DNA from: a virus | Length of the DNA stretch: 38,001 nucleotides | Virus record (IMG/VR): IMGVR_UViG_3300023049_000060 | Span: 1-38,001 of that record | Reading direction: 5' to 3' (one strand) | Part shown: positions 1 to 38,001 of the stretch, one piece after another | How the letters are laid out: the number at the start of each line of letters is the position of its first letter | Position numbering within the stretch: the stretch's first letter is position 1 | The notes under the pieces: model-generated | Told to the model about the DNA's origin: nothing | Database searches by the model: none | Seen by the model: the letters and a program-made list of their open reading frames with translations, nothing else | Translations under genes and position numbers: made by a program

Positions 1-1422
1 TCCTGGCCTATTAACTAGCAGCTGGTCTGACTGTAGAGCGGCAGTATCTTCAGGTTTGTTAGCTATAAAATCGTCGCTAATAGAAGTGTTAAAAGTCTTA
101 TTTAGACTGCCGGAGCCATCGAACAATATTGCAGGTGCAGATACGTCACCTGCAATTTCGAACCTCGTTATGCTAGTCAGCCTAGTAGCACTTGAAGCAC
201 TGCCCTGGACAGTACCTATTACACTGCCTTGGACGTTGCCTACAAACGTGTTAGCAGTTATTGAATTAAATCCTGATACATTTGACCCGCTCGGTGCAGA
301 AATATTACCAGTAACAGTTAAATCGCCAGCAACGTCAACGTCGCCGCCAACTTGTACACTCTTTGCTATACTTGCGCCGCCGGCGACTTGCAAAGCACCT
401 TGGTTAGGTTGAGTACTGTCAGCAGTCGAATCAACATATACTATATCACTGACCTTAATATCGCCAGCGATATCAACCGAAGCCTGTGGATTAAGACGAT
501 TAACACCAATTCTTGGCGAGCCGCCTGGGCTAAGGTTTGGAGTAACTCGGATTCCTGTAAAAAAATCGTTGCCTTGTTTTACTCGCAAGTCTATGCTAGA
601 TCCACTAAAGTTGTTACTAATAACCGATGTCTCGCCTTCGGCTTGTAATGACAGCTGACCGTTAACTCCTATTCTTATACCTTGGTTGTTCTTAACGCTT
701 AGCAGGCCATTAGTGGATGTGTTAAGGTCTGCACGTAAAAAGTTACTTGCTGAGACATTTTGGGTTCCAATTCTCAATGATTCGGCAACAGTAGCAGTAC
801 CTTGAAACTTAAGAGCTCCGTTTGAGAAGATCTTAGTTGAAAGGTTAACACCTGGACGGACTGTAGAAAATCCTGGAATAGCTGACTTTGGTGTAAAGCT
901 CTGCCCTGATATAATCACAAACGGCTCTTGTGCTACATCTAGGATCAGCACAGTATAATTAACGTTGTCTACGCCGGCAATCTGAGCAGTTCTTGGGCCG
1001 GTAGATAAACCTTGAGAAAACTCTGGGCCAACTAGTATCCAGCCAGCGCCGTTATTAAGGTATAGTTGTTGATTGTCAGTGTCCACCCATAAGTCACCTG
1101 CTAATGCACTGCCTACTTCAGGAGAAGTAGGAGATTTAAAAATCCCACTAGCAGAAACCCATAGTGTTCCGTCATATATCTTAAGTTGATCTACTCCCTC
1201 GGTAGTGTCGTACCACAGCTGACCTTCAACAGGGTTGCTAGGTGGACTGTCGAAAGCAAAATTCTCTAGTACTCCAAGCATGTTTTCTGCAACTAATTTT
1301 CCGTAGTCAGTAATGCCGCGTCCTGGAAAACTAAGGCTTGTTGAATCGCTGTCGATTTCTCTATCTTCAACAACTATAACACCTTTAGCAAGTGTATCTG
1401 TAAAACGAATCTCGTATGGCAT
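1..1422 (-). CDS. Tail-fibre-like virion protein, 3' end beyond the window
   Basis: An open frame on the minus strand starts at ATG 1422-1420 and stays open for 474 codons to the window edge. It is therefore partial at its C-terminus. Its start shares one base with the TAA of the upstream 202-residue gene (TAATG), which suggests translational coupling. The N-terminal part contains a segment reading PSNPVEGQLWYDTTEG followed by a second GDLWVDTDNQQLYL copy. This 'LWYDT...L..YDG..W' style is typical of tail-fibre-like proteins of marine T4-like phages. From about residue 190 onward the sequence is rich in G, S, T, N and V with short beta repeats such as SVQVGGDVDVAGDLTVTGNI, suggesting a fibrous beta-helical shaft. 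A role as a fibre or baseplate-attached adhesin is inferred from composition and from its place at the end of the baseplate gene block. Receptor specificity cannot be judged because the tip is missing. Confidence 0.75.
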   Translation of the reverse strand, partial: MPYEIRFTDTLAKGVIVVEDREIDSDSTSLSFPGRGITDYGKLVAENMLGVLENFAFDSPPSNPVEGQLWYDTTEGVDQLKIYDGTLWVSASGIFKSPTSPEVGSALAGDLWVDTDNQQLYLNNGAGWILVGPEFSQGLSTGPRTAQIAGVDNVNYTVLILDVAQEPFVIISGQSFTPKSAIPGFSTVRPGVNLSTKIFSNGALKFQGTATVAESLRIGTQNVSASNFLRADLNTSTNGLLSVKNNQGIRIGVNGQLSLQAEGETSVISNNFSGSSIDLRVKQGNDFFTGIRVTPNLSPGGSPRIGVNRLNPQASVDIAGDIKVSDIVYVDSTADSTQPNQGALQVAGGASIAKSVQVGGDVDVAGDLTVTGNISAPSGSNVSGFNSITANTFVGNVQGSVIGTVQGSASSATRLTSITRFEIAGDVSAPAILFDGSGSLNKTFNTSISDDFIANKPEDTAALQSDQLLVNRPG

Positions 1423-2030
1423 TAGCTGTTCCCTCCGCTAAGACTTTGGACTCGAACAGTATAGTCTATTTGAATAAGCCTATTCAGTGACTTTTGCTCC
1501 GGATGGAAGATTACATGCGTTAGAAGCCGGCCTTGCGCTTGTCCAGCAACTGGGGCGCTTCGTAGGCCTACTTCGTCAAACACAAACGGAGCGTTTGTTT
1601 CGCTAGCTGTATCGAACGCGTCTTGACCATTCGGCTCACCGTAATCAAGCAAGCAAGAAACAATTATATCAGTATAGTTTGTTCCGCTAACATGCCGTGT
1701 TTCAATTTTGTTTCTAGTAGGATCAGTGTTATTTGGATTCCGACTATCGACTATTTTACTAAAGGTCTGATTGTACAAACTAGCATTAGTACCTGTTGAA
1801 TTAGGCGTAAGATACGTAATCACGCCAGTTGGGTCTATACTAGTACCGCCATTTCCAAAACTCATTTCAAAAATGGGGCCTGTACCTGTGTTAGCAACAC
1901 TCTGTGCTAACGCTATTGAGAAATTTTCATAGTGTATAGCATTCAATTTGTTAATATACACTTCGTCAGATTCTGGGTCAAAGGCCTTAATATGGCCTTG
2001 TATGAATACCCCGTTCATTTCGTTTATCAT
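1422..2030 (-). CDS. Virion structural protein of unknown role (202 aa)
   Basis: This 202-residue frame lies between the giant baseplate-region protein and the tail-fibre-like gene. I do not recognise the family with certainty. It has no signal peptide or membrane segment. The middle is polar and rich in N, T and G, and the C-terminal third (FDEVGLRS, then THVIFHPEQKSLNRLIQIDY) looks like a compact beta domain. Its start follows a purine-rich GGAGACGGGA stretch, and a late-promoter-like octamer (AATAAATA) overlaps the stop codon of the gene before it. Its TAA shares a base with the ATG of the next gene, so the two are probably co-translated. The location suggests a baseplate wedge or fibre-attachment component, roughly where T4 carries gp8 to gp10. 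That equivalence is positional inference only. Confidence 0.7.
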   Translation of the reverse strand: MINEMNGVFIQGHIKAFDPESDEVYINKLNAIHYENFSIALAQSVANTGTGPIFEMSFGNGGTSIDPTGVITYLTPNSTGTNASLYNQTFSKIVDSRNPNNTDPTRNKIETRHVSGTNYTDIIVSCLLDYGEPNGQDAFDTASETNAPFVFDEVGLRSAPVAGQAQGRLLTHVIFHPEQKSLNRLIQIDYTVRVQSLSGGNS

Positions 2031-2054
2031 GTTTTAATCCCGTCTCCGCTAGTG

Positions 2055-2062
2055 TATTTATT
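2055..2062 (-). promoter_or_regulatory. Late-promoter-like octamer AATAAATA
   Basis: On the minus strand the sequence GAATAAATAC matches the T4-type late promoter (TATAAATA) at seven of eight positions. The TAA stop of the giant gene lies inside the octamer. A transcript starting about 6-7 nt downstream would have a leader of about 18-20 nt before the ATG at 2030. This would let the 202-residue gene and the fibre-like gene be expressed independently of the 15-kb gene upstream. The assignment rests on motif and position only. Confidence 0.5.
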
Positions 2063-5000
2063 CAGGAAGCTTACTTATACTTCCGCGTAAGAACTCTGCA
2101 ATAGAATTGTTTGCGTCTTTAAGAGCTGTGCCTGGATTAGACCACAGTTTCCCTATCCTACGAACAATTATAATCTTATCAGTTGGGTTTGGCGCTTCAG
2201 TTAGCTCTAATTGCACTTCTCCAGTAGACTGGTCGACTATGATATCAAACTCTTGTTCAATTTCAACGTCGCCTGCTGGAGAATCTTGAGCAATTGCTTG
2301 TACTATGTTGCCATCGATGTCAACCATATCAAACTGGTACGACTGTATAGCATTCTTGCGCAGTCTGCGTCCACCTACAAACACTTCAAAAAAGTCTCTG
2401 TACTGCTGACTGTGCAGCAAGCTAAATCCAGTTAAGTTAAACTTGGTGTCGTAAACCGTAGAGCTTCCGTCATTGCCTATAACTTGACTAATTAGGTCGT
2501 CCTTGTACGGAATATTCTTACTTTGTCCCTTATTAATTACAGGAGTTCCTGTAGGATACACGTCGGCTACTCCTGTACCTAATGTACCTCTGCGTAGCTG
2601 GCGAAGCAAGTTACCAGACTTAACAAAGTACTCGATTCGCTCACCGTTTACAAACACTATGCCAGGCTTGTTAGCTGCTTTGTTAGGCTCCGGAAGAGCC
2701 GTAGCGTCCTCTACTTCAATACGTATATCATACTCGTGGAGCGGCTTAGCAAGCTGTAGTCCCGGTTCGTTGTCGTGACGCTTGTAATGAGTCCTGTTAA
2801 GAATGTCCTTAAATTGGGTCCAGGCCATCCTTGGCGTTGCTACAGGTGCTGTGAACTGAATTATATCCACTGTGTCTCCTACAGCCGGTTCTGCTACTAA
2901 GTAGACTATTAAGTTATCAAGTGCCAGTGAGTAGTCAACGCCCGGCGTGAGCAATTTACCGTTTACTATCACCCAAACATACTGGATGCCAGCCGCAGGA
3001 TCTCTTAAGAGAATTTTCCCTGCTCGCAAGTTATGGTAAGTTGTAAACTCATTAGTGCCGGCGATCATTGTACTACGTTCGGTAACATTATAACTAATTC
3101 TTTCAGGCTCAAGGATATTGTGATTAGTAAATTGGTAGATATTTACATCACTTCCGTCTGCTGGTGGTTGAGCTAGTTCAATTACGTTATCAGTTACAGT
3201 ATACGCCGCGTTAGCAGTGTAATACGCTTCAATAACATCGTCTTTATTGAGGAACTCTGGATCTATTCTTATAGTGCTATCAGCAAGATTAACTATAAAG
3301 TCTGCACCCCTTACTAATTCTGTCTTATTAACGAATACACGCACCTCGGCAGGATCTATAGTCGACTCAGGAATTTCAAACAAGTCAAACTGGTAGATTG
3401 TAACCGCTGGATTCTCAACAACAAATTGCTTATTGTATCCAGGTGAAACTATAGAGCCATTAACATTTACTAGCATAAAGAACTCAACAGGTTCTTGTGA
3501 GCCTGGGAACGAAGTAAGCTCGAAGCTAGTAGTAGTTCCGTCTCCAGTAAAGGCGTCTCGTGTTACTCTACTAAAGTTCTGAGTTAACCCTGATCCTACA
3601 AATATTCCGTAATCAATAATAGTATCTTCTTGCGGTGGAGTAGAGAATACAAACACCGCTTTGCTATTAACATTAGTTAACAAAACCTCGTTTGTAGTTG
3701 CTGGAACTCCATTTAACAAAACAAATGACTCTAAGTCTGAACTCCAGTCTATTTCGGTAGTAATAGCTGTAGTAGATCCGTCGGCTCTTACAGAGCTAAT
3801 GTCTCGCACATTTTCGCCGTTCATTCCTACTATTATAACAGTTAGGTATTGTCCTGCAACCGGAACGGTTGCCAAAGTAACTGTATTCTCAGAAAAATTA
3901 ACGCTATATTCAGACTCGCTAAGGATTCTATCACCTAATTTTACAATGACCGCGTCAATGTTATTAGGTTTAATAGTCAACGGATATACATCAGTAATCC
4001 CATCAGTTACAAAATTCTGATTGGAGATTTCTCCTTGGCCGCTAGCTAAGTTCTCAAAGACCTTAATGTCTATTGTGTCTAAGACCTGGCCGGGGATTAG
4101 CTCTTCTGGGCCGGAGCCGTTAACTGGAGTAACAAACAGGTCGCCGTCGACTATTATGTCTTCTGCATTCAACCCAGTAGCATTGCCGTAATCTAAGTTG
4201 CCGCCGCTAAGCTGAGTGTCAAAGCTGTCAGGGTCTGGAGCAAAGCTTCCGTCAGAGGTTGTTTTTCTGACTATTATAACATCTCCGTCTGAAGTACTAA
4301 TACCGTAATCATCAAGATTAATAACAGTTTGTTCACCGTCACCTACAATACTAGGCATTCGGTTAGTAATTACAGTAGAACCGTCGTGATCGGGATCATC
4401 AATACGGATTCCGTTCTTGTATACGTTATACGTTACTTCGTCTTCTAACGGTTGTTCTAACTCTAAGACAATAGTGCTTCCGTCTAACCGGAACACTAAA
4501 TCTTCGTATGTTGTGTCTAAGATATCCCACGGACTAGCTAACCAAGCATCGGTATCCCAGCCAGTTGACGTATCAAAATCAAAGCTTCTAACCTCAACTC
4601 CACCGTAATCAACGCCAGACATTAACTGAGAAACATCATTACCTATCATTCCTGATTCAGGAGCATACAAATGCTTAATTCTGTCAGTAGCGTGTAGCAA
4701 ACTAGTGCCCTTACGATAATTAACTACAATTTCAGAATCTAATGCAGGCGGATTAGTAAACTCTATTCGACCTTTATACCTAGTGTAAGACAAACTAGTG
4801 TCTTTAACGTTTTTAAACGAAAATTCGCTGCGCAACGCCTGCTCGCCGTTAACAGTAACCGTTACTGAATTAGTTCTTAGATCCATTGGCCAGTTAAGAT
4901 CGAAAGAAGTATTAGCACCGGTTCCTACAAACGACTCAGATTCGTCTAACAACAGAATGGTAGGATGGCCTGTTAACCGATCAATCTTAATCTCTATCCG

Positions 5001-8000
5001 ATGACTACGCACTAACGACTCGCCAATAACTGCATTAACTCTAGCTTGGGCAGCAGCTGAATCCGGCGGCGGCGCAATAGTAACCTGCGGAGCACTAGTG
5101 TAGCCAGAGCCTGTAGACATAATTTGCACTTTTGTAATACGGCCGTAGCCTACAAACGCCTTAGCAACTGCGCCAGATCCGCCGCCGCCTGTAATAGTAA
5201 CAGCAGGTGCAGTTGTGTAGCCAGTGCCGCCGTCAACAATTTGAAAGCCAGTAACCTTAAATCCGAAATTATCCTTCCAATACTTGTCCGGGTAGTCTTC
5301 GAATAATCCAAGAGCATCAACAAGTTTATTATCTACTATTTGTACAGCTCTTGGTAGAATTCTACCAGACTCCGGATCATACTTTGGAGGCAGATCAAAA
5401 TCAGTAACTGCTGAGTTAGTGTTTTCTATCTTCTCTAATGCACTAACATACTCTCTAACATTAGTCTTGTAAGGCTTTGCTTCCTCTACGTAATCGTTAA
5501 AGCTAGGCAAGTTATTATTCTTAAATGTTACCTTTTGTGACAACTCACCTACGTTATGCTTTGCTCTAACAAAGCTAGTCTTAAACGCCCAGTCGACGTT
5601 CAATTGCTCAGAGAACACGTAACGAATACTAGAGAAGAATAATTGATTATAGTCAACTGCTAAATCATCTACTAGTATATCATCTCGTAGACCTTGCATT
5701 ATTAATCTAATTTCATCTGTCGGCTCGGTGTCAAAGAACCGACTATCGTAACTCGAAGCATCGAAGCCTACAAGGTTCAAGACAGTGTCGTAAAGTCTAG
5801 GCAAAATTTCAATAGTTCCTGCCTGCCGGCCTATTGTTATATAGTTTGTAGCTATATCACCAGTTTCGGAATCATCTACTTTACGCAGTAACAGCCAGCC
5901 GCCCGTGCCTTCGTTTTCAATCTTTACTACTTCTCCTACGTTATCATTTAATGCAGGTAACTGATACGAACCTTGTACAAGGTTATTAACTACTGTAAAC
6001 TGGTTATCCCCTTCTGCATACCAATCAGTGTACTTCCAGAATTTCTTAACATCAAATGACTGCGTAGCCGATCTAGACCACTGGTTAACATCTGAGTTCC
6101 AAGTATAAATTGCCCATCTGCCGCCGATAGACGAGTCAGAAATAACAAGCACGCTTAACGGTCTAACAGTTACTCTTATGTCATTAGTGTATCCTGTCCC
6201 TGGATTAACAATGTCAAAGTCGATAACTTGACCTAAGTTGTTAATAAACAAATCTATCTCGAGATCGTTGCCGTTGCCAAAAACAGAAACTGCTGGACCT
6301 TTACGGATAGTATTGCTGCCAGCTTCGAATGTTGGGTCTTTGTACTGCCTACCTGATTCAATAATCGAAACGTTAGTTATTGAACCATCTATAACTTCAA
6401 CGTCAATTAACGCTCTGGACGCTCTGTTTGAAGCAATAAACCTTAATTCTTCAACAGACTCAATAGCATAATCATACACACGAGATGTCACAGTTGGTAG
6501 CGGATCCTCAGCAAGGAACTTAGAAAGATCACGGCTGTCAACAATTGGCTGTTTTAACAATGAAGCGTTAGCTCTTTCTACTACTTGTTTAAGCGCCTCT
6601 TGACGGTTAACAAACCAACTCTGTCTTGGTCTGAAAGAAGTGCCATAACGCTGTCTAGGACTTAATTTGGGATCTGGGACCCGGCGGTTTTGATCATCGT
6701 AACCAGCTAAACTATCGAACCACTTACGTTCAATATCCTGCTTTGGCAGACTAGATTCTAAACCTTCGGTCAACAGTTGATACTCTGTGTGCACGTTCTG
6801 TTCTTTGTTATCTTGAGTGTAGTAAGTTACTGCAAGAACAATGTCAGTGCTAGAAATTAAGTTATCACTGTTGTATAACACAAATCGATTGTCTGACATA
6901 AAGCTAATAAAGCGATAACTTTCCTGATTAGGATCGGCAATGGTCCTGGCCATATTACCAACACTAATGGTTCTATTTCCTGTGCTCGGTATCGTAAATT
7001 TGTTAGATACCCAGTAGTAATAGACATTACTAAACGACTGAGACACAGAGTCGTACTTTAATTTCTGAGAATAAACACTGTCGCCGTACAAACTAGAACC
7101 ACTCACTCCTTGAGCTATACCTTGTGTTGTGTCAGCTAAGTCATCCCACGCAGATGGCACTAGCGTAGTCTCAACCCACTCATACACATCAATAGAACTA
7201 CCCGGTAGCACTCTATTCCAGTTAGCACTTTGATAGATAGCGCCTCCTTGATACGGGTTAGCAAATCTTGCAGTGCTCAGGTCCCACCATACCTTGCCTA
7301 CAAACTCATCTTCCCAGTTGTTTGTTTCATTAAGAAGCTGTGGGCTTGTTGAAACATTATACCTTGCAGGGTCGGTGAATGTCTTAAAATCGATCTGAGC
7401 GTCAACACTTCCTGCAATTTTACCTTGACGGACATCTACATAATCAAGGTAAGTAACAAGCTGCTCGTTTCTTCTATTATAAAGAAATACTTCTTTGATT
7501 TGATCAAGGTCTACTACAGGCAGCGAACGTCTAATTGAGTTCCAAGCTGTCTTACCTTTTTGTCTACGATAATCAACAACTGCGCCTATACTAGTATCAA
7601 TCCTAATACGAGGTAAGCCGACGTACACGTGGTTATTTACAGCTACAACCGTCTCTCCGAACTCTGCTGAATCAGCGCCATCAATTTCCAGTGCGTCAGC
7701 AAAGATAAACGTTGACTCAACTAGTTCATAAACAGTAACACTGCCGGATCCCACGTAAGAGCTTGAGAATTGAGTGAATCCATTATCAAACGTTGTTTCA
7801 GAGCCCGAGCCAACGTCAAACGTAGTAGGTACTAGAATATCGCCGTTGAAACTAGCAACAGAAATGGTAGTATTAGTTGCACTAACCTTTGTTCCGAATT
7901 GTTCTGCTCTTTCGTTTCTCGGCGATACTAGTGTTTGAACTAGGACAAATTTACCATCAACTTGACTGTATACACTAACGCTACCTTGGTCAAAAGAAGT

Positions 8001-11000
8001 TGTGTCACTAAAAGGTTCTCCTACTGCTAAGAATAAACCGTTAGGTGATAAAGAAATGCTATTTGCAAAACCAGTACCTACTGTTGGTGCGTCAATTACT
8101 TGATTAAAAACATAACGACCGTTATGAACCCTGTATATTAAAATTCTGTTATCAACTGTGTCTGATACTGTATCAGTTGCGACCGTAATAGCAATTACCT
8201 GGCCTTGTGTGCTTATTGAAGTTTGTTTAGCAAACTCAGTGAGACTAGGATCAGCAAATGTAGAGTCACCGTACACTGCCTGAGTGGACATGTGCGGTAA
8301 CACTCCTTCAACAGTTATCTCATTAGGAACTACTTCCCATTTAACCGAATTAGCAGATGGTGGAGCCAGGTCCGAAATAATTGTGCTAGCACGATATAAC
8401 TCTTCGTTGTACTGGACAATGTCGCCTGTGTTTATAGTAAGGAATGAGCTGGGCCAAGCTTGCACAGCATCTCTGTACGACGTCCAGTCTCCGCGGTAAT
8501 TAGGATCGATATCAATTTCCCAATTGTATTCTGTGCCGTTTTGATCTTTACCGTTCTTAATAACATACACACTTTCGTTAGTGGATACTAACAGCGTGTA
8601 CAATTGATCTTGTTGGGCGAAATCTAGATCCTTGGCAGCATTTGATCCTGATTCAGAGTCAGGAATAACGTATGAGTTTATCCACTGCCAAGCTTGTCCG
8701 GATCTAACGTAGATGTGGTAAACACCTTGATTAGTATTGCCGTTTTGATCTTTAGTAGCAGACACCGGTATGTTCCCTGTTCGAGACCAATCTCGACTAG
8801 TTGTAGATGGGAAGCTCACCGGCTGCGGTGCGCCTGAAGATGTAGTAGTTGTTCGATACATCCAGTACTCTCCATTTACTAGAGCAAAGTCGTTCAACGG
8901 ATTAAGGTAAGAGTCTGAGTCAACTGTAAAATTAGTTCCTTTGTCTATAATTGCAAGTTTACCCATAGAAGCGTCAGCAAGCGAAACGTAAGTAGCTCTG
9001 CCCATTTCACGAGTATTAGCTGTACTTCCTTCTAATGTGTTTATTCTTAACAGATTATTAACTACAAACGATCCAGTAACATTTTTAAGATATACACGAC
9101 CTTGGTTGATGTTACGCTTTTGGTAGAAGGCTACTTCAGCGGTGGCGCCAGTAATCGGGTCTATAATAGTAGCCGGTGACACTCCTAAAGAGCCGTCTGG
9201 TTCGTAGAAATCACCAGTAGTACTATCGCCGTCAATGTCAACCACTTGTGTATCAGTAAACGTAAAGTCGATATATCCATCCCACACATTTACTACTGTG
9301 TGCCCTTCATCGTTTAGATAATCAAATGTAAACCCGTAATCCGAAACGTCTTCACTAACAACCGAATTATTCACCCAAAGCCTAAACGTTTCGCCTACGC
9401 CCAAGTCGGACTCTAATGTCTTGGGAATGCGAATGGCCCAAAGAGAGCTAGGAAGGTCTCTAACAGGATTTCTTGTTGGGTTGCCAACATCATCGCCTGG
9501 GTCTAGCTGTGCGTCTCCTTGATAAGAAAAGTTGATTAAAAACGACCTGTCTAAGTTGTCTCCAAAACTAGCAACATCGTCGAGGACACTAGCATACAAG
9601 TTAGGGGATCTGGATTCGCTACTAAGGATAATATCCCGGAATACTAATCCGTATCCGGTTGTTCCAAATTCAGAGGGCAATGTACCTTGCGGAGCATTAA
9701 CATACGGTCCTGTGTCTTCAAATAACCAGTATCCGCCTAATTCTGAATTAGCTACAAAAGCTGGTTGGCTGTACTCGCCAACTTCTAAACCTCTGTTAAA
9801 CAAGATATCGTCTTGATTAAACTGACCTTGCACATCTGTAATGTACAACGTTACACTGAATCCTGAAGAAAATCTTCTGTAAACACGACCTTGTGCACTT
9901 AGAGTAGTAACTAAGTCTCCCTCAACAGGCAAATTCTCGCCTTCTTGAACAAATAACACATTGTCAACTTTTTGAATAATTTCATGGCCGCTTGATCTAG
10001 ATATGAAAGTGCTATTAATCCCTGTATGCACACTTGTTGAGTTAACAGGCAGGTCTGCAAAAGGCTCAGTGTCATCTAACGGATCTTGCTTAGTTAGATT
10101 GGTAAAACTGTTCCATGAAAAGTAAGCAGTGTCACCATTTAATGATCCTATATACTGATCTATAGGAGCACGTACTAATACATGAGGTGGAACTTGTTGG
10201 TTACTGCTGTCAACTTGTTGTCCGACAGTAACTCCTGGAAGATAAGGAACACCTTGAAGAATGAGCTTAATAGCAGAACTGTCGGTTTCTTCTTCAATAA
10301 AAGCATAACTGTTGAAGGTTTGAAACTCTGAGTCAGTGGAGCCAGCAGTAAGGACTCTGTTTGCAGTCCAGTACTGTTGGTTGTACCTAACAACATCACC
10401 TACTTCGTAGTCAATGTGCTCTTCAAACCCGCCCCTAAACGGTGAAGCTATATTAGAAGCGTTTGGAGACCCAACTGCTAGCCACTTGCCGTCTGGACTA
10501 AGTGCCACTGAGGTGCCGAAGGCTTGCTCCGCATCAATACTATTTGTAAGCTCTCTAAACGGAATAATATCAGAGTCAAATAATAACTCTTCCGACTCGC
10601 TTGCTCTTCTGTATGTGTAAACAGCACCGTCATTGTATGTTGGGTCGCCTATTACAACTGTTGTGTTATCTGCGGAGCTTGCTATAGACCTGGCATAATC
10701 ACTGTTTAGCACTTCTCTGTTAGTAATTGTCTGGCTTTCTGTGTAAACTTCTTTGTTTTCAAGAACCAACCAATTATCAAATGAATCGTTATCAATCCAA
10801 AGTTTCTGGTTTGGAGCTATCCCGGCTTCTGCTATTTGATTAGCTTCAACAGTATTTCCAGCTCGTACTGACCGAAGAATACTAACATAGCCATCGGTTC
10901 TGTCTTGATCTTCAATTGTTACTGCGTTTGTAGTAACCGCAGTAATCGTATCTATACCAACACTTACTACCTTGTAAAAATTATTGTTTGGGCTGCTAAT

Positions 11001-14000
11001 ACCTTGGATTCCAATTACGTCACCTTTAGCAAGGAGACTGGCGTCAGTATTAACTGTAATCGTCGCTGCGGACCTAGAAACACTAGCTTGCTCTACTTCT
11101 TCTAGCTCCGTAGACTCTATTGCAGTTACTCTGAGTGGGATCCTCACGTGCTGCAATACGTCCCAGTCTTCGTTTAACCCAATAACCCAAATGTACTCAC
11201 CGAAGCCAACAGACGCAACATCACCGTCTAATACATCATCTTTGTTGCTAATTCTAAACGAAACATCATCTTCTAGAACGTAACCAGCTGATCTTAATTC
11301 AAACGGATCGTTCTCCGCAATTGGGAACGGTTTGCTATTATATTCAGGAGGAGTGGCATATATATCCACAGGACGCTGCCTGTAAACCAAGTCAGTAGAG
11401 TTGGCCGGGAGGGTCTCTACTAGCTCAACTGGTTGGGGGTTTAGTCTGAACTGAGACTCATCTAGCAAGAATTCTATTATTTCAGAATTATCTGTTGCTC
11501 CGTATCTACCAAGTCGTATTGCCCACTCTTCATAAAACTCAAGGCTTTCCTTGTTAACTGAACCTAGAGCATCAAATAACTTAGTTAACGAATTCACTGT
11601 GCCTTTATCTTGTATAAAACCTTGATAGAACTTATACTGCGACACGTCGTCTGTGATTATGTTTTGAAGATACTTTCTCTTCTGGTATCCAATCAAGTGC
11701 TGAGCGTGTTTCTGTTGTTGTGTGTCAAAGTTGTCAGTATCAAGGTCGTAAAAGTCCGCAAACTGATTAATTCTATTATCAAAGTTCGGAATTAATCTTG
11801 CAGCAGGACGGTCCTTTAGTCTCTCCCAGTTGCCAGCAACAAATACATTATTTCCAGAAATGTCAAACAGGGCTACGTAGAAAAACTCTTTATACTTAAC
11901 TAAGGAACCAACACTATAATCTGTCCAAGGTTCCCAATCAGTTACTTCAGCACTGTCATATATAAAACCAGGAATATCTAGGCCGCCGGCCCAGTTAGAA
12001 CTTCTGTACCCAGTAACTTGTATTCTTTCTTGACGATACCCAGCTTCTAAGTCGTAAATTATATCGCCAAAAACCGATATATTGTCTAAAAGAATTACAT
12101 GCTCTTTTTGGACTAGAGGCAGCCTAACATGGAAGATGCCGTCTTCTGTGTTTCTAACAGCCAATCCAAAGTCATTTTGATTGGTTCTAGAAATCGAACT
12201 AAATTCCTTTGGCAAGGTCTTTCCGTCTGCTTTAAATAGCGAATAGTTATAAAAATTATCAAACAAGTCATCAACGACGGCAAATTCTCTTGAGAACTTA
12301 ACTTGTTCTGCGCCTGGGCTTAATGTAATGGCGCTGCCAGCTGCCCAATTTTGAGTGGTCCAGAACAAGAATTCTTTAACACTAAATGTCCAGTTTTCTA
12401 TTTGAACACTTTCAGTATTAAAGAAGTCGAATACAAACCCTTTTCTTACTAGAGCTTCTTCGTACCCTAATAAAAAATCAACTACTTCTTGAACAGAAGC
12501 TAACGTTGTTCCGTATGGTATCTCAATTAGCTCGTCTTCAAATCGTCTACGTAAAGTAGCCTTGCGGCCACCAGTTTGAGGGAGCGAGCTAAGCTTCTTA
12601 AATTTAATAGTGTCAAACGAAACGCCACTAACATGAGACTCAAGAGTCCTGTAAAAGTCGTTGCCGTTCCGTACATTTTGTCCTTTAACATACTGCTTGC
12701 CGGCTGCCCAGTCTAAGAAGGGCTCGCTTAGTCCGCCTATGGTAATCGCCGGGTCTGTTGAAGCTATAACTGGACGATTGAACCTAAATACTGGATTCTC
12801 TCTGTCGTAACCTTTAACTACATAACCAGCTGTGGTCTTTTCAACTATTACGCCACTGTAAGACACAACATCAATAGGAGCACTAGTGTTCAAGAAGATT
12901 TGATAGTTTTCTTGAGGGAGGAACACATTACCTTCGTTGAACGGAGTACGGCTGTCTAATATTAAATTAAACTTCTCTTTCTCAGTAAACCCTGCAACTT
13001 TTACACTAAGCTGGTTTTGTATCTTTGATAATTGATCTTTATACCGATTGTAACTTAACAATACATCAGAAATCAAATAATCAAAAACGTAATTCACTAA
13101 ACCACTAGTTAACGTTCTTTCGTTATCAGACTTAGTGTTAGGAAACACAACATCTCGAAGCCTAAGTGCCTTACCAGTCCTTGTGTAGATAATCTGTCCA
13201 ACTTGGTTTCTTTTAATTCTCGACAGGTCAAAGCCGGTTGCAAATGTAGCACACGGCTGATTCAATACTTTAGCTGTTATTAGACTGAAAGGATATTCAG
13301 AACTTCTGCGCCAAGCAGTTTCGACCGGCGAACGATCACCAAATTTGAAGGGAGACTGCCTTGCGCGATCGGACCTACTTGTAGCGTATTTGCTGTCTAG
13401 CGGGCTTAGCAAGTTGCCGCTATCATCTACCGGGATGTGTGACAGCAGGGTCGGCCTTGAGTATTTTGGATCCTTGCGAGTTACTGTTCCTGACTGGTTG
13501 CGTATGAATCCGCTGGCTAGGTCTTGCCATAGTACCAAGTTATTTCTTGTGTACGGCGCTGGTCCGTACACAGAATCCCACCATGTTGGCTTTTTTCTTA
13601 TTCCTAACATTTCCCAAGGATGGGTGTGTGGTCGGTCAGTATCGTAAGCCTGTATATACACAGATCTCCAATAACCGTTTAAATTTGTTCCTGACGGGGA
13701 GGTTGTTCCGGTGTAATTATACGTAAACGTGTCCGTACTTTCAAATACAGTATTCGAAGTGTAATCAGGGTCGCCTGCTACACTTACCCAATCTACGAAG
13801 TCAGTAATCATAGAATTGTCAATAGACTCTTTGTTATATCCTGTGTTACGGAAATCGCCTGGAACAAATTCGTCAATACTAAACAGATCGGGATTATACT
13901 CTTGCTTGAGGTTATTGTAGATCCTAAGTTCTAGCTCTAAAATGATAGCGTCGCGGTAATCATTAAACGCAAGGATAATGCTGCCGTCGTGGCCTTGAAT

Positions 14001-17000
14001 TACCCTCCGGGGCTCTCTGTACGTGTTGTCATCAAAGATCCTAGGAACAAACGCAGGATATAGCCCAAGTTTTGTCGGAGTAGCTGGAACATAAGATCCA
14101 TCAGTAGTGTCACATTCGTACACTTCAATTAAATCGCCGCGCTGAATGTTAGCACTAATCTGAACAAACCCTTCGTCGTTAAACGTGTAGTCTTGATTAT
14201 TAACAAGTTGCTCTGAGTTTAAGTAAACAAACACAGATTTAGGACTAAGAACGTTTAGACTAAACGGTGTAGTTAGTGCAAAAAACTCACTATTTTCTGC
14301 CTTAACTCTGTGTTCAATTCTTCTCGAAGCCGTTGCACAAAGCATGTCTGTAAAATAAAACGGCATACTACTAGTCTTGTCAGCATTAACTCGTTGTAAA
14401 ATAAGATCTACTTGCTGACGGGGTGACCCGTCAAACCCTAAATTCTCGGCAGTCTGTAAAAAGTTACGTTTAAACTTGGCGTACTCTGCACGACTGAATC
14501 TTAGAGCTTTAACAATGTTAGCAGACTTGTCAGTTATATGATATGCAGCCAGGTTGAACGGTCCTGAATGTTGTACAAATCTTTTACCAAACTGATCTAG
14601 TTCGCCTAAATCACGAAGATTGCCAGGGCCTGGAAACTGGCCTGAGAATCCCTTAATGTTTTCAACTATAGTCGAGACATGATCATTGACCTCGCCTAGA
14701 GTAAAACTGCCGATTTTATCATTAAGTGGGTTTCTCTCTAGGTTGTGTGCAATCTCATAGTAGCCGTTGCTGTTCTTAGGAGCAGCACTTTTGACTTTTA
14801 GAATAACATTTGTGTCAGTCGGAAGTTGGGTGGAAAACTCTACCTTAGCATTAACATCTGATGAGCTAATAGTATAGTCAGTGCCGTTAACTTGCAGAAC
14901 ATGGTTGACAAAAACCTTAACCAGTAGATCAGTAAGCTGACTACTCTGATTGTAAACGTCAACTTCGAATGTACTAGTAGGCTCTTCGACCACGTACTGT
15001 CGAATAACATATTGGTTGCTTTTTTCAAATCCCTTAGTCCAGCCATTTTGAACAATAAAGTCTTCGCGGTCGGAGTATTTTCTAAGATACCCGGTGTCGG
15101 TTGACTTCGTAAAAATCTCTTCGTTAATCTGATATGTAAACTTACTGTCTACTAAAGGAAAGCTAAATTGTATGTCACCGACGTTTTGTATGGTTCTGTA
15201 GCTAATTGGGAAGCCTAACTCGGAATCTGGAGTTCCTGTGCCAGTCTTGTAAGTAAAGATCGGATTACCGTTAAAGCTCGATTGCTCGTACGAGCTAGCA
15301 TCGTTAAACGAATAGCCTGCTGCATTGTACATTTGAAACAAAGGTTGCTGATTGACGTTTGTCTTTTCTTGAGTTTGCTTCCAGTCAGACCCAGTGAACC
15401 AAAATAGCTTGCCTCGGTTGTCTATGCCGTTAGTTACAAGAACAATCTCGTTTAGTAACGGAATAGTATCATCAGCTTCTACTAACGATATCTGTCTATT
15501 ATTGTCAACAGTAATAAAGTTTACGGTGTATATTTTACCATTAACTAACCTGTCGGGGTCAGCAGTAAATAGCACTCGCATGCCTTGAGCTAGAGGAATA
15601 CCATCTACGTTATACCCAACAGTTCCTTCAATTGTTGAAAAAACGTCAGTAGTAAAGTCGTCTACTAGGTCAATATCCCTTTTTGCAACCGTACCATAAT
15701 TAAACAATCTTAGGCCGGCTTCAAACTCAATAATAGGTCTAGTAGCACGAGCTGATTGATCTAAAGATATAGGCTGCTTGTTGAATTCAGCAGCAGTTTC
15801 TATAACACTAGAATGGAACCATAGGTTATACCTAGCCCATGCATTTCTGTCTGAGCTAGCTCTGTTTACAACAATGTAATCTTTGGTGCCAGCAAAGCTG
15901 TTAGCATTGCCAAACGGCAGCCGGTCAAACGGGTTATTGTCAAAAGGAATAAGTTGGTCAGCTGTGTAAGCAGCAGGAATAGTTAATTCGGCTTCGTTTA
16001 CCAATTTAATAGAAGAGCCGACACCTTCAACAAACCAGTCGCCTTCGGCGTACTTCTGTGGAATTACATTACCGCCAAAGACAACCTTAGTACCATTCGA
16101 AAGTTTAATGCCATTAGAACTAGTATATGCTACTTTACCTAAGATTTCTTCTTCTACGTCAATTGCTGTGTTCTGTTCTATGTTGAATACTTTAACGAAT
16201 CCGCCGGTATTAATATCAGACTCGCTTAGGTAAAATAGGTGATCCGGTGATTGATACGGAACTGTAAACTCTATAACACCGTTTTCGATATACTGAGGAT
16301 CAACTTCGTTACCGTCTGCATTAAAGAACTTCTGTCCTTCAACATACTGGCTGGATATGTTTTCGCTAACACCTTCTACAACAACCTGATTTCCTTGGTT
16401 GTCTGTTGTAAGGAAATCAGGATTAGGAATAGAAAACTTGCTGTCTCTAGTAATAGCAAACGGGTGGCCCGGTGTGTTAATTTCGAAGCGGTATGTCTGT
16501 CCTCTATAAAGAGTTAAAATAGGATTAGAAGATAACCTTGACGAGAACTTATATACAGAATTGTCGCCAGCCGATTCTACAGTGACACTATAAGTACTTA
16601 CTACGTTTCTAGTTTGTCCGAATATTGTTACTGCGTCTGGACCATTAGGCAGCCAGTAGTATTCACGGAAATTAACCAACTTGTCCCAGTCAACATTTGG
16701 GTTCCAAGCATAATACTCTTGCGTGTTAAGATTACTTTGATTAGAAACGTCTCCGTTAAACGCAGAAACTTGGTTTATAAAATCAGGATAGTCTTTGTAG
16801 AAATCTACATTACCTAGCTCGTCCTTAACTACTGTTGCTGGCTCGAGTTGACGAGTCTGACGTTGGTCACTAATATCTTGGATATACGTGTCGTTTGCAC
16901 GGAAGGCCTTTGCTGTTTTGCGGCCATAGAATCCAGAAATTTTCTCCGCAGTACCTGGCTGGACCATTTGGTCCAGAGTGCTGCCTAATATTTTCTTATT

Positions 17001-17099
17001 TGCTTGAGTTCTAAAATACCGTGGTAACAGCTCTGAGCTTCTTCTTTGTTCGTCGCCACCTATTGGCAGCGGGAAATCATTTTGATCATTGTTTGACAT
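2058..17099 (-). CDS. Giant modular virion protein in the gp7 position (5013 aa)
   Basis: This single 15-kb frame follows gp6 with a 1-nt TAATG overlap, the place T4 gives to baseplate wedge gp7 (1032 aa). The start at 17099 opens a polar N-terminus followed by W-rich segments typical of large structural proteins of marine T4-like phages. Visible modules, in order: a cupredoxin-like beta segment (about 185-310, with YRGQTYRF and GHPFAI); beta modules of the 'V.VNG..L..G.DY' type, recurring mainly in the last third; four W/Y-rich segments resembling small carbohydrate-binding modules near 1465, 1735, 2240 and 2890; FG-GAP-like propeller blades near 2140-2210 and 3010-3160 (FGTSVALSPDGKWLAVGSP); and two G.GYT.AP.VTI repeats near 3950-4010. 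The extreme C-terminus (SIAEFLRGSISKLPE) is a recurring ending in such proteins. No enzyme motif was seen. The likely role is a baseplate wedge or peripheral scaffold with surface-binding modules. Homology to gp7 itself is not established. Confidence 0.85.
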   Translation of the reverse strand: MSNNDQNDFPLPIGGDEQRRSSELLPRYFRTQANKKILGSTLDQMVQPGTAEKISGFYGRKTAKAFRANDTYIQDISDQRQTRQLEPATVVKDELGNVDFYKDYPDFINQVSAFNGDVSNQSNLNTQEYYAWNPNVDWDKLVNFREYYWLPNGPDAVTIFGQTRNVVSTYSVTVESAGDNSVYKFSSRLSSNPILTLYRGQTYRFEINTPGHPFAITRDSKFSIPNPDFLTTDNQGNQVVVEGVSENISSQYVEGQKFFNADGNEVDPQYIENGVIEFTVPYQSPDHLFYLSESDINTGGFVKVFNIEQNTAIDVEEEILGKVAYTSSNGIKLSNGTKVVFGGNVIPQKYAEGDWFVEGVGSSIKLVNEAELTIPAAYTADQLIPFDNNPFDRLPFGNANSFAGTKDYIVVNRASSDRNAWARYNLWFHSSVIETAAEFNKQPISLDQSARATRPIIEFEAGLRLFNYGTVAKRDIDLVDDFTTDVFSTIEGTVGYNVDGIPLAQGMRVLFTADPDRLVNGKIYTVNFITVDNNRQISLVEADDTIPLLNEIVLVTNGIDNRGKLFWFTGSDWKQTQEKTNVNQQPLFQMYNAAGYSFNDASSYEQSSFNGNPIFTYKTGTGTPDSELGFPISYRTIQNVGDIQFSFPLVDSKFTYQINEEIFTKSTDTGYLRKYSDREDFIVQNGWTKGFEKSNQYVIRQYVVEEPTSTFEVDVYNQSSQLTDLLVKVFVNHVLQVNGTDYTISSSDVNAKVEFSTQLPTDTNVILKVKSAAPKNSNGYYEIAHNLERNPLNDKIGSFTLGEVNDHVSTIVENIKGFSGQFPGPGNLRDLGELDQFGKRFVQHSGPFNLAAYHITDKSANIVKALRFSRAEYAKFKRNFLQTAENLGFDGSPRQQVDLILQRVNADKTSSMPFYFTDMLCATASRRIEHRVKAENSEFFALTTPFSLNVLSPKSVFVYLNSEQLVNNQDYTFNDEGFVQISANIQRGDLIEVYECDTTDGSYVPATPTKLGLYPAFVPRIFDDNTYREPRRVIQGHDGSIILAFNDYRDAIILELELRIYNNLKQEYNPDLFSIDEFVPGDFRNTGYNKESIDNSMITDFVDWVSVAGDPDYTSNTVFESTDTFTYNYTGTTSPSGTNLNGYWRSVYIQAYDTDRPHTHPWEMLGIRKKPTWWDSVYGPAPYTRNNLVLWQDLASGFIRNQSGTVTRKDPKYSRPTLLSHIPVDDSGNLLSPLDSKYATSRSDRARQSPFKFGDRSPVETAWRRSSEYPFSLITAKVLNQPCATFATGFDLSRIKRNQVGQIIYTRTGKALRLRDVVFPNTKSDNERTLTSGLVNYVFDYLISDVLLSYNRYKDQLSKIQNQLSVKVAGFTEKEKFNLILDSRTPFNEGNVFLPQENYQIFLNTSAPIDVVSYSGVIVEKTTAGYVVKGYDRENPVFRFNRPVIASTDPAITIGGLSEPFLDWAAGKQYVKGQNVRNGNDFYRTLESHVSGVSFDTIKFKKLSSLPQTGGRKATLRRRFEDELIEIPYGTTLASVQEVVDFLLGYEEALVRKGFVFDFFNTESVQIENWTFSVKEFLFWTTQNWAAGSAITLSPGAEQVKFSREFAVVDDLFDNFYNYSLFKADGKTLPKEFSSISRTNQNDFGLAVRNTEDGIFHVRLPLVQKEHVILLDNISVFGDIIYDLEAGYRQERIQVTGYRSSNWAGGLDIPGFIYDSAEVTDWEPWTDYSVGSLVKYKEFFYVALFDISGNNVFVAGNWERLKDRPAARLIPNFDNRINQFADFYDLDTDNFDTQQQKHAQHLIGYQKRKYLQNIITDDVSQYKFYQGFIQDKGTVNSLTKLFDALGSVNKESLEFYEEWAIRLGRYGATDNSEIIEFLLDESQFRLNPQPVELVETLPANSTDLVYRQRPVDIYATPPEYNSKPFPIAENDPFELRSAGYVLEDDVSFRISNKDDVLDGDVASVGFGEYIWVIGLNEDWDVLQHVRIPLRVTAIESTELEEVEQASVSRSAATITVNTDASLLAKGDVIGIQGISSPNNNFYKVVSVGIDTITAVTTNAVTIEDQDRTDGYVSILRSVRAGNTVEANQIAEAGIAPNQKLWIDNDSFDNWLVLENKEVYTESQTITNREVLNSDYARSIASSADNTTVVIGDPTYNDGAVYTYRRASESEELLFDSDIIPFRELTNSIDAEQAFGTSVALSPDGKWLAVGSPNASNIASPFRGGFEEHIDYEVGDVVRYNQQYWTANRVLTAGSTDSEFQTFNSYAFIEEETDSSAIKLILQGVPYLPGVTVGQQVDSSNQQVPPHVLVRAPIDQYIGSLNGDTAYFSWNSFTNLTKQDPLDDTEPFADLPVNSTSVHTGINSTFISRSSGHEIIQKVDNVLFVQEGENLPVEGDLVTTLSAQGRVYRRFSSGFSVTLYITDVQGQFNQDDILFNRGLEVGEYSQPAFVANSELGGYWLFEDTGPYVNAPQGTLPSEFGTTGYGLVFRDIILSSESRSPNLYASVLDDVASFGDNLDRSFLINFSYQGDAQLDPGDDVGNPTRNPVRDLPSSLWAIRIPKTLESDLGVGETFRLWVNNSVVSEDVSDYGFTFDYLNDEGHTVVNVWDGYIDFTFTDTQVVDIDGDSTTGDFYEPDGSLGVSPATIIDPITGATAEVAFYQKRNINQGRVYLKNVTGSFVVNNLLRINTLEGSTANTREMGRATYVSLADASMGKLAIIDKGTNFTVDSDSYLNPLNDFALVNGEYWMYRTTTTSSGAPQPVSFPSTTSRDWSRTGNIPVSATKDQNGNTNQGVYHIYVRSGQAWQWINSYVIPDSESGSNAAKDLDFAQQDQLYTLLVSTNESVYVIKNGKDQNGTEYNWEIDIDPNYRGDWTSYRDAVQAWPSSFLTINTGDIVQYNEELYRASTIISDLAPPSANSVKWEVVPNEITVEGVLPHMSTQAVYGDSTFADPSLTEFAKQTSISTQGQVIAITVATDTVSDTVDNRILIYRVHNGRYVFNQVIDAPTVGTGFANSISLSPNGLFLAVGEPFSDTTSFDQGSVSVYSQVDGKFVLVQTLVSPRNERAEQFGTKVSATNTTISVASFNGDILVPTTFDVGSGSETTFDNGFTQFSSSYVGSGSVTVYELVESTFIFADALEIDGADSAEFGETVVAVNNHVYVGLPRIRIDTSIGAVVDYRRQKGKTAWNSIRRSLPVVDLDQIKEVFLYNRRNEQLVTYLDYVDVRQGKIAGSVDAQIDFKTFTDPARYNVSTSPQLLNETNNWEDEFVGKVWWDLSTARFANPYQGGAIYQSANWNRVLPGSSIDVYEWVETTLVPSAWDDLADTTQGIAQGVSGSSLYGDSVYSQKLKYDSVSQSFSNVYYYWVSNKFTIPSTGNRTISVGNMARTIADPNQESYRFISFMSDNRFVLYNSDNLISSTDIVLAVTYYTQDNKEQNVHTEYQLLTEGLESSLPKQDIERKWFDSLAGYDDQNRRVPDPKLSPRQRYGTSFRPRQSWFVNRQEALKQVVERANASLLKQPIVDSRDLSKFLAEDPLPTVTSRVYDYAIESVEELRFIASNRASRALIDVEVIDGSITNVSIIESGRQYKDPTFEAGSNTIRKGPAVSVFGNGNDLEIDLFINNLGQVIDFDIVNPGTGYTNDIRVTVRPLSVLVISDSSIGGRWAIYTWNSDVNQWSRSATQSFDVKKFWKYTDWYAEGDNQFTVVNNLVQGSYQLPALNDNVGEVVKIENEGTGGWLLLRKVDDSETGDIATNYITIGRQAGTIEILPRLYDTVLNLVGFDASSYDSRFFDTEPTDEIRLIMQGLRDDILVDDLAVDYNQLFFSSIRYVFSEQLNVDWAFKTSFVRAKHNVGELSQKVTFKNNNLPSFNDYVEEAKPYKTNVREYVSALEKIENTNSAVTDFDLPPKYDPESGRILPRAVQIVDNKLVDALGLFEDYPDKYWKDNFGFKVTGFQIVDGGTGYTTAPAVTITGGGGSGAVAKAFVGYGRITKVQIMSTGSGYTSAPQVTIAPPPDSAAAQARVNAVIGESLVRSHRIEIKIDRLTGHPTILLLDESESFVGTGANTSFDLNWPMDLRTNSVTVTVNGEQALRSEFSFKNVKDTSLSYTRYKGRIEFTNPPALDSEIVVNYRKGTSLLHATDRIKHLYAPESGMIGNDVSQLMSGVDYGGVEVRSFDFDTSTGWDTDAWLASPWDILDTTYEDLVFRLDGSTIVLELEQPLEDEVTYNVYKNGIRIDDPDHDGSTVITNRMPSIVGDGEQTVINLDDYGISTSDGDVIIVRKTTSDGSFAPDPDSFDTQLSGGNLDYGNATGLNAEDIIVDGDLFVTPVNGSGPEELIPGQVLDTIDIKVFENLASGQGEISNQNFVTDGITDVYPLTIKPNNIDAVIVKLGDRILSESEYSVNFSENTVTLATVPVAGQYLTVIIVGMNGENVRDISSVRADGSTTAITTEIDWSSDLESFVLLNGVPATTNEVLLTNVNSKAVFVFSTPPQEDTIIDYGIFVGSGLTQNFSRVTRDAFTGDGTTTSFELTSFPGSQEPVEFFMLVNVNGSIVSPGYNKQFVVENPAVTIYQFDLFEIPESTIDPAEVRVFVNKTELVRGADFIVNLADSTIRIDPEFLNKDDVIEAYYTANAAYTVTDNVIELAQPPADGSDVNIYQFTNHNILEPERISYNVTERSTMIAGTNEFTTYHNLRAGKILLRDPAAGIQYVWVIVNGKLLTPGVDYSLALDNLIVYLVAEPAVGDTVDIIQFTAPVATPRMAWTQFKDILNRTHYKRHDNEPGLQLAKPLHEYDIRIEVEDATALPEPNKAANKPGIVFVNGERIEYFVKSGNLLRQLRRGTLGTGVADVYPTGTPVINKGQSKNIPYKDDLISQVIGNDGSSTVYDTKFNLTGFSLLHSQQYRDFFEVFVGGRRLRKNAIQSYQFDMVDIDGNIVQAIAQDSPAGDVEIEQEFDIIVDQSTGEVQLELTEAPNPTDKIIIVRRIGKLWSNPGTALKDANNSIAEFLRGSISKLPE

Positions 17100-20000
17100 T
17101 AGAAGCTAATTCCTCCAGAGGTGTTAAGTGTTCCAGCCGAGGTATCACTTTCGATACCTTGTCTTGCCGGTTCGTTTGATGTTGTAACTATGCTACCAGA
17201 AGCGTTTAATCGAGTTGCTGTAACTTCGTCAATTAATTTGACATCTGCTACACCTGCTCCAGAAATAAAAATCTCGTCTGGCTGAGAACGAATCTCAAAT
17301 AAGCTACCAAACGACTGGTCTAACTGGTTTGGTACGATAATAAAAGTTACTAGATCAGGTGCCATTCTGTTCATAACAAATGAAGCTAGTTCTTGAAAGT
17401 AAAATGTGTCGCCAAAACCCCAGTTGTCTAGAGCAAAATATTGATTAACTAGACTGATAATCCGTGTTTTTATATCGTTGTCGTTTAGCACAACCTCGGG
17501 GTTTTTTACTGCTTTAAATGTAGCTTGCAAATCTTCGTTCGCCTTTGGGCCAAATAATACTTTGTACTTAACCGGATGATAAATTACCTCATCACTTATT
17601 GACTTAATCTTGTTAATTTCACTTCCAAACGACCTAAACAACTGATCGGAACTAGGAGGTTTCGGCCTTTCGTCAAGCTGGCCGTCTAGATACAACCTAT
17701 AATTTCTGTCGTAACCTCTAGTAAGCAAGTACGTATCCATAATATTACTTGCACTAGGATCAATTCTTGCACTGGCGTCAGCAGTGTGCACGTAATGAAA
17801 CTTTAGACCCGAGCGGCCTATATGTGCTACAAAGTCTCCCGTTAACTCTAAAGTTAACGAATTAGCATTTAGCCGCTTGAACACATCAGAGCTATTAAAG
17901 TAAAACACTTGGCCGTCGTCGTATGTACTTAATGGTGCTAACTCTGCTTCGCTCCGCAACAGGATAACTCCTACTTCTTCGTGATCCACATATCTAAAGT
18001 CCTCTGTTCCGGCTTCGGTAATATAGCGCTCTTGGATTACAATTTTCTCTAAGATTGTAGACAAGCCAGTCTGCGGGTCAATAAAATCAGGATTAACTAT
18101 TAAGTCAAAGAGCTTAGGATTATCGACAACTCCGTCAGTGTCTCTGTCTGCAAATGTTACTTCGACTCTAGAACTATCAACATATCCGTCTTTATCTCTA
18201 AACTCTTCTAGAATCTCCCAAACAAAGTCAGTAGTAAACGCACCTATTGCATCTGGTTGATTATTAACGTTAAGTACCGAAATCTTATCTTTAACGACCT
18301 TGCCTGTTTTATTGTCGAACACTTTGTTAGTTGAATCGTAAAAGAATCTTATTTCATTATCACTTTCAAAGACATAACGCAAGCCTCTGTAAGTTACTTT
18401 GTATCGTTCTCCAGATGTTTCAAATTTCAGAAGCCAACTAGCATCTAGCCCTTGGCCAGTATTGTCGCCAGCAAAGCCTGTACTAAATTCTCCTCGAGAA
18501 TTTAGGTTAGAAGCTGTTACTAGGCGCCAACGTTGAGCAGTTACATCAAAACGCAAGCCGAAATTATTAAACGCAAATGTCTGATCAATGACCTGCCTCT
18601 TTACGTCGTCGATAAGTGAATTAGCAAGTGCAGGACGTATTTCGTCAATAAGTGCTCCTTGAGGTATCTTATCACTTAAAGAAATAGCTCCAGTTTCTTC
18701 ACTTAGTGTAACGTCTGCGCCGTTGCCAGCAACGTTAAACACCTTAGTCCAAATGTAAGTTTTGTCTCCTAACTTACTAGGAGAGCCTGTCTTGATATTG
18801 TTATTACGGTCGAAGTATGTGCCTGATGGTGAAACAAACCTAAGTAAACTATCGGGCTTTAAGAACCGTAAACTCGACGACGTAAACGAGCCAACCTGAA
18901 GCAAGTTTTCTCTTGGCGCAGTTACAGAGTTACTCAAAAAACCTGTGTACGTATTTGTGTCATTTGTTTCTTCTAACCAAAACGCACCAATTTCCGATGC
19001 ACTTATTTTAGGAAACCGGTCGTAGTAAAAATGAGCTACTTTCCTGTTGCTCAGCAACGGCTCTATTTCATTTACGATTATGCCTTCGATATCTGTTTGT
19101 GTAGTAAAAGAAAATGTCGTAGTTTTGTTAATAAACTCTTTGTAGACTACTCCGTCGTTACCGTATAAGTTGGTGTTACTGTACTTTCCTGTTGCATCAA
19201 TTAAATCAAAAAATCTAGAAATACCGCTAGAAGTTCTGTTAACAGACTTAACCTTGACAATTTCTTGGCTAATTCCAAGAGGAGCAATGTTATAATCTTC
19301 ACCTGTAACCATTCTATTCTGAGTATAATAAGTAGCAGGAGCATTAGACTTAATGCTTGCATTAGACTCGCTAGCAGAACTATTGCTTATTGTAGTCTGA
19401 AGACCAACAGTTATTGTAACCTCTTCTGGTCTTCCTTGTTTACTTAAGTAAGGAATTGTGAAATTAATTCCAGACATTGCCGCAGGGGTTATAATCATGC
19501 TGCGATTTTCACTTACTCTATAATAGGTTCTAAAATTACCTTTTGGAAGCTCTCCAAATACACCGTCAGAGAAGATTAAATTAATTCTGTCATCAACCCG
19601 AGTTAGCACACTGTATACCGACCGGATCTTTTTGTTTATGCTGTTATAGATAATGTTGTTACCTTCAACACTGTCGACTTTAGTCCATAACTCTGTTTCG
19701 TTGCCGTTAGCATCTAACTTGTACAACCAGACATCGGAATCGTTAATGTTTATTGTGTCTACAGACACGGTTTGATTAGCAGTAGGTTGAGTTACTGTAA
19801 ACTGTCCGCTATCAAGAATACCTTGACGGAAATGAGTAAAGAAACCACTGTTGGAACTGCCGGGGCCGCGGCCGTCGTCCCTATATAAGAAAGCAAAGTT
19901 ATTGCCCGGTAGAGGTGCTTCTTCTTCGATATTACCATCACTCAAATCAGTAGAAACGATTTGAAAGGGAGTAGTTTTGCCTTCAATAGTTTTTTGAAAA

Positions 20001-20599
20001 CTGTAGGTTGGAATAGTAGTATTAAGACCATTAATCCTGTACTGCTCGCTAGGAACACCTGCAACGTCGTCGCGCTTTGCAGGTTTTCCGAAAACGCCGT
20101 TAACAGGCAGTGCAGTGTTTAAAATCTTAATAAATTGTTCAAACCAGCTATTATTCGTGCTATCGTTCCAAGAAATTGTTTGACCTTTTAAGTTAACTCC
20201 GTTACTGTCAACTAAATCTTCTGTGGTCCTAACAGCAGTAAATTTTAGCAGACCATTAGCTGCTTGATTTCGGCGAGGATTATAGCTTATTAGTCTTGCA
20301 AGACGCAAGACGCTTTCTCTGCGCTCTGCTAGTTCAAGAAAGTTCTCTCGAGCGTTTAAGTCGATTCGGAAAGCTAAGTTTTGTCCTAAAAACGCAATAA
20401 GATCAATAAGCGCAAGATACTCTGATGATTCGATATAATCGTTAAAATCTTCAGGATAATTTTCACGCAAATATGTAATCATTGTGCGTCTTAGATTGTC
20501 AAAGTCGTAACTCTGGAAATCCGCATTGCGAAAGGTTTGGTAAACACGCTTCCAGTCTTCTGCGACTAGTAATCGGTTCTGTCTATCAGTTGCTGACAT
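17099..20599 (-). CDS. 6: Baseplate wedge protein gp6
   Basis: This 1166-residue protein corresponds to the T4 wedge component gp6, which forms the ring joining the six wedges of the baseplate. The diagnostic part is the N-terminal 100 residues: a tract around LRENYPEDFNDYIESSEY, then an acidic, hydrophobic helix (LIDLIAFLGQNLAFRIDLNA) and an arginine-rich stretch ending SYNPRRNQAANG, which are hallmarks of gp6 in cyanophage-like T4 relatives. The centre and C-terminus contain beta-rich baseplate-J-like sequence, including a QEIVKVKSVNR tract and a final segment with NQYFALDNWGFGDTFY. T4 gp6 is 660 aa, so this copy is almost twice as long, with extra beta-rich material in the middle. It is preceded by a perfect TATAAATA late promoter and gp25, and followed directly by the giant gene through a 1-nt overlap. 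Confidence 0.93.
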   Translation of the reverse strand: MSATDRQNRLLVAEDWKRVYQTFRNADFQSYDFDNLRRTMITYLRENYPEDFNDYIESSEYLALIDLIAFLGQNLAFRIDLNARENFLELAERRESVLRLARLISYNPRRNQAANGLLKFTAVRTTEDLVDSNGVNLKGQTISWNDSTNNSWFEQFIKILNTALPVNGVFGKPAKRDDVAGVPSEQYRINGLNTTIPTYSFQKTIEGKTTPFQIVSTDLSDGNIEEEAPLPGNNFAFLYRDDGRGPGSSNSGFFTHFRQGILDSGQFTVTQPTANQTVSVDTININDSDVWLYKLDANGNETELWTKVDSVEGNNIIYNSINKKIRSVYSVLTRVDDRINLIFSDGVFGELPKGNFRTYYRVSENRSMIITPAAMSGINFTIPYLSKQGRPEEVTITVGLQTTISNSSASESNASIKSNAPATYYTQNRMVTGEDYNIAPLGISQEIVKVKSVNRTSSGISRFFDLIDATGKYSNTNLYGNDGVVYKEFINKTTTFSFTTQTDIEGIIVNEIEPLLSNRKVAHFYYDRFPKISASEIGAFWLEETNDTNTYTGFLSNSVTAPRENLLQVGSFTSSSLRFLKPDSLLRFVSPSGTYFDRNNNIKTGSPSKLGDKTYIWTKVFNVAGNGADVTLSEETGAISLSDKIPQGALIDEIRPALANSLIDDVKRQVIDQTFAFNNFGLRFDVTAQRWRLVTASNLNSRGEFSTGFAGDNTGQGLDASWLLKFETSGERYKVTYRGLRYVFESDNEIRFFYDSTNKVFDNKTGKVVKDKISVLNVNNQPDAIGAFTTDFVWEILEEFRDKDGYVDSSRVEVTFADRDTDGVVDNPKLFDLIVNPDFIDPQTGLSTILEKIVIQERYITEAGTEDFRYVDHEEVGVILLRSEAELAPLSTYDDGQVFYFNSSDVFKRLNANSLTLELTGDFVAHIGRSGLKFHYVHTADASARIDPSASNIMDTYLLTRGYDRNYRLYLDGQLDERPKPPSSDQLFRSFGSEINKIKSISDEVIYHPVKYKVLFGPKANEDLQATFKAVKNPEVVLNDNDIKTRIISLVNQYFALDNWGFGDTFYFQELASFVMNRMAPDLVTFIIVPNQLDQSFGSLFEIRSQPDEIFISGAGVADVKLIDEVTATRLNASGSIVTTSNEPARQGIESDTSAGTLNTSGGISF

Positions 20600-20625
20600 G
20601 TACTTTCCTCTGTTATATTAGTATT

Positions 20626-20633
20626 TATTTATA
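20626..20633 (-). promoter_or_regulatory. Late promoter TATAAATA before gp6
   Basis: The minus strand reads GTTATAAATAAATAC upstream of gp6. It contains an exact TATAAATA (20626-20633) and an overlapping AATAAATA (20622-20629). Initiation 6-7 nt downstream would leave a leader of about 20 nt before the gp6 ATG. The T4 family uses this octamer with the gp55 sigma factor, whose gene is present in this window. Confidence 0.75.
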
Positions 20634-20653
20634 ACAGAAAACTACGTATATAA

Positions 20654-21100
20654 TCACGCAATTAAGCCGTTAGCTTGATCGAATTGTAAGCGCATCTTTT
20701 CAGAAATACTATAATCTAAATAGGTAATTACACACTCAATTAAAATACCGTTAAAGAAAGTATCTACAATAACCCAGTCAACAGAAACTCTTGGGTCGGC
20801 ATTAACAATAGTCTCAATGTTCTCTACAATAGCCTGCTTCAAGTTTTCAGTTAGAGGTTCGTACAATAAATCCCAAATGATAGTGCCAAACTCGGGATTT
20901 TCTAATTTTTCACCCTGACGAATATGAAAATGATTTATAATGTCTTGTTTTATAATCGACACATCATAAAGTCTGAATCCGTCGTTGGCGGGGTTAACCG
21001 TGCTGATGCCTCGGTAAACGGTATTAGCAACAGGCTGCCGCTGCTTCTGCGACTGCTCTGCCTGGACTCGTTTATAAAGATTCTTTTCTAGTGTGCTCAT
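20654..21100 (-). CDS. 25: Baseplate wedge protein gp25
   Basis: This 148-residue protein matches the gp25/W family, the conserved wedge component that helps trigger sheath polymerisation in contractile tails. The family core is clear: DIINHFHIRQGEKLENPEFG, then TIIWDLLYEPLTENLKQAIV and a NADPRVSVDWV segment. Its length is close to the T4 protein (132 aa). The gene sits 21 bp after gp5 and 54 bp before gp6, the classic gp5-gp25-gp6 neighbourhood. The upstream sequence AGGATAAATACTTCC contains both a Shine-Dalgarno-like AGGA and a GATAAATA octamer. The octamer lies too close to the ATG to leave a leader, so translation from the gp5 transcript is more likely. Confidence 0.93.
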   Translation of the reverse strand: MSTLEKNLYKRVQAEQSQKQRQPVANTVYRGISTVNPANDGFRLYDVSIIKQDIINHFHIRQGEKLENPEFGTIIWDLLYEPLTENLKQAIVENIETIVNADPRVSVDWVIVDTFFNGILIECVITYLDYSISEKMRLQFDQANGLIA

Positions 21101-21121
21101 GGAAGTATTTATCCTAAAAAT

Positions 21122-23458
21122 CTATGCTATGCCGCGGCTAAACCAGTCTGATTCTTCATTTCGCCTAGTAACTAGTCCAGCTAGTCGTTGTCCGTCAGAC
21201 AGATTATACAACTTAATCTTATCCGCAATTACGGCGTTTGTCCTAGAACCATTGTCTGTAACCTCGGCTATTGCACCGGTTCCGAGATTAAACGCAAACG
21301 ACGTAAGTGCATTTACTTGATCTTCATTCCAGTTGTAATTATTATTCTTAGCAAACTCTATAACAAACAACCGGCGGCTCGTGAGGTCGTCTTTGAGGCG
21401 CCGCAATGCTACTTCTTTATCAATAACTTCAGTCTTAGACCTTGCTTTAGTACCATAACCGTTAGTGTACTGCTTAGCATCCCATCTAGCTCTAGCAGTA
21501 AACCTTTCTTTTGAAATAATAAAATTAACCAAATCATCCGGTGGGGTTGACGCAGCCTTTTTCGGTGGTGGTGACAACCCATCAGATGATTGGGTACCTT
21601 CAGAAGTTGACACCGGAACAGCTTCTGAAGACTGGGTGTCCGTAACAGGAGCAGATTGCACACTAGTTGACTGGGTTAGACCTTTTCTAAATGTATCTGG
21701 GGTGGCTATTAGTTCGGCATCTTCAATAGCAGCAGAAACCGTAATATCTGTGTTCTCAGGAACAAAACTTGACGGTTTTAAATTCTCGTGATGTAACCAA
21801 GGCTCGTGTGAAGGCATACGTTTTACTATGGACTTGACTGTAATTGTAGTTAGATCTTCAGCAACAACTTTACTAAGATCGTGTGCTAACAACGGAGTAA
21901 CTTCAGTGGCGTCTTCAGCTTTGCCTGCAGGTCCAGCTGGACCTGCAGGAAGTGCGACTCCACCGTTAATAGCTACCGATACGCCATCAATGGCAACTAC
22001 GCCAAGACCAAGTACATTAACTAGAGCTCCGTTGATGTTAACACTATCTCTTGTAGACAAAACATTAAGGGCCAACCTGCTTTGCAGATTTAATGCGCCG
22101 GCTGCCACTGCGTTTAGAGTAGCGCCGGCTAAATTAATAGAGTGCGAAGCTTTATGGTTTATTGACTTACCAGCAGTACTAAAAATTTCGCCAGTAACAT
22201 TGTGATGAAGATCTCTGCCAACTGAAATTTTGCAATCCTTAGTAACTTTAATATCATGCGACTTTTTAACATCTACTTTCATGTTTTCTTCAACAAGAAT
22301 CTTAGTATCTTTTTTACTTTCGATTTGTACATTGCCGCCAGTATCGTTGCGCCCTGATGCTCGCATATTAATGTTACGACCGCTTTCGATATTAACATCT
22401 CTATCAGCAGTAAAGTTTAAGTCTTGATCCGAGTGCACACTAATACTATCAGAAGCATAGATATCTATTTTTCCATTGCTCGACAACTCAATCCACGAAG
22501 TCCCGCGAGCATTTCCAATGTATATTAAGTCCTCGGAGTTGTGCATTAGTATCTGGTGGCCGGTGCGGGTGCGCAAGCGAAGCAACTCGTTATGAGGAAT
22601 GGTTCTATCACCGTTTACGTCTCCGCCTTCTACGTATGCATACTCAGGTGGCCCGGACCCTGCTGGAGTTTTCCTTATTAGTTTGTCGTCGCCATCGTCC
22701 ATAACAAAGCTGAATCCGCCTAGTCGGTTAACAAAGACATTGGCTTTCGACTCCTTTTCACCATAAGAGCCTCTAGGGGCGCCAGGCCTTTTGTCAACTG
22801 GTCCAGGAGTGCTAATTCCAAACACAGAACTCGGAACTTCTCTGCGGGCACTACTTGACGTAGTACCTCGAACTTCATCATCAATTAGCCCCTGAGTGTT
22901 GAGTGATTCTGTAAAGTCCTTGTTGTAAGGCTTCTTAAAGGTTGTAGGATCTACTGGCTGTGGGGATTGGGTTTTCTTATTATATTCAGCAGTGGGCAAC
23001 TTCTTGCCACGCAGGTCTGCCGGAGTGCCTGACGTAGTTAACTCTGTGCTGGCACGGCCGTCCGGTATCATAAAATTCATATACTGGTCTTGAATGCATC
23101 CTATCCAGTAACCTCTGGAAATGTCACCTTCTGCGAACGTAACCAATACTTTTGAGCCGGCATCTGGCGGTACAAACCACATGCCGTAGGACTTTTGTGT
23201 ATTTTCGTACCCATCGTTTGCAGAAGAAGTATTGTAGTTAGTAACTCCGTAGAACGGACTAAGGTAACTTACTTCAATAGTAGTACCGACTCTCTCAGGC
23301 AAAGAGCCTGCTTGATTTTTTCGCAGCAAGTCTACTTTCAATCCGCCCATAGAATTAGGGTCTAAGTGACTTACCACAACTGCTTCAAACGGGCCGGCAC
23401 CGGTGAAACCTAGCTCTTTTAGCGTCCGGGCCGCACTTGATCTAATTTCTTTTGCCAT
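21122..23458 (-). CDS. 5: Central spike and tail lysozyme gp5, with lysozyme at the C-terminus
   Basis: This is the baseplate spike (778 aa), which punctures the outer membrane and locally digests peptidoglycan. Residues about 20-130 form an OB-like domain (VVVSHLDPNSMGGLKVDLLR; MWFVPPDAGSKVLVTFAEGD). Residues about 330-500 are a repetitive beta-helix with short D/N/S-rich repeats. Then come a short collagen-like PAGPAGPAG, a linker containing RMPSHEPW, and a low-complexity S/T/P stretch. The last 140 residues form a GH24-type lysozyme: an E in ISKERFT, a D eight residues later, then YTNGYGTKA, and a downstream NQVNAL-like helix seen here as DQVNALTSFAFNLGTG. In T4 gp5 the lysozyme lies between the OB fold and the beta-helix, so the domain order here differs. 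The start has an AGGA 7 nt upstream. The gene lies between the hub-like protein and gp25. Confidence 0.9.
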   Translation of the reverse strand: MAKEIRSSAARTLKELGFTGAGPFEAVVVSHLDPNSMGGLKVDLLRKNQAGSLPERVGTTIEVSYLSPFYGVTNYNTSSANDGYENTQKSYGMWFVPPDAGSKVLVTFAEGDISRGYWIGCIQDQYMNFMIPDGRASTELTTSGTPADLRGKKLPTAEYNKKTQSPQPVDPTTFKKPYNKDFTESLNTQGLIDDEVRGTTSSSARREVPSSVFGISTPGPVDKRPGAPRGSYGEKESKANVFVNRLGGFSFVMDDGDDKLIRKTPAGSGPPEYAYVEGGDVNGDRTIPHNELLRLRTRTGHQILMHNSEDLIYIGNARGTSWIELSSNGKIDIYASDSISVHSDQDLNFTADRDVNIESGRNINMRASGRNDTGGNVQIESKKDTKILVEENMKVDVKKSHDIKVTKDCKISVGRDLHHNVTGEIFSTAGKSINHKASHSINLAGATLNAVAAGALNLQSRLALNVLSTRDSVNINGALVNVLGLGVVAIDGVSVAINGGVALPAGPAGPAGKAEDATEVTPLLAHDLSKVVAEDLTTITVKSIVKRMPSHEPWLHHENLKPSSFVPENTDITVSAAIEDAELIATPDTFRKGLTQSTSVQSAPVTDTQSSEAVPVSTSEGTQSSDGLSPPPKKAASTPPDDLVNFIISKERFTARARWDAKQYTNGYGTKARSKTEVIDKEVALRRLKDDLTSRRLFVIEFAKNNNYNWNEDQVNALTSFAFNLGTGAIAEVTDNGSRTNAVIADKIKLYNLSDGQRLAGLVTRRNEESDWFSRGIA
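21924..21949. repeat. Perfect 26-bp palindrome inside gp5
   Basis: Thirteen bases from 21924 are followed immediately by their exact reverse complement (half-site CCTGCAGGTCCAG), with no spacer. It encodes the collagen-like PAGPAGPAG tract between the beta-helix and the linker to the lysozyme. Part of the symmetry follows from alternating proline, alanine and glycine codons, but a perfect 26-bp match is more than the amino-acid sequence requires. Confidence 0.85.
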
Positions 23459-23487
23459 TTATATTCCTAGTTTACAAATTACTTATC

Positions 23488-26085
23488 TTAAGTCAAACCT
23501 GCGCCGGGGTTTTCAGAAGGTGAAGAAGCATTCTGATTTGGCGACGGCGATTGTGATTCTGCTATTGCTCTGAATTTACTAACTCCGTCCTCAGTTTGAT
23601 TCTTGCGTCTAACTAGCTGTAACCTTTGTGTAAACTTGTTTCCGTTTATGTTATTGTCTACAACTGTAACCTTATAAAAGCCACTAAACCCATCGACGAG
23701 CACAGATTCTGAGTGGAAATCCATCCCGCCCTGCTTGTTGTAATCAACCGGAGTTCTAAAGTTTATTAAAATATCAACCTCGTTACGTTGATAATCAATA
23801 CTTCCGTCAGAGTTTATAGTAGCTGTTTGCCCACTGTTACTAGAAGAGTAGTTGCCCAGGCCACTATTTGGTAGGAAATATGGGTCTCCCCATATTTCGA
23901 CCTCGGCAGTAATTAAATCGGCATCGCTGTTTAATATAATATTGTGAAACTGCTTTGCTAAATTACGTTTTGGATCTGTGTCTGCGGCTCCGCCAGTGGA
24001 ATTACCGACATTGTTAACTAATCTATTTCTACTGTACGTGTCTAACTCTGTGTCAGGTGGCTGAGATGACCTGGCCAAATACGGAGGTGGAGTAGACTCT
24101 GCTAACTTATTCTTGGCGCCAGACAAGGTGTCACCACTAAAATTTCCATAATCAGCTCTAAGAGCTTCGAAGAATGCAGCATTAAATTGAATATCAAAAC
24201 TAAGAACATCATCGTTTTTACCCGAATATATGTAGTCGTATACCTTAGAGACTTGCTTAGCAAGAGACTGGGCGCCGGGGACACCTTTATTAGGTGAAAC
24301 CATATTACTAGCGTGTACCCGGTAAGGAACAACATTGTAAACATACACCTTCGGTTTGTTGTTAGTAATTGCTTCGTACTCGGGAATGTCTAAAACATGA
24401 CACTCGGGTTCAACAATGAACCAATTTATCATACCTTCTTCGTTAATCGTGTTAATTGTGTTCGACGCGTAATTGCTAATTAACACAACTTCCTCGATGA
24501 TTTTTTGAATAGACATTCCTTGAGGGAAATTATATACACGCTCGCCGTCTTTAGAAGTAAGTTCAATACCGTTACGTCGATATACGTCACCTTCCTTGTC
24601 ATAAAATGCCTGGCTTTGCATAAACGGATGGTTAGTACTTTGATTAAAATCCTCAATCATTCTAGCCCTTCCGATGTTGTTAACGTCCGTGGTAGAACTT
24701 CCAGTTAGCTTCTGAAACACATTGTTGTTAGAACTCACAGCAGATGAACCAAAAAAGGTGCCGACTCTGTTAACAAAATCTGAAGTTCGAATAACTCTGT
24801 CTTCTGCTAAGTCGGGGCCTGTTGTTGCACTATCTGACCCTGGTTGGGTGCCAGTAGTTGTGCCCAGGGTAGTCCTAAATTTTGGAAATCTAATAACATA
24901 CAAATCAGTTGCCGGCAACCCATCTGCCTCGGCTATTTCTCTTAATTTTGAGTTCATAACAGCAGTTAAGCTTTGCTCGCCAAAGCTCAGCACATCAGCA
25001 ATCGATGATCCTTTTATACTAACAGGATCTTTAATGTGCTGAACTTCGTCACTTAGTGATTGCTGGCTCCACGAGACTCCCGAAACTTCATACGTAGATC
25101 CGCCACGTTCAACATCAAACTGAACGTTAGACAACCTAAACGGAATCTTTCTAGAAGCGTAGTTCACAGGCACTGAAACATTATTATCTGTATGTCCAAC
25201 AAAGTCTATTTCAAGCAAAAAAGGAGAGTCTGTGTAGTTCTTGTAGCCGGCTTCAGAAGCAGCAATCTTAAGATTCTGTAAAAATATGCCCAAGCTATAC
25301 GGTTCGCTTACCTTAAAAGAAAGAGTAGTACCAACGGACATTCCTGTTTTATTGTTAGGAGACATAATAGACTTCATTTCAAAGTCGTCTATAAAAAACT
25401 CTAAATTACCATCTTTGTTCATATCAGCAGCATTAGTTATTCGTTTGCCATTGATTCCGCCACCGCCACTTCTCAAAATAGTAAAATCTGCGCCACGCTT
25501 ATGGTATGTATTTTTAGGGTCGTTGATACTAGCTGGAGATAGTACCCCTAGACTAATAATGCAATTGTAACTATTAAATACAGATAACTGGTTGGCTACT
25601 TTATCTACTGTTCCTGGGGGAACTCGATCCTCAGTGCCAGACGCTGGAGGAGTTGACCTTCCTAAGAAGTCCTCAATAGAAATTTTAGGCAATTCGCTTC
25701 CGTACCCTAAATTCCAAAGAATTGAAGTAGACAGAATAGTTGCGGCGTTACCTGAACTAAACAAACTTGTTGCTGTACCAGAATTATTAAACTCTGACTT
25801 ACGCATATACTTCTCGTCGCCGTTGTATAAAACTCCATGACCGAGCGGGGGCTTTTTTAACAACGACGAATCCTGCTGTGAAGCAGTCATAGAACTGCTA
25901 GACTCTACTGACCTAGATCGATCTGCTGGTTCGCCGGAATTTACTCTGATATTATTAGAACTACTTATATCTGCACTGAGCTTGTTAGCTTCGTCGGTTG
26001 AAGTAGGACTAAAGTCGTAGTCTACTCCGTTTACTTTTGACAACAATTGATTTTTTTCTATTTGCGTCTGTTTTATAGAAGTCAT
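23488..26085 (-). CDS. Large baseplate hub-like protein (865 aa), gp27-like candidate
   Basis: This 865-residue protein is encoded between gp53 and gp5. The first 100 residues are polar and low in complexity. The middle has beta-rich hub-like sequence: SFKVSEPYSLGIFLQNLK, FLLEIDFVGH, then RGGSTYEVSGVSWSQQSL and IADVLSFGEQSL, a layout reminiscent of gp27/VgrG-type hub proteins that cap the tail tube and hold the spike. Later parts include VYDYIYSGKNDDVLSFDIQF, a segment recurring in virion proteins of marine T4-like phages, and a closing beta domain ending RLQLVRRKN before a S/P/N-rich tail. Its place directly before gp5 supports a role as the spike's hub partner. T4 gp27 is only 391 aa and lies elsewhere, so orthology is inference. 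The start has an AGGGA 8 nt upstream, and the gene begins 1 nt past the gp53 stop. Confidence 0.8.
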   Translation of the reverse strand: MTSIKQTQIEKNQLLSKVNGVDYDFSPTSTDEANKLSADISSSNNIRVNSGEPADRSRSVESSSSMTASQQDSSLLKKPPLGHGVLYNGDEKYMRKSEFNNSGTATSLFSSGNAATILSTSILWNLGYGSELPKISIEDFLGRSTPPASGTEDRVPPGTVDKVANQLSVFNSYNCIISLGVLSPASINDPKNTYHKRGADFTILRSGGGGINGKRITNAADMNKDGNLEFFIDDFEMKSIMSPNNKTGMSVGTTLSFKVSEPYSLGIFLQNLKIAASEAGYKNYTDSPFLLEIDFVGHTDNNVSVPVNYASRKIPFRLSNVQFDVERGGSTYEVSGVSWSQQSLSDEVQHIKDPVSIKGSSIADVLSFGEQSLTAVMNSKLREIAEADGLPATDLYVIRFPKFRTTLGTTTGTQPGSDSATTGPDLAEDRVIRTSDFVNRVGTFFGSSAVSSNNNVFQKLTGSSTTDVNNIGRARMIEDFNQSTNHPFMQSQAFYDKEGDVYRRNGIELTSKDGERVYNFPQGMSIQKIIEEVVLISNYASNTINTINEEGMINWFIVEPECHVLDIPEYEAITNNKPKVYVYNVVPYRVHASNMVSPNKGVPGAQSLAKQVSKVYDYIYSGKNDDVLSFDIQFNAAFFEALRADYGNFSGDTLSGAKNKLAESTPPPYLARSSQPPDTELDTYSRNRLVNNVGNSTGGAADTDPKRNLAKQFHNIILNSDADLITAEVEIWGDPYFLPNSGLGNYSSSNSGQTATINSDGSIDYQRNEVDILINFRTPVDYNKQGGMDFHSESVLVDGFSGFYKVTVVDNNINGNKFTQRLQLVRRKNQTEDGVSKFRAIAESQSPSPNQNASSPSENPGAGLT

Positions 26086-26086
26086 A

Positions 26087-26389
26087 TTAGATCCCTAATA
26101 GTTTTTTAAGGGCTTGTGGTTTAGGAAGGAAAATTGTAGTGCCTGCTCGCATATCGTACACAGGATCTTTAATAATGTCCATATTGCGCTGGGCAAACAC
26201 CCACCACAACTTGGGGGTTCCGTAATAGTCATACGCTAGCAAGTCAGGTCGATATGTATACTGCGTCTCTATTGTATATCTGGGGTCGTCACTTTCTGCT
26301 GGTACAGGCCTAATCCTAAGGATATCTAAGCTACCTAAATTGGTAATATTTGTATCATACCACGGGCTAGTTGATGCGTACTTGGCCAT
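26087..26389 (-). CDS. 53: Baseplate wedge protein gp53
   Basis: This 100-residue protein matches the short gp53 of marine T4-like phages, a wedge component with a LysM-like fold. Recognisable parts are the N-terminal YASTSPWYDT, then YRPDLLAYDYYGTPKLWWVF and RNMDIIKDPVYDMRAG ending in TIFLPKP, the usual 'tyrosine, tryptophan, phenylalanine, then IYLP' pattern. T4 gp53 is 196 aa; the short form is normal in this phage group. The ATG shares one base with the TAA of the gp48-like gene upstream (TAATG), so the two are probably translationally coupled. It is followed almost immediately by the hub-like gene. Confidence 0.9.
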   Translation of the reverse strand: MAKYASTSPWYDTNITNLGSLDILRIRPVPAESDDPRYTIETQYTYRPDLLAYDYYGTPKLWWVFAQRNMDIIKDPVYDMRAGTTIFLPKPQALKKLLGI

Positions 26390-27306
26390 TAAATAAATCC
26401 TGTATTGTTTCTAATAAACTTGCCGTTAACAAAGTCGTTTAAGTTAAACTGTGATACGGTTTTTCTACTGTAAGTAGGTTGTACTGTTACCGTCATGAGA
26501 CTTTGGGTCGGCACCCATGTAACACCTTTGCCGTCGGAAGACTCTGTTATGCCATCAAGACCAGTAATTAAGTTATCCATTGGGACCGCAACATAATCAA
26601 CGTCTGACGGCAAGTCTATTGTAAAGTTTGTAACAACACAAGGAATATTATTGAAAACATAATCACCATACCCGTTCAACTTAACAATTGGAGGTGGCGA
26701 GCCAGCGTTAGCACTATCACCGTAAAACATCTTGGTAACACTTCTTAGATAGTGCATAGCAGCTACCCAATACTGGCCTTCTGCGGCATTTTCTACTGTA
26801 AAATCACCTGTAATTACTATTTCTTGAACATTACTACTTTCATAAATTTGGAATGGGAAGTTTGAATGCACTGGCTGCAAGCTATTATAGCTCGCAGAGT
26901 GTCCGACAATAATAGTAGGTGTATACGGAAAAACAAATGCGCCTCCGGCGTTCACCAAAGGAGCCAGTAGGCCGTCAGTGGCAAACTGTTGCGGGATGCT
27001 TAGCTTAACTCGCCAGTCTGCTCGAGAACTAGATGTACTAAAACTTGCAGAGGCCGGCCCTGAAGTTGTAGGACTAGGCGGTGGCAAATTGTTGCCCCGA
27101 AGGCCGCTGGCAAACTTTGAAGCACTGTATATCTGGTCAAAACCTTGGCCGGCTTGAACCCTTTGATTAAGGGCGGCGCCTACAGAACTTGCAACATCCG
27201 ACGAGCTGCTTTGCTCAGGAGGGTTAAGAGCATTAATTTCATCTCTGCTAGCTTGGTACTTGCCTTTTAGCGGAGTACTGTTGTTCGGATTGACCAGGGC
27301 TGACAT
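26389..27306 (-). CDS. 48: Tail-tube cap protein gp48-like
   Basis: This 305-residue protein resembles gp48, which sits between the baseplate hub and the tail tube and starts tube polymerisation. The first 90 residues are disordered and rich in S, P and G. The structured part begins at WRVKLSIPQQF and contains the family-like segment GQYWVAAMHYLRSVTKMFYG, then PPPIVKLNGYGDYVFNNIPC and DLPSDVDYVAVP, ending in PTQSLMTVTVQPTYSR, a tube-like beta sheet. T4 gp48 is 364 aa. It is the first gene of the minus-strand baseplate block. A TAGGAGA Shine-Dalgarno lies 7 nt before the ATG, and ACTAAATA lies further upstream as a possible weak late promoter. The assignment as gp48 rather than its relative gp54 rests on remembered sequence style. 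Confidence 0.8.
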   Translation of the reverse strand: MSALVNPNNSTPLKGKYQASRDEINALNPPEQSSSSDVASSVGAALNQRVQAGQGFDQIYSASKFASGLRGNNLPPPSPTTSGPASASFSTSSSRADWRVKLSIPQQFATDGLLAPLVNAGGAFVFPYTPTIIVGHSASYNSLQPVHSNFPFQIYESSNVQEIVITGDFTVENAAEGQYWVAAMHYLRSVTKMFYGDSANAGSPPPIVKLNGYGDYVFNNIPCVVTNFTIDLPSDVDYVAVPMDNLITGLDGITESSDGKGVTWVPTQSLMTVTVQPTYSRKTVSQFNLNDFVNGKFIRNNTGFI

Positions 27307-27331
27307 TTAAAAAATCTCCTACATTATCATG

Positions 27332-27339
27332 TATTTAGT
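27332..27339 (-). promoter_or_regulatory. Possible weak late promoter (ACTAAATA) before gp48
   Basis: The minus strand reads CAACTAAATAC. It shares the TAAATAC core with the other late-type sites of this window (GAATAAATAC, GATAAATAC) but has C in place of the third-position T or A. It lies about 26 nt upstream of the gp48 start, which suits a late transcript for the baseplate block. It abuts the -35 box of the divergent gp55 promoter. Confidence 0.35.
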
Positions 27340-27367
27340 TGACAATATTAACTGTGTGTATTATAAT
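27339..27367 (+). promoter_or_regulatory. Consensus sigma-70 promoter of gp55
   Basis: TTGACA at 27339-27344 and TATAAT at 27362-27367 are both perfect consensus hexamers separated by exactly 17 nt. Transcription would start near 27374, with AGGAGA at 27381-27386 in front of the gp55 start. This would make gp55 expression dependent on unmodified host RNA polymerase, before late transcription begins. An AATAAATA octamer at 27365-27372 overlaps the -10 region, so late re-initiation is also conceivable. Confidence 0.85.
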
Positions 27368-27391
27368 AAATATAATTGTTAGGAGAACATT

Positions 27392-28219
27392 TTGAAAAAA
27401 CACAATTACCTAAATAATAAAGACATTCTTGCTCAGATCCATAAATCAAAGAACACATTTAGTAGTTACACCCAGCCAGAATATCACCAGTATGACATTA
27501 TTCTAAACAATCGTAATAGTATTAACAAGGACACTATACTAGAAGCTAAACAAAATAAAGCAAAAAGACTAAGTTCTCGAGAATACGAAAAAAGAAAGCT
27601 TGCCGGAGAACAAGTTAAGCAGGCAGACTGCGAGCATACCGTAAGTAGTATTACTACCGAAGAACTAATATTTAGAGTAATGTCCTTTGACCATATTCCA
27701 GATGCTCCTGGAAGGAAAAAAACTCCTAAAACAGTAGCAGACACTAAGGTTAAATTAAATTTTCCACCTTTTGTACACTACAAGTTTAACCAAGAAGGTA
27801 CCTTAGAGACAGTAGGAAAGTCGCACTGGCAGGGCAACATCCACGATGGTATTTTTAATAAGGATCACGGACGGGCAACAAACGAGTTAGCAAAAATGTG
27901 GCTAAAGCTATGTGACCGTTACGCAACTCGTGGTAACGTCCGTGGTTATACGTACAATGACGAGATGCGTGGACAGGCTATTTTGCAGCTATCGCAAATC
28001 GGACTACAGTTTGATGAAAGTAAGTCACTAAACCCGTTTGCATACTATACAGCAGCAGTAACCAATTCGTTCGTTAGAGTCATAAATATCGAAAAGCGCA
28101 ATCAAAACATGCGAGATGACATATTAGAAATGAATGACTTAACTCCAAGTTACACTAGGCAACAGCTCGGCGAATGGGAGGCAGAATTAAAGCGAAATGG
28201 ATGCGATACAGACAGCTAA
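27392..28219 (+). CDS. 55: Late-transcription sigma factor gp55
   Basis: The protein (275 aa) matches gp55, the sigma factor that directs RNA polymerase to TATAAATA late promoters. The conserved block is in the C-terminal half, about residues 160-255: NELAKMWLKLCDRYATRGNV, RGYTYNDEMRGQAILQLSQI, FDESKSLNPFAYYTAAVTNS, then FVRVINIEKRNQNMRDDILE and the terminal LTPSYTRQ. This corresponds to the sigma region 2-like core. The start is TTG at 27392, supported by AGGAGA with a 5-6 nt spacing and by the consensus promoter just upstream. T4 gp55 is 185 aa. This version has roughly 90 extra N-terminal residues (K, N and Q rich, with a helical KRLSSREYEKRKLAGEQ). The end of the gene overlaps the homing endonuclease gene by 23 nt in another frame. 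Confidence 0.92.
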   Translation: MKKHNYLNNKDILAQIHKSKNTFSSYTQPEYHQYDIILNNRNSINKDTILEAKQNKAKRLSSREYEKRKLAGEQVKQADCEHTVSSITTEELIFRVMSFDHIPDAPGRKKTPKTVADTKVKLNFPPFVHYKFNQEGTLETVGKSHWQGNIHDGIFNKDHGRATNELAKMWLKLCDRYATRGNVRGYTYNDEMRGQAILQLSQIGLQFDESKSLNPFAYYTAAVTNSFVRVINIEKRNQNMRDDILEMNDLTPSYTRQQLGEWEAELKRNGCDTDS

Positions 28220-29933
28220 CCAGTTACTAAGAAGCAAACGTCTAACGTTTAAGATGTTGTTAGAGTCTGCTATAAAGCAGGAGGCTAGCAATCTGTCTGC
28301 TAAACTCAGTACTAAAAATGCAAGACAGATTCTGCATCACGTAATAGCAGGACACGCAGAGATTCCTGTATGTCCTTGCGGCGTGTGTGTATCATGGAAT
28401 TCTGACAAAGCCTGCTATCGAAAATACTGTTCAACCGCATGCACTGCAACTTACACTGTAGAAGAAAAGAAAAGAAAGAACCTAGAAACATTAGGAGTAG
28501 AATGGCACACACAAGATGCTGTTTGGTCCGAAAAGATTAAACAAACTAGTCTGGAGAAATTCGGAGCAGAGCATTACAGCAAGACAAGCGAGTTTAAGAA
28601 CGCAGTTAAACGATCTAATTTAGAAAAGTACGGCGTCGAGCATGCGTCTCAGTGCTTAGCAGTTAAAGAAAAAGCAAAGAGTACTTGGGAAACTCATTAC
28701 GGAGTGCAAAACCCGATGCACTCACCTAGTATTCGACAAAAAATGGCAGAAACTACCTTTTGCAAGTTGGGAGTCTACAATGCATTTCACTCACTTGAAA
28801 TTCAAAACAAGATTAAACAAACTAACTTAGCAAAATACGGATTTGAGAACCCTAGACAAAACCTAGATGTTCAGGCAAGAGCATCTAAGTCTTACAAGGA
28901 AAATTTCTATCAACCAGATACCTTAGAAAAACTGTTATCACCCAAGTGGCTATTTGAAGAACACGCAAATGGCAAGACCGTGGCCGAAATAGCTGACCGC
29001 ATCGGAGTTAGCCCTAGTAATCTATCGAAGTATTTTCAGAAATACAATATCGACATTGTTCATCACAGACAAACATACGCAGAAAAGAAACTTCTACAAT
29101 TCCTTAACGAAAACAATATCAGAGTTATTCAGAATGATCGTACGGTACTATCTCCAAAAGAGCTAGACTTCTTACTTCCTGACTATAATCTAGCAATAGA
29201 AATAAACGGTGTTTATTGGCACACTGAACAATTTAACAAGCACCCATATTACCACTACAATAAAACAAAGGAGTGTGCTGAACAAGGAATTGAGCTTTGG
29301 CAATTTTGGGATTACGAAATGGAAACTCTATGGGGTCTAATCACAGATAAAATATTGTCTAAGACGCAGATCCAACAAGAAAAGATCGGAGCTAGAAAAC
29401 TGCTAGTAGGTTTAGTAGACACTCCACAAAAAAGTAAGTTTTTCAAGAAAAATCACCTACAGGCAGACTGTGGAAGTAGTATAAATCTGGGATTACTTAG
29501 TAAGTCTGGAGAATTAGTAATGTGTGCGAGTTTTAAGAAATCTAGATTTTCAAAAAGGTACAAGTGGGAGCTAATTCGCTTGGCAACCAAAAGAGGAACA
29601 ATAGTAGTAGGCGGTGCAAGTAGACTTATAAACCGTTTCGTAAAAGATTATATGATGAAAGAAGACCAGCTGGTGAGTTACTGCAATCGCAGGTTTTCAA
29701 CAGGACACGTATACCAAAAGATTGGATTCACCTGCGTTTCTACTAAAACACCCGGATATGTCTACACAAAGGGTAATAGGGTTATCGGAAGTAGACAACA
29801 ATGGCAGAAACATAAATTGTCAACCAAGCTTCAAACATTCGACAATTCGCTATCTGAGGTCGAAAACATGTCTAAGAATTCTTGCTATCGTCTCTGGGAC
29901 TGCGGTCAAGACACTTGGGTGTTAATAAAATAA
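28197..29933 (+). CDS. Free-standing homing endonuclease with Vsr-like nuclease domain
   Basis: This 578-residue protein has the layout of large phage homing endonucleases. Near residues 58-82 lies a cysteine cluster (CPCGVC...YCSTAC), a probable zinc-binding element. Residues about 108-240 contain five degenerate repeats of the form 'K..T.LEKYG.E...' (KQTSLEKFGAEHYSK, KRSNLEKYGVEHASQ and others), likely DNA-reading modules. A helix-turn-helix follows near 258-285 (TVAEIADRIGVSPSNLSKYF). The nuclease core near 290-376 (ELDFLLPDYNLAIEINGVYW, then YHYNKTKECAEQGIELWQFW) resembles the very-short-patch-repair fold. The C-terminal part (YCNRRFSTGHVYQKIGF) is a common companion domain. The gene starts within the end of gp55 and precedes gp47, so it was probably inserted between two conserved genes. 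Such enzymes cut intron-, intein- or HEG-free alleles to drive gene conversion. The target is unknown, but the split intein in gp46 nearby is a candidate. Confidence 0.85.
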   Translation: MDAIQTANQLLRSKRLTFKMLLESAIKQEASNLSAKLSTKNARQILHHVIAGHAEIPVCPCGVCVSWNSDKACYRKYCSTACTATYTVEEKKRKNLETLGVEWHTQDAVWSEKIKQTSLEKFGAEHYSKTSEFKNAVKRSNLEKYGVEHASQCLAVKEKAKSTWETHYGVQNPMHSPSIRQKMAETTFCKLGVYNAFHSLEIQNKIKQTNLAKYGFENPRQNLDVQARASKSYKENFYQPDTLEKLLSPKWLFEEHANGKTVAEIADRIGVSPSNLSKYFQKYNIDIVHHRQTYAEKKLLQFLNENNIRVIQNDRTVLSPKELDFLLPDYNLAIEINGVYWHTEQFNKHPYYHYNKTKECAEQGIELWQFWDYEMETLWGLITDKILSKTQIQQEKIGARKLLVGLVDTPQKSKFFKKNHLQADCGSSINLGLLSKSGELVMCASFKKSRFSKRYKWELIRLATKRGTIVVGGASRLINRFVKDYMMKEDQLVSYCNRRFSTGHVYQKIGFTCVSTKTPGYVYTKGNRVIGSRQQWQKHKLSTKLQTFDNSLSEVENMSKNSCYRLWDCGQDTWVLIK

Positions 29934-29942
29934 AAAAATCGT

Positions 29943-29971
29943 TTGACAACAACAACCTAGTGCTGTATAGT
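29943..29971 (+). promoter_or_regulatory. Sigma-70 promoter of gp47-gp46
   Basis: TTGACA at 29943-29948 is followed after exactly 17 nt by TATAGT at 29966-29971. Transcription would begin near 29978, and GGAG at 29982-29985 lies 5 nt before ATG 29991. The very short leader shows that the GTG at 29970 cannot be the gp47 start when this promoter is used. Confidence 0.8.
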
Positions 29972-29990
29972 GTATTTAATTGGAGAAAAT

Positions 29991-31001
29991 ATGTTTAAAA
30001 AAGCTGCTGTTTTCACAGACTTACACCTTGGGTTAAAAGGAAACGCTAAGGTACACAATCAGGATTGTGAGGAGTTCATTGACTGGTATATTGCAGAAGC
30101 TAAAGCTGCTGGCTGCGAAACCGGTATCTTTTGCGGAGATTATCATCACAATCGCAACACTTTAAACGTGTCTACAATGAACAGTTCGCTGCGAATACTA
30201 GAGAAATTAGGAGAAGCTTTTGATCAGTTCTTCTTTTTCCCCGGGAACCACGACCTGTATTACAAAGACAAACGCGACATCCACTCTGTAGAGTTTGGAC
30301 GGCACGTTCCTGGCGTAACTATTGTGAACGAAATTACAGTCAAAGACGACGTGGCACTTGTACCTTGGCTCGTTGGAGACGAGTGGAAGCAGATTGAAAA
30401 GATCAAAGCAAAATATCTGTTTGGTCACTTTGAGCTTCCTAGTTTCTATATGAACGCAATGGTACAGATGCCAGATCATGGTGACTTAAAGTCACAGCAC
30501 TTCAAGCATCAAGAGTATGTGTTTTCAGGACACTTTCACAAGCGTCAGAAAAAAGGTAAAATACATTACATAGGCAACGCTTTCCCTCATAACTATGCAG
30601 ATGCATGGGATGACGCAAGGGGTATGATGATTATCGACAAAGAAAACAGCGGGGAACCTATCTTTATAGACTGGCCGAATGCCCCGAAATATCGAACTAT
30701 TAAACTTTCTGAGCTGTTAAACGACACCGAAAGTATCATTAAGTCAAAGATGTATTTGCGTGTGACTATTGACGTTCCTATCTCATACGAAGAAGCAAGT
30801 TTCATCAAAGAAACCTTCATCTCTCAATACAGTTGCAGAGAGATTACGCTGATTCCGCAAAAGCAGGTGGAAGAGATCTCTACAGACATTGACATTGAGC
30901 ACTTTGAAAGTGTTGATCAGATTGTGTCAAATGAGATTACAGCAATCGACTCTGACAACTTTGACAAGAAATTACTGTTAGATATCTACAACGAGCTATA
31001 A
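29991..31001 (+). CDS. 47: Recombination endonuclease subunit gp47 (SbcD/Mre11-like)
   Basis: This is the phosphoesterase subunit of the gp46-gp47 complex, which resects DNA ends for T4-type recombination-dependent replication. All calcineurin-like metallophosphoesterase motifs are present: D-x-H in VFTDLHLG (about residue 10), GD in FCGDYHHN (about 50), GNHD (about 85-88), a GH in LFGHFEL, and GHFHKR (about 179-185). I place the start at ATG 29991 (336 aa; T4 gp47 is 339 aa). GGAG lies 5 nt upstream, and the upstream GTG at 29970 falls inside the promoter. The gene ends 3 nt before gp46, so the two subunits are made from one transcript. Expression probably begins before the late phase, from the sigma-70 promoter. 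Confidence 0.95.
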   Translation: MFKKAAVFTDLHLGLKGNAKVHNQDCEEFIDWYIAEAKAAGCETGIFCGDYHHNRNTLNVSTMNSSLRILEKLGEAFDQFFFFPGNHDLYYKDKRDIHSVEFGRHVPGVTIVNEITVKDDVALVPWLVGDEWKQIEKIKAKYLFGHFELPSFYMNAMVQMPDHGDLKSQHFKHQEYVFSGHFHKRQKKGKIHYIGNAFPHNYADAWDDARGMMIIDKENSGEPIFIDWPNAPKYRTIKLSELLNDTESIIKSKMYLRVTIDVPISYEEASFIKETFISQYSCREITLIPQKQVEEISTDIDIEHFESVDQIVSNEITAIDSDNFDKKLLLDIYNEL

Positions 31002-31004
31002 CAA

Positions 31005-31274
31005 ATGATAAAAGTAAAAGACTTAACAGTCCGTAACTTCATGTCTGTGGGTAACGTATCACAGGCTGTGAACTTTAACAAAGAAAAACTTACACTGGTA
31101 CTTGGTGAGAACCTAGACCAAGGTGGTGACGACACTGGATCGCGAAATGGAACAGGGAAATGTGTTTGTACAAATACTGTAATAAATGTAAGAAACACTA
31201 AAACAGGTGAAATTTACGAAACAACAGTAGGAGATCTTTACAATGCCGCGATGGAAGTACAGTCTAAAGGATAA
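31005..31274 (+). CDS. 46: gp46 N-terminal part fused to an N-intein fragment
   Basis: Residues 1-52 are the N-terminus of the recombination ATPase gp46 (SbcC/Rad50-like): IKVKDLTVRNFMSVGN, LVLGENLDQGG, then GSRNGTGK, which is the Walker A loop without its last Thr/Ser. At residue 53 the frame changes character to CVCTNTVINV...GEIYETTVGDLYNAAM and stops after 37 residues (TAA 31272-31274). A Cys directly after a conserved active-site motif, a T three residues later and a terminal 'GDLYN' helix are what intein splicing block A looks like. Short N-fragments ending at such a DLY helix are known from atypically split inteins (for example AceL-TerL). Alone this protein cannot bind ATP. Trans-splicing with the product of the next frame would restore SRNGTGK-TSIINAL. 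Confidence 0.88.
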   Translation: MIKVKDLTVRNFMSVGNVSQAVNFNKEKLTLVLGENLDQGGDDTGSRNGTGKCVCTNTVINVRNTKTGEIYETTVGDLYNAAMEVQSKG

Positions 31275-31700
31275 CTTTATACAAGTGTTAGACGACTACA
31301 AACAAAACAAAGAGGAAACACTAAAAAAATGTCTACAATTTCTCAAACAGTAGATAGGAAATTCATCAACAGCGTTGACCTTTCTGATCTTGAAATCGAA
31401 ACAGATTCTGGATGGCAACCTGTTTCTGCTATTCATAAGACTATTCCTTACAAGGTATGGGAGCTCGAAACAGAAACTGGTCGGATACTACATTGTGCCG
31501 ACACTCATATCTTGTTCGACGAAAACTTTAACGAGATGTTTGTCGAAGATGTTGACGTAGACGTTACAAAAATAATCACTAAGTCTGGTCCTGAGACAGT
31601 GTCTTACCTAAGAATGGCTGAGCATAAAGAAAATATGTTCGACCTAACTGTTGAGCATCCTGATCATAGATTTTATACAAATGGTATACTTTCTCATAAT
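31161..31700 (+). other. Split intein interrupting gp46 (both fragments with the gap)
   Basis: The N-fragment is 31161-31271 (37 residues, first residue Cys). The C-fragment is 31329-31700 (124 residues, ending SHN, followed by Thr 31701). The C-fragment shows the other splicing blocks: GRILHCADTHILF is a block B with its T..H, and FDLTVEHPDHRFYTNGILSH plus the final Asn is blocks F and G. Together they make about 161 residues, the size of a mini-intein without an endonuclease domain. The break lies between blocks A and B, not at the more common site after the endonuclease position. The two fragments are in the same reading frame but are separated by a TAA and 54 nt. Confidence 0.85.
31243..31353 (+). 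other. 36-codon frame bridging the two intein halves
   Basis: A frame shifted by +1 relative to both gp46 pieces runs from ATG 31243 to TAG 31351-31353. It overlaps the end of the N-fragment by 32 nt and the start of the C-fragment by 25 nt. It would encode a polar, helix-prone, lysine-rich peptide (MPRWKYSLKDNFIQVLDDYK, then QNKEETLKKCLQFLKQ). It may be the remnant of the linker of an ancestral unsplit intein, whose frame was lost by a base change near 31269-31274 and near the A7 run at 31323-31329. No convincing ribosome site precedes ATG 31243, so an independent small gene is less likely. Confidence 0.4.
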
Positions 31701-33317
31701 ACCTCTATCATCAACGCTCTCAGTTACGCATTGTACGGCACAGCCCTTACAAACATCAAAAAGAATAACTTGATCAACAAGACTAACAGCAAAGGCATGT
31801 TGGTTACACTGCATTTTGAAAAAGACGGTACTAATTATCGTATAGAGCGTGGTCGCAGTCCTAATATACTCAAATTTTATATTGATGAGCAAGAACAGGA
31901 AATGACAGACGAGTCTCAGGGCGATAGTCGTAAGACTCAAGAAGTAATCAATGAGCTGTTGGGCATGACACACGACATGTTTAAACACATTGTCGCTCTT
32001 AACACCTATACCGAACCGTTTCTTAGTATGAGGACCAACGACCAGCGAGCAATCATTGAACAATTGCTGGGTATTACTATTCTTTCTGAAAAGGCTGATG
32101 TGCTAAAAGAAAAGGTTCGTGCTGTTAAGGCGGAAATCACAGAAGAAACACTAAAGATCGATGCAATCCAGACTGCAAACAGCAAAATCGAGCACACGAT
32201 TAAGAGCCTTGGCACAAAAAGAAGTGCCTGGAACTCTAAAAAAGATAAAGATATCAACAACTTAGTAAAGGCAATCGACGAGCTCGAACATCTTAACATC
32301 GACGAAGAACTTGCTGCACACGACACTCTGTCCAATTGGACCGAACTAGACAACAAGCTCAGTGCACTTCAGAAGGAGCAAAGCACCTTAGAAAGCGCTC
32401 TAAGCCGTGCAGAGAAGACCGTAAACAAGGTCGCCGGGGACATTGCAGACCTTGCTGACGCGGCCTGCTACGCTTGCGGACAAGAATTACACGCAGATAA
32501 GAAAAAAGAAATTCTTGACAAGAAAAAGAAAGAACAGCAAGATGCTGTTGCTTATCAAACTGAGGTTGCAGACAAGTTAACCAAAGTACAAGCAGATATG
32601 TCAGAAATAGGCGAGTTAGATCACAAGCCTAGGACATTCTACGAGACTATGAAAGAAGCATACGAGCACAGAACCAACGTTGCTAGCTTAGTACAGGCGC
32701 TCGAGAGTAAAACAGCAGAAGAAGACCCTTACCAAAGCCAAATTGACGAATTACAATCAGAGGCTATCCAAGAAGTCACTTGGGGCAAGGTGAATGACTT
32801 AACAAATCACAAAGAACATCAAGAATTCTTGCTAAAACTGCTTACAAACAAAGATTCTTTTATTCGCAAGAAGATTATTGATCAGAACTTAGCTTATTTG
32901 AACCACAGGCTTTCATATTACTTGGATAGACTGGGATTACCGCATCAAGTAACGTTCCAAAACGACTTGAACGTTGAAATTACCCAACTTGGTCAGGATT
33001 TAGACTTTGACAACTTGTCACGAGGCGAAAGAAACAGGCTTATACTAGGTCTGAGCTTTGCTTTCCGTGATGTTTGGGAAAGTTTGTATCAAAATGTGAA
33101 CTTGCTATTCATAGATGAGTTAATTGACAGTGGTCTTGACTCAGCAGGTGTAGAAAACGCACTATCTGTGCTTAAAAAGATTGGTCGAGAGCGTGAAAAG
33201 AATATTTTCTTGATATCACACAAGGATGAATTGATTGGAAGAGTAAATCACATTCTCAAAGTAGTTAAAGACGGCGGGTTTACAGCATACGCCAATGATG
33301 TGGATGTAATAGAATAA
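31329..33317 (+). CDS. 46: C-intein fragment fused to the main body of gp46 (SbcC/Rad50-like)
   Basis: This frame has 662 residues. The first 124 are the C-terminal intein fragment, ending GILSHN. The remaining 538 begin TSIINALSYALYGTAL, the helix that completes the Walker A loop of gp46. Further on are a long coiled coil, an apical zinc-hook CxxC (ACYACGQ, about residue 380), the ABC signature DNLSRGERNRLI (about 562) and Walker B LLFIDELIDSGLDSAG (about 591). After splicing, the mature protein would be 590 aa, close to T4 gp46 (560 aa). AGAGGA lies 12 nt before ATG 31329, a somewhat long but usable spacing. The TAA shares bases with the ATG of the next gene (TAATG). With gp47 it forms the end-resecting recombination complex. 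Confidence 0.92.
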   Translation: MSTISQTVDRKFINSVDLSDLEIETDSGWQPVSAIHKTIPYKVWELETETGRILHCADTHILFDENFNEMFVEDVDVDVTKIITKSGPETVSYLRMAEHKENMFDLTVEHPDHRFYTNGILSHNTSIINALSYALYGTALTNIKKNNLINKTNSKGMLVTLHFEKDGTNYRIERGRSPNILKFYIDEQEQEMTDESQGDSRKTQEVINELLGMTHDMFKHIVALNTYTEPFLSMRTNDQRAIIEQLLGITILSEKADVLKEKVRAVKAEITEETLKIDAIQTANSKIEHTIKSLGTKRSAWNSKKDKDINNLVKAIDELEHLNIDEELAAHDTLSNWTELDNKLSALQKEQSTLESALSRAEKTVNKVAGDIADLADAACYACGQELHADKKKEILDKKKKEQQDAVAYQTEVADKLTKVQADMSEIGELDHKPRTFYETMKEAYEHRTNVASLVQALESKTAEEDPYQSQIDELQSEAIQEVTWGKVNDLTNHKEHQEFLLKLLTNKDSFIRKKIIDQNLAYLNHRLSYYLDRLGLPHQVTFQNDLNVEITQLGQDLDFDNLSRGERNRLILGLSFAFRDVWESLYQNVNLLFIDELIDSGLDSAGVENALSVLKKIGREREKNIFLISHKDELIGRVNHILKVVKDGGFTAYANDVDVIE

Positions 33318-33568
33318 TGACACAAAGAGCACCTTCAGACGACACACACGACGAGCTAGTAATAGCATACCTAGAATACTTTAAGACCTACGACTTGTGG
33401 AAGCAGAATCCCAGTGTAAGAAAATACTTTGCACACCAACAACGGATCAAAAAATTAATTTATACAGCTAGGTTGCTAAACACTGAAGTAAGAGACGAGT
33501 TTTACGAAAACAGAGAACGCCCTGGTGTAAAACTAAAGAAGAAACCCGACGAAGACCAGGAAGGGTAA
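33317..33568 (+). CDS. Small unknown protein (83 aa), paralogue of the broken copy downstream
   Basis: This 83-residue protein starts in the TAATG overlap with gp46. It is charged and mostly helical: DELVIAYLEYFKTYDLWKQN, then QQRIKKLIYTARLL, then EFYENRERPGVKLKKK. No known motif, signal peptide or membrane segment is visible. The same pattern (D.LV.AYLEYF...SVR...R....A.L.....FY..R.RPGV.L) recurs in the broken reading frame just downstream, so the gene was duplicated in tandem. Coupling to gp46 and proximity to a resolvase-like nuclease suggest a part in DNA metabolism, but no function can be assigned. Confidence 0.7.
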   Translation: MTQRAPSDDTHDELVIAYLEYFKTYDLWKQNPSVRKYFAHQQRIKKLIYTARLLNTEVRDEFYENRERPGVKLKKKPDEDQEG

Positions 33569-33598
33569 GCCCGCAGAAGCCTAAAACAAGAAGAATAC

Positions 33599-33837
33599 AT
33601 GTCTATTAGTGATTTACTGATAGACATGATGCTCTAGTCAAGGCATATCTTGAATACTTTGATGCTTGTTTTTGGTACCTCGAGCGTGATTCAGTAAGAA
33701 CAGAATATAGCTACCAGAAAAGGCTCAGGGAAGTTATCGAGCTGGCTAAATTAGTACAGCAGGACGCTCAAGACAACTTTTATAAAGAAAGATTGCGGCC
33801 AGGCGTAAGACTCCAAAGGGGGAAGAATGCCAAGTAA
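33599..33837 (+). pseudogene. Frame-broken duplicate of the 83-aa gene
   Basis: A frame ending at TAA 33835-33837 encodes DALVKAYLEYFDACFWYLER, then SVRTEYSYQKRLREVIELAK and FYKERLRPGVRLQRGKNAK, clearly related to the 83-residue protein upstream. This frame has no ATG, GTG or TTG near its beginning; it opens after TGA 33610-33612 with TTT ACT GAT. An ATG at 33599 gives MSISDL in the adjacent frame, then runs to TAG 33635-33637. One extra T in the TTT at 33613-33615 would join the two parts, so a single-base deletion is the simplest explanation. The end overlaps the start of the nuclease gene. It could also be a base-call error. Confidence 0.65.
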
Positions 33838-34345
33838 AAGTAAAACCAAAGGTAAGACGTTTGAACGAGAGATAGCAACCTATCTTTCTCAAACATATTC
33901 AGACAGCTTCAAACGGGTGTTTGACTCAGGGGCATTCACTGGTGGTAAGAACGCACACCGGCGGGACAGTCTTACAGAAGGTCAAGTAAGAGCACAAAAA
34001 GGCGACATTACACCGCCTGACAACTGGAAATATTTTAACTGCGAGTGTAAAAATTACGCAGATTTTAGTTTTCACCAACTTTTCACTAAAAGTCCTATTC
34101 CTATTTTAGAACAGTGGCTCGAACAAACACTAGAGGCAGCAGATCCAGGCGATTGTAACATTCTCTTCATGAAATTTAACCGCAAAGGCAAGTATGTAGC
34201 ATTTATGCTACCAGAATCATTCTCAACTATTAGGCATTTAGATTACACTGATAAACAAGGCAATACTTGGCGTATCACCGGCTTTGACGACTTCTTTGAA
34301 CACAACACTGTAAATTTTGAAGGTCGTTGTAAATCTCATCCTTAA
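33827..34345 (+). CDS. PD-(D/E)XK nuclease, Holliday-junction-resolvase-like
   Basis: This 172-residue protein begins with a basic KSKTKGKTFEREIATYL segment, with the family's first glutamate in FERE. There follow VFDSGAFTGGKNAHRR, then QKGDI, and NCECKNYADFSFHQLF. E...GD...ECK is the PD-(D/E)XK catalytic arrangement found in resolvases and related phage nucleases. Length and layout fit a small structure-specific nuclease that acts on recombination or packaging intermediates. T4 does this job with gp49, an unrelated fold. The start at ATG 33827 has a strong AGGGGGAAG just upstream and lies inside the end of the broken duplicate. The gene closes the gp47-gp46 cluster, consistent with a role in recombination. 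The exact substrate is inferred. Confidence 0.8.
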   Translation: MPSKSKTKGKTFEREIATYLSQTYSDSFKRVFDSGAFTGGKNAHRRDSLTEGQVRAQKGDITPPDNWKYFNCECKNYADFSFHQLFTKSPIPILEQWLEQTLEAADPGDCNILFMKFNRKGKYVAFMLPESFSTIRHLDYTDKQGNTWRITGFDDFFEHNTVNFEGRCKSHP

Positions 34346-34920
34346 CATCTCTCAAACTTAGGCACTTATAGGCAATACAACCAGTACTGTTTGGTCGGGG
34401 CTGCTCGACTCATCAAGAGTTTGCGTGAAAACGTCGACGGAGTTGATGATCTGGAAGGCAAATGCTAACTTCAGGCTAAAATGATGTGGGCTCTGTGAAA
34501 AAGAGACAACCCAAGAGCAAGTGATTTCGCTTAATAGGAATTAACTGCTTTCCGTTGATTATGTGAAGCTAGAGTAAGGGGTACCGGTCAACCGCCTCTG
34601 TTGTAGAAATACAAATCTCTTTTATTAAGATGGTGATGCTCACTCAGATGAAATTCTGTTTCTCCATTAAATTCACCCCTAGTACGGGTGAATTATGGCT
34701 CCTCTATCTAGATGAATATGAGAACAATACACTTCGTGTCTTGCAAAACAATTACTTTATTACTTCTTAAAACAAATAAAAGAAAGAATAATGTAGTTTG
34801 AGCGCAAGCGAAAACTTGTGTTAGCTTGCTAACACACATACAGTAAGTAAAACGTTTTAGTAAATGGCATGTTCTGGCTTGAATATCTTGTTTGGCTTTT
34901 GTGTTTGAGAATGATATGTC
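34346..34920 (+). ncRNA. Gene-free region with dense hairpins; possible structured RNA (about 34385-34700)
   Basis: I see no credible protein gene in this stretch. Between about 34385 and 34700 many short helices nest or follow one another: CATCAA 34411-34416 with TTGATG 34443-34448 enclosing CGT-GAAA-ACG (34424-34433); TGGG and CTCT (34487-34494) with AGAG and CCCA (34502-34513); AAGTG/CGCTT (34519-34532); AGAG/CTCT (34571-34599) enclosing CGG-TCAA-CCG (34585-34594); TTGTA-GAAA-TACAA (34601-34614); and a perfect 9-bp stem at 34670-34694. Two GAAA tetraloops are typical of folded RNA. The strand is assumed from the upstream plus-strand genes. Beyond 34700 the sequence is A/T-rich. No tRNA was found, and the RNA does not match a class I can name. 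Confidence 0.4.
34817..34836. repeat. Perfect 8-bp inverted repeat with 4-nt loop
   Basis: TGTGTTAG, loop CTTG, CTAACACA. Read on the minus strand it is followed by AGTTTTCG, so it may be a back-up terminator behind the gp51 terminator. Read on the plus strand there is no T-run. Confidence 0.55.
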
Positions 34921-34950
34921 AAAAAAAAGCACCTACGTATGTAAGTGCTT
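34921..34950 (-). terminator. Rho-independent terminator of gp26-gp51
   Basis: On the minus strand, 16 nt after the gp51 stop, AAGCACTTAC, loop ATAC and GTAGGTGCTT form a 10-bp stem with one mismatch, followed by eight T residues (34928-34921). It has the standard layout of an intrinsic terminator and would prevent readthrough into the convergent plus-strand recombination genes. Confidence 0.85.
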
Positions 34951-34966
34951 GTGTGTATCTGTAAAC

Positions 34967-35194
34967 TTAAAAGAAAGGCATCCCGGAACGTTTGGTTGTA
35001 TCTAAGTTCTCTTCTATTAGATCTGCTATTAACTCTCTGTCTTCTTGACACAAGTAATACGCATCTTCTAGAGATAATCCTCCTCTCATATACCAACACA
35101 GTTTGGTTAATTCGAACTTGAACTGTTTAGACTGGCCTTCGAGGGTCTTAACTTCGTCGAGGATTTGTTTTACAGACCAAGATAAAACCCTCAT
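34967..35194 (-). CDS. 51: Baseplate hub assembly protein gp51-like (75 aa)
   Basis: This 75-residue protein resembles the short gp51 of marine T4-like phages: MRVLSWSVKQILDEVKTLEG, then FELTKLCWYMRGGLSLEDAY and ELIADLIEENLDTTKRSG. T4 gp51 is 249 aa and acts as a catalyst in hub assembly without entering the virion. The ATG lies in a 4-nt ATGA overlap with the gp26 stop. No Shine-Dalgarno is visible before it; the upstream bases are AAATTTTTTCGG. The gene must therefore be translated by coupling to gp26 or by a -1 frameshift at the T TTT TTC heptamer, which would produce a gp26-gp51 fusion. Helix-rich content and a small, non-structural role are compatible with a tail-assembly chaperone extension. 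Confidence 0.8.
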   Translation of the reverse strand: MRVLSWSVKQILDEVKTLEGQSKQFKFELTKLCWYMRGGLSLEDAYYLCQEDRELIADLIEENLDTTKRSGMPFF

Positions 35195-36060
35195 CCGAAA
35201 AAATTTGTTTGATCAAACGTGATTGGAATTGAATATGTTTCAGGTACCCCAGCTTTGATTTCTTCTTCGGTGGCGTCTACTATCATAGGCTTAATCGAAA
35301 AGTTATCTTTTTGTTTTTCTAAGTGTTCGGTAACTTTTTTAAACAAACCCTTGTCGGCATTGTCTACGAATTCGTTAAGGTGTTCTTTATTAGTAACTGT
35401 TTGGTCGTCGAACTGTATAGCTGCAATACTGGCCTTGAGTGTACCAACAGTTATATCAGTTAACTTTGTAAAACTCTTGTTGAATGCCAATAGTTTCTCT
35501 TCTTCTGGCATGTCTTCGTCGTTCACAATACTGAATATACGTTGTTCTTCAAAAGTCTTAATGCTCATGTTAGTGAATTCGCGATAGGTCAACGGACGAA
35601 GTATAACTCTCATCCCTTCATAGTCCACAACGTTATTGTAATCTGCGGCATTAAGATTGTCAAGCATAGTACGCAAATCTGTTTGGAACGTTTTCTCTTC
35701 GCCGGTAACAGGAACTTTGATATTCAGGTCCATCATCTCGCCGTAGGTTGCTATTCTAATTGCAATTAGGATTGCATCTAAGTCAAGCGATGGTAACTGC
35801 CATGCGTCTTTAACACTTGGCAGGCAACTTTGTATAACGCTCACGGTGGCCTGGCCATTAAGCAAAGCGTCAGGCGTCTTCATGGTTAATTCGTCTTTGG
35901 CTGTCATTGCAAAAACAGGGTATTCGTTATTTTCCGACTTATCTAACACTCCAGGTGGGTAAAATTCACCATTACTTGGCAAGTTAACATAGATCTTCGG
36001 TTGTCTAAAGTACTTCTGTAAAGGGTTACTACCTTGATTTGGCGCATGCATTTCTGCCAT
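35191..36060 (-). CDS. 26: Baseplate hub assembly protein gp26
   Basis: This 289-residue protein matches gp26 of marine T4-like phages: QKYFRQPKIYVNLPSNGEFY, then EYPVFAMTAKDELTMKTPDA, LLNGQATVSVIQSCLPSVKD and LDLDAILIAIRIATYGEMMD. In T4, gp26 (208 aa) is needed to build the central hub. The cyanophage-type protein normally has a zinc-ribbon-like region after the 'ATYG' helix, but no CxxC is present here (MDLNIKVPVTGEEKTFQ). The start has AGGAGA 7 nt upstream and follows an exact TATAAATA late promoter. The C-terminus ends TNFFG, and its codons AAT TTT TTC create a slippery site before the TGA that overlaps the gp51 start. Confidence 0.88.
   Translation of the reverse strand: MAEMHAPNQGSNPLQKYFRQPKIYVNLPSNGEFYPPGVLDKSENNEYPVFAMTAKDELTMKTPDALLNGQATVSVIQSCLPSVKDAWQLPSLDLDAILIAIRIATYGEMMDLNIKVPVTGEEKTFQTDLRTMLDNLNAADYNNVVDYEGMRVILRPLTYREFTNMSIKTFEEQRIFSIVNDEDMPEEEKLLAFNKSFTKLTDITVGTLKASIAAIQFDDQTVTNKEHLNEFVDNADKGLFKKVTEHLEKQKDNFSIKPMIVDATEEEIKAGVPETYSIPITFDQTNFFG
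35197..35203 (-). promoter_or_regulatory. Candidate -1 frameshift heptamer T TTT TTC at the gp26-gp51 overlap
   Basis: In the gp26 frame the codons are ACA AAT TTT TTC GGA TGA. The heptamer T-TTT-TTC fits the X-XXY-YYZ rule exactly. Slipping back one base gives CGG ATG AGG, which is the gp51 frame. The predicted fusion is gp26 up to its final FF, then R, then all of gp51. No strong downstream pseudoknot was worked out by eye. Confidence 0.55.
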
Positions 36061-36071
36061 TTTGTTCTCCT

Positions 36072-36079
36072 GATAAATA
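36072..36079 (+). promoter_or_regulatory. Late-promoter-like GATAAATA before the tape-measure-like gene
   Basis: TGATAAATAC on the plus strand matches the late octamer at seven of eight positions. It would start transcription near 36086, about 50 nt before GTG 36136. It lies inside the leader of the divergent gp26 transcript. Confidence 0.5.
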
Positions 36080-36101
36080 CAATATAACTATACGTTACAC
36101 T

Positions 36102-36109
36102 TATTTATA
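36102..36109 (-). promoter_or_regulatory. Late promoter TATAAATA before gp26
   Basis: An exact TATAAATA on the minus strand, about 42 nt upstream of the gp26 ATG. The expected transcript start is near 36095, giving a leader of about 35 nt that contains the AGGAGA ribosome site. Confidence 0.75.
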
Positions 36110-36135
36110 TGCGTATAAAACTAGGAAATTGAAAA

Positions 36136-38001
36136 GTGACAGACTCGGTTAACATAGACAACGTAGGCGGCGACACAGGCATCGCATCTGAAATAACTCT
36201 CAAGCGACTATTGGCTACAATGGAGTTGATGGCTAACAAAACTGGCAAGGACAGCGCAGAGACTGTAAGAAAAGCAAAAGAACAGTACAAAAAGTCGATT
36301 GAAAACCTTGACCAAGCTACGTTAGACGCTGCGGAAGCTAACCGCAGGAATACAAGTTCAGTTACTGACTCAACAAAGGCAGTAAATAAATTTACTAACG
36401 CAGTCTCAGGGTTAGTTACTGGAATGGCCGGCCAATTGCTGGGTAGTGTTTATAAATTATCAGAGACATTAATATCTGGCGGATCAGAATTAAAAGACTT
36501 CACTGCACATATACCGGTTCTGGGCTCAGCATTATCATCTTTGTCTGGGTATGTTGATGCTTCTTTTAACTCATTCCGCCAACTAGCAATGTCCGGAGCA
36601 TCATTTAGTAACAACCTTTCAGAGTTACGAATAACAGCAGCTAACGCCAGGGTCAACTTAGACGAGTTTACAGCATTAATTACTCGGAATGCCGAACGAC
36701 TAGCAGCATTTGGCGGGTCAGTAACCAACGGCGCAAAGCAAATGGTAAACTTAACCGACGAGCTTGGGGATCAACAACACCGATTACTATCAATGGGTTT
36801 TAGCTTTGAGGATATTAACGAGGCTATGATAGAGTATGCTTACTTAACTCGGTCACAAGGCAGACTAGAACAGCGTGATTCTAAAAAAGTTGCTGCACGA
36901 GCAGCAGAGTATGCTATTTCTCTGCAGACTCTATCGAAGTTAACAGGAAAATCAGTTGATCAATTAAGAGATCAACAGCAAGCTGAATCAGCTGACTTGG
37001 CTTATCAAATGAAGCTTTCTAAGATGTCAGCTGAATCAGCTGCAAAAACCCGGCAGTTAATGCTTGAAGCATCTGCCCAAGGTCCGGCAGCCGTGGCTAG
37101 ATTCAAAGAAATGGTTCTTGGACTGCCACCGTTAACAGAGCAAACTCGAGCGTTTGCTGCAATGCTGTCAAAGTCTGAAAAAGAACTACAAAAACAATAC
37201 AGTGCATCTCAGAATGCACAAGTATCAGAAAAAGAATTTGCAGAAGGGATGGCTCAACGTTTAACTAATTCAATGATGTCGTTAGTACAACACGCTGACG
37301 ATATGGAGGGGATTGTAGCCGCTGGTGCAGCAGGCTTAGAAGGTGCACCTGCAATGTTAAATGAAATGCTTAACGAAGCTGGTATTAATATTTCTCAGTT
37401 TATGAAAGGGACAGCAGAGCAACAAAGAAAGATGATTGAGGAATACGCAGAAGCTGTTGAGAAAGAAACTAAAGCAAAAGATATATCAACTAAGACCATG
37501 GCTGATTTTTACAGTACTATTGCAGAGGTAAGAACAGCGTTAAAACTTGCTTTTGAGAATAGCGGCATAATTCCATTGTTTACAGAGACGATGGAAAGTT
37601 TAATTGGAGTTATAAACCAACCAGAGGTATGGGAAAAGTTAACTTCCTACTTGAAGTCTTTCTCAGCAGGCATAGAAGAATTTATAAGCAAGCTAAAAGA
37701 AGACCCTGTTGAAGCAATAAAAGACGCTTTCCTGAATATGATTACAGGAGTATGGAGGAAAGGCGTTGAATTTTTAAATACAAACGGCCCAGCTATTGAA
37801 GAAAAAATTAAAGAATACGTTCCGATTATAATGAACGCAGCTGGTAACTCACTCAAAGAAGGCATTAAATCCTTATTCTCAAATCCATATGTATTAGGCG
37901 TACTAGGAGCCTCAATTACAGCACTGCTGGCTAAAGATGCGCTGATGTCAAGGTTCGGCGGCGGCGCTGGCGGCGGCCCACCAGGACCAGGAGGCCGAGG
38001 A
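36136..38001 (+). CDS. Tape-measure-like virion protein, 3' end beyond the window
   Basis: An open frame begins at GTG 36136 and continues for 622 codons to the window edge. TAGGA lies 9 nt upstream, and an in-frame TGA at 36130 rules out an earlier start. The sequence is overwhelmingly helical and rich in A, E, K, Q and S: ITLKRLLATMELMANKTGKD, then FTNAVSGLVTGMAGQLLGSV, QTLSKLTGKSVDQLRDQQQA and many similar helices. Hydrophobic stretches such as YVLGVLGASITALLA occur near the right end, before a G/P-rich hinge (GGGAGGGPPGPGG). Long helical proteins of this kind are usually tape-measure or tail-interior proteins in this phage group. The classic T4 tape measure is gp29, and equivalence is not shown. 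A domain after the hinge is likely but not visible. The gene diverges from gp26 and has its own late-type octamer. Confidence 0.75.
   Translation, partial: MTDSVNIDNVGGDTGIASEITLKRLLATMELMANKTGKDSAETVRKAKEQYKKSIENLDQATLDAAEANRRNTSSVTDSTKAVNKFTNAVSGLVTGMAGQLLGSVYKLSETLISGGSELKDFTAHIPVLGSALSSLSGYVDASFNSFRQLAMSGASFSNNLSELRITAANARVNLDEFTALITRNAERLAAFGGSVTNGAKQMVNLTDELGDQQHRLLSMGFSFEDINEAMIEYAYLTRSQGRLEQRDSKKVAARAAEYAISLQTLSKLTGKSVDQLRDQQQAESADLAYQMKLSKMSAESAAKTRQLMLEASAQGPAAVARFKEMVLGLPPLTEQTRAFAAMLSKSEKELQKQYSASQNAQVSEKEFAEGMAQRLTNSMMSLVQHADDMEGIVAAGAAGLEGAPAMLNEMLNEAGINISQFMKGTAEQQRKMIEEYAEAVEKETKAKDISTKTMADFYSTIAEVRTALKLAFENSGIIPLFTETMESLIGVINQPEVWEKLTSYLKSFSAGIEEFISKLKEDPVEAIKDAFLNMITGVWRKGVEFLNTNGPAIEEKIKEYVPIIMNAAGNSLKEGIKSLFSNPYVLGVLGASITALLAKDALMSRFGGGAGGGPPGPGGRG

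What the first reader, a model, noticed from the sequence alone, without database searches (positions are those of the whole stretch)
31005..33317. Recombination ATPase gp46 is split in its P-loop by an atypically split intein
Sequence: the first frame ends its gp46 part at GSRNGTGK, then continues CVCTNTVINV...VGDLYN and stops. The second frame starts with about 120 residues ending HRFYTNGILSHN, then TSIINALSYALYG. Joining the flanks gives an intact Walker A (GTGK-TS). Block A is in the first piece; blocks B (ADTH), F and G are in the second. Known: inteins favour P-loops, and split inteins with very short N-fragments are known from metagenomic phage genes (for example AceL-TerL). Inference: this is a 37+124 residue split intein needing trans-splicing before gp46 can bind ATP. 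I know of no description of one in gp46. It would make recombination activity depend on association of two polypeptides, and it may be a fast natural tool intein.
Basis: partly seen in the sequence, partly recalled or inferred. Interest (0 to 1): 0.88.

Follow-up and report, generated by a model that had tools for sequence, protein, structure and literature searches.

The report
Split intein in phage recombination ATPase
In this phage the ATP-binding site of a DNA-recombination enzyme is cut in two by a protein-splicing element made as two separate pieces, and a short leftover of a deleted DNA-cutting gene between the pieces shows how such elements invade genes and then lose their mobility.

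Summary
gp46 (a Rad50/SbcC-like ATPase) is encoded as two ORFs that meet inside Walker A. IntN is 37 aa (31161-31271) and IntC is 124 aa (31329-31700). All expected splicing residues are present, and AlphaFold of the two halves gives an intein (Hint) fold whose best PDB match is the split intein VidaL. The spliced product would be 590 aa.

It is not an isolated oddity. 38 distinct IntC sequences interrupt gp46-type genes in IMG/VR. Of the 36 with a recovered IntN, 29 carry an intact ~350-375 aa endonuclease ORF between the halves, overlapping both in another frame.

The window has lost that gene. A 36-codon relic (31243-31350) joins its first ~17 and last ~19 codons, and the conserved 32-nt and 25-nt overlaps remain. 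The relic's tail still carries the likely ribosome-binding site of IntC.

79 of 80 nearest gp46 alleles are empty. One pair (L145/L152) shows recent transfer (IntC dS 0.12, extein dS 1.28).

A split intein with an endonuclease gene between its halves is a known arrangement (PolB, TerL). gp46 appears to be a new host. Splicing itself is inferred, not shown.

In passing: related TerL inteins encode the endonuclease out of frame within a stop-free, contiguous intein.

The parts
29970..31001 (+). gp47 (SbcD-like nuclease subunit), upstream partner of gp46
   Evidence: phrog_100 E 3.5e-72; adjacent to gp46 in relatives
31005..31160 (+). N-extein: first 52 residues of gp46, ending at the Walker A lysine
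   Evidence: sequence; phrog_77 match; 79/80 empty alleles continue directly into TT/TSIINALS
31161..31271 (+). IntN, 37 aa, Cys1 and block A; stop TAA 31272-31274
   Evidence: alignment A3: C1, T6, T15, T22, G24, L26, N28 invariant; AlphaFold
31229..31233 (+). AGGAG, Shine-Dalgarno-like site for the endonuclease ORF, inside the IntN codons for V-G-D
   Evidence: 9 nt before ATG 31243; AGGAG or GGAG at the same place in 12 of 15 representatives
31243..31353 (+). Relic of the endonuclease gene, 36 codons plus TAG: MPRWKYSLKDNFIQVL + DDYKQNKEETLKKCLQFLKQ; deletion junction near 31294
   Evidence: score 143 to the two ends of the HEN of L096 against a maximum of 42 in 5000 shuffles; 993 bp shorter than L082; overlaps of 32 and 25 nt as in relatives
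31312..31315 (+). GAGG, Shine-Dalgarno-like site for IntC, in the retained tail codons (N-K-E-E) of the relic
   Evidence: 13 nt before ATG 31329; GAGG at the same spacing in 7 other representatives, variant sites in others
31329..31700 (+). IntC, 124 aa: block B (CADTHIL), block F (MFDLTVEHPDHRFYTN), block G (GILSHN)
   Evidence: alignment A2: H60, D105, H123, N124 invariant; intein_Cterm TIGR01443 above its cut-off; AlphaFold and Foldseek
31701..33317 (+). C-extein: remaining 538 residues of gp46, starting with the +1 Thr of Walker A; zinc-hook CYAC, LSRGE signature, Walker B LLFIDE
   Evidence: phrog_77 E 1.9e-89; motifs

Best explanation
The locus is an atypically split class-1 intein that interrupts gp46 between the Walker A lysine and threonine. 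gp46N-IntN and IntC-gp46C are translated separately. The two intein pieces associate, Cys1 and Thr+1 drive trans-splicing, and Asn124 cyclisation releases a 590-residue gp46 with an intact P-loop that can pair with gp47. The element descends from a mobile cassette of three overlapping genes: IntN, a homing endonuclease in a shifted frame, and IntC. The IntN codons carry the endonuclease's ribosome-binding site, and the endonuclease's last codons carry that of IntC. The window's phage, or an ancestor, has lost about 330 codons of the endonuclease by internal deletion. It keeps the ends that overlap IntN and carry the IntC start signal, so the intein is now presumably immobile but must still splice for gp46 to work. 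Shown by sequence: anatomy, family, conserved residues, relic and deletion. Inferred: splicing, use of the start signals, past homing.
For: Frames and intact flanks. Splicing residues conserved. IntC dN about 0.25 against dS of 1.2 or more, i.e. purifying selection. AlphaFold pLDDT 92-98 over the structured parts and about 40-50 in the linker. Foldseek best hit VidaL E 2.5e-9, the listed hits being inteins or intein-like domains. PDB profile hits VidaL, gp41-1, Cat. Three-ORF arrangement in 29 of 36 gp46-type loci and six HEN-less ones. Conserved 32-nt and 25-nt overlaps, also in the window. Relic score 143 against a maximum of 42 in shuffles. Patchy distribution: the window's extein is nested among empty alleles with 100/98 support, six label changes. 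L145/L152: IntC dS 0.12 against extein dS 1.28, with the HEN deleted in L145.
Against: No experiment shows splicing. IntN alone matches no family model; it is recognised by its relatives and by the joint fold. The Pfam intein model is met only below its gathering score. The GAGG site for IntC is at long spacing (13 nt), and no such site was found in L104 and L109.
Confidence: 0.9

Rival explanations
1. The stop at 31272 is read through at some rate and the intein splices in cis. The halves lie in one frame with a single TAA between them.
For: Reading TAA as a residue gives a continuous 180-residue intein that folds well. L111 shows the same single-stop state. A related TerL intein (L167) is contiguous.
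Against: In the HEN-bearing relatives the intein frame is closed and the halves are about 1 kb apart, so two-piece expression looks ancestral. In HEN-less L145, L147 and L180 the halves are out of frame. TAA is a strong stop and IntC has its own conserved start.
Confidence: 0.05
2. Sequencing or assembly error in a contiguous intein, or a dead pseudogene.
For: Single contig fragment of 38 kb. One relative, L098, does look frame-damaged.
Against: The same stop, overlaps and start recur in dozens of contigs. Catalytic residues are intact and IntC is under purifying selection. gp46 keeps its zinc hook, signature and Walker B.
Confidence: 0.02
3. gp46 works as two unspliced chains, like phage enzymes split by endonuclease insertion (NrdA of Aeh1, DNA polymerase of phage 25; PMC2988022).
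For: Precedents for functional split phage enzymes.
Against: The break lies inside Walker A, which is expected to need a contiguous chain to bind ATP, and the residues needed only for splicing are invariant.
Confidence: 0.03
4. The 36-codon relic is itself kept by selection, for instance to couple translation to IntC, rather than being a remnant of which only the IntC start signal matters.
For: Open frame, own start and SD-like site, stop codon 22 nt past the start of IntC. L111 keeps a similar in-frame 25-codon relic.
Against: In L145 the relic is out of frame, and only 3 of 6 HEN-less loci keep IntN and IntC in register, which is compatible with chance. L147 has shed it almost entirely.
Confidence: 0.2

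Closest known systems
GOS-TerL, AceL-TerL and Cat-TerL atypically split inteins
   Same: Short IntN (37 aa in GOS-TerL, 25 in AceL-TerL) and long IntC (PMC11766414). Cat is a profile hit.
   Different: Host gene is TerL, not gp46. The present nucleophiles are Cys1/Thr+1, whereas GOS TerL is described as Ser1/Cys+1 (PMC10189870).
VidaL split intein (PDB 6VGV)
   Same: Best structural (2.5e-9) and sequence (4e-8) match.
   Different: About 22% identity in the structural alignment.
Aeromonas phage Aes123 PolB split intein with VSR endonuclease (JN377899)
   Same: Three ORFs in order IntN / VSR endonuclease / IntC, overlapping by 16 and 17 nt. The endonuclease is a distant homologue of the gp46 one.
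   Different: Host is DNA polymerase; the endonuclease is still present.
Fractured genes of Dassa et al. 2009 (split inteins with an endonuclease gene between the halves)
   Same: Same general arrangement as I know it; cited in PMC11766414 and PMC6892783.
   Different: The paper is not held, so its list of host genes could not be checked. In the window the endonuclease is deleted.
TerL of Campylobacter phage F379
   Same: TerL N-part, endonuclease and IntC-TerL as overlapping ORFs.
   Different: GIY-YIG-like endonuclease (weak T5orf172 match). The N-terminal piece reads differently.
gp46 of Salicola phage SCTP-2
   Same: Intein-like insert at the same gp46 Walker A site (NGIGK / TTIINGIS).
   Different: Contiguous, with a long in-frame insert and Ala at position 1; annotated only as hypothetical protein.

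Membership tests
Intein, class 1 | Nucleophile at position 1 (Cys/Ser), block B His, block F Asp, block G His-Asn, +1 Ser/Thr/Cys | tested here: met
   C1 of IntN and H60, D105, H123, N124 of IntC invariant; +1 is Thr
Intein, class 1 | Hint fold | tested here: met
   AlphaFold pLDDT 88, pTM 0.80; 58 Foldseek matches at E <= 0.001, the listed ones inteins or intein-like
Intein, class 1 | Homologous host gene without the insert has intact flanks | tested here: met
   79 of 80 nearest gp46 genes
Intein, class 1 | Protein splicing activity | not testable with these tools
   needs expression
Atypically (N-proximally) split intein | Two separate ORFs, IntN shorter than about 40 aa, blocks B, F, G in IntC | tested here: met
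   37 + 124 aa; homologues split at the same place
Fractured gene with split intein and endonuclease gene | Endonuclease gene between the halves | tested here: not met
   Intact in 29 of 36 relatives; only a 36-codon relic in the window. Derived from this arrangement rather than a current member.
Vsr-like (EDxHD) homing endonuclease, for the relatives' middle ORF | Vsr-type nuclease domain | tested here: inconclusive
   Homology to annotated VSR endonucleases of Aeromonas and Tenacibaculum phages; 1VSR third Foldseek hit, probability 1.00 but E 0.05; Pfam matches below cut-off
gp46 / SbcC / Rad50-like ATPase | Family match, zinc hook, ABC signature, Walker B, gp47 next door | tested here: met
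   phrog_77 E 1.9e-89; CYAC, LSRGE, LLFIDE

The most novel reading that the evidence does not exclude
The site of the split is set by an endonuclease gene superimposed in a shifted frame on a contiguous intein. TerL relatives show this state alive: the intein frame stays stop-free through ~270 codons while the other frame encodes the endonuclease. The gp46 elements are descendants in which the intein frame has closed, so expression in two pieces became obligatory, and the window is an end stage where the endonuclease is erased but the split is locked in by the shared start and stop signals.
Probability: 0.3. Interest if true: 0.8.

Novelty: new variant of a known kind. Interest (0 to 1): 0.62.

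Why it matters
It adds what looks like a new host protein, the recombination ATPase gp46, to the list of genes interrupted by natural split inteins, at a site where ATP binding should not occur before splicing. That ties double-strand-break processing, which homing itself is thought to use, to trans-splicing. The 36 loci form a natural series from endonuclease-bearing to endonuclease-free elements, including a recent pair, so the long-standing question of how split inteins arise and stay split can be tested directly. The reciprocal overlap of genes and start signals offers a concrete reason why these inteins are split near the N-terminus. Several diverse members with a short IntN (about 31-43 aa) are candidates for protein labelling.

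Tried and rejected
Sequencing error: rejected by conservation in relatives. Selection to keep the relic in frame: not supported, 3 of 6 HEN-less loci keep the register and L145's relic is out of frame. Inteins in gp46 of 121Q-like phages, suggested by alignments starting at query residue 105: discarded, because the match starts within about 50 codons of the CDS start, leaving no room for an intein. Pfam and NCBIfam on IntN: no meaningful match. Dassa et al. 2009 could not be read, so novelty of the gp46 site rests on searches of open-access text and on my own knowledge. The genome-contig scan gave only two hits in metagenome-assembled genomes, not followed up. Host of the window's phage: not determined; the record is a 38-kb virus fragment.

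Full report
Observation. gp46N-IntN is 31005-31274 (89 aa), IntC-gp46C is 31329-33317 (662 aa). Joining 31005-31160 to 31701-33314 gives 590 residues (52 + 538). The C-terminal part is an SbcC/Rad50-like gp46 (phrog_77, E 1.9e-89), preceded by gp47 (phrog_100, E 3.5e-72). Of the 80 nearest gp46 genes in IMG/VR, 79 have no insert and read GSRNGTGKT[TS]IINALSYA across the site; one (L078) has the same split intein.

Identity of the insert. IntN holds Cys1 and block A; IntC holds block B (ADTHIL), block F (MFDLTVEHPDHRFYTN) and block G (ILSHN), and +1 is Thr. The key positions are invariant among representatives. TIGR01443 (intein C-terminus) passes its cut-off; Pfam Intein_splicing reaches 2e-5 but not its gathering score. 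A profile of the family finds split inteins in the PDB: VidaL 4e-8, gp41-1 7e-8, Cat 3e-5. The halves lie in one frame with a single TAA between them, so the 180-residue readthrough could be folded: pLDDT 92-98 over the structured parts and about 40-50 in the linker. Foldseek puts VidaL first (2.5e-9), and the matches listed are inteins or intein-like domains.

The family. A scan with IntC found the same element in many contigs. In all, 38 distinct IntC sequences sit in gp46-type genes; IntN was recovered for 36. In 29 of these a 353-377 codon open frame lies between the halves, in one (L141) it is broken, and six have none (window, L111, L114, L145, L147, L180). In the group closest to the window the middle ORF starts inside IntN and ends inside IntC, with overlaps of typically 32 nt and 25 nt. 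The middle ORF resembles VSR-type endonucleases of Aeromonas and Tenacibaculum phages. Its predicted structure has 1VSR as third Foldseek hit at probability 1.00, E 0.05, so the class is likely but not proven. Seven of the loci seem to have a GIY-YIG-like C-terminal domain in its place (L140 and L159 read directly; weak T5orf172 match; the others grouped by spacing and frame).

The relic. In the window the frame that should encode the endonuclease reads MPRWKYSLKDNFIQVLDDYKQNKEETLKKCLQFLKQ and stops. This is the start and the end of the endonuclease joined: best two-ended score 143 against a maximum of 42 in 5000 shuffles, and 17 of the last 20 residues equal those of L083. DNA alignment to L082 places a 993-bp internal deletion. 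The overlaps with IntN (32 nt) and IntC (25 nt) are the same as in intact relatives. What remains is roughly what the gp46 halves need: the IntN coding end, and a tail whose N-K-E-E codons (AACAAAGAGGAA) place GAGG 13 nt before the IntC start. Upstream, the IntN codons for V-G-D place AGGAG 9 nt before the endonuclease start. That these sites are used is inferred.

Mobility. The window's gp46 is nested among empty alleles with 100/98 support, and the intein label changes six times on the extein tree. L145 and L152 are near-twins in the intein (IntC dS 0.12) but not in gp46 (dS 1.28), which indicates recent transfer; L145 has since lost about 0.9 kb of the endonuclease, out of frame, while IntN, the tail and IntC are intact. 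Retention of the frame in the window's relic is therefore not evidence of function: three of six HEN-less loci keep the register.

Mechanism. Best supported: two polypeptides, association of the intein pieces, class-1 trans-splicing, a 590-residue gp46, pairing with gp47. Splicing is inferred from anatomy, conservation and relatives. Because the break is inside Walker A, an unspliced two-chain enzyme is unlikely to bind ATP. Readthrough of the single TAA is possible but looks not ancestral, since the intein frame is closed in the endonuclease-bearing relatives and out of register in three HEN-less ones.

Comparison with what is known. Atypically split inteins with short IntN are known from TerL (GOS-TerL 37 aa, AceL-TerL 25 aa; PMC11766414) and PolB (15 aa; PMC10189870). 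Split inteins with an endonuclease gene between the halves are known: Aes123 PolB with overlapping VSR ORF, MIJ3 PolB (PMC6892783), F379 TerL, and Dassa et al. 2009, which is not held. I found no description of one in gp46. SCTP-2 gp46 carries a contiguous intein-like insert at the same site, unannotated. Hence new variant of a known kind.

A related finding. Seven distinct TerL inteins (L251, L254, L255, L256, L260, L261, L262) keep the intein frame free of stops through ~270 codons while the shifted frame encodes the endonuclease. Synonymous recoding of that endonuclease gives on average 16-21 stops and never fewer than 4 in 2000 trials per sequence, and the third frame has 18-24 stops. The endonuclease frame is under purifying selection, and the intein frame is open but poorly conserved (55% against 25% amino-acid identity at distance). 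This suggests a contiguous intein with an overprinted endonuclease. [quoted passage not shown]

Noticed in passing
L251, L254, L255, L256, L260, L261, L262 (TerL loci; e.g. L166 2813-5662 with HEN to 4022): Contiguous TerL inteins whose own frame is stop-free through ~270 codons while a Vsr-type endonuclease is encoded in a shifted frame over the same DNA (overprinting). Expected stops 16-21, observed 0.
   Followed up: partly
L167 3794-4369: TerL intein with the overprinted endonuclease deleted, leaving a 37-codon shifted-frame relic (MKELHSHLFRKHNMTVTKYKEVYPKQVLQECLNFLNQ) inside a contiguous mini-intein, parallel to the window's relic.
   Followed up: partly
28197-29933: Free-standing 578-aa homing endonuclease gene (phrog_3339 E 1.2e-106, weak Vsr match) between gp55 and gp47. 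Found there also in L041 (no intein), L104/L201 and L145; in most other relatives with both genes the gap is about 60-130 bp. Could it mobilise the gp46 region in trans?
   Followed up: partly
31161-31271 and homologous IntN: Synonymous divergence in IntN (pS 0.38-0.46) is about half that of both exteins (0.79, 0.83) and below IntC (0.68), also in the part outside the endonuclease overlap. Unexplained.
   Followed up: partly
L140, L159, L169, L172, L178, L210, L211: gp46-type split inteins whose middle endonuclease appears to have a GIY-YIG-like instead of a Vsr-like C-terminal domain; L140 and L159 were read and scanned, the others grouped by spacing and frame.
   Followed up: partly
L147 3768-3863: Minimal gp46-type split intein: IntN stop and IntC start overlap by 8 nt, with no endonuclease left.
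   Followed up: no
L129 1879-4644 (Salicola phage SCTP-2): Unannotated contiguous intein-like insert with a long in-frame insertion at the same gp46 Walker A site, Ala at position 1.
   Followed up: partly
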